From a virus, in IMG/VR virus record IMGVR_UViG_3300027779_000011, positions 62,001 to 126,000 of that record: a DNA stretch of 64,000 nucleotides. One strand, written 5' to 3'. Positions 1 through 64,000 of this stretch are shown in pieces (position 1 is the first letter of the stretch; each line of letters starts with the position of its first letter). The position numbers and the translations under genes were made by a program. The notes under the pieces were generated by a model. That model saw nothing but the letters and a program-made list of their open reading frames with translations, was not told where the DNA came from and did not search any database.

Positions 1-2
1 GC

Positions 3-203
3 TTAGTCGGCAAAGAGGTCCGATCTTTAAGCGACGAAGAATACGGACACCGCGTTTTAACTTATAATTCAGATACCCAGAGGTATATTGTTGAGACTAT
101 TTACTGGAATAACAGAGAGATAGTGAATCCAGATTATCTTGGAAGCACAATTAGTAAGGATGGCCTATACCGCAAATATGATGTAAGATTTGCGGGGGAA
201 TAA
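3..203 (+). CDS. C-terminal end of an unknown protein (partial)
   Basis: An open frame enters from the left edge of the window and runs 66 codons to a TAA. The visible peptide is polar and rich in Tyr, Asp and Glu, with no motif I recognise. It has no start in the window, so it is the 3' end of a gene that begins upstream. The other two forward frames close within 60 bases, which supports this as the coding frame. Confidence 0.55.
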   Translation, partial: LVGKEVRSLSDEEYGHRVLTYNSDTQRYIVETIYWNNREIVNPDYLGSTISKDGLYRKYDVRFAGE

Positions 204-314
204 GGTTATCGTCAACAGGTATTTGTTGTAATTATATGTAGAACTGCCCATGATTACTTCTGCAAACATACAGATGGATACTTAATTCTTCCGTCTTAAT
301 TTCTGGAGCTTAAA

Positions 315-890
315 ATGAAGGAAGAGCTAGATAAAAAACTTGTTAAGGCGTTCCCACTTCTCTATGGAGATAGGCATGGTCCAATACGGTCAACAGCTAT
401 GTGCTGGGGCTTCGCATGTTCAGACGGGTGGTTTGATATAGTTTGGGATTTGTCCTCAAAACTTGAACCGCTTATTCAGAAGTTTATTGACGACAACCCC
501 AACATGTCCTGTTGGGATTGTGGCTGTGACAAGAACCGGCACTACGGATGGAAACATATTCCCGGTAAGTGTCTGGTAATACACGTCGATATAGATTCAG
601 AAGAAGAGCCACCAAACAACTACCTCGCCTGTCATTGCGAAAAGTATATGGCATCTCACCCAAGAGCCGCTCAGGTAAAAGAGAAGTTTGGAGGGCTTAG
701 GTTCTACATGACATGCGCCAACGACGAAATCTTCAATCTGATCGAAAAGGCAGAAACGCTATCCTACAAAACTTGCGAGGAATGTGGAAAGCCGGGAGAA
801 GAGAGGAACGTCGGCTGGATTCATACCCTTTGCGATTATTGTCATGAGAAATGGGATAAGATTCGATCAAGAAGATGGGAAGAAGAATGA
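315..890 (+). CDS. Conserved phage-type cysteine-rich protein, unknown function
   Basis: The 191-residue soluble protein has several Cys/His clusters: CWDCGC near residue 67, a CHC near 106, and a C-terminal CEECG...CDYC pair that looks like a zinc ribbon (about residues 154-176). The N-terminal half is rich in Trp and Gly (the stretch around AMCWGF and DGWFDI), and QVKEKFGGLRFYM sits in the middle. I associate this layout with a widespread family of uncharacterised phage proteins. Zinc binding is inferred from cysteine spacing, and no catalytic motif is visible. It uses more CGG and other GC-rich codons than most neighbours, so it may have a different origin. Confidence 0.75.
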   Translation: MKEELDKKLVKAFPLLYGDRHGPIRSTAMCWGFACSDGWFDIVWDLSSKLEPLIQKFIDDNPNMSCWDCGCDKNRHYGWKHIPGKCLVIHVDIDSEEEPPNNYLACHCEKYMASHPRAAQVKEKFGGLRFYMTCANDEIFNLIEKAETLSYKTCEECGKPGEERNVGWIHTLCDYCHEKWDKIRSRRWEEE

Positions 891-1011
891 AACCTGAAAT
901 TGAAGACACGATATGACAAATAAACATTCTACATTAACTAAATAATATTAATCCTAAGCAAAATGAAAAATATGGTGCGTTATTATAAAATTAATTTGGT
1001 ATCATAACTAT

Positions 1012-1317
1012 ATGATATTCTTATTTTTAATTAGCTGCATGGCCTCCAAATCAGCTATAGACTTCAACCCAACTAATAGTATGTGTCTTGACGCAACAGT
1101 TGCTAATATGAATCTGGCCGGTTGTGATGTAGTATCTGTTGAGAAAACTATTTATGGTATAACTAAGGTTTATTGCTATGAGGCAGATGGCGCAATGGAT
1201 TCAGAGTGGATTAATAATGAATTTTTTGGAATTTCGTTTGGAATGAAAATTCCAGAAGATGTAAAGCCAATATGCACAGACCCATTTCTAATTATGACTG
1301 TAGCTGAAAAAGATTAG
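1012..1317 (+). CDS. Small hypothetical protein, possible short lipoprotein-like N-terminus
   Basis: The 101-residue ORF starts with a very short hydrophobic run ending in LISC, which resembles a lipobox. The hydrophobic stretch has only eight residues and no basic N-region, so export is doubtful. The rest is soluble, with five further Cys or Met-Cys positions and no recognised domain. The frame has no alternative ATG, GTG or TTG upstream before an in-frame TGA, and no clear ribosome binding site precedes the ATG. Annotated on coding appearance and position only. Confidence 0.5.
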   Translation: MIFLFLISCMASKSAIDFNPTNSMCLDATVANMNLAGCDVVSVEKTIYGITKVYCYEADGAMDSEWINNEFFGISFGMKIPEDVKPICTDPFLIMTVAEKD

Positions 1318-1363
1318 AATATTAAATTGCCCTTTGGGTAGAATATCAAACCTGGAGGAAATT

Positions 1364-1585
1364 ATGAGTTTGTTTAATAAATTATTTGGTATGTTTTCTG
1401 GTGCAAATCTTTCTGGTAAGAAGCACGCTGTTATCGCACATACAAAGTCTTCTCTTGGGAGTAACACTTTGTCTACAATGAAAGTTTCGGAGCTTAGAGT
1501 AATGGCTAGGACTATGGGATTGAGCGGATACTCTTCAATGAGAAAGGCAGATCTTGTTAGCTACATTGAGCAGAACCAAGCATAG
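1364..1585 (+). CDS. Small Rho-N/SAP-like helical protein
   Basis: The 73-residue protein starts at the ATG that follows CCTGGAGGAA with good spacing; the longer TTG start at 1334 has no such site. The last 35 residues (from STMKVSELR to the end) match the pattern of the Rho N-terminal/SAP-like fold: a hydrophobic helix, a turn with GLSGYS, then KADLVSYI. That fold binds nucleic acid in Rho and in several phage and plasmid proteins. The N-terminal half is basic and unrecognised. A nucleic-acid-binding role is inference. It lies just upstream of the dnaK promoter. Confidence 0.7.
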   Translation: MSLFNKLFGMFSGANLSGKKHAVIAHTKSSLGSNTLSTMKVSELRVMARTMGLSGYSSMRKADLVSYIEQNQA

Positions 1586-1589
1586 CTGC

Positions 1590-1617
1590 TTGACATACAA
1601 ATATATGTGAATATAAT
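1590..1617 (+). promoter_or_regulatory. Consensus sigma70-type promoter for dnaK
   Basis: TTGACA at 1590-1595 and TATAAT at 1612-1617 are separated by 16 bases, so both hexamers are perfect host housekeeping-sigma elements. The expected start falls near 1624, about 68 bases before the GTG of dnaK. This would let host RNA polymerase transcribe the chaperone genes early. Confidence 0.8.
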
Positions 1618-1691
1618 TAAGTTATCAAATCTATGATAGATTGATGGCGGAATATTTAAACCAATTATGGTTAAATGAAAGGAGAAATACT

Positions 1692-3578
1692 GTGAGTAAG
1701 ATTATAGGCATTGACCTTGGTACTACAAACTCTGCTATTGCGATAATGGAGTCAAGTAGTCCAAGAGTTTTGGAGAATGAAGAGGGTGGCAGAACAACTC
1801 CTTCTGTTGTATGTTATACAAAGAATGGAGAAAGGCTTGTGGGCGATATAGCTAGGCGACAGGCTGTTGTTAACCCAGATAGAACCGTATACTCTGTAAA
1901 GAGGTTTATGGGCAGGAAGTTCTCAGATGTAAAAGAGGAGTCTAAGAAAGTCCCGTATGGCATCACATCTGGAAAGGACGACTCCTGTAAGATAAAGATT
2001 GGAAGTGATACATTTTCGCCGGAAGAAATTAGTGCTCAAATACTTTTAAAGATAAAGAGGGCAGCAGAAAAATATACTGGTGCTAAAGTAAATGAAGCGG
2101 TAATAACCGTTCCTGCATATTTCAATGATGCGCAAAGGCAAGCAACTAAGGATGCTGGAAAGATTGCGGGACTTGAGGTTAGAAGAATTATAAATGAACC
2201 CACTGCTGCCGCATTAGCATATGGGCTAGATAAGTCTGAGGACCAAAAGGTTGTTGTGTTTGATCTTGGCGGCGGAACATTTGATGTGTCCGTACTAGAT
2301 ATATCCGATGGAGTCGTAGAGGTGCTGTCAACAAACGGCGATACCCACCTTGGTGGTGATGACATTGACCAAATTCTTATAGACTGGATGATGGATTCTT
2401 TCAAAGAAGATTCAAAGATGGATGTTTCATCTGATAATATCGTAATTCAAAGGCTAAAGGAAGCCGCAGAGAAGGCTAAGATCGAGCTTTCAAGTGCTCA
2501 GTCAACTGATATAACTCTGCCGTTTTTAACAGCAGATAGCACAGGGCCGAAACATTTAAACGCCACCCTGTCAAGATCGAAATTTGAGCAGATGATCGAA
2601 AGCTTTGTCCAAAGGGTTATGATTCCAGCGGATAAAGCCGTAAAGGATTCAGGCGTATCGCTATCCGAAATAGATGAAGTCATCCTTGTTGGTGGGTCAA
2701 CAAGGATTCCGATTGTAAAAGAGGCAGTCGAGAAATTTTTTGGAAAGACTCCTAATTCGTCTGTAAATCCAGATGAGGTAGTAGCCCTAGGAGCCGCCGT
2801 TCAAGCTGGCGTGTTCTCTGGAGATGTTACAGATATTTTGCTTCTTGACGTTACGCCCCTTTCTCTTGGCATTGAGACTATGGGTGGTGTTATGACTAAT
2901 TTAATTTCCAGAAACACCACAATACCTTGCACGAAGAGTCAGGTATTCTCAACCGCTGAATCGAATCAGACAGCGGTTGATATAAATGTCTTTCAAGGAG
3001 AAAGGAAGCTAGCTGTAGAGAACATGTCACTGGGGTCATTCAGGCTTGATGGGGTGCCTCCAGCGCCAAGGGGCGTTCCTCAGATCGAGGTTTCGTTTGA
3101 TATAGACGCAAATGGAATAGTTAGTGTTTATGCGAAAGATCAGGCTACTAAAAAGGAGCAGTCTATAACGGTAAGTGGGGTTGGTACGCTTTCGGATGAT
3201 GAAGTTGAAAAAATGGTAAAAGAGGCTAAAGATAACGAGGATGAGGATAGAGCCAAACTTGAGCTGATAGAAAAAAGGAATCAGCTAGATTCTTTAGTTT
3301 ATCAATCTACAAAGTTTGTTGATGAGAACAGAGAGTCTCTCTCTAGCGATCTGATAGATAATCTAGAGTCCTCTGTTGAGGATGCCAGAGAGTCGCTGGA
3401 TGCAGATAATATTAACGATTTGGATAGATGTATTCAAAGTGTTCAATCTGCCCTTCATGAATTATCAAGTCAAATGCATGAAGAAGTTTCGGATACGGAA
3501 GGCGTGGAGCCTAATGATGCTTCTAACGCTACCGATGATAACGTTGTTGATGTTGACTTCAAAGATGTTGTTGAATAG
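1692..3578 (+). CDS. dnaK: Hsp70 chaperone DnaK
   Basis: This is a full-length Hsp70 of 628 residues, an ATP-driven chaperone that binds and releases unfolded polypeptides. The GTG start follows AAAGGAGAAA; an in-frame ATG at 1641 would add 17 unlikely residues. The N-terminal ATPase has GIDLGTTNS at residues 6-14, Lys70 in the expected position, the [10 protein letters not shown] segment and FDLGGGTFD. The substrate domain has the [10 protein letters not shown] linker region, followed by a helical lid and an acidic tail ending in DVDFKDVVE, as in bacterial DnaK. No DnaJ or GrpE is seen in the window, so it probably uses host co-chaperones (inference). It is followed by an Hsp20 gene, and its own sigma70 promoter lies just upstream. 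Complete dnaK genes are uncommon in phages. Confidence 0.97.
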
Positions 3579-3640
3579 AATTAATTCAAAATAATGGTGA
3601 TTAGCTATTTATTAGAGAGAAAATAAGATAAGGAGGTTAT

Positions 3641-4126
3641 ATGAATAATATAAATAGAAACTATAAAATAGCCCCGAGTAGCCTATCGAAGAGTGAGTTC
3701 TTAACACCATTTGATGCTATATTTGATGATATGATTAACAGCATGTTTCCAACCGCATCAAGAGATCTTGGAGAGAACTTTTTCAACAAAGGTTCGTACC
3801 CAAAGGTTAATGTTATAAACAAGATAGACAGCCTCTTGATAGAGGCTGCAATACCCGGCATGAGCAGAGAAGATGTTGATGTTGAAGTTCATGATGGAGT
3901 GCTCACAGTTAGAGGATCTAGCAATCAACATGAGAATATAAATGACGGCCAGTATGTAAAAAGAGAGATAAAGAGATCTTCTTTCCAAAGATCATTTAGA
4001 CTTGGTGAGAATCTTTTATCTTCGAAAATTACTGCATCTTATGAGAAGGGTATTCTATCATTAAATATCCCAAAGAAGGTGATCGAAGATTCTCCATCAG
4101 ATCCCGTAAAGATTGAGATAGGCTAG
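3641..4126 (+). CDS. Small heat shock protein, Hsp20/IbpA family
   Basis: This 161-residue protein has an alpha-crystallin domain at about residues 55-150. It contains the typical IEAAIPGMSREDVDVEV beta-sandwich start, the GVLTVRG strand, a KREI...FQRSFRLGE segment and the EKGILSLNIPK motif near the end. Small heat shock proteins are ATP-independent holdases that keep unfolding clients soluble for DnaK or GroEL. It has an AGGAGG ribosome site and lies 62 bases after dnaK, so the two are probably cotranscribed. A second, more divergent Hsp20 lies at 29016-29510. Confidence 0.95.
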   Translation: MNNINRNYKIAPSSLSKSEFLTPFDAIFDDMINSMFPTASRDLGENFFNKGSYPKVNVINKIDSLLIEAAIPGMSREDVDVEVHDGVLTVRGSSNQHENINDGQYVKREIKRSSFQRSFRLGENLLSSKITASYEKGILSLNIPKKVIEDSPSDPVKIEIG

Positions 4127-4152
4127 TTATATAATAAGATAATCATAATCGC

Positions 4153-4181
4153 TTGCTAATTAATTATGTATAGTTGATAAT
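4153..4181 (+). promoter_or_regulatory. Candidate sigma70-like promoter
   Basis: TTGCTA at 4153-4158 and GATAAT at 4176-4181 are 17 bases apart, ahead of the small gene at 4205 and the M50 protease. The match is 4 of 6 and 5 of 6 to consensus. In AT-rich DNA such matches also arise by chance. Confidence 0.4.
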
Positions 4182-4204
4182 GCTGCTTAGCTTAGGAGGT
4201 TATT

Positions 4205-4429
4205 ATGGAAAAAGAGTTAACACCAATAGAGGCTGCCTCTTATTGTGCATATAGCTTTTCTTATAATATGTATAATGATATGTTGTTATTTACTACATTG
4301 AATATAATTTCAACTATGAACAACTCAGGGATCATAGGACTTAATGAGTCTGTTGAAGATGACATGACAGAGCAGCTTTGTAGACAAGTATTAACAAATT
4401 CAGAATATAGAACCATAGGTATAGCGTAG
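4205..4429 (+). CDS. Small hypothetical protein
   Basis: A 74-residue protein preceded by an excellent AGGAGG site seven bases from the ATG. It looks helical, with a Tyr/Asn/Met-rich centre and an acidic C-terminal third, and has no recognised domain. The gene ends nine bases before the M50 protease gene, so the two are probably one transcript. The ribosome site and tight spacing are the main support for its being real. Confidence 0.65.
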   Translation: MEKELTPIEAASYCAYSFSYNMYNDMLLFTTLNIISTMNNSGIIGLNESVEDDMTEQLCRQVLTNSEYRTIGIA

Positions 4430-4438
4430 AATTTAGAA

Positions 4439-5089
4439 ATGAAAATTTTTTCTATTAAAAAGATTCCAATAGAAATACATTATAGTCTAATATTACTCTC
4501 CCTTGTTCTGTTTTTTATAGAGTTGATTAGTAACGGATTCTACTCTACGATTACCTATGGCTCATTATTTATAGTGTTATTTTCATCAGTAATGTTGCAT
4601 GAGATTGGACATGCTTTGGTCGCGAGGAAGTTTGGAATACCAACTAGAAAAATAATATTGTTCCCGCTTGGCGGAATAGCCTTTATTGATTCTAAAAATA
4701 TGACTCCTAAGCAAGAGTTTTTTATCTCAATTGCAGGACCACTTGTAAATCTTCTTGTTGTATTACTTGGATTAATTATAACATTAATTAGTGATTCGTT
4801 TTTCATTTATTGTATTATAATTATAAATATGATTATGGGTATATTTAACTTAATTCCAGCATATCCTATGGATGGAGGAAGGGTTCTTCGATCGGGCCTT
4901 TCTATGTTTTTAAGTCATAAGGTTGCGACAAATATATCTGTATCAATTTCTCTTTTAATATCAGCATCTCTTATTATATCTGGAATACTCTATAGCTGGA
5001 TATCAGTTATTATAATTGGTATATTTTTAATATATTATAATTGCAAACAACTAAAAGGATCTTTCAAAAGGGAGGATGATGATGGATGA
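4439..5089 (+). CDS. M50 family membrane metalloprotease (site-2 protease)
   Basis: This 216-residue polytopic membrane protein cleaves, in its family, substrates within or near the membrane. The zinc motif HEIGH is at residues 54-58 inside a hydrophobic helix. The third-ligand motif, NLIPAYPMDGGR, lies after two further membrane segments, exactly the M50B order. It has about five hydrophobic segments and no PDZ or CBS domain, so it is a minimal member. The gene follows a small ORF by nine bases and overlaps the next one. Its substrate is unknown. Its position near DnaK and Hsp20 suggests a membrane-stress or signal-cleavage role (inference). Confidence 0.93.
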   Translation: MKIFSIKKIPIEIHYSLILLSLVLFFIELISNGFYSTITYGSLFIVLFSSVMLHEIGHALVARKFGIPTRKIILFPLGGIAFIDSKNMTPKQEFFISIAGPLVNLLVVLLGLIITLISDSFFIYCIIIINMIMGIFNLIPAYPMDGGRVLRSGLSMFLSHKVATNISVSISLLISASLIISGILYSWISVIIIGIFLIYYNCKQLKGSFKREDDDG

Positions 5090-5225
5090 TGAGAAGCCTA
5101 AATTTATTTATTTTAAGTTCTTAGGAAGGAAGCAGGTTCAAGTATCCAAAGAACAGTGGGAAGCTGATTGGAAAATTTGGCATGAAAGAGTTCACAAAAA
5201 GGGAGCTTCGTGGCATCTGAAATAG
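5082..5225 (+). CDS. Very small basic, Trp-rich protein
   Basis: A 47-residue ORF overlaps the end of the M50 gene by eight bases and is preceded by GGAGG at 5071-5075. ATG codons at 5076 and 5079 are in frame too, but 5082 has the best spacing. The product is basic with four Trp residues and no known domain. Coupled translation with the upstream protease gene is likely from the overlap. Confidence 0.6.
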   Translation: MDDEKPKFIYFKFLGRKQVQVSKEQWEADWKIWHERVHKKGASWHLK

Positions 5226-5253
5226 AACGCGGAAAGTCTAAACTATAATAAGT

Positions 5254-7218
5254 TTATGATGATATTATCTTATCGGTATGCTTCACATTTCTAGAAGCGA
5301 CAAGCTTTAGCCCGCCACCTGCTTCTCCAACTGGCGTTTGAACTGGTACGTTTTGAGATATGGGTAGCGGAATAACGTTAGATGTAGCGGCTGGTTTCAA
5401 GGGTGGTAGTCCTGCGCTTATCATATCTTCTAGTGCGGAGCTGTCGCTAGCATTATCCTGTGTTCTTCGCGCCTCCATTTCCTGATCTGTTAATCGGATG
5501 TTTGATAACACGGGAGCGCCTTCAGATGTGGACATTGAAGAAGCCCACTTTCTGCTAGCGTTAGCGAACGCTATCTGAAGAACGGTGTCGTATGCTGAGG
5601 ATAACCTGTCCTTTATACCTGTTTCAATTCCCATTATAATTATACTAGTAAATATATCTATGCAGACTGCCACAGCGGTTACCACACCTGCCGTTAGTAA
5701 ACCCGCCAGTTCAAGAACTATAAATATTATATCGAGTACAGCCTGAACTGTATTTAATATAACTTGGTACATGTTATGTTGGAGATCTCTGAGACCCTTT
5801 GCATACTTGGCCAAAACAAGCTGCCTAGATGGTTCATCCGAGCTTTCTTGAAACTTAGAGCCGCACTCTTCAGCTGTTTCGTTATACTTAAGAACCTTCA
5901 TACCGCTTAGGCTAATTCCTGCTTTACTTGCAAGTGGAGATACGTCATCTTGAAGAGCCTTCCATCCATAATAGACTCCATCCACTATTGCCCCGACACT
6001 AAATATAAGGCCTAAGAATGGGAGAACTTTTGCTCCATATTTCATTATTAATTTTATTATTGCGATGACACCTCCAGTGAGAAAGGCCCAAGTCGCTGCC
6101 GAAGCATCCTTTATCCACTCCCATAGCTTACATGCTGCGGTACTTATCCCATCCCAAACTGTTCCTAGACCTTCTGTTGTAATATCATATGCGTCTGAAA
6201 TGAAATCGGTTGCGGGGCCAGCTAACTCAACGGCGCCATCCCAAGTATCTTCAGCTACATCTGCAACATAACTAACGGCATCATCAGCCCACTGAGGCCA
6301 TGCGGTCTTGCTTAATGAATCTCCATTTCCGGCTGTCTTTAATAGCTCTGCATCGTTTCCATTCATATATGATTCTTTATTTATGGGACCCCTGAATGAC
6401 TGTGATGATTCAAATATTTCATCAAAAGATTTTTCCCCACTCCCAACAGCGTCTACGAACTCCTTAAGATCACTATTTAGAATAGACCTTCCACTACTTC
6501 CATACTTTTTAATATAATCTAGCTCAAGATAAGTTTTTAAACATTGTAGGGCATATGAGTTTGAATAATTTGAATAATACTTTTTATCTGATGCTATTTT
6601 GATAACGCTGTTTTCTGCAAATGACTTCTTGTCAAAGCCTTTTAGTATCATTTTATTTTCTGTTATTTTATATGTAGCAATTATTACATCATGATTACTT
6701 GAGTAGTAAGTATCGTGTCTTTTTGATATAGCCCTCTTTCTTATTTGACTAATTCTTTTTACACTTGCAGTTGATTCATCAATACATTCTTTATTCTCTT
6801 CGATAGTGTCGAAAACAGACGGGTCTTGTTGATATTGATCTTCAAGAGCGGGCAAAGCACCTGGGTCTGCCTTGGACTTATTTAATATGTCCTGAGCTCC
6901 ATTCTTTCCTACATTTCCATCCATTTTTTTACAAAATCCAGTTATTCCCTCAAGACCTGAGGCAAAAGCTGCGGAGGTTGCTTTTTCTTCATGCTTGTTA
7001 AACTCAGCCATAACATCCCACCACTCTCTTGCTTCGGGGCTCATATCGTCAACATCAACGCCTTCTGGCATAGGGAATAAGCTTCCTTCATCTCCAGTGG
7101 TTGAAACCGCAGCTTTGCCGGTCCCTCTAATGAGAGCAGCTTCTTGCGCTTTTTTGGATATGAATATCCTCTTGCTTTGCTTTTCAGAATATTCTTTGTG
7201 TTTTTTAGATATTATCAT
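5254..7218 (-). CDS. Large protein with two hydrophobic blocks, unknown function (only minus-strand gene)
   Basis: A 654-residue ORF runs against all other genes in the window. The first ~320 residues are polar and charged, with no recognised fold. Residues ~325-375 are Trp- and Ala-rich and look amphipathic. Residues ~374-418 and ~485-530 are long hydrophobic blocks, each able to form two membrane helices or a hairpin. The last ~90 residues are polar and Pro-rich. No signal peptide is visible. It could be a virion protein that inserts into the host membrane on infection, a toxin-like effector or a holin-linked protein; nothing in the sequence decides. The ribosome site before the ATG is weak. 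Confidence 0.75.
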   Translation of the reverse strand: MIISKKHKEYSEKQSKRIFISKKAQEAALIRGTGKAAVSTTGDEGSLFPMPEGVDVDDMSPEAREWWDVMAEFNKHEEKATSAAFASGLEGITGFCKKMDGNVGKNGAQDILNKSKADPGALPALEDQYQQDPSVFDTIEENKECIDESTASVKRISQIRKRAISKRHDTYYSSNHDVIIATYKITENKMILKGFDKKSFAENSVIKIASDKKYYSNYSNSYALQCLKTYLELDYIKKYGSSGRSILNSDLKEFVDAVGSGEKSFDEIFESSQSFRGPINKESYMNGNDAELLKTAGNGDSLSKTAWPQWADDAVSYVADVAEDTWDGAVELAGPATDFISDAYDITTEGLGTVWDGISTAACKLWEWIKDASAATWAFLTGGVIAIIKLIMKYGAKVLPFLGLIFSVGAIVDGVYYGWKALQDDVSPLASKAGISLSGMKVLKYNETAEECGSKFQESSDEPSRQLVLAKYAKGLRDLQHNMYQVILNTVQAVLDIIFIVLELAGLLTAGVVTAVAVCIDIFTSIIIMGIETGIKDRLSSAYDTVLQIAFANASRKWASSMSTSEGAPVLSNIRLTDQEMEARRTQDNASDSSALEDMISAGLPPLKPAATSNVIPLPISQNVPVQTPVGEAGGGLKLVASRNVKHTDKIISS

Positions 7219-7348
7219 AATTAAATCTTTTTTTAAATATTACTATATATTATATAAAAAAAATACAGCATATATGGAGTTCACCGCTTAATAGTAAAGA
7301 TTTTATTAGTAAGTGCTTAATTTCTTTTTCATATACATGGAGTAAAAT

Positions 7349-7621
7349 ATGAGCAGCATATCTGAATTTAGAAAAATCATAGACAATGTTTCTGCGATGG
7401 AAGAGCTTGTGGCGGCCCAAAACCTTCTTAGGGATATAATGGCCATAAACGATATGAGGGAGAAAATTGACAATCTTGAGAGCGTTCTTTCAAATGGGGA
7501 GAGGGCTATGTTTTATTTTTTTGCAGCAAAGTTAGACTCTGATGAGGTAATAGTTGCTTCAGAGAAAATCCTAGGAAAGATAAATAGACTTCGAAAGAAA
7601 GAGAAGAAAGAAGTAGAATAG
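7349..7621 (+). CDS. Small helical hypothetical protein
   Basis: A 90-residue, mostly alpha-helical protein with a charged, lysine-rich C-terminus and no recognised domain. GGAG stands seven bases before the ATG. The gene sits in the divergent gap opposite the minus-strand gene and 23 bases ahead of the phosphoesterase gene, so it probably heads that operon. Confidence 0.65.
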   Translation: MSSISEFRKIIDNVSAMEELVAAQNLLRDIMAINDMREKIDNLESVLSNGERAMFYFFAAKLDSDEVIVASEKILGKINRLRKKEKKEVE

Positions 7622-7644
7622 GATATTACCAGGAACTTTAAAGT

Positions 7645-8313
7645 ATGAAAAGAATAGTCCTTTCTGATATACACATCGGTAGCAAGTATTACAAAGCAGA
7701 AGAGCTTACTTCGTTTTTAAAAAATGAATATTACGACCAGCTAATTTTAGATGGAGACATACTGGATTTAATAAAATCCCCAATGTTTACAGAGAGGGCT
7801 TATGATCTGCTAAGCGCAATTGATTATTCAAAAGAAATAATATATGTAATTGGAAATCATGATATAGCATTACTGGGATTCTCTGGAAAAGATTTTTTTG
7901 GCATAAAGTTTGTAGAGAAGTTTGAATTTGAAGAGGGCGGAAGAAAATTCAGAATAGAGCATGGCGATAAGTATGAAGCCGGAATTATTCATTATAACTT
8001 TTCAATGAAGATAATATCAATTATTCAAGACTGGCTTGAACATTCTTTTAATATAGACCTAACATCTTGGTTTGTTGATAGAAAGATGAAGAAGAGGAAA
8101 CTTAGGAGAATTTGGGATATAATAGATAGAAATAAAGATGCTGACGTTATAGTCATGGGACACTCGCATTGTCCGGAAGCGATAATATGGGTTGATGAGA
8201 AACAAAATATAAAAACATATGTTAACAGTGGAGACTGGGTTTCTCATCAGTCTTATGTTGAGATAATAGATGGAGTTATAAGGCTTAGAAGTTATGAATC
8301 AGAAAATAGTTAA
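7645..8313 (+). CDS. Calcineurin-like metallophosphoesterase, LpxH-like
   Basis: The 222-residue protein carries the full set of metallophosphoesterase motifs in order: LSDIHIG (residues 6-12), LDGDILD, GNHD, a separate HGD, and GHSH. The HGD before GHSH and the overall length resemble LpxH/YbbF UDP-2,3-diacylglucosamine pyrophosphatases, which act in lipid A synthesis at the inner membrane face. The substrate cannot be read from sequence, and a nucleotide or other phosphodiester is equally possible. Its last 20 bases overlap the methyltransferase gene, so the two are translated together. Confidence 0.88.
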   Translation: MKRIVLSDIHIGSKYYKAEELTSFLKNEYYDQLILDGDILDLIKSPMFTERAYDLLSAIDYSKEIIYVIGNHDIALLGFSGKDFFGIKFVEKFEFEEGGRKFRIEHGDKYEAGIIHYNFSMKIISIIQDWLEHSFNIDLTSWFVDRKMKKRKLRRIWDIIDRNKDADVIVMGHSHCPEAIIWVDEKQNIKTYVNSGDWVSHQSYVEIIDGVIRLRSYESENS

Positions 8314-8920
8314 AACATCTTTAGATATAGATGATTGGTTTAGTTCACTTAATGAGAATATTGACCTGTGGATAACAGACCCACCGTATCCGTTTGATAA
8401 TAAAAATGGAACAAACAGGTTTAATTATAAAGATGGAAATGATAATATGTACCAAAGGCTCAGCTGGTCAAAGTTATCATCTATTTTCTCTGAAATGTAT
8501 AATAGATCCAATGAAGGATCTAGGGCATATGTTTTTTGTAATCGTGATGGGTTGTTTGAGACCCAGCCCCTATTGAAGAAGTCAGGGTGGACATTCAGAA
8601 ATGTATTAATATGGGACAAGAAGAGGCTTGGTATGGGCTATCACTGGAGGAACAAGGCTGAATATATCTTATATGTAACGAAAGGAAAGCCGAAGTCTTA
8701 TGTGAAAGGTGCCGGAAACATATTTTCCTATAGCAAACCAAGAAACATGGGCGTTTCTGCGAAGCCTTATGATATTTGGGCCGATATACTGGAGAATAGC
8801 GCCGTGTTGGGCGATACTTGTGCAGACCCGTTTGCTGGTTCGGACCCAATGGAGAAAGCTTTGTTGAGTTATCCAAATCTATATAGTAAAATAGGCTCTG
8901 CTTATACAAATTCTGTATAG
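8294..8920 (+). CDS. DNA methyltransferase (amino-methyl type, beta-like order)
   Basis: This 208-residue protein has the catalytic motif DPPY at residues 29-32 near the N-terminus. The S-adenosylmethionine motif (DPFAGSDP, a variant of FxGxG) comes near residue 178. That order is typical of beta-class N6-adenine or N4-cytosine DNA methyltransferases. It is short and has no clear target-recognition domain. The aromatic after DPP (Tyr) fits adenine or cytosine amino methylation. No restriction endonuclease lies beside it, so it is probably an orphan that protects phage DNA from host restriction (inference). The third Gly of motif I is Asp here, which is unusual. Confidence 0.85.
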   Translation: MNQKIVKTSLDIDDWFSSLNENIDLWITDPPYPFDNKNGTNRFNYKDGNDNMYQRLSWSKLSSIFSEMYNRSNEGSRAYVFCNRDGLFETQPLLKKSGWTFRNVLIWDKKRLGMGYHWRNKAEYILYVTKGKPKSYVKGAGNIFSYSKPRNMGVSAKPYDIWADILENSAVLGDTCADPFAGSDPMEKALLSYPNLYSKIGSAYTNSV

Positions 8921-8925
8921 CTTGT

Positions 8926-8934
8926 TGGTATAAT
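8926..8934 (+). promoter_or_regulatory. Candidate extended -10 promoter before the groEL operon
   Basis: TGGTATAAT at 8926-8934 is a perfect extended -10 element. No good -35 lies at the usual distance, which extended -10 promoters tolerate. It would drive the repeat protein at 8963 and the first GroEL. Confidence 0.5.
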
Positions 8935-8962
8935 ATAATTATATTTAAAGGAGAATTATATA

Positions 8963-9232
8963 ATGTTAGATAAATTAAAAGAGTTATTGCGAAGATGGAA
9001 AGTTCAGGTAGTTGTTGTTGGCGGGGCTTTGGTTGTCGCTACGGCATATGGAACCTGTACCTATGAGCCTTTTGCTCAAGAGCAAGAGGGAGAAGGGTCT
9101 GCCGAAGAAGCTTCTATGGAAGCAACTGAAGCAGCTGAAGCAGCTGAAACAACTGAAGCAGCTGAAGCAGCTGAAGCAGCTGAAACAACTGAAGCAACTG
9201 AAGCAACTGAAACAACTGAAGCAACAGAGTAA
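8963..9232 (+). CDS. Small membrane-anchored protein with Glu-Ala-Thr repeat tail
   Basis: The 89-residue protein has a basic N-terminus, then one hydrophobic segment at about residues 14-30. A short linker leads to a C-terminal tail of twelve three-residue repeats of the form E-[A/T]-[A/T]. The hydrophobic segment could be a signal-anchor; the Cys after it does not make a standard lipobox. The acidic repeat tail is probably disordered and exposed. AAAGGAG precedes the ATG. It lies 19 bases before groEL, so the two are co-expressed. Function is unknown; tethering or charge shielding are guesses. Confidence 0.7.
   Translation: MLDKLKELLRRWKVQVVVVGGALVVATAYGTCTYEPFAQEQEGEGSAEEASMEATEAAEAAETTEAAEAAEAAETTEATEATETTEATE
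9119..9226 (+). repeat. Twelve tandem 9-base repeats (GAA RCA RCW)
   Basis: In-frame 9-base units encode EAT, EAA or ETT. A partial higher-order period of four units (three A-type, then ETT) is visible. Such arrays change length by slippage without breaking the frame. Confidence 0.9.
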
Positions 9233-9251
9233 TTTATAAGCGGAGGGCTTT

Positions 9252-10877
9252 ATGTCTTTTAAAAATGTAGACCTAGGAAGAGATGCTAGGGAGAAAATGA
9301 AAAAGGGTCTTGACATTCTTGCAAATGCGGTAAAGGTCACTCTTGGGCCGCGTGGCAGACACGTTGCAATACAGAGAGAGTATGGCCCTCCGCAAATTAC
9401 AAAAGATGGTGTTACTGTTGCCAGATCTATAAACCTATCTAATAGTGTTGAGGATATGGGTGCTCAGCTTATAAAGTCTGTTGCCGCAACAACAAATGCC
9501 GTTGCTGGCGACGGCACTACAACTGCAACTGTCTTGGCTCAATATATTTATAATGATGGAGCCAAGATGGTTGAAGCTGGCCATAACCCTGTTTTGATAA
9601 AAAGGGGAATCGACATTGCCGTAAAGAATGTTTCGAATTCGCTAAAAGAACTCAGTGTTCAGCTTACAGATGGCGATAGCATAAAAAGTGTTGCCTCAAT
9701 ATCTGCAAATAATGATATGGAGCTAGGTAGCTTAATTGCAGATGCGGTAATGAATGTTGGAAACGATGGAATGATATCAGTAGAAGACTCTGCCGGAACA
9801 GATACCTCGGTATCATACACCGATGGGCTAAAGATAGATAGGGGGTATTTGTCTCCAATGTTTATAACCAATCCAGAGAAGCTTTTGGTCGAGATGGAAA
9901 ACCCATTAATTCTTTGCTTTGATGGTAATATGGGCTTTCATAACTTCAATAAAGAGTATCTTCCGTTATTCAAAAAAGTTTCAGAATCAGGGAGAAAGGT
10001 TCTTGTTATAGCCAAAGAGTTTGATCATGAGGTTATGTCGACTTTCATTTTGAATAATTCAAAGGGCTCTATATCTTCATGCCTAATTCGGGCTCCTGGG
10101 TTTGGTGACTTCAGAAGGGATATGCTTGGAGATATAGCGGCAGCATGTGGTGGAAAGTTGTTCACAGATGACTCTGGAGTTGGACTTTCGGAATCAGAGG
10201 TAGATGATTTGGGTACGGCAAGGAGAATCGTAGTCTCTAGATTCGAGGCAACTATTGTTGACGGTGGAGGTTCTATGGATGATATAGAACGAAGAGTATC
10301 TGCATTAAAAGCCCAGCTTGATTCGGATATGTTAGAAGGCTTTGAAATAGCATCTCTGAAGAGTAGGATTTCAAAACTTTCTGGTGGAGTTGCAGTAATA
10401 AAAGTTGGTGGATCAACTGAGAGTGAAATGAAAGAGAGAAAAGATAGGGTCGAGGATGCTATAAACGCTGTTAAGGCTGCTATCGAAGAAGGCGTTGTCC
10501 CAGGAGGGGGTGCTTCTTTGATTCACTGTGTTAATTCGGTCGAGTTATTTGAGTCATCAAAGGAGTACATGAGTTTGCTACCGGAAGAGAAGATTGGGGT
10601 GGGCATAGTCAAGAACTCTCTTTCTGCTCCATTTAGACAGATAATGATAAACTCCGGAATGGAAAATCAGTATATGAGAATTATGGATAAGATACTTCTG
10701 AAGAAAGGGTTTTCTGGGTATAACGCTTTGTCAAATACTTTTTCAAATAATATGTTAAAAAGCGGAGTCATAGACCCCACAAAGGTAGTTAGAACTGCAA
10801 TAGTAAATGCGGCATCTGCAAGTGGAATTATGCTAACCACAGAAGTTGCAATATCATCAGCAGATGAACAAAAATAA
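9252..10877 (+). CDS. groEL: Chaperonin GroEL, first copy
   Basis: A complete 541-residue chaperonin subunit, numbered almost as in E. coli. The ATPase residues are present: Asp52 in [19 protein letters not shown] with Asp87, and the [20 protein letters not shown] segment that holds the third catalytic Asp. The apical domain keeps GYLSP and APGFG, but the second Tyr of the substrate/GroES site is Met (SPMF). The tail ends ADEQK with no Gly-Gly-Met repeats. In the family it forms rings that fold proteins in an ATP cycle. No groES is seen beside it or elsewhere in the window. GGAGGG precedes the ATG. Confidence 0.96.
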   Translation: MSFKNVDLGRDAREKMKKGLDILANAVKVTLGPRGRHVAIQREYGPPQITKDGVTVARSINLSNSVEDMGAQLIKSVAATTNAVAGDGTTTATVLAQYIYNDGAKMVEAGHNPVLIKRGIDIAVKNVSNSLKELSVQLTDGDSIKSVASISANNDMELGSLIADAVMNVGNDGMISVEDSAGTDTSVSYTDGLKIDRGYLSPMFITNPEKLLVEMENPLILCFDGNMGFHNFNKEYLPLFKKVSESGRKVLVIAKEFDHEVMSTFILNNSKGSISSCLIRAPGFGDFRRDMLGDIAAACGGKLFTDDSGVGLSESEVDDLGTARRIVVSRFEATIVDGGGSMDDIERRVSALKAQLDSDMLEGFEIASLKSRISKLSGGVAVIKVGGSTESEMKERKDRVEDAINAVKAAIEEGVVPGGGASLIHCVNSVELFESSKEYMSLLPEEKIGVGIVKNSLSAPFRQIMINSGMENQYMRIMDKILLKKGFSGYNALSNTFSNNMLKSGVIDPTKVVRTAIVNAASASGIMLTTEVAISSADEQK

Positions 10878-10926
10878 TATATTTTATATGTGATATATAT
10901 ACGTTAAACTACACAGGAGGTTGAGA

Positions 10927-11196
10927 ATGTCGAATAATGTTGTACCGCTTGAGTCCACAGGGGAGTATAAGGAACCGTTGCTGGATGAAAGCATCGTTGT
11001 TTCCAAACTTATGTCTGCTGGGGTAAACCAGATACATAGGTCTTATGACGAAGAGCAAAAGAAAGTCTATAGGCAATTTGTAGAATCAAGGCTTTCTTTT
11101 ATAGCACCGTGCTGGAGCGACCTTAACGATGGTGTTAAGATTGAGGTTATTACAGCACATGCAGAAGATTTTTTGCGATTTGTAAATGGAGAATGA
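10927..11196 (+). CDS. Small hypothetical protein
   Basis: An 89-residue protein whose ATG lies six bases after a strong AGGAGG; a TTG six bases earlier overlaps that spacing and is unlikely. It is mixed-charge and helical, with no recognised motif. The stop TGA lies just before the next gene's ATG, so the two are translationally linked. Confidence 0.65.
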   Translation: MSNNVVPLESTGEYKEPLLDESIVVSKLMSAGVNQIHRSYDEEQKKVYRQFVESRLSFIAPCWSDLNDGVKIEVITAHAEDFLRFVNGE

Positions 11197-11197
11197 T

Positions 11198-12040
11198 ATG
11201 TCAAATTCATTAAAAGATAGTCTTATGGGTATTGGAATCAACTCTTTTTTCAGAGGAACTGGGTACGGAAGAAGCACACATAATTATGATCAACTAAAGG
11301 AATCTATATTGCTTCATAAAGACTTCCCGGATAAGTGGTTCTGCCTTTTAGATGATGACGGAAAACAATCTGCTCTAGAATATGCTTCTTCTAATATCCC
11401 AACAATATATTCTGATGGAGGTGATGATTGGTCGAAGCTGATTGACGATGTTAGCTCTGGAGATGTAGATCCTAAGGATATATCTGGGTGGTATGGAAAG
11501 TCATCGGTTGTTCAGGCCGCAACTCTTAATCCGCATTATGATTGGTCTAGCCTATTCACAAGTGTTATTCGTGATAACGATAGCTTGGGGTATATAAGCC
11601 CATCTATTAGAATTGTGATAGATTGTTACTCTGAATACGATGGTAGTGATTTTTATGATTATGTTTTTAACAACGCAAAGGGCCGCAAGTGGGAGCTTAG
11701 GGCGCAGCTTTATATGGCGCTTGTAAAGAGTGGAACGCTTACTCCGAAAATGGCAAGGAAGATGCGAAGCGATGGTGCATCAAAGGCATCTAAAGCTGCG
11801 CTAGAATCTCTGATTTCAAATATATCACTTTATCCAGATAATGAGCCTCTTTTTGTTCAGTTTGTAGATACAGCATATGAAGAAGTTGCGATTTCGTTGG
11901 CAAAAAAAATACCAGAGAATATGCTAACCTACATGGTAGGCTCTCAGTTTCATTATGTAAAAAGAATAGTTGAAGATAGAATGAGAGCTATTGAGCTTAG
12001 AAAGGATCAGGAAGAATCCGAATCAGAATTGCCATTTTAA
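11198..12040 (+). CDS. Hypothetical alpha-helical protein
   Basis: This 280-residue soluble protein starts at the second ATG, with GGAG seven bases ahead and the previous stop two bases upstream. The C-terminal two thirds consist of repeated amphipathic helices of 25-35 residues (for example around LRAQLYMALVKSGTLT and ALESLISNISLYPDN). These resemble irregular HEAT-like repeats but I cannot assign a family. The first 100 residues are rich in Asp, Gly and Ser. Function is unknown. Two other proteins in the window (19983 and 20713) share a similar helical-repeat style. Confidence 0.65.
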   Translation: MSNSLKDSLMGIGINSFFRGTGYGRSTHNYDQLKESILLHKDFPDKWFCLLDDDGKQSALEYASSNIPTIYSDGGDDWSKLIDDVSSGDVDPKDISGWYGKSSVVQAATLNPHYDWSSLFTSVIRDNDSLGYISPSIRIVIDCYSEYDGSDFYDYVFNNAKGRKWELRAQLYMALVKSGTLTPKMARKMRSDGASKASKAALESLISNISLYPDNEPLFVQFVDTAYEEVAISLAKKIPENMLTYMVGSQFHYVKRIVEDRMRAIELRKDQEESESELPF

Positions 12041-12052
12041 TAGGATTAAATA

Positions 12053-12325
12053 ATGACTAATATTAATGAAGCATGTTACCTCTCCAGTCCCATTCACAAG
12101 AATTCTTTAAACATAGAGCTAACAGAGGATATGGAAAGCAACCTAGTCCTATCTATTGACGGATCAATTATGGCTATTAAAAAAAGCGTAATTTCTAATT
12201 ATATAGACGACCAGGATATTCTAATGATTAGAATGGGATTTCGAAAAGCTACAGATGAGTTATTGAAATACTCAGATGAAGAAGGACTTTATAAGTTTTT
12301 ATCCTGTCTTGTTGATTTAGAATAA
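12053..12325 (+). CDS. Small hypothetical protein
   Basis: A 90-residue protein, acidic, of mixed helix and strand, with no known domain. It is the last gene before a strong rho-independent terminator and lies 12 bases after the preceding gene, so it probably ends that operon. The ribosome site is weak (TAGGA about eight bases from the ATG). Confidence 0.6.
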   Translation: MTNINEACYLSSPIHKNSLNIELTEDMESNLVLSIDGSIMAIKKSVISNYIDDQDILMIRMGFRKATDELLKYSDEEGLYKFLSCLVDLE

Positions 12326-12350
12326 ATAAAAATCAAAAACTTATTCTGCA

Positions 12351-12383
12351 CCCATAGTAAAATTACTTTACTATGGGTTTTTT
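12351..12383 (+). terminator. Rho-independent terminator
   Basis: A perfect 11-base-pair stem (CCCATAGTAAA with its complement), a five-base loop and a run of six T. It closes the groEL operon and separates it from the structural cluster. Confidence 0.92.
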
Positions 12384-12417
12384 ATTAATTTTTTTATTAA
12401 AAGCATAGGGATTAATA

Positions 12418-12837
12418 ATGATAAAGCTATCTGCATTTGAATCAGCAAGAATAACAGACCCTTCCAGTGGAAAAGAGGTTAAGGTTTCCACCACAGTCAG
12501 GATGCAGTATAGGTGGCTATATAGAAATTATGAGCCTGAGTTTCAAAGCATGAGAAATAATATTCTTAATGAGATAATAGGAAAAGATTATTCTGGTAGC
12601 TCCGGTGATGGCAATATGGTGCATAGGTTTAAGCTTGGAAGCTCTAGCATTGAATCAAAGGAAAGGGAGATTGCTGAGATCAGAAAGTTTTCTCCATCAT
12701 CAGAAAGAGCTAGGGCTTTTAATTTCTTTATAGCAGTAGAGCGAAGTGATGGAATTTATATATTAGCCGTAAAGCAAAGCTGGAAGTCTCCTAAGTATAC
12801 CAAAACTTATGGTTATACAAAGAAAAGCAGAACTTAA
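12418..12837 (+). CDS. Hypothetical protein at head of structural cluster
   Basis: This 139-residue basic protein contains an Arg/Tyr/Trp-rich patch near residues 28-40 and a C-terminal segment rich in Lys, Ser and Tyr. No recognised domain is visible. It is the first gene after a terminator, just ahead of three probable virion proteins, so a head or tail role is possible from context only. No strong ribosome site is seen; AGGGA lies about seven bases ahead of the ATG. Confidence 0.6.
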   Translation: MIKLSAFESARITDPSSGKEVKVSTTVRMQYRWLYRNYEPEFQSMRNNILNEIIGKDYSGSSGDGNMVHRFKLGSSSIESKEREIAEIRKFSPSSERARAFNFFIAVERSDGIYILAVKQSWKSPKYTKTYGYTKKSRT

Positions 12838-12883
12838 GGCTCTACTAATTTAATATAAAGTATTGTATTTTAATGAGGTTATA

Positions 12884-13546
12884 ATGAATAAAAAGACTGC
12901 ACAATTAAAGCCGCCAAACTGGGACCCCGATATTCTGCCAAAGTTAAAGCAGATAAACTATGGTTCTCAAGAGGGTGAGATAAAGAGAATTTTAAACGAT
13001 CCAAGTAAAATTATATTTGACGCAACCTCTCCATCGGATAATCCCAATGCTTCTGCTTGGGTCACAACCGATGATTTGAAAGATGGAAAAATTGATGCGG
13101 TTCATATAAACGCAACAAAGATTCCAAAACCGGGGGATGGCTTTGAACAAATGGCCAATCAAATAATCGCATCAATTTCAGCATTGTTATCTCATGAAGT
13201 CGGACACATTGAAGACTTCAGAGAGGAGCTTTATGAATCAGGACAAGACCCGTTTCCGGGTGGAGAGGCTGTAGCTGAAGAAGCACAAAGACAACAGGAG
13301 CAAAGAGCAATGTTAGCATTAGAACAAATGGCGTCAGCAAAGAGTACTTTGGTGAAGCTTTCAAATGATCTAGATGGTTCTGGTAATGGAAAGATTGCAG
13401 ATAGTATAGATAAATTATTATATGTTATCTCAAAAGAGGAAGTCAGTATAAATAAGACGGCCATACAAAAAGATGATGACGTGTTGGCAGAAGAAGTGTT
13501 TATGTTTAATGACTCATTTTATAAGAAACCATTCGGAAGGATGTGA
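12884..13546 (+). CDS. Zincin-like metalloprotease with shared virion motif
   Basis: This 220-residue protein starts at the ATG after GAGGTT. HEVGH at residues 104-108 matches the HExxH zinc-protease signature. An acidic stretch (GGEAVAEEA) some 20 residues later could give the third ligand. At about residues 155-185 it carries the LVKLSNDLDGSG...IADSIDKLL motif that also appears in the next two proteins. Together with its location this suggests a virion or prohead maturation protease (inference). Phage prohead proteases are normally serine enzymes, so a zincin here would be unusual. It could instead act on the host cell wall or on host proteins. Confidence 0.72.
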   Translation: MNKKTAQLKPPNWDPDILPKLKQINYGSQEGEIKRILNDPSKIIFDATSPSDNPNASAWVTTDDLKDGKIDAVHINATKIPKPGDGFEQMANQIIASISALLSHEVGHIEDFREELYESGQDPFPGGEAVAEEAQRQQEQRAMLALEQMASAKSTLVKLSNDLDGSGNGKIADSIDKLLYVISKEEVSINKTAIQKDDDVLAEEVFMFNDSFYKKPFGRM

Positions 13547-13568
13547 TGATTGGCAAATATTCAAATAA

Positions 13569-15863
13569 ATGGGTGATATAAAAACCATGAAGAAGAAAAC
13601 CGTAGAACAAGAGAATGAGCTTGGAGATACTCCGACTGATGCGATAGCTGGTATGCACATGCCAGATCCCGAAGGTTCGTGGAGAGGCTCCGATCCGGGA
13701 GAGAATAGCTATACTTATGATAAGAAGCAGATTGCATACCATGAAAGACGCCTGACCGGGAGAAAAAGAAAGGAAAATGGTTTATCAAAAGGGGCAAGAG
13801 GTCTTTTGGATATGCAAACGGAACAGGGAAAGTCCGGTGAATATTTTGAAGAGGATGAGACCGGGTTATTTGGCAATGAATCTCCTGAAGATTTACCTAC
13901 TAATAAACCAGATAGAAATATAAGATATGAATCATCTACCGGCAGCTCAGACGTAGATCTGTCTGATTTTTCGTTCTTGGGGTTTGGAAAAGAATCAAAA
14001 AGGAATTATGAAATGAACAATGAATTAATCAAGCTATCAAACTTATTAGACGAGATCGGAAGCGTTAATGCTGCGGATAGAATAGATCTTATGATTATAA
14101 AGGAAGCGGTAACTACGCCTTCTGGGTGGAGTTCACGTCCTAGCTCTAGTGCCTCTACGTCTCAGCAGAATCTTCATCGCGCTTGTACTGCATATTATAC
14201 AGCAATAGATACTATGGAGTCTCAGAATTATTACAGTGGAGGCGACGAAGGTGCTGCCGAGGATGTTATAAATGCAGTATGGGCAAGATATAATGCCTTT
14301 GACGGCTGGGGTGATAACGATGATGCACTTCCAAATGCACTTATTAGCGCAGCTCGTTCGGCTGAGCCAAGTCTTACATCAAGACCTGAGGGTTATTCTT
14401 CATGGTTTGAAGCTGTTGTAAAAGAAGGGGACGTTAATTTTTCCAACGGAAACTCAGCCTTCTACGGTAATTCTGACGGATTTGCAATAGACGCCAAGAA
14501 TTTTTGGGGGAAAATGAAGAGTGCAATCAAAAAAAACAGGGCAGCCGAAACAGCAGCCGAAACAGCAGCGGCAACAGGAGGAACCGCTCTCCAAGATGAT
14601 ATGGACCCTGAAGATAAGATGGGAGATGCTCCCTTTTTCTACCTTCTTACTGAAGCACAAAAGACCACTGCTGAACAGCCCGAGGCAGATTTCTTAAGAC
14701 TAGAATGGGGAGCATCTGAAACACCCCCTCAGTGGAGAATACAGTTTAGAAAAATGCGTGATCTTTCTGTGTGGCTAGAGGCCAATTCAGAAAAGAGAAG
14801 CCTTGTAACGGAAGAGTGGATTGAAGAATTATCAGAACTTGGGAATGGGGCATACAAGGATGGGTTTCAATGGACTACGGGAGCTGTGACAGAGTATGCC
14901 AACAAAGGAAAGATTCCGCATCCAGGGAAGGGATACGCTGCTTATTACGACTCTTGGGAAGGGTGGACTGACTCATGGACTGTAATGTATGACCTTCTGC
15001 GTAACCAAGAAACAGTAAAGGCCTCTGGCGAATTTGCACAACAACAAGCAGAAGGAAGATCGGGCGGCGGCGGCGGTGGTGGTGGCAGTAGAGCCGTTGC
15101 TTCTATCGTTGATTTATCAGGTGGAGTAATAACTGATTCTGATACTGGTAACAAATTCAGAACATGGGTCTATTCAGATGCTGCGAGGGCTAGGTGGGCC
15201 TCTAGTAATAACTTTGATAGTTCTCACACAGTGTTTAATTCCAGAGCTATGAGGAGTGCTTGGGCGACTTATGGTAATCAGTATAAACAATATTTGCAAG
15301 TCGCTGGACCGGACGAGTTACTTGCTGGCTCCGGAACCGGAAGTGTGGCAAGGCGAGAATCTGTGGATGATTTACTTGGGGAGACAGCTCCACAAGCACC
15401 TCCAGTTGCAGCTCCACAAGCACCTCCAATTGCATCTCCACAAGCACCTCCAGTTGCAGCGACTCAGCCAGAAGCAGGGTGGACTATCGAGAATGTTGGT
15501 TCCGCAGTAGATGAGTTATATAGAGGGGTTCGGATTGGCAAAAACAGTGAAAGGAAAGTAAGAAGAACGACTGCTAGAGCACTAAGAGATTTGGGCCGTG
15601 GTTCTACCCAGGAGATTCTAAACTACTTGTCTGGAAGAACACCTCCATCATCTGCTACGATGAGATACAGCGAAGTTTATAACGCTCTAATGGACCTAAA
15701 GGAACAGCTATCAGGAGGCCGCAAATCAAGGGCGGCTAGGATTGATAGGATTAATGCCTTGTCGAAAACCAGTGACGATGTCATAGATACTTATAAGAAA
15801 GCCGCAAACAACCGAAGAAGAAGGGTGTCTGAGGATAGAAAAAAGCTTTACGATAGTATCTGA
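13569..15863 (+). CDS. Probable virion structural protein with low-complexity linkers
   Basis: A 764-residue protein. Residues 1-148 are charged and polar. Residues 149-180 hold the shared motif (MNNELIKLSN ... AADRIDLMI) followed by IIKEA, which resembles the L/I-x-E cleavage sites of T4-type prohead proteases. Later come a Ser/Thr stretch, an ETAAETAAA run (about 320), a polyglycine run (about 500) and three copies of APQAPPVA (about 607-630). The C-terminus is basic and helical. Linkers of this kind are common in phage baseplate or head-decoration proteins; the assignment is by style and context. A second start at residue 149 (14013) has its own ribosome site. Confidence 0.7.
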   Translation: MGDIKTMKKKTVEQENELGDTPTDAIAGMHMPDPEGSWRGSDPGENSYTYDKKQIAYHERRLTGRKRKENGLSKGARGLLDMQTEQGKSGEYFEEDETGLFGNESPEDLPTNKPDRNIRYESSTGSSDVDLSDFSFLGFGKESKRNYEMNNELIKLSNLLDEIGSVNAADRIDLMIIKEAVTTPSGWSSRPSSSASTSQQNLHRACTAYYTAIDTMESQNYYSGGDEGAAEDVINAVWARYNAFDGWGDNDDALPNALISAARSAEPSLTSRPEGYSSWFEAVVKEGDVNFSNGNSAFYGNSDGFAIDAKNFWGKMKSAIKKNRAAETAAETAAATGGTALQDDMDPEDKMGDAPFFYLLTEAQKTTAEQPEADFLRLEWGASETPPQWRIQFRKMRDLSVWLEANSEKRSLVTEEWIEELSELGNGAYKDGFQWTTGAVTEYANKGKIPHPGKGYAAYYDSWEGWTDSWTVMYDLLRNQETVKASGEFAQQQAEGRSGGGGGGGGSRAVASIVDLSGGVITDSDTGNKFRTWVYSDAARARWASSNNFDSSHTVFNSRAMRSAWATYGNQYKQYLQVAGPDELLAGSGTGSVARRESVDDLLGETAPQAPPVAAPQAPPIASPQAPPVAATQPEAGWTIENVGSAVDELYRGVRIGKNSERKVRRTTARALRDLGRGSTQEILNYLSGRTPPSSATMRYSEVYNALMDLKEQLSGGRKSRAARIDRINALSKTSDDVIDTYKKAANNRRRRVSEDRKKLYDSI
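15387..15458 (+). repeat. Three tandem 24-base repeats (Pro-Ala-Gln linker)
   Basis: Three in-frame units of 24 bases each encode APQAPPVA with one or two substitutions. They form a probable flexible or extended linker in the structural protein. Confidence 0.9.
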
Positions 15864-15907
15864 TGCTTATATTTAATAACTTGAATTACCAAAGAGGAAT
15901 CTAAAAA

Positions 15908-17473
15908 ATGCAAAACGAATTAATCAAACTTTCAAAGACCTTAAGCGGTCTTGGCCATAAGAAGCACTCCAGTATAGTCAGAGGCCTTGGAGTACCAAGC
16001 GTCAGCATTATGCTTTCAAAGTTTGCAGGAGCTCCAAACCCAGGACTTATAAAGCTCATCAATGGAAATGCTGCTAATAGCAAAAGTCAGGTAGGAATTA
16101 ATCTCAGCTATAAAGGCAATGACGATCTTGGAGAGTGGGCAACGGGTTCGGATGAAATATCCATTGCAACCCAGGAAGTGCTGACAGACTTTATAGATAT
16201 GGTAAAAGGGATAAATGCTGATACCCCAGAAAAAGCCTATGAAACACGCGCAAAGATAAAGGCTATCACGGTAAGTGTTTATACTGATACCGCAGGTAAT
16301 GATGCTAATAACGAAGCTCGTAGTCAAAGGCGAGCAGATATAATTGTTGCAGCCCTAAGGCAAGATGTTCCTGGGGTAACCTTCACAGGGAAGGGTATGG
16401 GAGAGGATGCGGAAAAGAATAAGAGATACCTTAACTTCCAAATTACCGAAATAGAAGCTAGGCAAGCTGTAATGGATTCCCATGTAGTGGCCCTTAATGA
16501 TGGTGGAACAGCGTACTGGTTTCTAAGACAAGGTAACTACTTTGTTGTAGATGTTACCAAGCCAGATGCCCATAGAGCCGCTACCAAAGCCGAATCTGCA
16601 ATCCAGAAAGACAGCACTGGTAAAGGGACCGGTGATGCTGGAAATGCTCTTGTTTATTTTGGAGCAGAGGCTGCTATTGCAGCTGGGGCAATTAGCCCGG
16701 TAGAAAATCCAGCCGGAACAATTTATATGGTAGATAGCGCGAAGCTTACGGGTGCCGCAGCCATGATGAGCTTAGAGGATACAATTCAGTCACCAACAAC
16801 TCCATCTGAAAGAGCCACTAAGCTTGGTGCGTCTGCCGAGGCAGGACAGGTTGCTAGGACCGAAAGTGAAGCTTGGCCAGCAGAGGTCGTAAAAGATTCA
16901 ATAAGAAGACTCCTTGAGATCAGAGAACCATTGGAGATAGACCCAGATGGAGGTGGCTCACAGCCCGCTGCTCAAGCCTTAGCTGCACATCGCGTTAGGC
17001 GCAATATGAGGAGAATGTTCAAGACTAATATGGAAAAAAACCCTGACGGGTTTGACCGTACTGTTCAGAAATTGGCTCAGGAAATGACAGCTAGTCCAAA
17101 CTTTGTATATAATCCAGATGAAGGTGCCGCAGGATCTAACATAGGAATGGTGTTTATGGCGGCGATGCAATCAGAGAGTGTGGCCCAGTCTACTGGTGGC
17201 TCTGCTTCGTCAAGAGCAAAGAACTCAAGAAAGGGTAGGCGAAGAATGGAGAAGGCTAAAGCCAGAGCACGAAAAAGGTCTGATAGAGAGAGATATGATA
17301 ACCCGCTAATTCCAAACTTTATGGAGCGTGGCCAGAAGTTTAACGAGAGAGGCGAGAGAAAGGCTTCCTCAAGCACAATAGAAAGCCTTCATAAGATTTC
17401 AATGAAAAAGTCATCTGCAAAGTCTGCCGCTAAGAAAAGAAGAGAAAGAATTAAAAAAGAAAATATGCGATAA
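15908..17473 (+). CDS. Structural-type protein with OmpA-like domain
   Basis: This 521-residue protein starts MQNELIKLSK, the shared motif placed at the very N-terminus. Residues ~75-190 look like an OmpA/MotB C-terminal domain: TVSVYTDTAGNDANNE is followed by SQRRADIIVAAL, then a Gly-Glu-rich segment and NKRYLNFQI. That fold binds peptidoglycan in the periplasm. The middle is Ala-rich. The C-terminal 100 residues are strongly basic (many RR, KK and SR pairs) and could contact DNA or a membrane. AGAGGA precedes the ATG. A tail or virion protein that docks on the Gram-negative wall is the best guess. A terminator follows. Confidence 0.72.
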   Translation: MQNELIKLSKTLSGLGHKKHSSIVRGLGVPSVSIMLSKFAGAPNPGLIKLINGNAANSKSQVGINLSYKGNDDLGEWATGSDEISIATQEVLTDFIDMVKGINADTPEKAYETRAKIKAITVSVYTDTAGNDANNEARSQRRADIIVAALRQDVPGVTFTGKGMGEDAEKNKRYLNFQITEIEARQAVMDSHVVALNDGGTAYWFLRQGNYFVVDVTKPDAHRAATKAESAIQKDSTGKGTGDAGNALVYFGAEAAIAAGAISPVENPAGTIYMVDSAKLTGAAAMMSLEDTIQSPTTPSERATKLGASAEAGQVARTESEAWPAEVVKDSIRRLLEIREPLEIDPDGGGSQPAAQALAAHRVRRNMRRMFKTNMEKNPDGFDRTVQKLAQEMTASPNFVYNPDEGAAGSNIGMVFMAAMQSESVAQSTGGSASSRAKNSRKGRRRMEKAKARARKRSDRERYDNPLIPNFMERGQKFNERGERKASSSTIESLHKISMKKSSAKSAAKKRRERIKKENMR

Positions 17474-17504
17474 GTTTTTATAATATATTTTATATACAAA
17501 CTAT

Positions 17505-17538
17505 AAAACCCCGAACAGTATTGTCGGGGTTTTGTTTT
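17505..17538 (+). terminator. Rho-independent terminator
   Basis: AAAACCCCGA pairs with TCGGGGTTTT around a nine-base loop, followed by GTTTT. It closes the structural cluster. Confidence 0.9.
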
Positions 17539-18115
17539 GATTAATATTTTCGATGACGGAAAGACCAAGCTTCGTAAGAAGAAAAAGCATAGGAAACTTT
17601 CTCATAAAAATAAAAAGCAGAATGAAGAGATAGCGGGGAAGGAGAATCTATCAAAGCTGAACCCAATGGCATATCCTATTCTTGCTCTGCATTATAATAA
17701 GAAGCGGCCATCTGAGTGGATAGTAACTACATTTAAAACTATTAACGAGAAGCCACACCACTTAACTGATAAGTGGATTAACAGCATTAATAAATGGGTG
17801 TCTGGAGTTTGTGATTCAATGTCTCTAGATGAGCCAGATATTCAGATAGGTAACAGGATTGATGTTGGCCCTATTGAAATTATAAAGATTAAAGAGCCAA
17901 ACATGATGGCCGAGTTTCCAAGTCCAGCAGTTATAGCCAGAGATGAGAGGGGATGGAAGTGGTTTTTCAAAACATCAAAAGCGTATCTTTATAAGGATGG
18001 AGACTTCATAACATTAAGAGCCACCATATCTTCTCATGGGGAGGGCATTACTTTTTTAAAGCGCCCAAGTAAAATTTCAAAGCTATGCCAAGATATGTTG
18101 GCTGGCGAAGAATAA
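17537..18115 (+). CDS. Hypothetical protein with basic N-terminus
   Basis: A 192-residue ORF with a very lysine-rich N-terminus (residues 9-28) and a Trp-rich beta-like C-terminal half (GWKWFF, LYKDGDFITLRATI). No family recognised. The longest frame starts at a TTG that lies inside the T-run of the preceding terminator, without a ribosome site, so the true start is uncertain; the first in-frame ATG is 43 codons in. Expression must come from readthrough or an unseen promoter. The basic N-terminus hints at nucleic-acid binding. Confidence 0.6.
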   Translation: MINIFDDGKTKLRKKKKHRKLSHKNKKQNEEIAGKENLSKLNPMAYPILALHYNKKRPSEWIVTTFKTINEKPHHLTDKWINSINKWVSGVCDSMSLDEPDIQIGNRIDVGPIEIIKIKEPNMMAEFPSPAVIARDERGWKWFFKTSKAYLYKDGDFITLRATISSHGEGITFLKRPSKISKLCQDMLAGEE

Positions 18116-18142
18116 TATTTAAAATTTTTTTAAGAGGTAGCC

Positions 18143-19159
18143 GTGATTGACATAGCAGATATTGTAGTTGGATTGGCGTGGGGTGACGAAGCAAAGGGAA
18201 AGATAACAAGTCATCTTTCATCAAAGAAGTTCATATCTGGAAAACCTTATTATGATTTTGTAATTAGGTGGGCAGGGGGTAATAACGCAGGGCATACAGT
18301 TTACGTTAACGGAAACAAGTTCAAGACGCACCTTATACCATCTGGAATTTTTTATGGTGTTCAATCAGTTATTGGACCCAATTGTGTTTTGAACATTAAT
18401 TCGTTCAAGGATGAGTTAAGTTATCTTAGTGACAATGGATTTGACACAACGCTGGTAAAGGTAGCTCCAAACTGTCACATTGTAAGTGAAGAGCATATAC
18501 AATTCGATAAGGACAACTTAGCTGCAAAGTTAGGCACAACATCTAGAGGTATTGCCCCATGTTATTCGGATAAGGCGGCAAGGATCGGGATGCTAGCTAA
18601 GGACGTTCTTAGTCCCAATATGATTTGGAACGAGAAGCTTCATGGTAATATTCTATGTGAAGGAGCACAGGGAGTTTGGTTAGACATAAACCATGGAAAT
18701 TATCCATATGTTACTTCGAGCGAAACCCTCCCTTATGCCGCTTGCAGTATAGGGTTTCCGCCACAAAAAATAAACAATATATATGGGGCAGCAAAAATTT
18801 ATGATACCAGGAGCGGCGAAGATCCTAAGTTCCCAAACAGTTTGTTAGATGACCCGGTTTTGTCAAGATTGGCTGAGATTGGTAGTGAGTATGGAGTCAC
18901 TACTGGAAGAAGAAGAAAGGTCAATTGGTTAAATTTAGACATGTTGGTTAGATCAATTAATATTTCAGGGGCAACACATATTATTATTAGCAAGTGCGAT
19001 ATAATTAAAGAGCTAGATATCTATAAGCTTTTTTATAATAACGAATATCTTTCATTTCATTCTATGGGAGATATGCAGAGTTTTATAACTGAGAAAATAG
19101 AAGGCTTATGCGCCCTGGTAAGGCAGATTAGATTTTCATATTCGCCAGAGGGATTATAA
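18143..19159 (+). CDS. Adenylosuccinate synthetase, short PurA/PurZ-type
   Basis: A 338-residue member of the PurA superfamily, which joins aspartate to a purine nucleotide using GTP or ATP. Motifs: WGDEAKGK at residues 13-20, GGNNAGHTV with His51, LGTTSRGIAPCYSDKAAR (IMP-site region), GAQGVWLDINHG, TTGRRRKVNWL and the nucleotide-base motif SKCD. It is about 90 residues shorter than bacterial PurA, like archaeal PurA and phage PurZ. The catalytic Asp (Asp15 here, Asp13 in E. coli) is present. As I recall, characterised PurZ enzymes that make 2-aminoadenine precursors have Ser there. So a PurA-like IMP-to-adenylosuccinate reaction is favoured, with PurZ-like activity on dGMP not excluded. The GTG start follows AAGAGGT. 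Confidence 0.9.
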   Translation: MIDIADIVVGLAWGDEAKGKITSHLSSKKFISGKPYYDFVIRWAGGNNAGHTVYVNGNKFKTHLIPSGIFYGVQSVIGPNCVLNINSFKDELSYLSDNGFDTTLVKVAPNCHIVSEEHIQFDKDNLAAKLGTTSRGIAPCYSDKAARIGMLAKDVLSPNMIWNEKLHGNILCEGAQGVWLDINHGNYPYVTSSETLPYAACSIGFPPQKINNIYGAAKIYDTRSGEDPKFPNSLLDDPVLSRLAEIGSEYGVTTGRRRKVNWLNLDMLVRSINISGATHIIISKCDIIKELDIYKLFYNNEYLSFHSMGDMQSFITEKIEGLCALVRQIRFSYSPEGL

Positions 19160-19986
19160 TGAGTAAGAAAAACGTTCTATTATATCATGCAAACTGCCCA
19201 GATGGATTTGGTTCAGCATATTCATTTTGGAAGAAGTTTGGTGATAACATGGAGTATATAGCGGTAAAGCATGGGGAGCCGCCCCCCAGTGGGCTAGAAG
19301 GGAAGAATGTTTATATAGCAGACTTTTCATATAGCAAAGATGTTCTTATTTTTTTAAATGAGAAAACTTATAGCCTCAAGGTTATAGACCACCATATTTC
19401 CGCAGAAAGAGATTTAAAAGATCTTGACTTCTGCCATTTCGATATGAGTCATTCTGGAGCATATCTTTCCTGGGCCTTTAACTTTCCGGACCAGCCCATA
19501 CCAAAGCTTATTAAGTATATAGAAGATCGGGATTTGTGGCTATGGAAAATGCCACATGCGGAGGAAGTACTTTCTACGATAGATTCTTATGATCGAACAT
19601 TTGAATGGTGGGACCACATCAACTCAATACTAGAAACACAGGATGGGTTTAATAAGCTTGTGAACGAAGGTGAGGCAATCTTAAGATATAAAAACAAATT
19701 GGTATATACAATATCAAAGAACAGCTATGTGATGAATATAGCCGGTGATAAAATTCCTGTAGTTAACACACCTTTCTTTCAGTCGGAAATCGCAGGAACA
19801 ATGTCTAAGGATGAAAAGTATGCTGCTGCATATTATTATGATGGGGAAGCTTTCGTATTCTCACTAAGGGCTTCTGATGATGAAGTTGATGTTTCTGAAA
19901 TAGCGAAATCATTTGGTGGTGGTGGACATAAAAAAGCCGCTGGATTTAGTGTTAAAAGTTTGGATTTTTTTAAGGATAAAGAATGA
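19159..19986 (+). CDS. DHH/DHHA1 family phosphoesterase
   Basis: This 275-residue protein has the DHH metal-site residues: Asp15 in the CPDG motif, Asp55 in YIADFS, and VIDHH at residues 75-79. A DHHA1 substrate domain near the C-terminus is marked by GGGGHKKAAGF. The family includes nanoRNases, pAp phosphatases and exopolyphosphatases. This short form, without an N-terminal extension, cleaves small phosphodiesters or short oligonucleotides. The start overlaps the last base of the synthetase gene, so both are translated together. It may recycle short RNA or a nucleotide by-product for the purine pathway (inference). Confidence 0.92.
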   Translation: MSKKNVLLYHANCPDGFGSAYSFWKKFGDNMEYIAVKHGEPPPSGLEGKNVYIADFSYSKDVLIFLNEKTYSLKVIDHHISAERDLKDLDFCHFDMSHSGAYLSWAFNFPDQPIPKLIKYIEDRDLWLWKMPHAEEVLSTIDSYDRTFEWWDHINSILETQDGFNKLVNEGEAILRYKNKLVYTISKNSYVMNIAGDKIPVVNTPFFQSEIAGTMSKDEKYAAAYYYDGEAFVFSLRASDDEVDVSEIAKSFGGGGHKKAAGFSVKSLDFFKDKE

Positions 19987-20687
19987 GTTTAAGTAATTAT
20001 AGTCAAGAGCAAATAAATAGCGCAATAGAAAAAATGAAAATCATATCTGATTATTCTTTATGGCAGGCTTCCGGACTATCTAGGACTAAGTATGTAGGCA
20101 GCCAGTCATTTACAAGAGACGAGTATTTGATTTGCCTGGTTGAGGATATAGATGGAGAGTATTTCGTAATGGACTATGTAAGAAGCTCACTATCTTGTGT
20201 TATGATGGTAGAGCATCCAGATATGGCAGATTCTATAATTAAGAATACTGTCCATTCCAGTTTAAAGCTGCACATGATAGCGATGGGCTATTATAGTGAC
20301 ATAGCCATTATTGATAAGCTTTGCTCAGATCCAAGTGCAGAGGTTAGACAGTGGGCTTCATATCACTGTTCTATGGATGCTCTTAAGTCTATGATAAATG
20401 ATAGTAACGCAAAGGTAAGAAGGTCGGTGTTTAATAGGCTAGGTCCGGTCGAATACCTTGATGAAATGCTGAATGATAAGGATGCTCAGATAAGAGAGGC
20501 TGGGGCCAGATTTGCTCCAATGAATTATCATGGGTTTTCGAAAATGTGCAATGAGCTTTCCAAGAGAGTATTCCCGTGGGTTGTTAGCAAGATAAAGAGA
20601 GATAAGCTTCCAATGCTTTTGGGAAATAGGAATATGAACAATATTCGCTCTAAAAACGCATTGAGCGAAAGAATGAATCAACAATAA
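19983..20687 (+). CDS. HEAT-like repeat protein
   Basis: The 234-residue protein overlaps the DHH gene by four bases. Residues ~110-190 contain consecutive helical repeats (DKLCSDPSAEVRQWA, KSMINDSNAKVRRSVF, DEMLNDKDAQIREAGA) with the D-x-x-x-x-VR pattern typical of HEAT or leucine-rich-repeat-variant scaffolds. The first 100 residues look like a separate alpha/beta domain. HEAT repeats bind other proteins or nucleic acid. The partner is not evident; a scaffold for neighbouring nucleotide enzymes is speculation. Confidence 0.78.
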   Translation: MSLSNYSQEQINSAIEKMKIISDYSLWQASGLSRTKYVGSQSFTRDEYLICLVEDIDGEYFVMDYVRSSLSCVMMVEHPDMADSIIKNTVHSSLKLHMIAMGYYSDIAIIDKLCSDPSAEVRQWASYHCSMDALKSMINDSNAKVRRSVFNRLGPVEYLDEMLNDKDAQIREAGARFAPMNYHGFSKMCNELSKRVFPWVVSKIKRDKLPMLLGNRNMNNIRSKNALSERMNQQ

Positions 20688-20712
20688 TACAAATTACTCA
20701 AAGAGGTTGAAA

Positions 20713-21630
20713 ATGGCTGCAAGGTATACTTCTGATTATATTAATCAGGCTGAAATTAAAAGTGATGAGTGGACTCCAGACGAAGGTGACTTCGAAGTTA
20801 TTATTAGAAAGTTTTCTAACTTTGTCTTTGAAAGTGATTGCTATTGGGGGTGGAAGGCTTCGGATAGGATCGGAGAGGTTTTTGACGATAAAATGCTCTC
20901 CTTTGTTTGGAATAATATCTCAAGCTTGAGGTTCCATATCGTTGATGCGTTAGTTAATGATTTTACAAATAAGCCTGTTTGCTCGGAATCTTTTAGGAAT
21001 AGACTTATAGCCGATCTCTATGATTTAATTCCAAGAAATGATAATTGTGCTGATAACATACTAAGGGGAGACCTAGTAAAACTTTTACATCCAGACTATA
21101 ATTATATGGACGAAATTTTTTCACTAAGACTTATTGATCCAGAGGGTAGTATTATGACCAGGTGGCATGTTCAAGGCATGGCCTACTCAAAAGATCCTGC
21201 TTTTTACGCGTATCTCTGGAGTGAAATCAAAAGAAGTAGTGGATATATAGACAAGAAAATCGAAGTTGCTAAAAATATGATCAATAATGATGCAATGTCT
21301 GAAAAGGTAATTAAAGAGGCTGCATCAAATGGAACGAAGAAGCTTAAGCGATTCTTTATATCTGAACTTGGTTGTAAGATGACCTATTATCGACAAAAGT
21401 TGCGATATATGGATGAAGACGAAGCTCTTTATGGTTTTTATCAAAATAATAATTCCAAGCTTGAAGCATATATGCTATTGTTTGCAAATTTTGATGATGA
21501 CAGATCTCTATCTACGATGGCAGATGTTTTGTCTATAGATAATCTTCCTTGGATTATGCCGCTACTTGGAAAATATCGTTGGATTTCACAAAGTGTAGAA
21601 AGAAGGATTGCTCAACAAGAAAACCAATAG
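20713..21630 (+). CDS. Hypothetical alpha-helical protein, possibly paralogous repeat type
   Basis: This 305-residue protein is preceded by AGAGGTTG with its ATG at 20713. It is mostly helical and rich in Asp, Trp and Tyr, and ends in a polar SQSVERRIAQQENQ tail. The helical rhythm resembles the HEAT-like protein just upstream (which ends RMNQQ), so the two may be diverged relatives. I cannot name a family. The following mini-ORF begins 14 bases downstream. Confidence 0.65.
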   Translation: MAARYTSDYINQAEIKSDEWTPDEGDFEVIIRKFSNFVFESDCYWGWKASDRIGEVFDDKMLSFVWNNISSLRFHIVDALVNDFTNKPVCSESFRNRLIADLYDLIPRNDNCADNILRGDLVKLLHPDYNYMDEIFSLRLIDPEGSIMTRWHVQGMAYSKDPAFYAYLWSEIKRSSGYIDKKIEVAKNMINNDAMSEKVIKEAASNGTKKLKRFFISELGCKMTYYRQKLRYMDEDEALYGFYQNNNSKLEAYMLLFANFDDDRSLSTMADVLSIDNLPWIMPLLGKYRWISQSVERRIAQQENQ

Positions 21631-21643
21631 GAGATCATTTCTT

Positions 21644-21685
21644 ATGAATAAATTAATATGTGCTTCAACTTTTATAGTTGTATAG
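21644..21685 (+). CDS. Mini-ORF overlapping the start of the secreted protease gene
   Basis: A 13-codon ORF (MNKLICASTFIVV) has a good GGAG ribosome site. Its stop at 21683-21685 overlaps the first codons of the next frame, which opens at a TTG at 21678. It looks like the start of a signal peptide. It could be a leader for translational coupling, or the true N-terminus of the protease separated from it by a one-base frameshift. Confidence 0.4.
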   Translation: MNKLICASTFIVV

Positions 21686-22430
21686 AAGTTTTTTAAGCCT
21701 GATAGCACTGGCTTCAACGCTAGTGCTCAGTTCTGTCGGTCGAGCGTCGGTAAGTTATGGTCCTTTAAGTGACATGAATTTGTCAAGAGGAAGCACTCAA
21801 AACATTGAGACAGATATTTACCCGGTTACTTATAGAGTATATTCTTATGATACTGTTGATAACCGAACAGAACAAAGGCTTGGAGAGATAATATCAACGG
21901 CTACAAGCTTGCTTGGTAGCTATGCTAAAGGAAGAGGTCTTCCTTTAGATGATTGTGGGGGAAACCAGACTATAGAGTTTTTTATAGTTCCCTATTCTGT
22001 TTTAAACGACAGAGGAAGGTTTTCCGAATGGCCATATGAAAATGGTGCCGGAAGCAGCTCATCTAATATAGTTGCATTGTTTTCACCAAGGAGGACGGAA
22101 TCTAATATTGACGCTATAATGTTCACTAAAGATTCTTTTTCTAGAGATCATTATGTTGCTCATGAGTTAGCTCATTACTGGTATGAAAGACTCTGCTGGA
22201 GTTCTTCCTCTACAGTTAGAACTGAACCGTTTGCGATGGGGTTTGAATCATATTATTTATCAAACCATCAAAGAAGTGGGTATACTCGCGGCAACAATCA
22301 CTCTTCTGATGTAGTCACTCCTATTCCCACGATAAGAGGTGGAGGCGGAAGGGTCGGTGGAAAAGGAGAGTCACATAACAGTTATATCCCCACGATAAGA
22401 GGTGGAGGCGGAAGAGGGGGTGGAAAATAA
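21678..22430 (+). CDS. Exported gluzincin-type metalloprotease
   Basis: A 250-residue protein starting at TTG. Residues 1-23 form a clear Sec signal peptide (basic start, hydrophobic LSLIALASTLVLSS core, then a GRA cleavage region). HELAH is at residues 162-166, with Glu at 183 and 190 downstream, the HExxH...E layout of gluzincins. The C-terminus carries two near-identical PTIRGGGGR segments separated by a short spacer, which may bind sugars or a surface. It would act in the periplasm or outside the cell, on wall-linked or outer-membrane proteins (inference). No ribosome site lies before the TTG; an overlapping mini-ORF does have one. Confidence 0.75.
   Translation: MYRSFLSLIALASTLVLSSVGRASVSYGPLSDMNLSRGSTQNIETDIYPVTYRVYSYDTVDNRTEQRLGEIISTATSLLGSYAKGRGLPLDDCGGNQTIEFFIVPYSVLNDRGRFSEWPYENGAGSSSSNIVALFSPRRTESNIDAIMFTKDSFSRDHYVAHELAHYWYERLCWSSSSTVRTEPFAMGFESYYLSNHQRSGYTRGNNHSSDVVTPIPTIRGGGGRVGGKGESHNSYIPTIRGGGGRGGGK
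22326..22414 (+). repeat. Pair of 26-base direct repeats, 63 bases apart
   Basis: Copies at 22326-22351 and 22389-22414 start CCCACGATAAGAGG and are identical. They are in frame and encode PTIRGGGGR at the end of the secreted protease. They suggest a recent internal duplication. Confidence 0.88.
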
Positions 22431-22446
22431 TATGTTCCACTTGCCA

Positions 22447-22475
22447 TTGTTAAACAAATGATTGGTTGGTATTAT
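22447..22475 (+). promoter_or_regulatory. Candidate promoter giving a leaderless IMPDH/GMPR mRNA
   Basis: TTGTTA at 22447-22452, 17 bases, then TATTAT at 22470-22475, preceded by TGG (extended -10). The expected start falls on or beside the ATG at 22483, and no ribosome site lies before that ATG. TATAAATA, the T4 late-promoter consensus, also occurs at 22475-22482. Confidence 0.5.
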
Positions 22476-22482
22476 ATAAATA

Positions 22483-23589
22483 ATGTATATTGAAGAAAAA
22501 GAACATTTGGCTTTTGATGACGTTTTGTTAAGACCTTTATACTCCGAAGTCAGGTCTAGGTCCATTCCAGATACTGCAACTAATATTGCAGGAATTGAAA
22601 TGTCTATACCGATTATATCCTCTCCGATGGATACGGTTACTGAGTATGAAATGGCAATTGCGATTGCAGAGAGTGGCGGAATGGGCATAATACATAGGTT
22701 TATGACACCATCAAAGCAGCTTCTAAATCTGAGGAAGGTTGCTAGAGCGTCATCTTCTATGTATAATACAGGCTATCCGGTTGTTCCCGCTGTTGGAGTT
22801 GGTAAGAGTGAGAGGGAGCGGTTTATTCAGATCTTAAATGGGATTAATCCATACGCCATTAGTGCGGTTGCAATTGATATTGCAAATGGCCATTCGGTTC
22901 TGATGAAGGAGATGATCGACTTTGTTAACCAGAAAACAGGTGGCGACATTCCAATTATAGCTGGGAATGTAGCGACGGGAGATGGTTTTGCCTACCTTGC
23001 TGAGTCTGGAGCAAGTGCAATAAGGGTGGGTATTGGCGGCGGTTCTATTTGTAAGACAAGAATAATGACTGGAGCCGGTATGCCAACATTCCAATCTGTT
23101 GTTGATTGCTCTGAAGCAAAGAACTCTTCGAACGAGTATGATAGTGTTTCGATAATTGCAGATGGCGGAATAAGGTATCCGGCTGATTTAGTCAAGAGTA
23201 TCGCAGCAGGGGCAGATGCTGTGATGGTAGGGAGAGTTCTTTCATCAACAGATGAGACCCCAGGTGAATATTTTGATGCGAATGGAAATATAGTAGATTA
23301 TAGTAGCGGCATAGAAAAATATAAGAAATACAGGGGAATGGCCTCATCTGAGGTTCAGGATGATAAGAGGGGTGGGCTAAAGTCAGGAACCTGTGCAGAG
23401 GGGGTGTCTACCCTTATAAAGAGTAGGGGGTCTGCTTCTGATGTGATGGATGAATTCTTTGCAGGATTGAGATCTGGTATGACTTATGTTAATGCTCTTG
23501 ACTTGAAACAACTTAGAGAAAATGCAATTTTTATAAAAATAACAAAGGCTGGCGCTGATGAGTCACATGCCTTTGGAACAAAGAAATAG
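22483..23589 (+). CDS. IMP dehydrogenase/GMP reductase family enzyme, GMPR-like
   Basis: A 368-residue TIM-barrel enzyme without CBS domains. The catalytic loop GGGSICKTR puts the nucleophile at Cys190 and Thr at 192; the phosphate loop has ADGGIRYP (Asp227) and MVGRVL. The segment after YRGMASS reads RGGLKSG...EGVST. It lacks the Arg-Tyr (DRY-type) pair of IMP dehydrogenase and resembles the GG...EG pattern of GMP reductase. GMP reductase turns GMP to IMP with NADPH. Paired with the adenylosuccinate synthetase at 18143, this would send guanine nucleotides to adenine nucleotides. IMP dehydrogenase activity is the alternative. Confidence 0.9.
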   Translation: MYIEEKEHLAFDDVLLRPLYSEVRSRSIPDTATNIAGIEMSIPIISSPMDTVTEYEMAIAIAESGGMGIIHRFMTPSKQLLNLRKVARASSSMYNTGYPVVPAVGVGKSERERFIQILNGINPYAISAVAIDIANGHSVLMKEMIDFVNQKTGGDIPIIAGNVATGDGFAYLAESGASAIRVGIGGGSICKTRIMTGAGMPTFQSVVDCSEAKNSSNEYDSVSIIADGGIRYPADLVKSIAAGADAVMVGRVLSSTDETPGEYFDANGNIVDYSSGIEKYKKYRGMASSEVQDDKRGGLKSGTCAEGVSTLIKSRGSASDVMDEFFAGLRSGMTYVNALDLKQLRENAIFIKITKAGADESHAFGTKK

Positions 23590-23599
23590 GAGTTAACTC

Positions 23600-23977
23600 A
23601 TGAACAATGCTTTGTGGAAATGGAATGATGATGCTAACAATATTGACAATGTAAAGGTGGCTATTGATACAATCTTTTTAAGAATGGATCTTCTAGAGTC
23701 GAAGCTAGATGACACACTTGATTGCCTTCTTGATAACCTAGACAGGGATAAGCTTGCTGCGAATAAAGCAAAGGAGTTTTATGATGATGATAATGTTAAA
23801 GACATACTGTCCTCATTCTCCTCTGGTTTTGAGGGTGGTGGGGCATCTAATGTCTTAGATCTAGTATCTTCCCTTCATGACTTAAAGGGTAAGTTATCAA
23901 CGCTTGGTAGTAATTTAAATACAGCTCCAAGCGATCTATCAGAAATGCCTTCTGAGGAAGATGTTGATACGGATTAA
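23600..23977 (+). CDS. Small acidic helical protein
   Basis: A 125-residue protein with AGGAG nine bases before the ATG. The first 60 residues form a probable coiled coil (IDTIFLRMDLLESKLDDTLD). A Gly/Ser-rich break and a second helix follow, and the tail is strongly acidic (SEEDVDTD). No family recognised. It sits between the purine enzyme and the MoxR gene. Confidence 0.65.
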   Translation: MNNALWKWNDDANNIDNVKVAIDTIFLRMDLLESKLDDTLDCLLDNLDRDKLAANKAKEFYDDDNVKDILSSFSSGFEGGGASNVLDLVSSLHDLKGKLSTLGSNLNTAPSDLSEMPSEEDVDTD

Positions 23978-24052
23978 TTAATTTTATGATACTTTTTATA
24001 TATTAGATATATATAGTTATCAGGGATATTCCTGATTCTGTCTACTTTCCAA

Positions 24053-24058
24053 TATAAT
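24053..24058 (+). promoter_or_regulatory. Possible -10 element before the MoxR gene
   Basis: TATAAT at 24053-24058, 31 bases before the ATG, has no convincing -35. A short inverted repeat (ATCAGG...CCTGAT) lies just upstream. Only suggestive. Confidence 0.3.
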
Positions 24059-24088
24059 TGTAACTGTTGAAAAAAAGGAAAATATAAT

Positions 24089-25162
24089 ATGGATGTTAAG
24101 TTTACTAAAAAAATCCTAAAGGAAATGCCTAAGGATAAGTCAGTCATGCTTCATGCAAAGCATGGTGTCGGAAAATCATCTGTTGTTCGTCAGGTTGCCG
24201 AAGAACTAGCAGAAGAAACAAATGAGCCTTATGGCTTTTGGGACGTAAGACTGTCCCAATGTGAGGTCGGAGATATCAAAGGCTTGCCGGATGCAGACCG
24301 TGAAGCTAAGGTTATCAGGTTCTTGAAGCAAGAGTGGTGGCCGCGAGATAAGGATAGTAAGGGTATCTTGTTTTTTGATGAGATTAACCGTGCGTCAAAA
24401 GATGTCCTTCAAGCCGTGTTTGAGATATGTTTGGACCGACGATTGGATGGAGAAGAACTGCCGGAAGGCTGGAGGGTTGTTGCTGCGGTAAACTCTGATG
24501 ATGATTATGATGTTCAGGAGCTTGATCCAGCACTTCATGATCGGTGGTTTCATATTGATTTCGACCCGTCTGTTTCTGACTGGACTCTATGGGCCAGAGA
24601 GAATGGTGTTGAGCAGTCGATAATTGAGTTTGTTTCAAGGAACCACAATCTTCTAGACCCCCCAATTGGGAACCTTGAGGCAGGTAGGACGTATCCATCC
24701 CGCAGAAGTTGGGTTTCATTGTCAGACTCCATCATGGGGATGGGCTTATTGGCAGAGGGTAATGATGCTATTCTTACGCAAGTTACCAAGGGCTGGGTCG
24801 GTCGAGAGATTGCGGTTATGTTTCCGAAGTTTGTTGCAAATGAGTTTACTCAGCTTAGGCCGGAAGATGTCTTGGATACCTTTTCAAAGGTAGAGTCTAA
24901 GATTGAAGCAGCATGTGATGATATTGAGGTTATTGCGGCACTAGCACGAAATGTTGTGCAAGAGGTCAATGAACGAAGTGCTATCAAAATGAAGGACAAG
25001 CAGAAGGAAGCTCTGAAGAAGTTCTTTATGGTGCTTCCAAATGATGTAGCATCTGACACCTGGGTTGCCCTTCTAGCTGGGAAGAAGAGTAAGAAGCTAG
25101 TTATGATGTGGCAAGCTGATACAGCGTTTGGAGAACACCTGAAGCGTATTTATCAAGTCTGA
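24089..25162 (+). CDS. MoxR-type AAA+ ATPase
   Basis: A 357-residue AAA+ ATPase. Walker A HGVGKSS is at residues 25-31, Walker B GILFFDEINRA near residue 94, then a sensor-1 segment (VVAAVNSDDDYD) and an arginine-finger region (LDPALHDRW). The C-terminal half is helical, as in MoxR/RavA-like chaperone ATPases that remodel a partner with a VWA domain. The next gene encodes exactly such a partner. Arginine is often coded by CGT/CGA/CGG here, while surrounding genes strongly prefer AGA/AGG, which suggests separate acquisition or high expression. A terminator hairpin separates it from its partner. Confidence 0.92.
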   Translation: MDVKFTKKILKEMPKDKSVMLHAKHGVGKSSVVRQVAEELAEETNEPYGFWDVRLSQCEVGDIKGLPDADREAKVIRFLKQEWWPRDKDSKGILFFDEINRASKDVLQAVFEICLDRRLDGEELPEGWRVVAAVNSDDDYDVQELDPALHDRWFHIDFDPSVSDWTLWARENGVEQSIIEFVSRNHNLLDPPIGNLEAGRTYPSRRSWVSLSDSIMGMGLLAEGNDAILTQVTKGWVGREIAVMFPKFVANEFTQLRPEDVLDTFSKVESKIEAACDDIEVIAALARNVVQEVNERSAIKMKDKQKEALKKFFMVLPNDVASDTWVALLAGKKSKKLVMMWQADTAFGEHLKRIYQV

Positions 25163-25171
25163 TTTCACCAA

Positions 25172-25210
25172 GGGTACACTTGGCGCGCTCCAAGTGTACC
25201 CAATATTTTT
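25172..25210 (+). terminator. Strong hairpin terminator between MoxR and VWA genes
   Basis: A perfect 12-base-pair stem (GGGTACACTTGG with its complement), a six-base loop and then AATATTTTT. It may be partly leaky so that the second gene is made at a lower level, or act as a 3' stabiliser. Confidence 0.85.
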
Positions 25211-25226
25211 ATCATTAGGAGGTTTT

Positions 25227-26438
25227 ATGTTGAATACATCAGTTGCTCCATCAGTAGGGCCACAAGTCGTAGATGATGTTAGTCTAAAAAGTAGTGTCAA
25301 TTCTCGTCAAATTAGAGACAGAATTGAAGGCGATATTGCAAAGCTAATTACATTTCAGCCCTTGTACGGCATCGTGTTTATGAGCTTGAATAAGATCGAG
25401 TCAAGGAAGATTCCAACGCTTGCCGTTGGAGTTACTAGGCGAGTTGATCTTGCTCTATATTACAATCCAGACTTTATAGATGGCCTTAGTCGGGCAGAGT
25501 TGAGGGCGGTGTTGAAGCATGAGGCTTTGCACGTTTTGCTTCATCATATCTCTAGAGCAAAGCACTTCTCTTATAATATGCGTGGGTATAATATTGCGGC
25601 AGATATGGCAATTAATCAGCATATCGAAGGATTGCCGGAGGGCTGCTTTTACCCAAGCACCCTTAATCTTCCAGATTCCGAATCCTCTGAGTGGTATTAT
25701 GAAAGCTTAAAGAAGGAGTCAGATGAAAATGGCCATGATATAAGCGAGGTTGGCGAAGGAAAGGGCAAGCTCGTAGATGACCACTCTATGTGGCAGGATA
25801 TGGATGATGATATTATCAAAGAAAAGATTCGTCATATAGCAGAAAAGGCCATAAAGGAACAGGAGAAGAAGGGTTGGGGCGATGTAGGAGCAGATCTGGC
25901 AGGAAAGATTATAGCCGCAAACAAACCTGTTGTAAACTGGAAGAGGGAGGTTCGATACTTTATTAACAAGCTTGTCATGATGGGGCGAAAGAGTACTCGT
26001 ATGCGGCCCAATCGTCGCTATGGATATGTTAACCCCGGAAGCAAAAGGGACTATACTAGTAGGCTTTTAATTGGGGTTGATACATCTGGCTCTGTAAGTG
26101 ATGAGCAGCTAAAGATGTTCTTCACAGAAATAAATGGAATGATCGATCATGTGCAGGTAGACGTTATTCAGTTTGATTACAATTTACAGGGAGAGCCTGA
26201 GCCTTTTAGAAAGAAGTCTAAGGATATTAATATCATAGGAAGGGGCGGGACTAATTTTGAGCCAGTAATTAAGCTAGCAGATGAGATGAAGTACGATGGT
26301 CTTATTATATTCACAGATGGTTACGCGCCATTCCCAACAAAGCCAAAGGCCCGTATGCTTTGGGCTGTATCAGAAAGAGACAGCGATGTTAATTTTCCTT
26401 ATGGAAAGAAAGTAGTTGTAGCAGAAAAAAGAGTTTGA
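25227..26438 (+). CDS. DUF2201-like metallopeptidase-type protein with VWA domain
   Basis: A 403-residue protein starting at the ATG after TTAGGAGG. HEALHVLLHH (residues 98-107) is the HExxH-like motif of the DUF2201 N-terminal domain. A Glu/Lys-rich middle leads to a VWA-like domain from about residue 280, with the metal-site sequence GVDTSGSVS, GRGGTNFEP and IIFTDGYAP. In bacteria such proteins are encoded next to MoxR ATPases and act with them in protein remodelling or complex maturation. Its partner gene is directly upstream, and both share the unusual CGN arginine usage. A phage role in virion assembly or host protein remodelling is inference. Confidence 0.9.
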   Translation: MLNTSVAPSVGPQVVDDVSLKSSVNSRQIRDRIEGDIAKLITFQPLYGIVFMSLNKIESRKIPTLAVGVTRRVDLALYYNPDFIDGLSRAELRAVLKHEALHVLLHHISRAKHFSYNMRGYNIAADMAINQHIEGLPEGCFYPSTLNLPDSESSEWYYESLKKESDENGHDISEVGEGKGKLVDDHSMWQDMDDDIIKEKIRHIAEKAIKEQEKKGWGDVGADLAGKIIAANKPVVNWKREVRYFINKLVMMGRKSTRMRPNRRYGYVNPGSKRDYTSRLLIGVDTSGSVSDEQLKMFFTEINGMIDHVQVDVIQFDYNLQGEPEPFRKKSKDINIIGRGGTNFEPVIKLADEMKYDGLIIFTDGYAPFPTKPKARMLWAVSERDSDVNFPYGKKVVVAEKRV

Positions 26439-26447
26439 CGTGTAGCT

Positions 26448-26488
26448 TTTGGGTAGCATACCATTTGTGTGCTACCCAAATTTTTTTT
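26448..26488 (+). terminator. Rho-independent terminator after VWA gene
   Basis: TTTGGGTAGCA pairs with TGCTACCCAAA, extended by two weaker pairs, and is followed by eight T. It is one of the strongest terminators in the window. Confidence 0.92.
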
Positions 26489-26498
26489 AGGGAGATAG

Positions 26499-27692
26499 AT
26501 GTTAATTTTGAATAACAAGATAACTAGCAAGTTGTCTACATTGATGGTTGCTTTTGATGCAGGTTCTAGGATTGAGGGGGATGACTTTAATAGCGGAATA
26601 TCCCATATGCTTGAGCATTGCATTTTCAAGGGAACTACAAATAGGGATTGGCTAGAGGTACAAAGAGAGTTTGCGTTCATAGGGGCAAGGCCAAACGCAT
26701 TTACTTCAAGTGAGATGGTTTGTTATCATGTTACTGTTCCATATGAAAACTTAGAATCTGCGGCAGATATATTATCTGATATTGTATTCAACTCTACAAT
26801 TCCAGATGAAGAATTCATCAAGGAAAAAGAGGTCGTAAAGGAAGAGGAGATATCAAGAAAAGACGATGTTGACGGATACATGTGGGAGGCGTTTTCAAAA
26901 GAGTGGTTCTCCAACCATCTGTCTGTTCCGGTTATAGGCACAAAGGATTCTATTGATAGATTCACAAGAGATGAGGTGAATTCATTTTACAACAAATATT
27001 GTGATAAAAAGGGTGCTATAGTATCCTTAGCGAGTTCTCTTAACAAGAGGGCTTCAAAGCAGTTATTAAACAAATACTTTGGAAAGTCAACCGGAAGATT
27101 CAGAAAGAACTATTCTTTGGATGACTCAACATATGAGCAGTCTAGAACCGTATTGCTTTCGAAAGATGGAATAGAACACTCCTATGTTTGGATGGCATAT
27201 CCGGGGATAGTCACCGGTAGTGATTGGGCTGCGGCCTCTCATGTTCTTATGTCAATTTTTGGAAGCGGCATGGACAGCAGACTCTTTACAGAGGTTAGGG
27301 AAAGAAGCGGCTTGGTTTATGGAATAGGGTCCGGTATGCAATCTTTTCAGGATGGCTCAGTGTGTCTTATTGACTTCTCATCAAGAGAGAAGAATGTGGA
27401 AAAGGCATTGTCAATCGTAGATGGGCAAGTTGACTTGATAAAGTCAGAACGAATTACAGATGAGGAGCTTGAGCGGGCTAAGAACAAAATACGTTCTTCT
27501 GTCTATTCTTTAAATGAGAATAGCTTTGGCGTTGCCTTTTCTAATTTAAAATCAAGATTTAACTCGACTTCAAATATAGAGGAACTTATGAACAAAATAA
27601 ACTCCGTAACAAAAGATGATATAATTGATGTTGCAAATATTGTTTTTGACAAAGATAGGCAGCTAACGATGGTATGTAAAAATAATAATTAG
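26499..27692 (+). CDS. M16 family zinc peptidase (processing-peptidase type)
   Basis: A 397-residue M16 peptidase. The inverted zinc motif HxxEH is HMLEH at residues 36-40, and the third ligand falls in the Glu cluster near residues 115-117, the expected ~76-residue spacing. The C-terminal half has the ERSGLVYGI segment that shapes the M16 active chamber. M16B enzymes cleave small unfolded peptides or leader sequences. A single ~400-residue subunit like this usually works as a homodimer. It has no signal peptide, so it acts in the cytoplasm. It lies between two terminated genes and peptide deformylase. M16 peptidases are rare in phages, and its target is unknown. Confidence 0.93.
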   Translation: MLILNNKITSKLSTLMVAFDAGSRIEGDDFNSGISHMLEHCIFKGTTNRDWLEVQREFAFIGARPNAFTSSEMVCYHVTVPYENLESAADILSDIVFNSTIPDEEFIKEKEVVKEEEISRKDDVDGYMWEAFSKEWFSNHLSVPVIGTKDSIDRFTRDEVNSFYNKYCDKKGAIVSLASSLNKRASKQLLNKYFGKSTGRFRKNYSLDDSTYEQSRTVLLSKDGIEHSYVWMAYPGIVTGSDWAAASHVLMSIFGSGMDSRLFTEVRERSGLVYGIGSGMQSFQDGSVCLIDFSSREKNVEKALSIVDGQVDLIKSERITDEELERAKNKIRSSVYSLNENSFGVAFSNLKSRFNSTSNIEELMNKINSVTKDDIIDVANIVFDKDRQLTMVCKNNN

Positions 27693-27705
27693 AAATAATT
27701 TATTT

Positions 27706-27716
27706 AGTATAATTAA
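27706..27716 (+). promoter_or_regulatory. Shared AGTATAATTAA motif, candidate promoter
   Basis: This 11-base motif occurs identically at 52736 and 58933, each time shortly before a gene. Here it lies 20 bases ahead of the deformylase ATG. It contains TATAAT but no good -35. Confidence 0.5.
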
Positions 27717-27736
27717 AAGATAGTTAAAGAATATAT

Positions 27737-28279
27737 ATGTCGTTATTAAATATAATTACTGTTCCAAATAAGCTGTTGAGGCAACGATGCTTTGATGTTA
27801 CAGATGATATGTTTGGAGAAGAACTCGATTCCTTTATGTCATCTATGGCAGAGACGATGTATTCTTTAAAAGGTGTCGGATTAGCAGCCCCGCAAGTCGG
27901 CTTGGGTTACAGGGTATTGGTAGCAGACATGTCAGAGGGTAGGCGAGAATCTTATGTCAAGATGGTGAACCCTGAGATTGTGGATTTGTCAGATGAAACA
28001 ATAAAGATAAGCGAAGGTTGTTTATCTGTTCCAAACTTTGAAACAGAAGTAGAGAGGTCTTGGGAAGTGACTGTTCTTTATAGCACCCCGCTTGGGGAGA
28101 GGACAAAAGAAAGGCTTTCTGGATATTATTCTGTTGTTATTCAGCATGAGATAGACCACTTGAATGGCATAACTATTTTGGATAAAGCTGGAAACCTCAC
28201 TAGACGGATGTATATGAACAAGATTAAAAAATCTAAAAAGAAGTTCGAAAGACTTCTTAAGAAAAATAGCCTAATATGA
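27737..28279 (+). CDS. def: Peptide deformylase
   Basis: A 180-residue peptide deformylase, which removes the formyl group from new N-terminal methionines on the ribosome. All three motifs are present: GVGLAAPQ (residues 46-53), EGCLSVP with the metal-binding Cys95, and QHEIDHLNG with His137, Glu138 and His141. It has a normal length, including a basic C-terminal helix, whereas many marine phage deformylases are shortened. Its last bases overlap the next gene's start by four (ATGA). It would keep N-terminal processing going for the burst of phage proteins (inference). Confidence 0.96.
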   Translation: MSLLNIITVPNKLLRQRCFDVTDDMFGEELDSFMSSMAETMYSLKGVGLAAPQVGLGYRVLVADMSEGRRESYVKMVNPEIVDLSDETIKISEGCLSVPNFETEVERSWEVTVLYSTPLGERTKERLSGYYSVVIQHEIDHLNGITILDKAGNLTRRMYMNKIKKSKKKFERLLKKNSLI

Positions 28280-28608
28280 ACACAGTAAGAGAAAAGCATA
28301 GCTGGGGAGGCGTTGAAATATGGGCAAAGAGCAAGCACTTTGTAGGCATATTTTATTCTATCGACGCAAGAGAGAGCGTTATAATACCAAGCTGTAACTC
28401 TTCCGTTTCTACATATAGGGTTTCCTCTGGAATACTATTGGTACAGGAGGAGGGATGTGATAAAGGCTCCGATGGAGTTATTATAACTTCGGGTGATTCA
28501 ATTTCGTTAAATAATAATATCGGACATATTTTTTCTGCAATAAGAGACTGCGAGATTTATGGAATTATCCCGCCGTCTTCGGGAGAAAAGGTTGGCAAAA
28601 AAAAATAG
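28276..28608 (+). CDS. Cupin-like small protein
   Basis: This 110-residue protein begins with SWGGVEIWAKSKHFVG. That is the pattern of the small cupins related to mannose-6-phosphate isomerase C-terminal domains, followed by beta strands including ITSGDSISL. The usual metal-binding His residues of cupins are not evident, so it may be a non-catalytic fold. It overlaps peptide deformylase by four bases and is coupled to it. Function is unknown. Confidence 0.65.
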   Translation: MNTVREKHSWGGVEIWAKSKHFVGIFYSIDARESVIIPSCNSSVSTYRVSSGILLVQEEGCDKGSDGVIITSGDSISLNNNIGHIFSAIRDCEIYGIIPPSSGEKVGKKK

Positions 28609-28639
28609 ATATGTTTATTATGGTTAAATAATGTATTAG

Positions 28640-28668
28640 TTGAGAACTATTTACATTAACAGTAATAT
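28640..28668 (+). promoter_or_regulatory. Candidate sigma70-like promoter
   Basis: TTGAGA (28640-28645), 17 bases, TAATAT (28663-28668), in the gap before the membrane-protein/Hsp20/KH operon. The match is 5 of 6 and 4 of 6. Confidence 0.4.
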
Positions 28669-28704
28669 TATGATTATCATTAGTAATTTTATTTGAGGTT
28701 AACT

Positions 28705-29013
28705 TTGTTTTATAATTTATTATTCTTTGTACTTTCTTCGTGTGGTATAACTTTTCTTATAACACACTCTTCGATTTTTGAGCCAGTTAGAGAGTTTATA
28801 GGGCGCAGGTCTGATTTTTTCGGAGAGCTTGTAAACTGTCCGATGTGCTCTGGTTTTTGGGTTGGTTTCTTCATATCTATTATTGATTTTCAAGATTATA
28901 ACCCAATATATTCGGGAGCGATAGTCAGTCTGGTTTCTTGGCTTATTGCTGTATTTGCTTTTTATATAAACTCCATAGCGCTGGCTATGGAGACTTCGAT
29001 AGAAGAGGATTGA
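28705..29013 (+). CDS. Small membrane protein, DUF1360-like
   Basis: A 102-residue protein read from the TTG that follows TTGAGGTTAAC; the TTG at 28693 is less well placed. It has two or three hydrophobic segments (residues ~2-20, ~50-62 and ~70-92), with NCPMCSGFWVG between the first two. That Cys-x-x-Cys plus Gly-Phe-Trp pattern is typical of small DUF1360-type membrane proteins found in phages and Bacillus. The function of that family is not known to me. It sits at the head of the second Hsp20 operon. Confidence 0.75.
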   Translation: MFYNLLFFVLSSCGITFLITHSSIFEPVREFIGRRSDFFGELVNCPMCSGFWVGFFISIIDFQDYNPIYSGAIVSLVSWLIAVFAFYINSIALAMETSIEED

Positions 29014-29015
29014 TT

Positions 29016-29510
29016 ATGAACAAAAAAGAAGAAGTTGCTATCAGTAAAAGAAAAGTTGCATTACCAGGAAGAATTATAGATCTTCTATGGTCGGATGATG
29101 AATTTTATAGAGAAGTTGTATCTTCAAAGAAAATAACTCTAGATAAGTTTCCCAAAACAGACCAGTGGGTTGACGAAATGGGGTTTCATATGGAATTTGC
29201 ATTGGCCGGATATTCAACAAAGGATATAAGTATTAAGATCCATAACAGCACTCTGCTTGTTGAGAGCAGAAGAGATAGAGGCGATGACATGATTCCATCT
29301 GAAGACGGAGTTAGGAGCGCTAAGCCAAAGATAACTTACGGATCAATAGTTAGAGGAATTGCTAGAAGAAATTTTAAAAGCAAGGTTATAATTTCTTCTG
29401 ATTTTAGCATAGAGGATGCTGCCGCAAGTATGTTAAATGGATTATTACATATAATAATCCCAAAGGGAGTAGAACAGGAATGTACAATTGTTCGAATAAA
29501 AGAGGTGTAG
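29016..29510 (+). CDS. Second Hsp20-like protein, divergent
   Basis: A 164-residue protein starting at 29016, two bases after the upstream stop. The region FHMEFALAGYSTKDISIKI followed by LLVESRRD matches the first half of an alpha-crystallin domain. SFL-type strands and MLNGLLHIIIPKG match its end (compare EKGILSLNIPK in the first copy). The N-terminal 55 residues are charged and unlike the other Hsp20, so the two copies probably choose different clients. It is followed after one base by the KH-protein gene. Identification is sound but weaker than for the first copy. Confidence 0.82.
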   Translation: MNKKEEVAISKRKVALPGRIIDLLWSDDEFYREVVSSKKITLDKFPKTDQWVDEMGFHMEFALAGYSTKDISIKIHNSTLLVESRRDRGDDMIPSEDGVRSAKPKITYGSIVRGIARRNFKSKVIISSDFSIEDAAASMLNGLLHIIIPKGVEQECTIVRIKEV

Positions 29511-29511
29511 T

Positions 29512-29754
29512 ATGAGCGATATAAGTTTATTAATAACCACAATGGTTTCGTCTATAGTTGATGACACAGACAGTGTTTCTGTGTCAATGACCGAGGAGAA
29601 TAATGGATATCTGTTTGAGATAAAAGTAGACAAACAGGACGTTGGAAAGATAATTGGAAAGAAGGGAAGAATTGCTTCTGCTATAAGAACTGTAGCCAAG
29701 GCAGCTGGCGCTAAGAATGGCGTTAGGGCAATGGTAAATGTATTAAATGAGTAG
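29512..29754 (+). CDS. KH-domain RNA-binding protein, KhpA-like
   Basis: An 80-residue single KH domain. The RNA-binding GxxG loop is GKKGR within VGKIIGKKGRIASAIRTVAKA, the signature of bacterial KhpA (YlqC), and the length matches. KhpA binds many RNAs in the host and works with KhpB in Gram-positive species. A phage copy could steer mRNA stability or small-RNA regulation in favour of the virus (inference). It lies in a tight operon between Hsp20 and the HNH-type protein, with an AGAGG site before the ATG. Confidence 0.93.
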   Translation: MSDISLLITTMVSSIVDDTDSVSVSMTEENNGYLFEIKVDKQDVGKIIGKKGRIASAIRTVAKAAGAKNGVRAMVNVLNE

Positions 29755-29764
29755 TGGAGGAAGT

Positions 29765-30148
29765 ATGCCTAAGACATGGAGACAGAGGTGCTTGTCTAAC
29801 CCAGATACAATGTTTGTTAGAGCTATAAGCTCAGCAAAGAGAAGGTCCGTTCAAAAAGAAGTTGCATTTAATATATCTGCAAAGTTTTTAAAAGACCTGT
29901 ATCTTGAGCAGAACGGTCTTTGCCATTATTCTGGTATGCCTATCAGCATGGTAAAAAGAGACCCAAGGGTTTTACATGATCCTTTTAAAATGACTCTTGA
30001 CAGGGTTGACCCAGGAAAAGGATATGTGAAGAATAATGTAGTCTGGTGTGCCTATTGTGTAAACTCTATGAAGCAAAAAATGCCGTTAAAAACTTTTGTT
30101 AACGTATGTAGAGCTATAGCGAAAAATTCATCTAGTCATAAAAAATGA
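29765..30148 (+). CDS. HNH-like endonuclease
   Basis: A 127-residue protein starting after TGGAGGAAGT. The core NGLCHYSGMPI ... MTLDRVDPGKGYVKNNV ... CAYCVNSMK resembles small phage nucleases of the HNH/endonuclease VII type. There a Cys pair holds zinc and the D-R-x-D-P-x-x-G-Y segment carries catalytic residues; the classic first His is an Asp here (LDRVD). Such enzymes act as homing nucleases, resolvases or packaging nicking enzymes. It is not inside another gene, so it is more likely a functional phage enzyme than a recent homing insertion. Confidence 0.78.
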   Translation: MPKTWRQRCLSNPDTMFVRAISSAKRRSVQKEVAFNISAKFLKDLYLEQNGLCHYSGMPISMVKRDPRVLHDPFKMTLDRVDPGKGYVKNNVVWCAYCVNSMKQKMPLKTFVNVCRAIAKNSSSHKK

Positions 30149-30354
30149 AAAAAGAAGAAGAGATATCAGATACAACCATAAGGGATGGCGTAATTGAGAT
30201 ATATCGCAATTACGGAATAGACATATCTGATATTGAAGATGATGACATCAAGAGGGTTGTAAGGCATTATAGAAGAAATCCAGATTCTTTATCTCAAGAT
30301 ATAAAATCTTCTAAGGAGAACTCTCATAATGTGATTGATAATGATATAATATAG
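30145..30354 (+). CDS. Small acidic hypothetical protein
   Basis: A 69-residue very acidic protein overlapping the HNH gene by four bases. It has a helical, Asp/Glu-rich centre and no known domain. Its support is the overlap coupling and codon pattern. It might be a DNA mimic or a binding partner of the nuclease, which is conjecture. Confidence 0.55.
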   Translation: MKKEEEISDTTIRDGVIEIYRNYGIDISDIEDDDIKRVVRHYRRNPDSLSQDIKSSKENSHNVIDNDII

Positions 30355-30374
30355 TAATTATACAAATATATATG

Positions 30375-30396
30375 AACACACGAGTGTGCGTGTGTT
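30375..30396 (+). promoter_or_regulatory. Hairpin upstream of the HU gene
   Basis: AACACACG and CGTGTGTT form an eight-base-pair stem around a six-base loop. No T-run follows, so it is not a terminator. It could be an operator or RNA structure controlling the HU gene 17 bases downstream, which lacks a clear ribosome site. Confidence 0.5.
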
Positions 30397-30413
30397 AATG
30401 GGCCAAATATTAA

Positions 30414-30701
30414 ATGACTAACAAGAAAGAAATATCTAAAATGCTCTCTAGGAGAACGCTGCTTTCCCAGAGGGAATCACTTCAGGTTGTAGAAGAGGTT
30501 TTCTCAATTATTAAAGAAGAAATAATTAATGGTAATGACGTGTCTATAGTTGGGTTTGGAAAGTTTTATATATACCAGCATGCTTCTAGGCCGGTTAGAA
30601 ATCCAAAAACCCAAGAGAGTATGCTGCTTGAACCATACAGCTGCCTTAGGTTTAAAGTTAGTAATTTAATCAAAAACAACTTAAAGAACTCTGGTGGTTA
30701 G
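30414..30701 (+). CDS. HU/IHF family DNA-binding protein
   Basis: A 95-residue histone-like protein with the two-helix dimer body followed by the arm motif VGFGKFYIY...SRPVRNPKT. That is the HU/IHF signature; the Pro that intercalates DNA sits in RPVRNP. It binds and bends DNA and may organise the phage chromosome or assist packaging or recombination. It is of standard length. No ribosome site is evident, and a hairpin lies just upstream. Confidence 0.93.
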   Translation: MTNKKEISKMLSRRTLLSQRESLQVVEEVFSIIKEEIINGNDVSIVGFGKFYIYQHASRPVRNPKTQESMLLEPYSCLRFKVSNLIKNNLKNSGG

Positions 30702-30711
30702 GTATATTTAA

Positions 30712-33700
30712 ATGAGTACTAAAATTACATTTATCGGCCTTGATGGCGATGCCGAACTAGAGGCAATGCTTAGGGACGCTGCATCTTCAGATGGGGAGCC
30801 GACCGGAACGGATGGGGTTGTTATTAATATACAATCCCTGGAAGCAACGTGGAATATAACTTCTGAAAAATGGGACATTGAGTTAATTGTAAAGATATTG
30901 GCAAGCGATGATTCCCTGTGGACTCATTGGCATTACGCAATAAATTCTACTTTTTCTGAGTCAGGAGCGGCTGGCGGATATATGGTTTTGGGCGGCGGCC
31001 TCATAAAGGTTATCTCGTCTGTTAGCCCCGGAGCATATAGCTTTGCAGTCGTAGCTGTAAATGGAGACCATGAAGCTGCAAGCAATGTCGATGTAACAAC
31101 TGTATTATTACCTGTCGATGGGTCTGCAACTGTAATTACCGACGCACTAGGCATAGACGGAGAGGAGACTGTATCTGTAAATCTACTGAGCTTGGCAGAC
31201 GAGCTTGGTATAGACAAAGAAGACCTGGTTGAGGCGATAGTTGCGTCAACATCTGTAGACACAGAGGTCACATCTGGAACACCACTTGTTGGTGGAAAGA
31301 CTTATTATAAAAATGCGGAAACAATAGTTACATCACAAGTAGCTAATGCATGGTTTGGTGGCGAGCGCAACCAACCATCATCCATTGGGCTTCCCTCCAA
31401 TGACCCGAAGGTTATAGGAATAGTACATGACGGGAGCCTAAGTCTGGATGGGCATGCTGAAAAAATTATGCTTACAACCAGCGCCAACATAAGGGGCAAG
31501 TTGCCTCATGTGAATCTATCTGCTCAGGGTGATATTGATGGCCCGGCTGTATTTAAGGCAAACGTAAAAACATGGCCAGCGTCAGAATATGTTGGTAAAG
31601 CTATTCCTGAAATTGATGCGTCAACTGGAGAGTATTACCTAGATTTATCACTTCTTAGGGCTGAGTTGGAAGATATGAGTGGAGGAGCTTTTGAGGAGTA
31701 TCCCGATTTTTCCACAACTCTATTTGAAGAAATAAGTAGCGTGCAGTCCGAGATAACCTTAACGGACGGGTTAAGCTTTCCAGATTCCGGTTATGTAAAG
31801 ATCGAAGAAGAGTTTATACTTTATACCGGAAAGACCGGAGATGACATACTTACAGGGTGTGTGAGAGGGATTTTGCCAAGCGCCGCGCCCACAGAGCATT
31901 CAGAGGGAACTGTAGTAAGAAGTATTCCGGACGTTATTAAAACCGTGCATGAAAAATATACCGATATTGTTATATCGGCAAATGTTGATGAGAGACTAGA
32001 CTTTGTGTTCGGGTCCTCCTCACCAGAGTTTTCAGCAGACACCTTTACACATAGGAACAGGTTCTTGTTTGACAAGCATAACGCGGCATTTAGAGCTGGC
32101 ACAGTAACAGGCACCTATTGGAACGCCGCCCACAGGGGTATTGCGTCTGCGGCGTTTGGTTATAATGGGGTTGCAAAGGGAGACGCGACGTTCGTAGCCG
32201 GTGCTTTTAACTACGCGGAGACTCCAGGTTCTGTGGTCATGGGGTTTGGAAGTTCGATTTGGGAGGGGGATGAAGAATCTAGCACCACTAGCCTTGGTGT
32301 AGCATCCTCTTCAAACACTATAACTGGTGGAGAGTATAACGACATTTATAATGGATACGGCTCCGGAGCTCTCTCTGGTGCAATAAACTGGGTTGACTTT
32401 TCAAGGTCTTCCGCTATTGTGTCTGGTGAGAAAAACTGGATTAGAGGCTCTTGTGATGAGAGGGTTAATTATTCGTTTATAGGTTCTGGGTATCAAAATA
32501 TAATAAACTTCTCCAATGGTTCCGGAATAGTTGCTGGAGATGAAAATATTATTGGTGGAGAGTCAACGGGTTCTTTTATAGGAGCTGGGGAGAATAATAA
32601 CATCCTCACAAATGAGGATGCCACAACTTCTTCTGGCCTTAAAAACGTGCTTAAAAATAGGGACAAGCTAATAGAAAATTCCCCATTCGCTCCCGGCGTG
32701 CTTGCGGATAGGTGGACTTGCGAGGATGATGACGGATATGGGAGATCGGAAAGAAGAAAGAAAATGAAAGATTCCGGTTCTAGTTACTTTGGTACTTCAT
32801 TCAACTCAGTTATAGGTGGTGGAAAGGAAAACACCATTGTCAACGCAGACCAGTCTTTTGTGGGCGGTGGAGATGAAAATATAATATCGGTATCAAGAAG
32901 CTCATCTATACTCGGAGGAGAGAATAATTCGATTGAGCCATATATTATCATCACAGGCCCCTTCGGAACTGGTTTTCACAGGTCATTCTCGATATCCCCA
33001 AGTTATGTCTCGGCAATAGTCGGAGGAAGAGATAACTTCATAATGGCAGACGCAAGCGCATCCACGATTGTAGGAGGTGTTGCGAACACCATAGTTGAAT
33101 CCGAGGTTGGGTTGCTATTCGGAAAGGATAATGCATCTCGAAAGACTCCGACAACAGAGGTTGTCACAAGGTTTACTCATACAACAGGTTACGCGGCAAA
33201 ATCTAATTTATACGGGCAGCACGCTCATGCTTCCGGCGGCTTTTATTCTGCAGGAGGAAGCACATCTAAGAGTGGAGCAAAATACGTTAAGCACACTTCT
33301 TCTCAAACAAGAAAGCTGATGGGCTATGAGGATCTTAGCAAAACTTCTGGATTCTTGAGAACCAAGGATGCTTCGTCAGATGTTTTATTGCAAAAAGTAA
33401 TAAACCAGGACGCCAAAGATATATCCGATGAAAGGGAGTTTGCCGAACAGGTTGGCTCTAAAAAGTCAGATATTATTAAAGCGGGACAGGCAAAGTATAT
33501 AAGCAAAGTAATGGAGTCTGATCCAGACCCAACAACTGAAAGCATTTGGAGCTCTAACTCTGATATGCACATTGGGTCGGCTCAGACATCTGTTCTAACA
33601 CTTAGGAGAGAGGTTACCTTTGGAGACTTTCTTACTCAGATTAACCCTCCGATGCTTTTTGGAGAAGAAACCGAAAAGGTCGGATATGGATTTCAGGAGG

Positions 33701-35787
33701 TAAAGACATTCTCCACTTCTAACTCTGGTCCTAAATTTCTTATATTCACAAGAACCTTAGATAGGGATGAGAAGGGGAGCCATGAGAGCAAGACGTTTGA
33801 TAGCTGGTATCACTCACCCTCCAGCTATTTGAGTGATAGCCAGGGAAATGGCCTGCCTCTAACTGCAGATTATAGTTCTCGCGGTTCAGTCAGCGGCCTT
33901 CCTAGGCAGTCAGCAGAATTCCAATGGCTTCAGATATCTGATGTGCATCTTAATAGGGCGTATAAAATTCCAGCAGTTGGATTTTCTTCTTTCACCTGGG
34001 ATTGGCTAGAACGCCTTCTATCTTGGACAGAATCTATGTTCCCAGCTCACCATGGCGTCACTGGAGGAGTAAGGAGTAATGGGGGGCTGAACTTCGAAAA
34101 AGTGCTCAAGGGCCTGATCCCCTCGGCTAGCGACCCGTACGGAAACCCTATTTCGAGCCATACAGGTGTACCTATTAAGAGAATTACTAACGCGTGGAAT
34201 GGAGGGTTTTCCCCATTAACTGGATTACCCGATCTAAGTGAAGACGGATTGTCGGGGATCGTTGATGGCGTTACTCTGACTGACAGAACAATAAGCCTTG
34301 GAGATGACCTAATACTTCACCCGGTTGGCAAGGGAACGATTATCAGCAAGCTATCTGGAGCAGGTGATGAATATGCAACCCCCCTGACTATTATCATCAC
34401 TGAGGATATGTTCGATGCCGCTGCTGCTGGTGAGGATGGATATTTTTATTCTGCCAATTCAGATGGAACTTATACATTTTATTACAGATGCATAGATATG
34501 AAATATGACTTAGGTAAGGGTTACCCCTCGGAAGCAGATTTTGAGGCTATGGATAGAGTGCGGGTTGGAACCGCCCTCCAGGCTCAGTCTGATCAGGTTA
34601 GGACTGCAGATACATTTGAGATAATGGAGATAGGTCAGGGTTACAATATTGATAAGTTTTATATACCTTTTGAAAATGAAGTTGAGGATGAAGAGGATAT
34701 TACAAACTCTAGTGAGTTTGAGCTATTTTTGAGTGATCCTGAGTTTGCACAAGTTTTGGAAGTTGAGCCATTTTCTGTTTGGGCGTTTAGTATTACTGCG
34801 GTGGTAACTACACACAATACATCTTATGATGATGCAACGATGCATACTGCATTTGGTGGAAACAGGGGGATGCTTAGAACTGCAGTAATGAAGGCATGTG
34901 GAGGTATATCATATCCGGGGCTTCATAGTGGAGAATATGGTGACACAATCGACCTAACATCTGCGGTAGTGTTCTCCAATGATGAGAACGGCTTTGATAA
35001 GACCACGTATTCAGATGGTGCGCCGTCTTCAGGAGTAAATTCTCCAATTATGGTCAGCGGAACATCTGGAAATTATATGGATAACTATATGGATAACGAT
35101 GATGACGCCGGGTTTTATCTAAAAGTTGATGCGGGATCAACCGCAATTCCGTTTGGTGCAATGTCTTTTGCTCCATCTCATAAGGATTATTTGAGGTTGA
35201 TAATCGGAACAAGGCATCCGTGCAGGGTGGTGGCTAGGGTTGAGCTAACTCAGATATCAGGTATAGAGTCTTTTGTTGAAGACTACGAACTAGTATATCT
35301 TAAGTCCCAGGAAGAGAAGGTGGCTGGGGGCAAGACCCCAACATCTGTTATTGAAAAGGCGATTGACGAAATTAATGATAGCACTATTTTGGAAATAGAG
35401 GATTTCGATATACAGGAAGCTTCTGTTATAGCGAAAGGCAAACAGTTTGCTGACCTAACATCTAAAGAGCTTAAGAAGATTGTCACAATCGTTGATGCGA
35501 CAAAGGGTGCTTTGATAACATCAGATATTGAGTATGATGTACTTACTGTTGATTCTGTAAATGATAGCATAGAGCAGTATGGATTAGACACTGTAACACA
35601 GAAAGAGTTAGAGACTGCCTCGCTAGAAAGCGCAACCCTCGGTACAAGTATGGACACTTCAATTGATAAAGTGTCTCAAGATATCTCTGCAGAAATAGAC
35701 GCCTCAGTAGAGGCTCTCGGGGTTGACTTGAAAACAGATGCCAGCCTCAATGCTTATTTGGATAATAAAAATACTAAGCTATATTAA
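30712..35787 (+). CDS. Giant virion adhesin with YadA-head-like repeats
   Basis: A 1,691-residue protein. Residues ~470-810 contain many turns of the type S-x-I-x-G-G-x-x-N-x-I (for example GGEYNDI, GGKENTI, GGDENII, GGRDNFI, GGVANTI). This is the repeat of trimeric autotransporter (YadA-type) head domains, which build left-handed beta rolls. The N-terminal ~450 residues are beta-rich and may attach to the tail. The middle (~1060-1250) has several aromatic-rich segments. The last ~150 residues form helices that could be a trimeric coiled coil. It is probably the main receptor-binding tail fibre. No signal peptide is present, which argues for a virion part rather than a secreted bacterial adhesin. 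Confidence 0.85.
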   Translation: MSTKITFIGLDGDAELEAMLRDAASSDGEPTGTDGVVINIQSLEATWNITSEKWDIELIVKILASDDSLWTHWHYAINSTFSESGAAGGYMVLGGGLIKVISSVSPGAYSFAVVAVNGDHEAASNVDVTTVLLPVDGSATVITDALGIDGEETVSVNLLSLADELGIDKEDLVEAIVASTSVDTEVTSGTPLVGGKTYYKNAETIVTSQVANAWFGGERNQPSSIGLPSNDPKVIGIVHDGSLSLDGHAEKIMLTTSANIRGKLPHVNLSAQGDIDGPAVFKANVKTWPASEYVGKAIPEIDASTGEYYLDLSLLRAELEDMSGGAFEEYPDFSTTLFEEISSVQSEITLTDGLSFPDSGYVKIEEEFILYTGKTGDDILTGCVRGILPSAAPTEHSEGTVVRSIPDVIKTVHEKYTDIVISANVDERLDFVFGSSSPEFSADTFTHRNRFLFDKHNAAFRAGTVTGTYWNAAHRGIASAAFGYNGVAKGDATFVAGAFNYAETPGSVVMGFGSSIWEGDEESSTTSLGVASSSNTITGGEYNDIYNGYGSGALSGAINWVDFSRSSAIVSGEKNWIRGSCDERVNYSFIGSGYQNIINFSNGSGIVAGDENIIGGESTGSFIGAGENNNILTNEDATTSSGLKNVLKNRDKLIENSPFAPGVLADRWTCEDDDGYGRSERRKKMKDSGSSYFGTSFNSVIGGGKENTIVNADQSFVGGGDENIISVSRSSSILGGENNSIEPYIIITGPFGTGFHRSFSISPSYVSAIVGGRDNFIMADASASTIVGGVANTIVESEVGLLFGKDNASRKTPTTEVVTRFTHTTGYAAKSNLYGQHAHASGGFYSAGGSTSKSGAKYVKHTSSQTRKLMGYEDLSKTSGFLRTKDASSDVLLQKVINQDAKDISDEREFAEQVGSKKSDIIKAGQAKYISKVMESDPDPTTESIWSSNSDMHIGSAQTSVLTLRREVTFGDFLTQINPPMLFGEETEKVGYGFQEVKTFSTSNSGPKFLIFTRTLDRDEKGSHESKTFDSWYHSPSSYLSDSQGNGLPLTADYSSRGSVSGLPRQSAEFQWLQISDVHLNRAYKIPAVGFSSFTWDWLERLLSWTESMFPAHHGVTGGVRSNGGLNFEKVLKGLIPSASDPYGNPISSHTGVPIKRITNAWNGGFSPLTGLPDLSEDGLSGIVDGVTLTDRTISLGDDLILHPVGKGTIISKLSGAGDEYATPLTIIITEDMFDAAAAGEDGYFYSANSDGTYTFYYRCIDMKYDLGKGYPSEADFEAMDRVRVGTALQAQSDQVRTADTFEIMEIGQGYNIDKFYIPFENEVEDEEDITNSSEFELFLSDPEFAQVLEVEPFSVWAFSITAVVTTHNTSYDDATMHTAFGGNRGMLRTAVMKACGGISYPGLHSGEYGDTIDLTSAVVFSNDENGFDKTTYSDGAPSSGVNSPIMVSGTSGNYMDNYMDNDDDAGFYLKVDAGSTAIPFGAMSFAPSHKDYLRLIIGTRHPCRVVARVELTQISGIESFVEDYELVYLKSQEEKVAGGKTPTSVIEKAIDEINDSTILEIEDFDIQEASVIAKGKQFADLTSKELKKIVTIVDATKGALITSDIEYDVLTVDSVNDSIEQYGLDTVTQKELETASLESATLGTSMDTSIDKVSQDISAEIDASVEALGVDLKTDASLNAYLDNKNTKLY

Positions 35788-35827
35788 ATTATAATTTTAC
35801 AATTAGCCTTTTTATTCTATCGTATAA

Positions 35828-36178
35828 TTGTGGGTGGCTACTTTGGATGCATACTTGATACTCGGATGTAATGGAAATATTGACCCCGATGGGTTTTTAT
35901 ATTGTTCGGAAACATGCAACATTGTTATAGACCTGGCGGAGCCAGTATTCATTGGAGATGACAATCTTTTGGATTTTTTAGATGAAACGTGCAGGCTATT
36001 TGACAATCCAGAGTATAATTATAACGCTTGTATAAATATGATAACGATGCTATATCGAGACTACGAGTGTTTCGATGAGGATTTCTTGCACAAGCTTCAG
36101 TTTTATTTCAGAAACCATCGAAGTTGCGGTGTATATATAATGTTAATGACAAAGGAGGATTTTGATAATGTCAGATAA
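35828..36178 (+). CDS. Hypothetical protein, start uncertain
   Basis: About 115 residues, Cys-rich (six Cys), acidic and without a known motif. The frame opens at a TTG directly after TATAAT (35823-35828), and an in-frame GTG at 35834 is equally possible. Neither has a ribosome site, so it may be translated from a leaderless mRNA. Its end overlaps the next gene by 11 bases. Confidence 0.55.
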   Translation: MWVATLDAYLILGCNGNIDPDGFLYCSETCNIVIDLAEPVFIGDDNLLDFLDETCRLFDNPEYNYNACINMITMLYRDYECFDEDFLHKLQFYFRNHRSCGVYIMLMTKEDFDNVR

Positions 36179-36518
36179 AGTTTCACTTCCGGGGGGATCT
36201 AAGTACTTGGATTCGAAGAAAAGAACGGCTAAGGATAAGATAACTGACGCGTTTGATGGCTTTAAGTCTTTGCTTTCGGATAAGACTCATCCGGATAACC
36301 AGACTACTGCTTATCATAATAATGTCGTATCTATCCTAAACCGCCTCCTTGTATCTGCAGATGAGTTGGATGACTCAAACCCAGGCGAGGGTATCTTTGG
36401 GCTAATAATTTTAAGCCTAAGGTCCTCTCTGAAGTTAAAAGATGAAATCATAAAGGTAGAGGTCGAAAATAGGGAGCTCAGGATTGAGATAGAAAAGCTT
36501 AAAAAAAGAAATAGTTAA
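36168..36518 (+). CDS. Hypothetical helical protein
   Basis: A 116-residue protein with a strong AAAGGAGG site and ATG at 36168. The N-terminus is basic and Gly-rich. The C-terminal 50 residues form a coiled coil ending in KKRNS. It overlaps the next small gene by one base. It could be a dimeric accessory factor of the downstream replication genes (context only). Confidence 0.65.
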   Translation: MSDKVSLPGGSKYLDSKKRTAKDKITDAFDGFKSLLSDKTHPDNQTTAYHNNVVSILNRLLVSADELDDSNPGEGIFGLIILSLRSSLKLKDEIIKVEVENRELRIEIEKLKKRNS

Positions 36519-36697
36519 TGCAGGATAATATAAAAAATAAACTCATAAGGAAGATTTCCGAAATGTCTAAAAAGATTAGGGGCGTTGAGGATTTTTCTAA
36601 AAAAGTTGGAGTTAGCACAGATAGTGATGTCTACTATGCTTCTTTGAGGTCATATAAGGCAGCCCTTGAGGACATATTGCACAGTATAAAGGAGTAA
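36518..36697 (+). CDS. Very small helical protein
   Basis: A 59-residue ORF sharing one base with the previous stop (TAATG) and ending one base before the FtsK-like gene. It is mostly helical and charged, with no recognised domain. The exact fit between two genes and a sensible codon pattern support its being coding. Confidence 0.6.
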   Translation: MQDNIKNKLIRKISEMSKKIRGVEDFSKKVGVSTDSDVYYASLRSYKAALEDILHSIKE

Positions 36698-36698
36698 A

Positions 36699-37790
36699 AT
36701 GCTTGTTGAAAAAGTAGTTGATATATTTGAAACTAGAAAAGAAGAAAGGATGTTTCATGTTCTGAGGTCCTTTGGAGTGGCATGTGATGCCATTTCTTTA
36801 AACGAAAAGGAATATTTTGATATTTATGACATAAGGTTGTCCAGGGGTGTGAAACATTCTAAACTAGAAAAGCTATTGGTTGATATCGGACTCTCTATAT
36901 CCGCCCACTGCACACCAAAGGGCTCTGCTGTTATGAGGGACGGCATATACAGAATAGAGGTACAGACCAAGGAGATTGACAGCCCTACGTTTTCAGATAT
37001 ATACAGTAGAATGAATCGTAATTTGTATATGCCGATTAGTCTTGGTACTACAATTTCTGGTGATTATCTGGTTAAAGATTTAAATAGCCTTCCGAATCTT
37101 TTAATCGCGGGGATTCCAGGCTCTGGAAAGAGTATGATGCTACACTCAATAATATTGAGTTTAATGTCAAAAAATTGTGACATACATCTGGCTGATCCCA
37201 AGATGGTTGAATTTGGAATGTATGAAAGAATGAGTTCCGTATCCTCTGTGGAAAACTCAGTAGAAGACATATCAGAGAGGATCGAGGCTATAAGGCAAGA
37301 GATGGATGCGAGGTTTATATTATTGAAAAAATATGGATGCAGAAACGTTCATGAGTTTAATGATAGAGGTTCTAAAAAACATATGAAGCCTATTGTTTTG
37401 ATTATCGATGAGTGGGCGGATATCTTCCTACAGGATAAAAAGATAGAAAAGCCTCTGTGTTTTATAGCACAAAAAGGTCGCGCTGCTGGTGTATCAATTG
37501 TGTTGGCAACACAGAGGCCATCCTCCAATGTGATATCTGGGCTGATAAAGGCAAACTTTTCTGGTAGGATAGCATTAAAGACCACTTCTGCGATAGACAG
37601 CAGGGTTATTTTAGATAGAACTGGTGCGGAGAAAATTCTTGATATAGGAACTGGTATATATGTTGATCACACAACTCCATCGCCAGTTATGTTCAGGTCT
37701 CCATATATAGAGAGTATTCCGCTAGAGATAGAGAGATGTGGGTATGATGACGGATGTAATAAACCATTTTGGAAAAAGTTCTGGACTTGA
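36699..37790 (+). CDS. FtsK/SpoIIIE-like DNA translocase motor
   Basis: A 363-residue soluble FtsK-type ATPase. Walker A IPGSGKS is near residue 139, followed by DPKMVEFGMYE, Walker B VLIIDEWAD, and RAAGVSIVLATQRPSSNVISG with NFSGRIALK. Those are the standard FtsK motor motifs in order. The membrane domain and the gamma DNA-reading domain are missing. A short N-terminal domain of about 110 residues resembles the FtsK alpha domain. It may move DNA during replication, segregation or packaging. It heads a run of DNA-processing genes, with GGAG before its ATG. Confidence 0.92.
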   Translation: MLVEKVVDIFETRKEERMFHVLRSFGVACDAISLNEKEYFDIYDIRLSRGVKHSKLEKLLVDIGLSISAHCTPKGSAVMRDGIYRIEVQTKEIDSPTFSDIYSRMNRNLYMPISLGTTISGDYLVKDLNSLPNLLIAGIPGSGKSMMLHSIILSLMSKNCDIHLADPKMVEFGMYERMSSVSSVENSVEDISERIEAIRQEMDARFILLKKYGCRNVHEFNDRGSKKHMKPIVLIIDEWADIFLQDKKIEKPLCFIAQKGRAAGVSIVLATQRPSSNVISGLIKANFSGRIALKTTSAIDSRVILDRTGAEKILDIGTGIYVDHTTPSPVMFRSPYIESIPLEIERCGYDDGCNKPFWKKFWT

Positions 37791-37792
37791 TT

Positions 37793-38332
37793 ATGAAAAG
37801 AGCTTCGAAGCAAGACATTTTAGATAACATAAGTATAAAAGACATAGCCCGTGAGAACTCCATTGGTCTTGAGTCTATTCTTAGTGGGAACTTTACGCAC
37901 CGATGCCGGTGCCCGTCAAAGGATCATAAGCATGGTCTTGAGAGAACAAGCTCACTATACATTGATTCTGTTAATAATAATTTTTACTGCTTTGGCTGCA
38001 CTTCATCATCAAACGTAATAGACTTTCATATGCTATGTAAGGATGTTACTTTTTCGGACGCAATCTTGGAACTTGGGAAAAGGATCGATGTAGAGTTAAT
38101 AAAGCCAAGAAAGTTTCACATAGTAAAAAATAACTTTTCTATATTTGTTGAAATTTCAAAAGCAATAAGGGGTTATATAATGTCCAATAAGAAAGACATG
38201 CTGTGGGTAGACAAGCTATGCGAGAGGGTTGATCTGTACTATGAAAAAATTGGCTACGAGGACATACTCTCCGCTAGAAAAATACTATCGAATGTTAAAG
38301 ATGCAATATCAAAAAGGGAGGGTCTAAGATGA
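37793..38332 (+). CDS. Primase zinc-binding domain (CHC2 type), stand-alone
   Basis: A 179-residue protein whose first half is a DnaG-type zinc finger: a Cys-Arg-Cys-Pro start, then DHKHG, the strand SLYID, FYCFGC and the helix VIDFHM. This domain reads primase recognition sites on single-stranded DNA. The catalytic domain of DnaG is absent from this protein and lies in a separate gene 24 kb away (62681-63430), so the primase is split. The C-terminal ~80 residues are helical and may form the bridge to the catalytic protein. It overlaps the SbcD gene by four bases. Confidence 0.88.
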   Translation: MKRASKQDILDNISIKDIARENSIGLESILSGNFTHRCRCPSKDHKHGLERTSSLYIDSVNNNFYCFGCTSSSNVIDFHMLCKDVTFSDAILELGKRIDVELIKPRKFHIVKNNFSIFVEISKAIRGYIMSNKKDMLWVDKLCERVDLYYEKIGYEDILSARKILSNVKDAISKREGLR

Positions 38333-39504
38333 GGGTCGTTATTTGCGGAGACAGTCATATAGGCGCAACGTTTGGGCTGGGCAAATCCAATGGGTCTGGT
38401 GGAAATACAAGGGTTGATGATTATGAAAAAAGTCTTAATTATATTGTAGATTACTGTATATCAGAAGGTGTTGACGCATTTGTTCAAACCGGAGACATGT
38501 TCGAGTCAAGGTCACCCTCTCCAGAGCATATGGATATTGTTGATAGCGCTCTTAAGAAGTTGTCTGATGCAAATATAACAAGCGTAGTTATAATGGGTAA
38601 TCACGATTATAGAAGGTCTGGAGATTCGTTCACTAGCGCAATATCTTCATTGCCGGCAAAAAACTATCCAAACGTTAGGCTAGTTCTTGAGCCTCAAAAC
38701 ATTCTAATATCAAATGACTTAGGAGAGGGCGTGAATGTAGTTCTTATTCCATATAGGGATAGAAGGATGTATGATGGTGAAAACATAAGAGAGCAGTCTC
38801 AAAATTATAATATTCACATTAAGTCAATTATTGATTCGATATCGAATAAGCATCCAATAATGTCGGTCGGCCACAATTTCTTTTACGAGGGAAGCTATAA
38901 CGACTATGGCGGAACTGAGATATTAGCGGGGGTAAATGTTTTTTCAGACTGCAATCTTGCTGTCATGGGCCACCTGCATACTTTTAGAGAGCTTTCGTGT
39001 AAAAGCACAAAGGCTATATATATTGGCTCCATGGAGAAGGTCAACTTTGGTGATGAGAATATAGATAAGTTTTTCATAGACTACTGCTCTAAGGGGGATA
39101 TCGCTAGATATAAAAAGGTACCAGCACGAGAGCTGCTGTCTATTGACATAGACTTGCGTGACTGTGATGTATCAAATATAAATACCTCTATCGAAGAAAG
39201 GCTGAAGTCTTTAAATGTGGATAATAAGATAGTAAAAATAAAAACAACAATAAGTGAGCAATTACTGTCATCTATAAACAAAAATTCTATAGAGAAGATG
39301 GCGTATTCCTTTGGGGCGTTTGTAGTATCAAGAGTTGCGATAGAGACCATAGCCTCTAGGATTGTTAGAGATACTTCGATACTTTCCAAAAATGATGATT
39401 TTTCAATGTTCAAAGCCTTTGTTGAGGCTCAGAGTTTAGGTAAAAGGACAAAAGAAAGTATTTTGTCCGAGGCTAAAATAATTATGAATGATAAGGATGG
39501 TTAA
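38329..39504 (+). CDS. SbcD/Mre11-type nuclease (T4 gp47-like)
   Basis: A 391-residue Mre11-family nuclease. Phosphoesterase motifs in order are CGDSHIG, TGDMFE, MGNHDYR, VGHNF and MGHLH. With its Rad50-like partner it trims DNA ends for recombination-based repair and replication. The C-terminal ~130 residues are the helical capping and partner-binding part. The start overlaps the primase zinc-domain gene, and the stop TAATG overlaps the SbcC start. The gene order (47 then 46) is as in T4-like phages. Confidence 0.95.
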   Translation: MRVVICGDSHIGATFGLGKSNGSGGNTRVDDYEKSLNYIVDYCISEGVDAFVQTGDMFESRSPSPEHMDIVDSALKKLSDANITSVVIMGNHDYRRSGDSFTSAISSLPAKNYPNVRLVLEPQNILISNDLGEGVNVVLIPYRDRRMYDGENIREQSQNYNIHIKSIIDSISNKHPIMSVGHNFFYEGSYNDYGGTEILAGVNVFSDCNLAVMGHLHTFRELSCKSTKAIYIGSMEKVNFGDENIDKFFIDYCSKGDIARYKKVPARELLSIDIDLRDCDVSNINTSIEERLKSLNVDNKIVKIKTTISEQLLSSINKNSIEKMAYSFGAFVVSRVAIETIASRIVRDTSILSKNDDFSMFKAFVEAQSLGKRTKESILSEAKIIMNDKDG

Positions 39505-41609
39505 TGCTTCCAATAAAACTAAAACTAGAAAACTTTTTTTCACATAGAAATTGCTCTGTTGATTTTTCAAAATTCGAATCAGCATTATTATTAGGCAACA
39601 CTGAAGGTGACTATACCAAATCTAATGGATCTGGTAAAAGTGCGGTGTTCGAAGGAATATTGTGGTGTCTGTTTAACAAGTCTAGAGCATCGATGATGGA
39701 TGATATAGTCCTATGGGGAGAAACTCACTGTTCTGCTACATTTGATTTTTCAAAGTCTGGGTACTCATACAGGGTAAAGAGATCTAGGAATAAAATAAAC
39801 TCGACATCTTTGGTTGAGTTTTATAAATTAAATGAAAAAGATGAATGGCAGAATATATCTGGCTCGACCTCTGGAGATACTTCTAAGAAAATTCAAGATA
39901 CTATAAAGCTTGATTCTAAGACTTTTACAAATTCAATATACTTTAGGCAAAACGATATATCTGAATTTGCAGAGTCTGAGCCGTCAAAGCGAAAAGAAAT
40001 TTTGAAGTCGATAATAGATATATCCAAATGGGATGAGTATGAAAAAAGCGCTAAAAAAGAAATAAGGAGTATAAGTAGTGAGTGTAAGATTCTGGAGGCA
40101 AAGTCAGAGGGCCTTGCTGAAGATGAAGAGGCCTTATCCTGTCTTGGCGAAGACCTCTTACTCATATCTATGTCTCTGGATGAAAAAAGCAGCAAAGCAG
40201 ATCAGCTTAGAGAGACTATAGAGAATAATAATGTGGAATACTTAGCCATGAAAAAAACTCTAGATACTGATTCTTACGATTCTATAGTCGACAATATTGA
40301 AAAGCTGAAGAGCAATGGAAGGAATGGCAGTGAAAAGTTATCTCTAGCCTTAGATCAGATATCCAAAATAGAGTTAGACTTAGTGGGTGCGAAAAAAACA
40401 CTTAACAGGAAGAGCAATGAGATTATATCTATAGTTATTTCTGATAAAAATCAAAATTATCTTGATGATATTAATAAAGATATTTTGAAATGCAAAACAG
40501 ATATATCTTTATCAAAAGAGATGATTAACAAAATAAACTTAAACGATCTAAATAATGATAATTGTGATTTCTGTGGTCAGGATATATCGAGAGGCCTCCA
40601 CGATAAAATTTTGCACGATAATAGTGTTAAAATAAACAAATATAATGATGCCATAGAGATATCAGAGGGAGAGCTTGTATTGCTAGAATCTGATAAAAAA
40701 GACTGTAAAGAGAATATATTAAAAATACGAAGACTGGGACAGTTGAATAGTGAATTATCTCCAGCAAAAAAAGAAGTAGAGATATTGAGATCTAGAAAAA
40801 ATACTCTTGATAATGACAAGGAATCTTTAGGACTAGTTTTGAGCAATACGAGAGCGGAACTAAGTGTGCTAAAAGATTCCTTGAATATGCTGAAGGATGA
40901 TAATTTTAAAGCCCTAAGGGAAAGGTCGGCTTCGATGAAGCAGCGGTATTCTGATTTGCGTAATATTATAAATCAAGAGCATCAAGAGGTTGGTGCGCTT
41001 AAGCAAAAGATATCTATAACACAGGATATTTTGGAGCAGAAAAGAAAAAGTAGGGAAGACTTGCTTGAGAGAAAGAAACGAATACAGCTATTTGAAAGAC
41101 TGTCAAAGTTTTTTGGAAAAAATGGAATACAGACTATTCTTTTAGACGCAGTAATAGAAGATCTGGAAAAGAGTGCTAATAATATTTTATCATCAATCTG
41201 CAATGAGCCCTCGGCTATAATGTTAGATACACAAAGAGTCGGATCAGACGGAATATCAATAATAGAAACTTTAGATCTGAGGGTCAGGCGGGATAGCGTT
41301 ATACAAAATTTTAAGTCACTCAGCGGAGGTGAGCAGTTTAGGATATCTCTCGCACTAAGAATAGCGCTAAGTGAGATGTCAAGCCTTCATGGTGGCTCAA
41401 GCCTCGAAATGTTGCTTCTTGATGAGATAAACTCCCCATTGGACAAGCATGGAACAGAGACATTATTTTTGAGCGTAATAAAGTCTTTAGAAAAGAAATA
41501 TAAGATTTTAATAATAACTCATGATGACTCTCTAAAAGAAAAGTTTGATAACATATTAAATGTTACAAAAGTTAACGGAGAGAGTATTGTTGAGTTCACA
41601 ACAAGGTAA
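39504..41609 (+). CDS. SbcC/Rad50-type ATPase (T4 gp46-like)
   Basis: A 701-residue SMC-like ATPase: Walker A SNGSGKSA near residue 41, long coiled coils, and a zinc hook CDFCGQ near residue 354. The signature LSGGEQFRISLALRIAL is near residue 605, followed by Walker B MLLLDEINSPLD. It pairs with the SbcD protein directly upstream. At 701 residues it is shorter than E. coli SbcC (over 1,000) and nearer T4 gp46. All ATPase motifs are intact. Confidence 0.96.
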   Translation: MLPIKLKLENFFSHRNCSVDFSKFESALLLGNTEGDYTKSNGSGKSAVFEGILWCLFNKSRASMMDDIVLWGETHCSATFDFSKSGYSYRVKRSRNKINSTSLVEFYKLNEKDEWQNISGSTSGDTSKKIQDTIKLDSKTFTNSIYFRQNDISEFAESEPSKRKEILKSIIDISKWDEYEKSAKKEIRSISSECKILEAKSEGLAEDEEALSCLGEDLLLISMSLDEKSSKADQLRETIENNNVEYLAMKKTLDTDSYDSIVDNIEKLKSNGRNGSEKLSLALDQISKIELDLVGAKKTLNRKSNEIISIVISDKNQNYLDDINKDILKCKTDISLSKEMINKINLNDLNNDNCDFCGQDISRGLHDKILHDNSVKINKYNDAIEISEGELVLLESDKKDCKENILKIRRLGQLNSELSPAKKEVEILRSRKNTLDNDKESLGLVLSNTRAELSVLKDSLNMLKDDNFKALRERSASMKQRYSDLRNIINQEHQEVGALKQKISITQDILEQKRKSREDLLERKKRIQLFERLSKFFGKNGIQTILLDAVIEDLEKSANNILSSICNEPSAIMLDTQRVGSDGISIIETLDLRVRRDSVIQNFKSLSGGEQFRISLALRIALSEMSSLHGGSSLEMLLLDEINSPLDKHGTETLFLSVIKSLEKKYKILIITHDDSLKEKFDNILNVTKVNGESIVEFTTR

Positions 41610-41651
41610 TAATTATATATTTATTAAAATGATATATTTTTGGAGTGAAAT

Positions 41652-42566
41652 ATGAGTACATTAGCAATTACATTGATCGAAAGCCCTACGGATCTTGTGT
41701 CTGGAATCCCAGAGTATATAGCATTTAGCACAAGTTCTCCGGCAACTGTTTTTTACACGGTTGATGGCACTGTGCCTACAAGTGGCTCGTTTATGGCGGC
41801 AGGAAACATTTACCTATCATCACACTGGTCAGAACAGTGGGTTTTAAAAAAGAACGACACTATTACGATTAAGGCTTATGCCGTTTCTGGAGATATGGAG
41901 TCTTCGGTTTTAACACAAAAATACAATACTGGGCAGCTGGACTTGGACAGAGTCAGGCTATTTAGCGAGGAGGGGATAAGGGTTCTTCCTCACGGTGGAG
42001 ACGTTGTAGACAACTTATCATACACATCATCCGGTGATAACGCACAGGAGACTGCTATACCGTTTAACGATCTAGATATAAAGGCATCTACAACTGATCA
42101 TAGGGGGATCGCCATATCTGGAACTACTGTTGGTTTCATTAACAAGGTTGGTGGAAAGGCTTCGCCAGATTATAATGATATTTCTCATGTAAACAATAAT
42201 TACAACTTTGATCCAAAGGCGAAGGTTATCGTTATAGACGGAACCACACAGGCAAAAACTGACGAACAAGTAGTTAGAATTATAAATAGGCCTTACAATA
42301 CAATGCATCCCTTGGATAAGGATAAGGATGATTGGTACAACGACCACTTGAAGCAAAATCCAACCATATCTGGAAATCTAGTTAGGCAGGTTTATGACAA
42401 GTCCACTGGATATGTGACGTTTTATTATTACGAAAGCAGAGATTCTAGGTGGATTATCTCAAAACAAAAAGTGGATGGAGATAACTTCTCCATACAGACC
42501 CCATCCGTTCAGACTCCATTTGTTTTTAAATGGATAAACGATAGATCAATGACAAAAATATACTGA
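41652..42566 (+). CDS. Probable virion protein with chitobiase-C-like domain
   Basis: A 304-residue beta-rich protein. Residues ~15-90 match the CHB_HEX_C/FN3-like fold: PEYIAFSTSSPATVFYTVDG then VPTSG and a later TITIKAYAVSGD. This domain is common in surface and phage structural proteins. The rest is Asp- and Asn-rich and ends in an aromatic segment. It lies among replication genes, which is unusual for a structural gene. GGAGTG precedes the ATG. It may decorate the virion or bind polysaccharide (inference). Confidence 0.72.
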   Translation: MSTLAITLIESPTDLVSGIPEYIAFSTSSPATVFYTVDGTVPTSGSFMAAGNIYLSSHWSEQWVLKKNDTITIKAYAVSGDMESSVLTQKYNTGQLDLDRVRLFSEEGIRVLPHGGDVVDNLSYTSSGDNAQETAIPFNDLDIKASTTDHRGIAISGTTVGFINKVGGKASPDYNDISHVNNNYNFDPKAKVIVIDGTTQAKTDEQVVRIINRPYNTMHPLDKDKDDWYNDHLKQNPTISGNLVRQVYDKSTGYVTFYYYESRDSRWIISKQKVDGDNFSIQTPSVQTPFVFKWINDRSMTKIY

Positions 42567-42575
42567 GGTTAAAAT

Positions 42576-43334
42576 ATGATAAAATTATCGGTGTCTTCAA
42601 TTGGAACTTATGAGAAGTGTCCAAAAAACTATCACTATAGATATATAGAAAAACCGGAGATAGAGAGTTCAACTTGGGGCTTTCTAGAGTTTGGTTCTTG
42701 CGCCCATGCTGTTTTAGAAAACTTCCATAATTATATAATGGAAAACGGTTCGAGCGATGGGTATGGAAGCATAATGAAGAGATCTTTTGAGTCTGCTATA
42801 AAAGATTTTGATATAAATATCTTAAGGGAGCCGGTTTGGACGCCAGAGGGGGAAAAGCATGGTGTAAAGTATCTTAAGGAAATTATGAAAGATTACCTAT
42901 CTATGATGATAGAAAATGGCCACCCAGATGTTGTGGGGGTTGAGACATCTTTTGATAGGGAGATTGACGGATATAGAATAAGGGGCTTCATAGATAGGAT
43001 AGATAAGGTTGGAGATGGACACTATAGGGTTGTCGACTATAAGACATCAAAAAGTCCAAAGTATCTGACACCCTTTCAGCTTTGTGTTTATGCCTTAGTT
43101 ATAAAGGATATGTTTGACGATGCCAAGCTTATATCCGGTTCCTATTCTTTGTTAAAGCATAATTTTAAAACTATTGATTGGGACTTTTCAGAAGACGATA
43201 TGCAGAGAGCTAGAGAGAAGATAACTACGGTTGGCGGATATATAGAGAGTGAGGAAAGATGGGTTAAGAAGCCATCCACTCTATGTAATTGGTGTGATTA
43301 TAAGAGTATTTGCCAACCAGATTCATGGATATAG
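42576..43334 (+). CDS. PD-(D/E)XK nuclease with Fe-S cluster cysteines (Cas4/AddB-like)
   Basis: A 252-residue RecB-family nuclease. Catalytic residues are in GFIDRID (residues ~138-144) and VVDYKTS (Asp154, Lys156). Four cysteines sit where Cas4/AddB nucleases bind a 4Fe-4S cluster: Cys15 in EKCPK, then Cys237, Cys240 and Cys246 at the C-terminus. Such enzymes act as single-strand exonucleases in repair, recombination or host DNA breakdown. No CRISPR array or Cas1 is near, so a phage recombination nuclease is more likely than an adaptation Cas4. Confidence 0.92.
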   Translation: MIKLSVSSIGTYEKCPKNYHYRYIEKPEIESSTWGFLEFGSCAHAVLENFHNYIMENGSSDGYGSIMKRSFESAIKDFDINILREPVWTPEGEKHGVKYLKEIMKDYLSMMIENGHPDVVGVETSFDREIDGYRIRGFIDRIDKVGDGHYRVVDYKTSKSPKYLTPFQLCVYALVIKDMFDDAKLISGSYSLLKHNFKTIDWDFSEDDMQRAREKITTVGGYIESEERWVKKPSTLCNWCDYKSICQPDSWI

Positions 43335-43345
43335 GAGGTTTGTTT

Positions 43346-44137
43346 ATGGATAAAGAATTCGCAGGGAGCGTGGACGTGTATGATGAGAACTTTTATGTTG
43401 ATACAAGGACCGGAGAGGGCCTGGATTTGGTTCTTGATAAGATAGATCCGCTATTATGCAAGATGGCCTCTAGGACATATATTCCTGGATATTTTTTCGA
43501 TGATATAAAGCAAGAGCTTGTCGAAATTGCAATAAATGGCATAAGATCATACAATCCTGATAAAAAGGTGAAGCTTAGTACTTTTTTGCACATTCATCTT
43601 AGGAACAAGATTATATCAAAGATTAGATCAAAGAATAAAATGTCAAAGGATGCGTTTGGCCTGGGTGATTTAAGTGCGTACACGTGTAAATGCGGAACTA
43701 GCGAAACGCCCATCGAAGATTCTGTTCTGACAGAAAGTGGCTCATATGAGGTTAAGGTTTCATGCGCCAGTTGCGGGTCTACTTTGTCTAAGAAGACGAG
43801 GAGGATAAGGGAGGAAATTCTCTTTACTCAGATCAGAACGAATAACTCTGAAAAAAATGATGCAATAAACTTTGAAGATATGATTTCAGATGATGACGCT
43901 ATGTATAACTCCGGAGCCTCTCTTTATAGGCATGTTGACTTCATAGACTCCCTTGACAAGTTGTCAGAATCTATAGATGAGAAAACGGCAAAGATAGTTA
44001 GATTAATATGCCTTGAAGATTATTCAATAAAGGATGCTGCTAGCGAAGTTGGTTTATCTGGATGGGCAGCAAGCATGAGGTTAAAAAACTTATCAAAAAA
44101 CAAAGTAATAAAGGACATGTTCGATAAGAAAGAATAA
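43346..44137 (+). CDS. Sigma factor with inserted zinc ribbon
   Basis: A 263-residue protein starting after AGGAGG. Residues ~50-98 look like sigma region 2 (FDDIKQELVEIAINGIRSYN...LSTFLHIHLRNKII). Residues ~205-260 are a region 4 helix-turn-helix (EDYSIKDAASEVGLS). Between them lies a Cys-x-Cys...Cys-x-x-Cys ribbon (Cys114, 116, 140, 143). It probably directs host RNA polymerase to phage promoters, likely late ones. Zinc ribbons are not a normal part of sigma70-family proteins. It does not closely resemble T4 gp55 by eye. Confidence 0.8.
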   Translation: MDKEFAGSVDVYDENFYVDTRTGEGLDLVLDKIDPLLCKMASRTYIPGYFFDDIKQELVEIAINGIRSYNPDKKVKLSTFLHIHLRNKIISKIRSKNKMSKDAFGLGDLSAYTCKCGTSETPIEDSVLTESGSYEVKVSCASCGSTLSKKTRRIREEILFTQIRTNNSEKNDAINFEDMISDDDAMYNSGASLYRHVDFIDSLDKLSESIDEKTAKIVRLICLEDYSIKDAASEVGLSGWAASMRLKNLSKNKVIKDMFDKKE

Positions 44138-44144
44138 TAATAAT

Positions 44145-45581
44145 ATGATATCAAAATCTATTGAAAAATATATAGACGAAGAAATAGAGATATCAAGATA
44201 TAAAATATCTTCTCTAAGCAGGGTTTCGAACCTAAAGCCATCTCAAAAAAGAATTTTAGAAATAGAGGAAGAGCTTTGTTCGACACCGTTTAAGAGTCTC
44301 GGCTTTTCATCTACATCGGAAGCCGCAACTGCATTTAGAATTTTCAGAGAGTCTAGAGCGATGTTCTATGATATGTATCTTAATGAGAGTCGGGGCCCCA
44401 CTCTTTCTGTGGGTAGTGCGAAAGAGCTTTGTCAATGTATAGATAGGAAGCTTCATTTTTTAAACTCAAAGGCAAAAGAGCTCTCCTCTTTTAGGCCTCA
44501 AGAGGTCAACCTAGTACAAGATAAAGATAGCAGGGATCTGTTTTTTAGGCATCTGGCAGATAAAAACAGCTCTCCCATTGGGTTGGAGGTTGACAAGTTT
44601 CGTAATAAGAAAGTAAAAGATTATGAAGCATATGAGCCATCTGTTATTTCTAAGTTTAGAGCAAGAAAGCAGGCGTGCATAATGTCTGCAGGAAGACATA
44701 TGCACGACGAGTGCCAAAGATTATCTAGTGAATACAGGCATGAGCTGTTGTCAAAAAATATCTCTAAAGAGAGGCTGACCACAATAGAGGGCTCTATTGA
44801 TAGTGTATTTTTTAATTTAAATGATAATATTTATAAAAATTATAATTACGCTATAGACAGCATGCATGGATTGATTGAAAAAACAATGGGTTCTAACAAG
44901 AGTTTCCGCAAAATTAGAAGATTGAAAAACTGCTTAGAGAGCAGTGATGGTATTCCAAATACGATAAACTCTTCAAATGGTAAAACCTCATTTAGGATAG
45001 AAAATATTTTTTGTGGAAGTAAAGAGCCAATAAAGCATTCTTTCTTAAAAGATAAAAATAAAAATATATCAACAAAGGCTTATGGCATTCTGTTTCCAAT
45101 AAAAAGAATTGGTAATGAGAAAATGACTCCATTGTATATAGATATTTGGACAGATTCTGATGTGTGCATGAATAATATAATTTGTAATAAATTATCAAAT
45201 GTGAAAGCAACAGACCCCGTGTCCAGTGATGATATTTATTATAAGTGTATTTTTCTACTACCTATGTGGAAAGTTTTAGAAGCTTCTTTCCTGGATGATG
45301 GCATAAAGATGTTTTTATCTAAAATTTATAATTTAGATATTGAAAAATTTAATGATATAGACTTTAATGATAAAAAAAATATATCGAAAGAATTATCATT
45401 CTCTGAAGGTTTTGCGAATATAAACGATAGCAAGAGCTCTATATTAGTTCCGAGCACGAGATCTGAGGAATTCTTTTTTTCCACAAATCGTGAAAAGATA
45501 CAAAACCACATAATTAATGTGTCTGGGTATAATGAATATGTTGAAAATTATACTATTAATAATCGCGCAGTTAATGTATAA
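44145..45581 (+). CDS. Large hypothetical protein
   Basis: A 478-residue protein. The first 250 residues are helical and charged, with RARKQACIMSAGRHMHDECQRL in the middle. The second half is mixed, Asn- and Lys-rich and strongly AT-biased. No recognised domain. It follows the sigma-factor gene by seven bases and comes before the giant gene, so it may belong to the same late transcript. The ribosome site is weak. Confidence 0.65.
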   Translation: MISKSIEKYIDEEIEISRYKISSLSRVSNLKPSQKRILEIEEELCSTPFKSLGFSSTSEAATAFRIFRESRAMFYDMYLNESRGPTLSVGSAKELCQCIDRKLHFLNSKAKELSSFRPQEVNLVQDKDSRDLFFRHLADKNSSPIGLEVDKFRNKKVKDYEAYEPSVISKFRARKQACIMSAGRHMHDECQRLSSEYRHELLSKNISKERLTTIEGSIDSVFFNLNDNIYKNYNYAIDSMHGLIEKTMGSNKSFRKIRRLKNCLESSDGIPNTINSSNGKTSFRIENIFCGSKEPIKHSFLKDKNKNISTKAYGILFPIKRIGNEKMTPLYIDIWTDSDVCMNNIICNKLSNVKATDPVSSDDIYYKCIFLLPMWKVLEASFLDDGIKMFLSKIYNLDIEKFNDIDFNDKKNISKELSFSEGFANINDSKSSILVPSTRSEEFFFSTNREKIQNHIINVSGYNEYVENYTINNRAVNV

Positions 45582-45625
45582 ATCTTCACATTAGTACTTG
45601 TCATAACAAACCTGGGTTTTATTAA

Positions 45626-48600
45626 ATGAAAAAAGAAAAAAGATTAACTTTATTAAGAAAGTATTTTAAAAAGTCTGCAACGGATAAGTCATCTGATGAG
45701 CCTAGGGTTTCCCCTGTTATAGTCAGGCTAATTACAGATCTGCTAGAGCTTCATGAAGAGGGCGCTCTTTCGGAGATTAGCGATGAGGTCTCAGGGTCAG
45801 TTATTGAAAACCTATTGGGGGCATACGAAAGGCTTAGCGCCGGAAGAGATGATTCTGAGGGGTTGCTTGTAGAAGATTACGACGTGCTTGATACAAGTGG
45901 AGACCGGATTAGTGACGACAGGTATGTGCCGGAAGATGAAGATGACTGGCTTGCGGAGGAGCATGAGCCTGGGGCTACGGTACAGACTACCATGCAGGAG
46001 GACTATGAAAACGTTCTGTCGGACTATGATGAAGTCATCTATACGATAATAGAACAATCATTTGGCGAGGGAGATATAGAGACTGGCATTGAAAATATGA
46101 TATCAGAGGATAAAGACTTTGTCTCATCCTATGTATCAAGTGCTTTCTCAACCCTAAGCAGGGCTCTCGATAGTCTGGATAAACATTTTCCAACGGATTC
46201 GTTTTCAGGTAGCAGTGATAAGGAGCTGGCCAGCAGAATAAAGTACATAGAAACGTACAGGGAAGAGGTAAGGGGTATGTACAAAAACCTTAGTGGCCTT
46301 TCCGGACTTGGCAAAACCATAGAGAATGCGAATGACGCTATATCAATCCTGAGAGGCTATAGAGAGGGCCGAAGCGGTGGGACAGTTGAGGAGCCCGCTG
46401 GTGATCCTGGTGGCGAAACAATGATATTTGGACCAGACCGGCAGCCGGGGAAGCCCGGTCGGAGAAAGATTCGCCCCCTCGACGACCCTGCGGGGAAGGC
46501 CTCCAGGCGTAATAAGAAGTATTTGTTAACAGAGGAAGTTGCGCCATCCCGTGTTATGAATGATCATTCTAATATCGATCAAGAAGACTTAACGACTGAT
46601 TGGTCAGTTGTTTCCAGCCAGCTATCTTCATTTTCTGAAGGATTTTTTACAGATGTTGATTCCGATATTTTAAATGGCGTAGAAGATAGGATGACCATAG
46701 AGCAGAAAGAGCTGCTTATTAGAGATAATTTTGAAAAGTTTGCTACAAATCTTTCTAGTGAGATAACTTTAATAAGGAATAGGCTGATAGATACTTCAAT
46801 TGGGTTTGGTGGACGCATATCTAATGAGGCTAACATCAGCAAGGCAATATCTAGCTTGAATAACCTATATGCATCCTTATGGGTTTGGGATCAGATAAAT
46901 AAGATAAGAATAAAGAGTATGGACATAGGGTATGTAAATACGATCAAGATATCTGGAACATACAGTATCATCAGGCACCTTAAGTCTGTCGGAAGATCCA
47001 CGCTAAGGAATTTCGTGGAGAGCGCAATTATATGCTCAAGAACAAAGCTTATGTTTAGGAAGGTTAGGAATGACGAGGGAGCTTATGACGAAGACTTAAC
47101 CGCTAGGTTTATGCAAGAGGTTGTAAATCAAATTATAAATAAGATGTCTGCCGCCATTAAAGATGGGAGTAATAAAGAAAATATAATTAAGTATATAGGT
47201 ACGATTCCGATAAACCAAACCTTGTTGCGAATAAATGCCAAAAATATTATAGATGTAGAATCCGGGGTTGTCGCATCAAAGACTGTTGTTAATAACAAGT
47301 ATACAAAGTGCCCTGTGTGTAGCAAACAAATACTTTGGGGATTAAATGGTGGTGGTTCAGATAAGGAGAAAATCGATAGGTTTAAGGAAAAAAATCTTGG
47401 TAATTTTAAGTATGTTCAATATTCCTTTTATAGGGCCGATGGATCTCTAATAGATATAAATGACTTAATCGAACCTTCAAGCACCTTAATTAGTGACGCC
47501 GATGCAGACGCCGATGCCGATCACGGATGGAAGTCTAAGGAGTATTCCGGAACAAAAACGTGGATAGAGATAAGCAATATGATCTACTCTGGAGACAAGA
47601 GTGACCACGCAGAGGGCCTGAGAAGAAGGTCCGAAGTGCTTGCTTACTTTGGCGGAGAGCCGCTGAATAATGGAGAGGAGGTAAGAATAAGGGACTCTAG
47701 GTTTGGCTGCCCATATGATTCTGAGAATGACCACTGTGGACTTGCGGTTTCTGAAGACGGAGATGAGTTTATGTTCGGATGGAATGGATCCGGCAGGACA
47801 GTTATTTCTGGTGATAAAAGCAAAGGGCCTACTAGACTTGATTTTTATGGCAAGAGAGATGGAGATAATTATTATACAAACTCAATAACCGAAGGCAATG
47901 AGCAGAACGCGAACCATATGGCTAAAAAATATGGAAATGGTGGATATAAGTTTTCAAAGCATTGCTTCTCATGCCCATGCAGAATTACTCAAGACGTTGC
48001 AAAAGATGATGGCAAATTTTTATATAAATATAATTATATGGCGATACCGTACTTTGGAGTGCACTCTGCAGATAATATATCTAATTATGAATTATGGAAA
48101 GAGAAGTCTCCAATAGGGCTTCCGACAGCCCCCGATGGTAGTGTTGATGATACAATTGGTGATAATACGGTTGGGTATGTTATTTGCGGTGCATCAACAT
48201 CTCTGTCATCTTTCTCCAGAAGTGGACAGCTCTCTATCAGCTCTCTTTTTCAGTCGATATATGAAGCAGAGGGGTCTGGAGACAAACCAAGGGGAACTGC
48301 GAAGAGGCTTTCTGAATGGCTAATATCAAATGGCGTTGACCCATTTGATATATATGAGTTTGTACATACTGGAAAATACCACTCTGTGGATTTAGAGATT
48401 CCTCCAGGGGAAGGGGAGGCATCGGACCCGATTCCTGCCGCATCTTTGCCAGAGGGTTTTTTCTCATCACCGGCTGACCGAGGATATACAGATCTTTATA
48501 TGAGTGAGCAAGACCCTAAGCCGCCCGCCTTGGATGAGAAGGGAACTGTGGTACGAAGAAGGGGCGGTGTCGACAACAAGGAAAGTGCGCTTATACGCAG

Positions 48601-51600
48601 AAGTAGGAGAAGAAAAAACAATCTTAAAATTATAAACATTACATCTTCTTTGGATATAAATAAGTCAAAGAGGTTGCACAAAATATCGGAGCTTTTGTCT
48701 ACAGCTATGGCCAAGTCGATTGACTCTGATATATATGACATCATCGGAGGCTTATCCCTATCATGTCCTAATGGACATAAGTTTTCCATATCTCAGAGTA
48801 TTAACTTTGCGAATAATAATATGGCAAGAAAGATAAGGGGGATGACGAGGATAGGTGAATATAGTTCTGAACATAATGCTCTAATGGCAAATGGATCATT
48901 TGAAAATTATAAAAAATTAGGAATTATAAAGGAGGTTTCTGATTTCGATAACCATCAGCAATATGATAAATGGACGGTATCATCATCGTCAAAAAGAGAC
49001 CCGTCAAGGCTATCGTTCCTTGGGCCGGATGGTAGGTATTATAAAATAAGTGAAGTGTGGAACCCTGGAAAGGGTGGCTTTTTGGCTACAGCCTGGAACA
49101 CTAGATCTACCGCAAGGGCTCCTTACTCATTTACTGATCCGATAGTTGAATTTAGAATGAACTATGAGCTATCAGACAAAGAGTATGTTAAATCAAAGTC
49201 AACCACAAAGGGAGAGGATGATTCTGGAGAGTCCTCGGCTTTAGAAGGGGAGATGGTAAGATCAGTTGAGGAATCTGTTGGTGGAGAGGAAACAAACGTC
49301 ACCGATGATGCAAGGACAATAGACGAGCAACTTTCAGAGGGCTATCATCTGGTTCAGCCAATACCTCATCCAAGCAGGCTTTCTGCGAACGCAGATACCG
49401 TTAGGATCCAGGTAAAGCAGCTCTCTATATCTGTTGAGTCTATTTTAAATGTAATAGCCCAATGGAGGGATAACGCAGTCGACTCTTCGTTTAACATGGC
49501 TTTTGCATATCCAGAAAACATTTGTTGCACTGAGGATGACTACCGGACTATAAAGACGAGCATTCCGGAGATAATAGACATTGCTGTTGGGCCAGAAGAC
49601 CTGGAGAAAACCTCCCTACAGGTATTTGAAGATCTGAAATCAAACTTGTTTGATTCATATCTAGATGGTGTTGATTTGAACAGAATTCATTTAATGATTC
49701 CAAATTATACATATGAGTATGTATCAAATATGATATATGAAAATATATCGAGTTCGTTAAAATCTGTAATTGGGTTAGAATATAATGATGAAATCAGACT
49801 AGATACAAAGTCCGAAGCCTTTTCTGACATAGTCAACATACTCTTTCCGTTAAAAAGATTTAGCCCGGTGTCTCAAAAGGCAAGTTACGGCAAGGAGTTA
49901 GTGAGGAAGGAGTTTATAGGGAAGTTATACATGGTTGCTTCTGCAATATATTTATCCAGAGCTATGGAGAAATACGCAAATAATTACCATAATCCGGCGT
50001 CATCAAATTATGTTGGATATAGATTGCCATTAGACTTAGACGCAAACTCTGCTTTTAATGTGTCAAAAGAGCAGATATCTGGATTTCCGTCAGAAGTCAT
50101 AAGGGATCTGGAACGCGGAACAGATCAGCTCCTAGACGCAAATGGAGGCATTGTCGGGGAAATACAATATGATGTGGATGAGTCTGGGGCTATTTTGAAT
50201 GAGGATGAAATATTAAGAAAGATTAAATCTGCATATCACTTCTCAATAAAAGAAGATTTGGAAAATATAGATAGCATAGTCTTCTCCAGGGATGTTTTAG
50301 ACGCCGCTAGGGAGTATATATCAAACATGGCGATCGACAAGATCATAGAACCCATATCTAATACGGACAGTGTTTTGCAATATATGGATGAAAACGGCTA
50401 TGTTAAAATAGATGATGGAAGTTATTCATATGAAGACAGGATTAGGGCAATATCAGGCATACTAGATCAGGCTAGGGCGATTGAGGATAAGGGGGTTAGG
50501 TCTCATAAAGCGGGAGCTAAGAACAAACAGCTTATGTCATTTTTGACAGAACATGGTATAGACCCGGTTTTCTATAGGAATAAAACAATCTTTGATGCAA
50601 TGACCTCTTCCTCTCAGGTTGCAACAGTAAGCTTTAGGCCATACATGGATGAGTGGGAGGGACCTAGCGGTCAGGATTATGTTCAGCCATATAAGCCTCA
50701 AATTCCATCTTCTTTAAAAATTATGTTTGCGTACCCAACAAAAGAAACTGTTGCCGCCCAGAAGGACTTTTTTAACAAAGATACGATGACTATTAGGGCC
50801 TTCATGAGATATCCGATAATATCTCTGCCATCACACAACAGTGGGTTTTTAGTATCGCAGAAACGAGGAACTGAGGTTGGCCATTTTGTTGTGTCAAGGC
50901 TAAGGCCGCTGGGCTCTAGGACGGCAAAGATAGAGGGCCAAGAGCTTCAGGATTTTATATCTTCAAAAAGGTTGTACGAAGTTGATGCATATACAGAAAT
51001 GCTGGATAATATGGGCTTTAATATATGGTTTGTCTCTCAACTAGAATACCCCGCGAAAGGGGTTTCTTCCAAAACATATTCACCATTATTTGGGCATCTT
51101 GATAGCGAGGGGAGCCCCAAAAAAGATCTCAAGGCAAACATTTCAAGCATCTTGGATCATCCAGCAACAGAGGCTGGGGTGGATGAAAATGGAAATGATT
51201 TTTACATAAATTCATTATTCAATTATGATAGCAGGTTGTGGCAAATTGGAAGGGTTGGGAAATCTAGTGCCACTGGCGCTGTATTTTCGTATCCAATATC
51301 TGAAGAAAATCTTATGAGGTATGATAGTCCAATCGGAGTGATCCTTCCTTTTGATCTATCACCATCGTCATCAAACATGGGTACGAACCAGGAAAGGAAT
51401 CTGGCCAAAGTGTTTAGGAATGCGCTTCCTATAGCAGATATAAACTTTATTGTCGAGATTGACAATATGCCAATAGATATAGGGTTTCTTGTCCAAAAAA
51501 CGAAGGGGGCGTTTCTGAAAGGCCTTTCTGATATAGATAAAAGTTATAATTCATATAGGGCAGGGGTCAATAAAATAAAGTCTAATAGCTCTACTAGTGC

Positions 51601-52783
51601 GGAAGAAAAGTCTCAATTGGAAATGGACGAAGCGATGAAGTTAAATGATAGAGCCGCTGGAACTGTAAATTCAATATCTAGGCTTAATTATTCAGTAAGA
51701 ACATCTGAGTCTGCATCCAAAAAGCGTTCGGCGCCAGCAATTCCCGGCAGCGATCCTTACGTGTCTGCTATTTCAAAGCTGGATACTCCAATTTGGAGAT
51801 CGTCAATTAGGCCGTCAATACCCCTCGTGGATCCTCAGACTGCGTACAGGTTGGTAAGCGGAGAACAATACAGTATTTCTGGACTAGTGCCAGAGCTAAC
51901 GTCCGAAGAAAAGAACGCCCTTTATAAGTTTATTGTTGATGTATATGGATTAAACGTAATTGGAAAAGTATTTTCGCCGCTAATGGAGCGAGGTGTTGGC
52001 TCGACGTTATCACCAGAAGAGACGCTGGACTTAGAAAATGTTGTGAAGGATTATGCCGAAAATAAACTTGGATTCGAGCTTACCGATGATGAGTATATGG
52101 GTCGCAAAAAAGTAAAGGGCGCCAGGGATAAGGGAACTCCGGCAGAAAGGGTACAGCTTATTTTAGACAAGCTCAATGCGCTAAGGCCGAATGTGGTCGG
52201 CATTGGGAAAAAGACAAGCCTTACAGTTAAGAACAACAACCACCTTGCAAACGTTATGGGAATCGATCCTGGAATGTATTACAACCTATCCCAAGAGTCG
52301 GCCATATCTTACGTGCCTGTTTCTGTTCCGGTTGAGTTATTTGGACAAGAGTGGAAGAAGGGCTGGACCCCTATAGATACGAAGACTGTCTTGCAAACTA
52401 GAGATGTGCAAAGAGGTTATAGGGTAGACGAAGACGGTAGAAAAATTCCAGTCAGGGATTCGCTTCTTGCCGGAAGAATTAGCGCCGCAACATTAGATTA
52501 TTTCCGTGGAACACAGACGGGGGATGTTGCGAGCATAGATCAACATGGCGCAGAGATGTCAAAAGTTGTTCCTGGCACAGCATCCGGTGTAGAGGGCATT
52601 GTCGGATTGGCGACGAAGATGAAGAGGAACTTATTATTACACATGGAAAGAAGACTCAAGGGTTTGAGCATAGAAAAATTAAGTGAAAAAAATGATTTAT
52701 TAAATAAAATTTCTTACAGGCGGAGGAGACTCTTTAGTATAATTAAGACCAATGGGCATGGTGCCGATTACAAACTTAAATAA
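45626..52783 (+). CDS. Giant 2,385-residue protein with zinc-ribbon-like segments, unknown function
   Basis: The longest gene in the window. The N-terminal ~330 residues are acidic and helical with Gly/Pro-rich linkers. Four Cys clusters follow: KCPVCSK near 562, FGCPY...HCG near 695-703, HCFSCPC near 780 and SCPNGHKF near 1047. Together they look like zinc ribbons split by insertions. A DADADADAD run lies between the first and second. The remaining ~1,300 residues are alpha/beta with no fold I recognise. A huge virion protein (internal head, tail tube or baseplate) is the usual reason for such a gene in a phage, but Cys-rich ribbons are more typical of nucleic-acid enzymes. Function unresolved. 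Confidence 0.8.
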   Translation: MKKEKRLTLLRKYFKKSATDKSSDEPRVSPVIVRLITDLLELHEEGALSEISDEVSGSVIENLLGAYERLSAGRDDSEGLLVEDYDVLDTSGDRISDDRYVPEDEDDWLAEEHEPGATVQTTMQEDYENVLSDYDEVIYTIIEQSFGEGDIETGIENMISEDKDFVSSYVSSAFSTLSRALDSLDKHFPTDSFSGSSDKELASRIKYIETYREEVRGMYKNLSGLSGLGKTIENANDAISILRGYREGRSGGTVEEPAGDPGGETMIFGPDRQPGKPGRRKIRPLDDPAGKASRRNKKYLLTEEVAPSRVMNDHSNIDQEDLTTDWSVVSSQLSSFSEGFFTDVDSDILNGVEDRMTIEQKELLIRDNFEKFATNLSSEITLIRNRLIDTSIGFGGRISNEANISKAISSLNNLYASLWVWDQINKIRIKSMDIGYVNTIKISGTYSIIRHLKSVGRSTLRNFVESAIICSRTKLMFRKVRNDEGAYDEDLTARFMQEVVNQIINKMSAAIKDGSNKENIIKYIGTIPINQTLLRINAKNIIDVESGVVASKTVVNNKYTKCPVCSKQILWGLNGGGSDKEKIDRFKEKNLGNFKYVQYSFYRADGSLIDINDLIEPSSTLISDADADADADHGWKSKEYSGTKTWIEISNMIYSGDKSDHAEGLRRRSEVLAYFGGEPLNNGEEVRIRDSRFGCPYDSENDHCGLAVSEDGDEFMFGWNGSGRTVISGDKSKGPTRLDFYGKRDGDNYYTNSITEGNEQNANHMAKKYGNGGYKFSKHCFSCPCRITQDVAKDDGKFLYKYNYMAIPYFGVHSADNISNYELWKEKSPIGLPTAPDGSVDDTIGDNTVGYVICGASTSLSSFSRSGQLSISSLFQSIYEAEGSGDKPRGTAKRLSEWLISNGVDPFDIYEFVHTGKYHSVDLEIPPGEGEASDPIPAASLPEGFFSSPADRGYTDLYMSEQDPKPPALDEKGTVVRRRGGVDNKESALIRRSRRRKNNLKIINITSSLDINKSKRLHKISELLSTAMAKSIDSDIYDIIGGLSLSCPNGHKFSISQSINFANNNMARKIRGMTRIGEYSSEHNALMANGSFENYKKLGIIKEVSDFDNHQQYDKWTVSSSSKRDPSRLSFLGPDGRYYKISEVWNPGKGGFLATAWNTRSTARAPYSFTDPIVEFRMNYELSDKEYVKSKSTTKGEDDSGESSALEGEMVRSVEESVGGEETNVTDDARTIDEQLSEGYHLVQPIPHPSRLSANADTVRIQVKQLSISVESILNVIAQWRDNAVDSSFNMAFAYPENICCTEDDYRTIKTSIPEIIDIAVGPEDLEKTSLQVFEDLKSNLFDSYLDGVDLNRIHLMIPNYTYEYVSNMIYENISSSLKSVIGLEYNDEIRLDTKSEAFSDIVNILFPLKRFSPVSQKASYGKELVRKEFIGKLYMVASAIYLSRAMEKYANNYHNPASSNYVGYRLPLDLDANSAFNVSKEQISGFPSEVIRDLERGTDQLLDANGGIVGEIQYDVDESGAILNEDEILRKIKSAYHFSIKEDLENIDSIVFSRDVLDAAREYISNMAIDKIIEPISNTDSVLQYMDENGYVKIDDGSYSYEDRIRAISGILDQARAIEDKGVRSHKAGAKNKQLMSFLTEHGIDPVFYRNKTIFDAMTSSSQVATVSFRPYMDEWEGPSGQDYVQPYKPQIPSSLKIMFAYPTKETVAAQKDFFNKDTMTIRAFMRYPIISLPSHNSGFLVSQKRGTEVGHFVVSRLRPLGSRTAKIEGQELQDFISSKRLYEVDAYTEMLDNMGFNIWFVSQLEYPAKGVSSKTYSPLFGHLDSEGSPKKDLKANISSILDHPATEAGVDENGNDFYINSLFNYDSRLWQIGRVGKSSATGAVFSYPISEENLMRYDSPIGVILPFDLSPSSSNMGTNQERNLAKVFRNALPIADINFIVEIDNMPIDIGFLVQKTKGAFLKGLSDIDKSYNSYRAGVNKIKSNSSTSAEEKSQLEMDEAMKLNDRAAGTVNSISRLNYSVRTSESASKKRSAPAIPGSDPYVSAISKLDTPIWRSSIRPSIPLVDPQTAYRLVSGEQYSISGLVPELTSEEKNALYKFIVDVYGLNVIGKVFSPLMERGVGSTLSPEETLDLENVVKDYAENKLGFELTDDEYMGRKKVKGARDKGTPAERVQLILDKLNALRPNVVGIGKKTSLTVKNNNHLANVMGIDPGMYYNLSQESAISYVPVSVPVELFGQEWKKGWTPIDTKTVLQTRDVQRGYRVDEDGRKIPVRDSLLAGRISAATLDYFRGTQTGDVASIDQHGAEMSKVVPGTASGVEGIVGLATKMKRNLLLHMERRLKGLSIEKLSEKNDLLNKISYRRRRLFSIIKTNGHGADYKLK
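52736..52746 (+). promoter_or_regulatory. AGTATAATTAA motif, candidate promoter
   Basis: The same 11-base motif as at 27706 and 58933. It lies inside the end of the giant gene, 54 bases ahead of the small gene at 52800 and the DnaE operon. TTACAG at 52714-52719 could act as a weak -35 with an 18-base gap. Confidence 0.5.
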
Positions 52784-52799
52784 CATGCCTGGAGGCGTT

Positions 52800-53081
52800 A
52801 TGGATAACAGCATTAATATTTTTGAAGAAGAGGCTAGGCCGAATAATCTAAACGGAATAGACGTAGACATTGTTCGCTCTATGGTGAAGCAGATGAGCGA
52901 AATTGATGAGCAGATTAAAGACCTGAGGGCAGACAAGAAGGAGTTGATTGGTGACTTCATTGATAATCATGACGTTCCTAAGAAGGAGATCATGATTGCA
53001 ATTAGAATGCTAAAGGGAGATATAGATCCAGATGTAACCTCATATTTGTATGCAAACTTAGCGGACATAGTTGATATTTAG
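52800..53081 (+). CDS. Small helical protein
   Basis: A 93-residue protein whose ATG follows CTGGAGGCGTT; the ATG at 52752 would overlap the giant gene and has no such site. Residues 30-60 form a coiled coil with EQIKDLRADKKELIGDFI. The style resembles small DNA-binding GapR-like (DUF2312) proteins, but the match is too loose to name it. It precedes the hydroxylase and polymerase genes. Confidence 0.62.
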   Translation: MDNSINIFEEEARPNNLNGIDVDIVRSMVKQMSEIDEQIKDLRADKKELIGDFIDNHDVPKKEIMIAIRMLKGDIDPDVTSYLYANLADIVDI

Positions 53082-53090
53082 GGCATATTT

Positions 53091-53564
53091 ATGGTAGGAT
53101 TTGCTCTTGGATGGATATATGGCCACCTTTTTGAGTGGGCTATACACAAATACGTGCTGCACTCTAGCCGTTGTAAAAAAAAGAATAATATTTTATCATT
53201 TCATTTTTTAGAACATCATTCTAATGCCAGGGCAAATAATTTTACAGACTCATCGTATAGCGGACTTCCAGTTAATCGGGATTCTGCAGGAAAGGAGGCC
53301 TTATCCTTGCTCTTAGTTCTTATCATACACGCTCCCTTGCTGTATATATCAAAAGGATTCTTTTTAGCGCTAATGGTTTCTTTAGCCGAATATTATTACA
53401 AGCACAGAAAGGCTCATACCAATCCGGAGTGGGCCAGGCATAATCTTTCATGGCACTACGAGCATCACATGTGTAAGGATCAAGATTCTAACTTTGGAGT
53501 TAGGTCAGACTGGGTAGATGTATTCTTGGGAACAAGAAAATATACAATAAACAATCTAAAATAG
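53091..53564 (+). CDS. Fatty acid hydroxylase/sterol desaturase-like protein
   Basis: A 157-residue integral membrane protein of the di-iron hydroxylase superfamily. The His motifs are HKYVLH, FHFLEHH, YKHRKAH and SWHYEHH, spaced around two hydrophobic stretches. The conserved C-terminal pattern (NFGV, then WVDVFLGT) follows. The family oxidises lipid acyl chains or carotenoids at the membrane. It could modify host lipids on infection, perhaps changing envelope properties or blocking other phages (inference). It is short but all His clusters are there. It sits between a small gene and the DNA polymerase. Confidence 0.88.
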   Translation: MVGFALGWIYGHLFEWAIHKYVLHSSRCKKKNNILSFHFLEHHSNARANNFTDSSYSGLPVNRDSAGKEALSLLLVLIIHAPLLYISKGFFLALMVSLAEYYYKHRKAHTNPEWARHNLSWHYEHHMCKDQDSNFGVRSDWVDVFLGTRKYTINNLK

Positions 53565-53574
53565 GAGCTTACGT

Positions 53575-56500
53575 ATGGAAAAATCACCATTTGTTTCTTT
53601 GCACAACCATACAGAGCAGGGTTCCCCTCTTGATGGTATGAATAACATAGACGAACTTTTTAACCAAGCAAAGTCATTGGGTCATAAGGCTATTGCTATA
53701 ACCGATCATGGCACACTAACTGCGCATTATGACGCATGGAAGGCCTCTAAAAATACTGGCGTAAAGCTCATTCCGGGAATGGAGGCTTACTTTGCCCCCA
53801 GCTTGGAAGACAGAAAGTCTTATCACCTTGTTCTAATCCCAAAAAATCATAATGGGTATAAGAATATATTGAGATTAAATTATGAATCATATAAAAACCA
53901 AGTCTCTGGATATATGGGAAAAAAGACGCCCAGAATAACATGGGAGCACCTAGAGGAGTTTAATGAAGATGTTATATGCCTAACAGCATGTTCGAACGGC
54001 CCAATTGCAAAAGCATTAATTGCGGACGAAGAAGAGAATGAGGCGATTTCGAGACTGATTAGGCTAAAGAGTATTTTTGCTGATAGGCTATATCTTGAGC
54101 TTCAGCCACACAGTTTGAAGACTGATGACGGAAAGGTTGATCAAGTAAGGTTAAATAATGCTTTGATAAAATATGCTAAAATACATAATGTAAAATATGT
54201 AGTTACGTCTGATGCCCACTATCTTGATGCCAACCATGCAAAGTATCATGATATGATGCTTGCGATAAAAGACAAGAAGGCTGTTGATGATCCAGATAGA
54301 TTTCGTTATGGTGTTCAAGATATGTATCTTAAGAATCATGATGAGATAACTGAATTCTTCGGAGAAGAAATCGCTACAGAGGCTATGAGGAACTCTTCTG
54401 ATATAGCAGATATGTGCGATGAGCCAGAGTATCTTGAGCCCAAAGGACCACGCCTGCCAAGATTCCCCATAGAGAGTGAGAGCGACTATGGAGAATTTAA
54501 GAAATGGACTGGCAGCGGAAAAGATGACGTTGATGAGGATAAGGCATTTCTCAGGTTTAGGTGCATGAAGAGCTTCAAAGATAAGTTTTCAGAATTAAAT
54601 ATTTCTGATAAAACTAAATATTGGAGCAGGGTTAAGTATGAGTTATCTATATTGGAAGCTAGAAGTTTTTCCTCATATATGCTTATTGTGTCTGATTACA
54701 TAAATTGGGCTAAACAAAATAATATTCCAGTTGGCCCAGGAAGAGGCTCTGCTGGCGGAAGCCTTGTTTCTTTTTTAATTGGAATAACGTCTGTTAACCC
54801 GATGGAGTTTGGATTATTATTTGAAAGATTTCACAACAAAGAGAAGGAATCCTTTCCGGATATAGATACGGATTTTGCAGATCCATCAAAAGTTAAGGAA
54901 TATCTTAAGGGGAAGTACGGAGAGGATAGGGTTGCATCTATATCTAACTGGTCGACCCTATCCCCTAAGGTTATAATAAAGGATGTAGCCAGGTCGCTAA
55001 GGCTAGGTGGGGATAAATCGACTGCGTTTAAAATAGCAAACCATATAACATCTATAATGCCTGATGCGAGAAGCATAGAGGACGCCATGGAGGTTAGCAA
55101 AGAATTTAAGTCATACATGCTAAGGTATCCGAAGCTGTATGACTATGCGTCAAAGCTGCAGGGCCTAACAAGAAACTGGTCTGTTCATGCGGCAGGAATT
55201 GTTATATCGGATGAACCATTATATAACTTTGTTCCGCTAAGAATTGACGAATCAGGACATCTTGTTACACAGTGGGAAAAGACGAGATGCGAAGAAAATG
55301 GCTTAATAAAGATGGATATATTGGGGCTAAAAACCCTTACTGTTATTGACAATGTATTTAAAAATATAAAAAATACGAAAGATATAGAGATAAGTATAGA
55401 GGACATACCTATTGATGATAAAGAAACATATGAAATGATATCAAGTGGAAATAACGCTGGAATTTTTCAGCTGGAGGCATCACTGTCTCCACTCTGCCAG
55501 AAGATAAAGCCGGTAAATGTAAGAATGATTTCTGACATTAATGCAATGGGCAGGCCGAGCTGTTCTGCTCAGGACAGGAAGAATTACATACAGAGAAGAT
55601 TCGGGATAGAAGATGTCAGTTATAGGCACTCTACACTGGAGAAGGCCTTGGGTGGTACGTATGGAGTCTCCCTCTATGAAGAGGGAATGATGGCTATAGC
55701 GAAAGATTGTGCCGGATGGGATCTAAACCAGGCTGATGCTCTTAGAAAAATAACTAAGCAGAAGGGAAAGGACCCGGGCTTGGTCCTCAGGACAGAGGCA
55801 TCTTTTTTGAAAGATTGCATGAGTAAGACAGGTATGTCTTATGAGCAGGCCAAGGATATATGGGATAATGAAATAATCCCATTTGGATTGTATGGCTTCA
55901 ATAAGTCTCACTCTATTTTATATTCTCATATATCAGTATATACGGCATGGCTAAAGAGGCACTATCCAACCGAGTTTATGTGCGCACTGCTAAATTCAGA
56001 AGATCCTAATTCTGACAAAGCTCAGGAATATATAAATGAATGTGGATCGATGAGCATAAGCATATTGGCTCCCGATATAAACCATAGTGATGGAAACTAC
56101 TCTATAAAAAGTGGCTCTGAAATCGTAACTGGGCTATCTGCTATCAAAGGACTTGGGGGTGCGGCGATAAAGGAGATGATAGGTAATAAGCCATATGATA
56201 GCTTTTCAGAATTTTTAGTTAAAAATAGCGGAAGAACGGTTGGAAAGACGGCAATACAATCCCTATCTAAGTCTGGTGCGTTTTCAACATTTGGAAGAAC
56301 CAGAATGGATATTTTTGAGAATTATCAAAAGTATCGAACAAAGCTTAGGTCTGCTGTGGCAAAGGATAAAGATATTGATGATGTAGTTCTTCCGGAGTAT
56401 AATGAAGAGTGGGATAGAAAGAAGCTGCTACTGTTTGAAAAAGAAGTTCTCGGCAGAACTATAAGCGGGTCCCTTCATGAGGTTTTTGATGGGTTTTTTA

Positions 56501-56823
56501 CAAAAAGTTATTCCGTGACTCCATTAAAAAATATTTCACTTACCAATACTGGTGATAAAATAAAAATCGAAGTAATAGTTAATTCAAAAATAAAAGAATT
56601 TAAAATAAAGAATGGGAAGAATATAGGTAGGAAGTTTGCAAAGTATCTGGTGGAGGACGTTGATGGAGAAACTTGCGATTTGACATTGTGGGCAGATCAA
56701 TACGATAGACTTAGAGCGCGGCTTGTAGACGGTATACCAATAAAGGCAATTTGTAGAATAAATGAGTATATGGGGCAGAAAAGCCTCAGCCTTGTTGAAA
56801 TAGAAAGGATATATGGAGGATGA
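53575..56823 (+). CDS. dnaE: DNA polymerase III alpha subunit (DnaE, family C)
   Basis: A 1,082-residue replicative polymerase. The PHP domain has SLHNH (His10, His12) and AITDHG (Asp44). The fingers and palm carry GPGRGSAGG (387-395), the catalytic pair in PDIDTDF (Asp429, Asp431) and the third Asp in KMDILGL (Asp581). A helix-hairpin-helix and a C-terminal OB fold follow. It ends soon after the OB fold, about 80 residues shorter than E. coli DnaE, so the tau-binding domain is reduced or absent. Most phages use family A or B polymerases, so this marks a DnaE-based replication lineage. AGGAG precedes the ATG. Confidence 0.97.
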   Translation: MEKSPFVSLHNHTEQGSPLDGMNNIDELFNQAKSLGHKAIAITDHGTLTAHYDAWKASKNTGVKLIPGMEAYFAPSLEDRKSYHLVLIPKNHNGYKNILRLNYESYKNQVSGYMGKKTPRITWEHLEEFNEDVICLTACSNGPIAKALIADEEENEAISRLIRLKSIFADRLYLELQPHSLKTDDGKVDQVRLNNALIKYAKIHNVKYVVTSDAHYLDANHAKYHDMMLAIKDKKAVDDPDRFRYGVQDMYLKNHDEITEFFGEEIATEAMRNSSDIADMCDEPEYLEPKGPRLPRFPIESESDYGEFKKWTGSGKDDVDEDKAFLRFRCMKSFKDKFSELNISDKTKYWSRVKYELSILEARSFSSYMLIVSDYINWAKQNNIPVGPGRGSAGGSLVSFLIGITSVNPMEFGLLFERFHNKEKESFPDIDTDFADPSKVKEYLKGKYGEDRVASISNWSTLSPKVIIKDVARSLRLGGDKSTAFKIANHITSIMPDARSIEDAMEVSKEFKSYMLRYPKLYDYASKLQGLTRNWSVHAAGIVISDEPLYNFVPLRIDESGHLVTQWEKTRCEENGLIKMDILGLKTLTVIDNVFKNIKNTKDIEISIEDIPIDDKETYEMISSGNNAGIFQLEASLSPLCQKIKPVNVRMISDINAMGRPSCSAQDRKNYIQRRFGIEDVSYRHSTLEKALGGTYGVSLYEEGMMAIAKDCAGWDLNQADALRKITKQKGKDPGLVLRTEASFLKDCMSKTGMSYEQAKDIWDNEIIPFGLYGFNKSHSILYSHISVYTAWLKRHYPTEFMCALLNSEDPNSDKAQEYINECGSMSISILAPDINHSDGNYSIKSGSEIVTGLSAIKGLGGAAIKEMIGNKPYDSFSEFLVKNSGRTVGKTAIQSLSKSGAFSTFGRTRMDIFENYQKYRTKLRSAVAKDKDIDDVVLPEYNEEWDRKKLLLFEKEVLGRTISGSLHEVFDGFFTKSYSVTPLKNISLTNTGDKIKIEVIVNSKIKEFKIKNGKNIGRKFAKYLVEDVDGETCDLTLWADQYDRLRARLVDGIPIKAICRINEYMGQKSLSLVEIERIYGG

Positions 56824-56824
56824 T

Positions 56825-57316
56825 ATGATTATATGCCCAAAGTGTGATTTTGAGGTCTCGTACAAAATGAGGCATTCTATAGAGCTAAATTCATGCCCAT
56901 CCTGTGGCAAGGTTCTTTTGAATAATATAGAGATTAGGAGAATATCTTCGATAAGCTCAAGGTTAAATTCTCAAGAATTTTCTGAAAAAATGGGAGACTC
57001 GCTGATATCTGATGTATCATTTTTTATATATTTTCATATAGTCAAAGCCCTATCTAAAGATAATGGTGAGCAGAGCAATCCGGTCATTAAAGATAGCATA
57101 GATGACTCTGAAGGTTTGGATGACGATGATGATGATGAACTAGATCTTAAGGCAATAAGGGATGAAGTTGAGACGGAAGTGCTAATCAAAGAAGACGCTC
57201 ACCCACTTGATGATGATGAGTTGGAAGCCGACAGAGTCTCTAGGCTCAGAAGTTTGGCCAGAAAACAAAAAATGGCTTCAAAAAACCCTCTAAAGGTAAA
57301 GAGAATATCTAGTTAA
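56825..57316 (+). CDS. Zinc-ribbon protein with acidic tail
   Basis: A 163-residue protein starting at the ATG after GGAGG, two bases past the polymerase stop. An N-terminal CPKC...CPSC zinc ribbon (residues 4-32) is followed by helices, an Asp-rich run (SEGLDDDDDDELD) and a basic C-terminus. The acidic tail suggests interaction with basic proteins or polymerase. It lies directly after dnaE, so a replication-accessory role is plausible but unproven. Confidence 0.72.
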   Translation: MIICPKCDFEVSYKMRHSIELNSCPSCGKVLLNNIEIRRISSISSRLNSQEFSEKMGDSLISDVSFFIYFHIVKALSKDNGEQSNPVIKDSIDDSEGLDDDDDDELDLKAIRDEVETEVLIKEDAHPLDDDELEADRVSRLRSLARKQKMASKNPLKVKRISS

Positions 57317-57317
57317 A

Positions 57318-57623
57318 ATGATTAAGGCTATTGGAAATAAAAAAATAGAACTAAGCAAAGAAGAGTATTCGTATTTTCTATCATTAAAAGATGTATTTGG
57401 AGAGAGCTCGTTTATAGGCCTGTTCGAAACAGATGATAGCGGGAGTATAACATTAATAAAGCCAGGATTGGATAATCCGACCTCTATGGCTGTTATATTT
57501 TTTCTTTTAAATGTTATGTTAAATCAACGGTTGAGAAGGCTTGATAATAAGATTGCTAAAATTGAAAACATCGAAAGCAGAATAAGAATTCTAGAAGAGG
57601 GAACAAAAAATGAAATCACTTAG
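57318..57623 (+). CDS. Small protein with C-terminal coiled coil
   Basis: A 101-residue protein: an N-terminal alpha/beta part, one moderately hydrophobic helix (MAVIFFLLNVMLNQ) and a coiled coil ending in EEGTKNEIT. No family recognised. It overlaps the next gene by 14 bases, which indicates translational coupling. Confidence 0.65.
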   Translation: MIKAIGNKKIELSKEEYSYFLSLKDVFGESSFIGLFETDDSGSITLIKPGLDNPTSMAVIFFLLNVMLNQRLRRLDNKIAKIENIESRIRILEEGTKNEIT

Positions 57624-58146
57624 TGAATTGATATCTATTGATAATTTTTCTATAGAAAATATAGATATAACAGAGATAAATCGCTTGGCTACTTTTTTGC
57701 CAAAAAACGGTATAATTGATGTGAACATAGCGGAACGATGCTTGGTGTACACAGTAGAGGGCCAGAACCTATGCCAAGAGAAAATAGTTCAATTGGAAAG
57801 ATGGATTGGTATAAAAGAATCTGATAAAAATAAGGCATGGTCCACAGCAGCGTTGGAAAGGGCGAAGGCCGGTGGGCTAAAAACCGTAAAGGAAAAGGAA
57901 TGGTTTGCACAATCTGATGAAGATTATATAGCGGCGTACAATAACTTAGCACTTGCTAAGGCGTCGAAGAAATGGTTTGAAAGTAAGGCTGGTTACTTTA
58001 GTACATGGCACTATGCATTAAAGACATTTTTAAGAAGAGATTATTCTTTAGAGAGGTTGGGAGATAGTTCAAATATTAGTTTTGAGTCATCGCATGAAAA
58101 TAGTCATGCAGATGATGATATGTGTGGAGATATTGGTTGGAAGTAG
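57610..58146 (+). CDS. Possible recombination-mediator-type protein
   Basis: A 178-residue helical protein. The AGYFSTWHYALKTFLRRDYS segment and the Trp-rich middle recall small phage proteins encoded next to single-strand-binding proteins. The position, just before an SSB-like gene and near RuvC and RecA, is where a UvsY-like loader might be found. This is inference from context; no sequence motif proves it. It ends in an Asp/His-rich tail. Confidence 0.6.
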   Translation: MKSLSELISIDNFSIENIDITEINRLATFLPKNGIIDVNIAERCLVYTVEGQNLCQEKIVQLERWIGIKESDKNKAWSTAALERAKAGGLKTVKEKEWFAQSDEDYIAAYNNLALAKASKKWFESKAGYFSTWHYALKTFLRRDYSLERLGDSSNISFESSHENSHADDDMCGDIGWK

Positions 58147-58166
58147 CCAATCTTTAATTAACAAAC

Positions 58167-58181
58167 GTGGTAAGAAACCAC
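58167..58181 (+). promoter_or_regulatory. Small hairpin before the SSB-like gene
   Basis: GTGGT pairs with ACCAC around a five-base loop, just upstream of AAAAAGGAG and the ATG at 58201. It could be a weak translational control element, since T4 gene 32 is autoregulated by structure in its leader. Evidence is thin. Confidence 0.3.
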
Positions 58182-58200
58182 AACAAAAAAGGAGATAAAA

Positions 58201-58860
58201 ATGGCGAATGTAACATTTGGAGAAGTAGATTGGAATGCTGGAGACTCAGGGGGCTCTTCGTCTTCGGCTAGTGATTTCATGAGACTAGAGCAGGGTGAGA
58301 ATGTAGTTAGGGTTATGGGTAATCCAACTCAGTTTTATGTTCACTGGTTGACATGTTCAGATGGTAGTAAGAAAAAGGTTGTTAGCCCAATCGATAATCC
58401 AGAAATGGTAAAAAGGCTTGAAGATGCCGGATTCAAAAGACAAGCACGCTGGCTTGTTAAGGTGTTGGACCGAACAGACGATAAGTTTAAGGCACTTGAG
58501 ATTGGAGCGCAAATTTATAATGGGATTAGGGCGCTATATAACAACGAGAAGTGGGGCAAGGTGACTTCGTATGACCTAAGTGTGATGAGGGGCTCTCCCG
58601 GCCAACAGCCGTTGTATAACGTCACTCCAAATCCGAAAGAGGATTTAGATAGCACATTTAAGACGCCATGGGTTGACTTCAATGATCGCATGAACTTTGA
58701 AAAGATAATCTCGCCAACACCTTCAGAGGATATATGTGAGATGCTTGGATGGGCCATTTCTGATGTGAATAGCGGATCTGATGCGAATAGCGGAAGCTCA
58801 GATGAGTCTTCATCTAGCGATGAGTCTTCATCTAGTGACTTTGAGTTTGATTTTGAATAA
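58201..58860 (+). CDS. Probable single-stranded DNA-binding protein (gp32-like)
   Basis: A 219-residue protein. Residues ~25-50 contain FMRLEQGENVVRVMGNPTQFYVHWL, a pattern I associate with the OB-fold SSB proteins of diverse large phages. The C-terminus is a disordered Ser/Asp tail ending DFEFDFE, the typical acidic, aromatic SSB tail for partner binding. It coats single-stranded DNA for the polymerase and RecA. It has a strong ribosome site and its own terminator, as expected for a highly made protein. The OB fold is not proven by motif alone. Confidence 0.78.
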   Translation: MANVTFGEVDWNAGDSGGSSSSASDFMRLEQGENVVRVMGNPTQFYVHWLTCSDGSKKKVVSPIDNPEMVKRLEDAGFKRQARWLVKVLDRTDDKFKALEIGAQIYNGIRALYNNEKWGKVTSYDLSVMRGSPGQQPLYNVTPNPKEDLDSTFKTPWVDFNDRMNFEKIISPTPSEDICEMLGWAISDVNSGSDANSGSSDESSSSDESSSSDFEFDFE

Positions 58861-58880
58861 TCTAACTTATTAACTCTACC

Positions 58881-58921
58881 AAAATGGGAAGATAGGCACA
58901 CGCTTATCTTCCCATTTTTTA
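58881..58921 (+). terminator. Rho-independent terminator after SSB gene
   Basis: AAAATGGGAAGATA pairs with its complement over 14 bases, plus two inner pairs and a six-base loop, ending in T-rich sequence. The A-rich left arm could also terminate transcription coming from the other side. Confidence 0.92.
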
Positions 58922-58932
58922 TAATCATATAA

Positions 58933-58943
58933 AGTATAATTAA
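58933..58943 (+). promoter_or_regulatory. AGTATAATTAA motif before ruvC
   Basis: The third identical copy of this motif, between a terminator and the RuvC ATG at 58948. The usual start site for a TATAAT at 58935-58940 would be the ATG itself, and no ribosome site is present, so the mRNA may be leaderless. Confidence 0.55.
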
Positions 58944-58947
58944 GATT

Positions 58948-59490
58948 ATGGTTAGAACTCTCGGGCTAGATATATCTTCAAGTGTTATAGGCTGGTCTGT
59001 TCTCTCGAACGAGAACAATGTGATGTCACTTGAACAGTATGGACATATAAAGCCACCACCTTCAAAAGCTGGCAGCCTGGCATTCAGAATGAACTCCGCA
59101 TTCGATAGTATGTCGGAACTGTTTAATAAAATAAATCCAGATGTAGTTGCAATAGAATCATATGCAAGTAAGTTTTCTGCAGGAAGAAGTAGCGCGAGAA
59201 CCATTATAGTTTTGTCATCATTTAATGAGATGATATCAATGGCCTGCTTAAGGGAGCTTGGCTTCGAAACAGAGAAGTATGCTGTTTCGAAGATTAGATC
59301 AATTTTATCTAAAAAATATGGTATGAAGTTAGTTACAAAAGATGATGTGTTTGATTTAGTTAGAAATGAATTTTCTAATTTTATTATAAGGAAAAATAGG
59401 AATAATAAAGTTGCAAAAACAGTTTACGATGAGAGCGATTCGATAGCTGTAGCATTAACCAGTATTTTAATTAATAAGGGAGAATTTTAA
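58948..59490 (+). CDS. ruvC: RuvC-like Holliday junction resolvase
   Basis: A 180-residue RuvC-family resolvase that cuts four-way DNA junctions. Catalytic acids: Asp8 in LGLDISS, Glu70 in VAIESYA, and the DESDS acids near 163-166 in the final helix. The length matches RuvC. It follows a terminator and a candidate promoter, and its stop directly abuts the ATG of the second groEL. In a phage it would clear junctions before packaging and serve recombination with RecA and SbcCD. Confidence 0.92.
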   Translation: MVRTLGLDISSSVIGWSVLSNENNVMSLEQYGHIKPPPSKAGSLAFRMNSAFDSMSELFNKINPDVVAIESYASKFSAGRSSARTIIVLSSFNEMISMACLRELGFETEKYAVSKIRSILSKKYGMKLVTKDDVFDLVRNEFSNFIIRKNRNNKVAKTVYDESDSIAVALTSILINKGEF

Positions 59491-61140
<1,650 letters not shown>

Positions 61141-61161
61141 AAATAAAATTGGAGTTTATTG

Positions 61162-62313
61162 ATGCCTAAAATTATAACACAGAGTGAAGCAGAGAGAGAG
61201 ATTATAAAGTTTTTTGGAGATGACACTGTATTTATGAATGGAGATATATCATCGATAGGAACATATGATGTCATAAGCACTGGAAGTGAAACTCTTGATT
61301 TCGCGATTGGAATAGGGGGAATTCCAAGAGGGAGGGTAACTCAGCTAGCAGGCCAGGAGAGCTCTGGAAAGACGATGCTCGCCCTGTCATGTATAAAAAG
61401 TTATCTAGATGAAAACCCAGATAACACGGCATTATTTATAGATGCCGAATATACATATGATCCAGAGTGGGCGTCATCTCAGGGGGTTGATGTCTCTAGG
61501 GTTATGGTGATAAAGACTAATGATGCAAAAAAAATATTCGAAGGGCTGATCGGAAAAGTATCTGTAAATAGCGCTACAAAGAAGGTCTCAAAGAAGATGA
61601 AGGGTATATTGGATTACATAATAGACGGCGAAGATCCAAGGTTTAAAAATCTTGGAATAATAGTCCTAGATTCAATTGCGGTTTTAAACACCCCGCTTGA
61701 GATGGCGGCTGACATTGGAAAGGCCAATATGGCCCCAATACCGAGATTTTTATCAACAGAGTTAAAAAAATTAACACCAGTTATAGCGGAGGCTAATGTA
61801 GCCTTCGTGGGAATAAATCAAGTGAGGGTGAATCTCGGCCAGATGTTTGGAGATCCCACAACATCTCCTGGGGGAAAGGCACTCAAGCACGCGTGCAGCC
61901 TTATGATTAATATGGCTCCAATATTTAGATCTGAAACTGTCATAAACGACAGCTCTGGAGATCGGGTTGGACACATGGTTCGCGCAAAGATTGGGAAAAA
62001 CAAAGTTGGAACCCCATTCAGAAAGGCAGAGTATAGCGTGAAGTATTCAGAAGGAATTGTGAATCAAAATATAGAGGCTTTGGATCTGGGAGTTAAGTTT
62101 TCCATAGTTGAAAGGCCAAATAACAGAAATTATATTATATATGGTGAGAAAATACTTGGAAGAGATAATGCCATTAAGTATTTGGATGAAAATACAGAAG
62201 TGGCAAATAGAATTTTCTCTGAAGTAAGGGGGATATACTTGGGTAGGAGCTATATTAGTGCCCCATCACATGAAGAGCCTGATGAAGAAAACCCATTAGT
62301 TGCTTCGCTTTAA
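61162..62313 (+). CDS. recA: RecA recombinase
   Basis: A 383-residue RecA. Walker A GQESSGKT is at residues 64-71, Walker B IIVLDSIAVL, then the DNA-loop region NQVRVNLGQMFGDPTTSPGG and the start of the C-terminal domain. The C-terminal end is acidic (EEPDEENP), as in bacterial RecA. It promotes strand exchange for recombination-dependent replication and repair. Compared with E. coli it has an insertion of about 30 residues in the core near residues 130-160 (around KVSKKMKGIL). Start at the ATG after GGAG, not the TTG three bases earlier. Confidence 0.96.
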   Translation: MPKIITQSEAEREIIKFFGDDTVFMNGDISSIGTYDVISTGSETLDFAIGIGGIPRGRVTQLAGQESSGKTMLALSCIKSYLDENPDNTALFIDAEYTYDPEWASSQGVDVSRVMVIKTNDAKKIFEGLIGKVSVNSATKKVSKKMKGILDYIIDGEDPRFKNLGIIVLDSIAVLNTPLEMAADIGKANMAPIPRFLSTELKKLTPVIAEANVAFVGINQVRVNLGQMFGDPTTSPGGKALKHACSLMINMAPIFRSETVINDSSGDRVGHMVRAKIGKNKVGTPFRKAEYSVKYSEGIVNQNIEALDLGVKFSIVERPNNRNYIIYGEKILGRDNAIKYLDENTEVANRIFSEVRGIYLGRSYISAPSHEEPDEENPLVASL

Positions 62314-62328
62314 TAAGGACGATAAGAA

Positions 62329-62688
62329 ATGCTTGTAAATTGTAATGTCGGATGTAAGCTTGGCATAACCACTACTATTGCAAAATTAGATATGGATACC
62401 AATCAGGCTATATGCATGGAGTGTGGGTATGAGATTTTAAATATGTCTTACTTCTCCAAACAAAATATGAAAAATAGTGGAGACATTATAAGCAAAAGGA
62501 AAAATAGGGCTTTTTCTTTTCAGTGTATTACTTGTGAAACAATCGTCGAAACAATGTATTCAGATGATGGTATAATTGGGGTTGGATGTGATAACGGAGA
62601 TTGTTCTTTTAAGATTCCATCGCCAATGATCGAAGCCTTAAAGCATAACAGAAACTATAAAGAAGAGGGCACCCAAGAGGATGAGTAA
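62329..62688 (+). CDS. Cys-rich zinc-binding-type protein
   Basis: A 119-residue protein with four Cys pairs (CNVGC, CMEC, CITC, CDNGDC) which could form two zinc ribbons. No known family. It overlaps the primase gene by eight bases and is presumably translated with it. Nucleic-acid or protein binding is likely from the fold type, not proven. Confidence 0.7.
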   Translation: MLVNCNVGCKLGITTTIAKLDMDTNQAICMECGYEILNMSYFSKQNMKNSGDIISKRKNRAFSFQCITCETIVETMYSDDGIIGVGCDNGDCSFKIPSPMIEALKHNRNYKEEGTQEDE

Positions 62689-63430
62689 TTATCTTGAAAT
62701 TTTGGCTAACATATGTCATTCAAATTTGAAAAACTCAAAGAAGTCTATGGAATATTTGAGAACCGGCAGGGGTATTAGCGATGATATTATAAAATTATAT
62801 AGCATCGGGTATTTTCCTCAGAACCTTGAAAAAATATACGACTATATACCAGAAGAGTTTTTAATAAAACTAAATATATCTAGAAACAGGGCGGGCAGCC
62901 AGTTTTCGGATTATTTCTCTTTGGTCTTCCCAATAACCTCAGAGTACGGCAAAGTTGTCGGAATAAGCGGCAGAACATTAATTGATGAAGAGCAAAGAAG
63001 TTTTATAAAAATACCAAAGTATAAAAATAGTTCATATAAAAAATCAAATTATTTTTTCGGATTAGACAAAGCAAAAGAACATATTGTTAGGGAAAATTCA
63101 GTTTATGTAGTCGAAGGATATTTTGACCAGATATCAATGTTTCAGTATGGTATAAAAAATTGTGTAGCGATATGTGGAACATCTTTTTCAAAAAATCATT
63201 TTATAAAGTTATCTAGATATTGTGATAAAATAATATTTATTTTAGACAATGATGATGCGGGAATGGATTCTTCATTGAGAATATATGATAAATATATTAA
63301 TAAAGGAATTAAAATTAGGTTAAAAAATATTCCTAGTCGGTATAAAGATGTTGATGAGTATTTTGCTAATCATGGTAATTCAAAAGAATCTTTTTTAAAA
63401 GATGCAGTAAGTTACGTTCCAAATTTTTAA
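62681..63430 (+). CDS. DnaG-type primase, catalytic domain only
   Basis: A 249-residue primase core. The N-terminal catalytic part has EYLRTGRGISDDIIK then IGYFPQ, followed by LVFPITSEYGKVVGISGRTL. The TOPRIM half has VYVVEGYFDQISMFQ, CGTSFSKNH and IIFILDNDDAGM, which hold the metal-binding acids. The zinc-finger domain and helicase-binding C-terminus of bacterial DnaG are missing; the zinc finger is encoded at 37793. It synthesises RNA primers for the DnaE polymerase. Confidence 0.93.
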   Translation: MSNYLEILANICHSNLKNSKKSMEYLRTGRGISDDIIKLYSIGYFPQNLEKIYDYIPEEFLIKLNISRNRAGSQFSDYFSLVFPITSEYGKVVGISGRTLIDEEQRSFIKIPKYKNSSYKKSNYFFGLDKAKEHIVRENSVYVVEGYFDQISMFQYGIKNCVAICGTSFSKNHFIKLSRYCDKIIFILDNDDAGMDSSLRIYDKYINKGIKIRLKNIPSRYKDVDEYFANHGNSKESFLKDAVSYVPNF

Positions 63431-63440
63431 AGATAGTAGT

Positions 63441-63866
63441 ATGGGAAACAGTAAGTCATATCAGTACAAAATCGTAGAAATATCCTTTGATCAATCAAAG
63501 TTGAATAATTTTTCAACTGAGAGATCCATAGGTAATGTTCTGTCTGATAACCAATTTTCAGAAGAGATTCAGGAATTGCGAGAAGACCTCTTGGATGAGA
63601 TTTATTCTATTATAAACGGAAACTATCTAACGGAACATCAGAAGAAAATATTATTTATGAGGCTTATGGGGAAGACGCAGAATGATATAGCGGAACATCT
63701 TGGCATTACACAATCTGCCGTGCATAAGGCTATGCATGGAAATATAGATTATAAGAATAATAAAAAAAGATATGGTGGAATAGTTAAAAAATTGAAGAAA
63801 ATATGTACAACTAATCCTAACATTCAGAGTATTTTAGAAAGAATAGAAGAAGTAAGAAGTATTTAA
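63441..63866 (+). CDS. Sigma-region-4-like helix-turn-helix protein
   Basis: A 141-residue protein. Residues ~50-100 hold LTEHQKKILFMRLMGKTQNDIAEHLGITQSAVHKAM, the classic sigma-70 region 4/LuxR-type helix-turn-helix. The first 45 residues are unlike region 2, so it may be a truncated sigma or a transcription regulator. Together with the sigma factor at 43346 it points to phage control of host RNA polymerase. Confidence 0.82.
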   Translation: MGNSKSYQYKIVEISFDQSKLNNFSTERSIGNVLSDNQFSEEIQELREDLLDEIYSIINGNYLTEHQKKILFMRLMGKTQNDIAEHLGITQSAVHKAMHGNIDYKNNKKRYGGIVKKLKKICTTNPNIQSILERIEEVRSI

Positions 63867-63886
63867 ATATACTAATTAAATTATAA

Positions 63887-63915
63887 TTAACTAGAAGTTC
63901 AGACTTGTGTATAAT
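63887..63915 (+). promoter_or_regulatory. Candidate sigma70-like promoter
   Basis: TTAACT at 63887-63892, 17 bases, and TATAAT at 63910-63915, ahead of the gene starting at 63965. The -10 is perfect and the -35 matches 4 of 6. Confidence 0.5.
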
Positions 63916-63964
63916 TTATTTTCTATTAATAAATAAAACAAATTTTGTAGGAGTATCATAAGAA

Positions 63965-64000
63965 ATGTCAATAGATAAAGCGCTTATAGATTTTTTTGAA
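63965..64000 (+). CDS. N-terminal start of a gene running off the window (partial)
   Basis: ATG with an AGGAG site some 12 bases upstream opens a frame of 12 codons (MSIDKALIDFFE) to the window edge. There is too little to identify. A candidate promoter lies just upstream. Confidence 0.5.
   Translation, partial: MSIDKALIDFFE

Follow-up and report, generated by a model that had tools for sequence, protein, structure and literature searches.

Three adjacent genes in an uncultured phage encode a zincin-type metallopeptidase, a 764-aa protein and an OmpA-like protein, and a first-pass annotation had claimed that all three share a short two-helix module. This raises the question of why otherwise dissimilar proteins should carry a common peptide. 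The window analysed here, the whole stretch of DNA under study (64 kb), corresponds to positions 62001-126000 of an IMG/VR record with a total length of 158,716 bases. Coordinates refer to the window unless given as genome coordinates.

A shared helical module in three adjacent genes

All three claimed copies were found in the sequence. The first, LVKLSNDLDGSGNGKIADSIDKLL (13340..13435, + strand; E 2.3e-14 with a profile built from eight copies), sits behind the peptidase domain of the zincin (12884..13546, +; HEVGHIEDF...FPGGEAVAE), which has a conserved N-terminus, MxKKxA. Neither Pfam nor PHROG gave a match to the zincin, and a fold search was uninformative. The second copy, MNNELIKLSNLLDEIGSVNAADRIDLMIIKEA (14013..14108, +; E 3.7e-16), occupies residues 149-180 of the 764-aa protein (13569..15863, +) and ends in I-K-E-A (14097..14108, +), a K-x-A motif and putative maturation cleavage site. 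This protein was also without a Pfam or PHROG match, its direct relatives were not found in IMG/VR by peptide patterns, and it weakly resembles two other carriers of the module. The third copy, MQNELIKLSKTLSGLG (15908..15973, +; E 8.4e-5), forms the N-terminus of the OmpA-like protein, which is of the peptidoglycan-binding type (15908..17473, +) and whose orthologues keep a diverged form of the module, TELLKLAKALxKSGY. The second helix, described previously as AD-x-ID, can be recognized in the zincin and in the 764-aa protein, whereas in the OmpA-like protein it has diverged and the match is confined to helix one and the turn. A K-x-A end is lacking in two of the window's three copies: the zincin copy has none, and in the OmpA-like protein the motif is found only further downstream, where inspection indicated K38-F-A40 (MLSKFAG; 16019..16027, +) as a weak candidate cleavage site 3' of the degenerate hairpin.

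Among the predicted genes of the window, the sequence pattern given in the first-pass annotation had exactly three matches, and 2000 residue shuffles produced none. A profile seeded with three strong copies of the source genome matched non-seed copies at genome positions 134061 (E 2.9e-12), 30621 (4.8e-11) and 128023 (1e-7), and it also found the zincin copy (E 7.5e-5). Chance resemblance was rejected on the basis of the shuffles and these non-seed matches.

Fold, spread and conservation of the module

The module comprises approximately 32 residues with the consensus MIKELIKLANHLDxKGLxKEADYLDxIIKKA, in which the L, D, G, A and D positions are conserved at 85-96 %. A helical hairpin is predicted by AlphaFold, which modelled copy 2 as two helices (residues 2-15 and 18-34) with a mean pLDDT of 84.6. 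No Pfam match to the module was obtained, a structure search with a 38-residue hairpin query was uninformative and returned nothing usable, and a literature search of limited coverage found no description of such a tag.

Profile searching identified nine genes of the source genome carrying the module at E<1e-3. A profile built from eight copies of this genome matched 13 of 15 records (the source genome and 14 capsid-related records), with up to 14 copies elsewhere, and a wider profile, A2, detected up to 21 copies in a single record, G017 (223 kb). Iterated searching of fetched loci yielded 141 modules in 129 ORFs, mostly at the N-terminus. A profile check of the genome and its relatives had been proposed at the outset; these further copies, and the conservation described below, are the reverse of the outcome that had been named as speaking against a shared module. 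When LDxxGLxKEADxLD was searched as a strict degenerate DNA pattern, 54 stretches matched in IMG/VR, often several per contig, but approximately 257 Gb of bacterial and archaeal genomes gave no match, and a host-derived domain was rejected on this ground. Profile A2 found no module in five more distant related phages (phage G, Tunturi_5, Rctr197k, LR745208 and Motura), and tblastn of 32-aa module queries against cultured phages gave chance matches only.

As a bait-free test of conservation, viral contigs were searched with zincin domains stripped of the module. The module follows directly after the peptidase domain in each of the seven zincin loci found, though most of their contigs had already surfaced through other searches. 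HE[VY][GA]H and FPGGE..AE are conserved in seven zincin sequences, and orthologues with the module at the same place display 34-44 % identity. Gene order is similar across these loci, comprising a chaperonin, a 139-aa gene, the zincin and then further genes, and several loci have a gene with a diverged N-terminal module at the OmpA-like position. The syntenic 139-aa gene upstream of the zincin (12418..12837, +) starts MIKLSAFESA in the window. In its orthologues in loci L207-L213, the N-terminus is a very short peptide that closes with K-x-A (FIKKA-GLE), which recalls a short targeting peptide with no hairpin.

The K-x-A motif and its occurrence in head proteins

Mapping of motifs onto the module showed that [KR]-x-A ends 64 of the 92 N-terminal copies, at model positions 27-29 or 28-30, against a control rate of 2.06 % in comparable windows of the same proteins. 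The motif ends 12/31 internal and 2/30 C-terminal copies (N-terminal versus C-terminal, Fisher 7.5e-10). Both registers were present together in one case, and two alternative registers that almost never co-occur suggest a linear motif. Proteins in which no module was detected showed a motif peak at N-terminal residues 20-40. The first-pass annotation had likened the end of the module in the 764-aa protein to T4-type prohead cleavage sites. This did not hold up: [LI]-x-E was found at 4/92 N-terminal module ends versus a background of 6.0 %, and T4-type cleavage was rejected as the motif was enriched neither at module ends nor in head proteins.

The head gene cluster lies outside the window, where PHROG matches identified a terminase (genome 135475), a portal (137257), a head-maturation protease carrying a long fused tail (144944-148321; phrog_18299, E 1.7e-13) and the major capsid protein (154314). 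The closest annotated relative of the capsid protein is gp27 of Bacillus phage G (47 %), and IMG/VR contains 352 capsid-related stretches of this lineage. By sequence, the protease qualifies as a head protease of the S77/S78/herpes fold, and its candidate catalytic residues H130 and S181 are invariant in 23/23 orthologues. The protease lineage is present in 10 of 19 module contigs, many of which are fragments. Neither capsid protein nor protease was found in G017, perhaps because of the fragmentary nature of that record.

Within the source genome, h-[KR]-x-A (where h is hydrophobic) is enriched in head proteins (z 4.4) but shows no enrichment in the remaining proteins (z 0.8). Head proteins had been inspected before the motif was selected, and a scan of all h-X-x-Y motifs was meant as a correction for this. 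Across 23 orthologues of the protease fusion, no such motif is more enriched in the tails than h-[KR]-x-A, with 223 occurrences versus 52 expected, but the orthologues are related and the counts not independent, so z values are inflated. These tail motifs occur at conserved places, for example LLKxA-Q and SVKxA-SDLGG, and K-x-A enrichment in more distant relatives is no more than about twofold (z 2-3). Near the N-terminus of the capsid protein, IV[KR]YA[SA] is invariant in 60/60 proteins of the lineage. A second capsid-protein site (RKA) was dropped, having been lost in a relative (RRV).

Between the protease and capsid genes lies a candidate scaffold or core protein gene (genome 148312-148878), with no match to a known scaffold family. 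The C-terminus of this family consists of two hairpins with KEA between them. A profile made from N-terminal cargo modules alone matched the 148312 family (1.7e-4) and the 150147 family (2.3e-6), with reversed controls at 3.9 or above. The sequence link between cargo and core hairpins is moderate, the source genome's own copies being linked via intermediates only, and suggests that cargo and core have one assembly element in common. The scaffolds of P22 and herpesviruses carry coat-binding helices at the C-terminus, and at herpesvirus assemblin sites alanine precedes the cut. The candidate core family likewise places a helical element at the extreme C-terminus, and the putative cut here also involves alanine. 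No sequence or fold link was found between the hairpin and the P22 or herpesvirus scaffold helices, the structure search with the 38-residue query being uninformative.

A putative address tag for the phage head

Few of the 110 carriers have known domains, and those identified are LysM, PG_binding_1, Hydrolase_2 (cell-wall hydrolase), GDSL lipase, a superoxide dismutase C-domain, PilZ, ArdC-N and OmpA. As a set, the carriers resemble sets of ejected or internal proteins. Taken with the motif data, we consider it probable that the hairpin is a head address tag, which loads proteins into the prohead core and is cut off at K-x-A by the head protease, some of the cargo then being ejected. Tagged proteins would join the core during assembly, where the tag probably packs against like hairpins at the C-terminus of a core or scaffold protein whose gene neighbours that of the protease. 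After assembly, the protease with its scaffold-like tail would cut at or next to the alanine of [hydrophobic]-K-x-A, a motif located at the ends of N-terminal tags as well as in the scaffold tail and close to the start of the major capsid protein. Cargo would thereby be released inside the head, and part of it (peptidoglycan-active proteins, the lipase, anti-restriction-type proteins and other effectors) would be ejected together with the DNA into the host. The module had been proposed as a sorting or docking tag for head or tail assembly or for the maturation protease; head assembly linked to that protease is the best-supported of these roles, whereas tail assembly found no support.

Other explanations account for parts of these data. 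The hairpin might be a general protein-protein docking domain for parts of the virion, such as the tail, baseplate or an outer complex, and be kept by the mature protein, with K-x-A being just its usual helix end. The frequent lack of K-x-A in internal and C-terminal copies, and cell-wall-binding cargo domains typical of tail parts, are in keeping with this. However, two registers that exclude one another in all but a single case are more readily explained by a linear motif than by a helix cap, K-x-A is also over-represented in the tails of the protease fusions and never varies near the N-terminus of the capsid protein, and copies adjoin protease and capsid genes, not clearly tail genes, all of which makes a docking domain unlikely. 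We regard as improbable a tag for some other intracellular site (a phage nucleus-like compartment, membrane or host factor) with no role in the virion. The presence among the carriers of small function-unassigned genes in tandem arrays away from the head genes points that way, but genes of internal head proteins may lie outside the head cluster, and such targeting would explain neither the C-terminal hairpins of conserved head-cluster proteins nor the presence of the head-protease motif at the end of the tag. It is very improbable that the module is a functionless selfish or mobile coding repeat spread by recombination, despite its many copies in unrelated proteins and at varied positions within them, given the purifying conservation of its L, D, G, A and D positions at the protein level, its fixed place in diverged zincin orthologues and a relation to the cleavage motif that is fixed by position class.

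Precedent for a head address tag exists in T4, where a capsid targeting sequence (CTS) brings IPI, IPII, IPIII and Alt to the core and the prohead protease gp21 frees them (PMC9026906). The T4 CTS, some 10 residues long, is removed by cleavage after L/I-x-E, the protease responsible also cuts scaffold and capsid protein, and internal head proteins are ejected into the host (PMC9026906). Like the CTS, the hairpin is a shared terminal peptide on unrelated proteins, ended by a defined motif at which a protease would cut and which recurs in the protease-fusion tails. In contrast to the CTS, it is a 32-residue hairpin ending in K-x-A, unrelated in sequence and without an L/I-x-E end, which also occurs internally and C-terminally and is carried by as many as about 21 genes or more. 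Since the test for the T4 motif was negative, we do not assign the hairpin to the T4 CTS family. In phiKZ and SPN3US, the available portions of two reports describe many head proteins losing N-terminal propeptides and a protease, gp175/gp245, that cuts itself (PMC10052503, PMC5694885). N-terminal propeptides on internal head (ejection) proteins (PMC10052503) are a likeness to the present system. Differences, as far as the same portions go, are cuts after A-x-E or S-x-E, propeptides often longer than 100 residues and no description of a shared hairpin tag (PMC10052503, PMC5694885). By the precedent of T4 and SPN3US, the hairpin is most likely a head-loading propeptide. For polyvalent proteins of phages and plasmids, some with zincin (MPTase) and ArdC-N domains, packaging and delivery along with DNA have been proposed (PMC5512222). 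Zincin and ArdC-N domains are also found among the carriers, but polyvalent proteins are large multidomain chains (PMC5512222), whereas the carriers are mostly single small proteins with one common tag.

The chances are evenly balanced that these elements form a modular loading system, with one transferable hairpin, recognition by a core hairpin, a K-x-A protease and many interchangeable effectors per genome. If the address-tag reading is correct, the tag may mark proteins that these phages bring into the host, and it would provide a sequence rule listing internal, probably injected proteins, most of which match no known family, so that the injected proteins of a widespread uncultured lineage would be readable directly from sequence. 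The head protease would then cut after alanine, whereas those of T4, phiKZ, 201phi2-1 and SPN3US are described, in the portions of the literature available, as glutamate cutters. Foreign proteins could then also be addressed to phage capsids in the laboratory by means of the hairpin, which would serve as a ready-made tag.

Several individual carriers and neighbouring genes displayed further features. A module-like N-terminus precedes an ArdC-N anti-restriction domain in L159:7353-8687 (-; Pfam E 4.5e-5), a candidate pre-packaged anti-restriction protein, whilst in L100:1711-2418 (-) an N-terminal hairpin is followed by the C-terminal motif of iron/manganese superoxide dismutases (WEHAYYTD). 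The carriers L114:1609-2469, L114:466-1593 (-), L115:1617-2567 (-) and L105:472-1596 (-) have a common second peptide at the C-terminus, DR[IL]xK[MLA]AxLMxGEF ... [VI]RR, the last part being terminal; it too contains K-x-A and is perhaps another removable tag. Within the window, a phage-encoded Hsp70 and two different GroEL-type chaperonins were located at 1641-3578, 9252-10877 and 59491-61140, and relatives also have a GroEL upstream of the zincin cluster. Adenylosuccinate-synthetase-like and IMP-dehydrogenase-like genes were recognized near the cluster by sequence inspection (18143-19159 and 22483-23589), and a small ORF at 8963-9232 consists mostly of EAAEAAETTEATE repeats.
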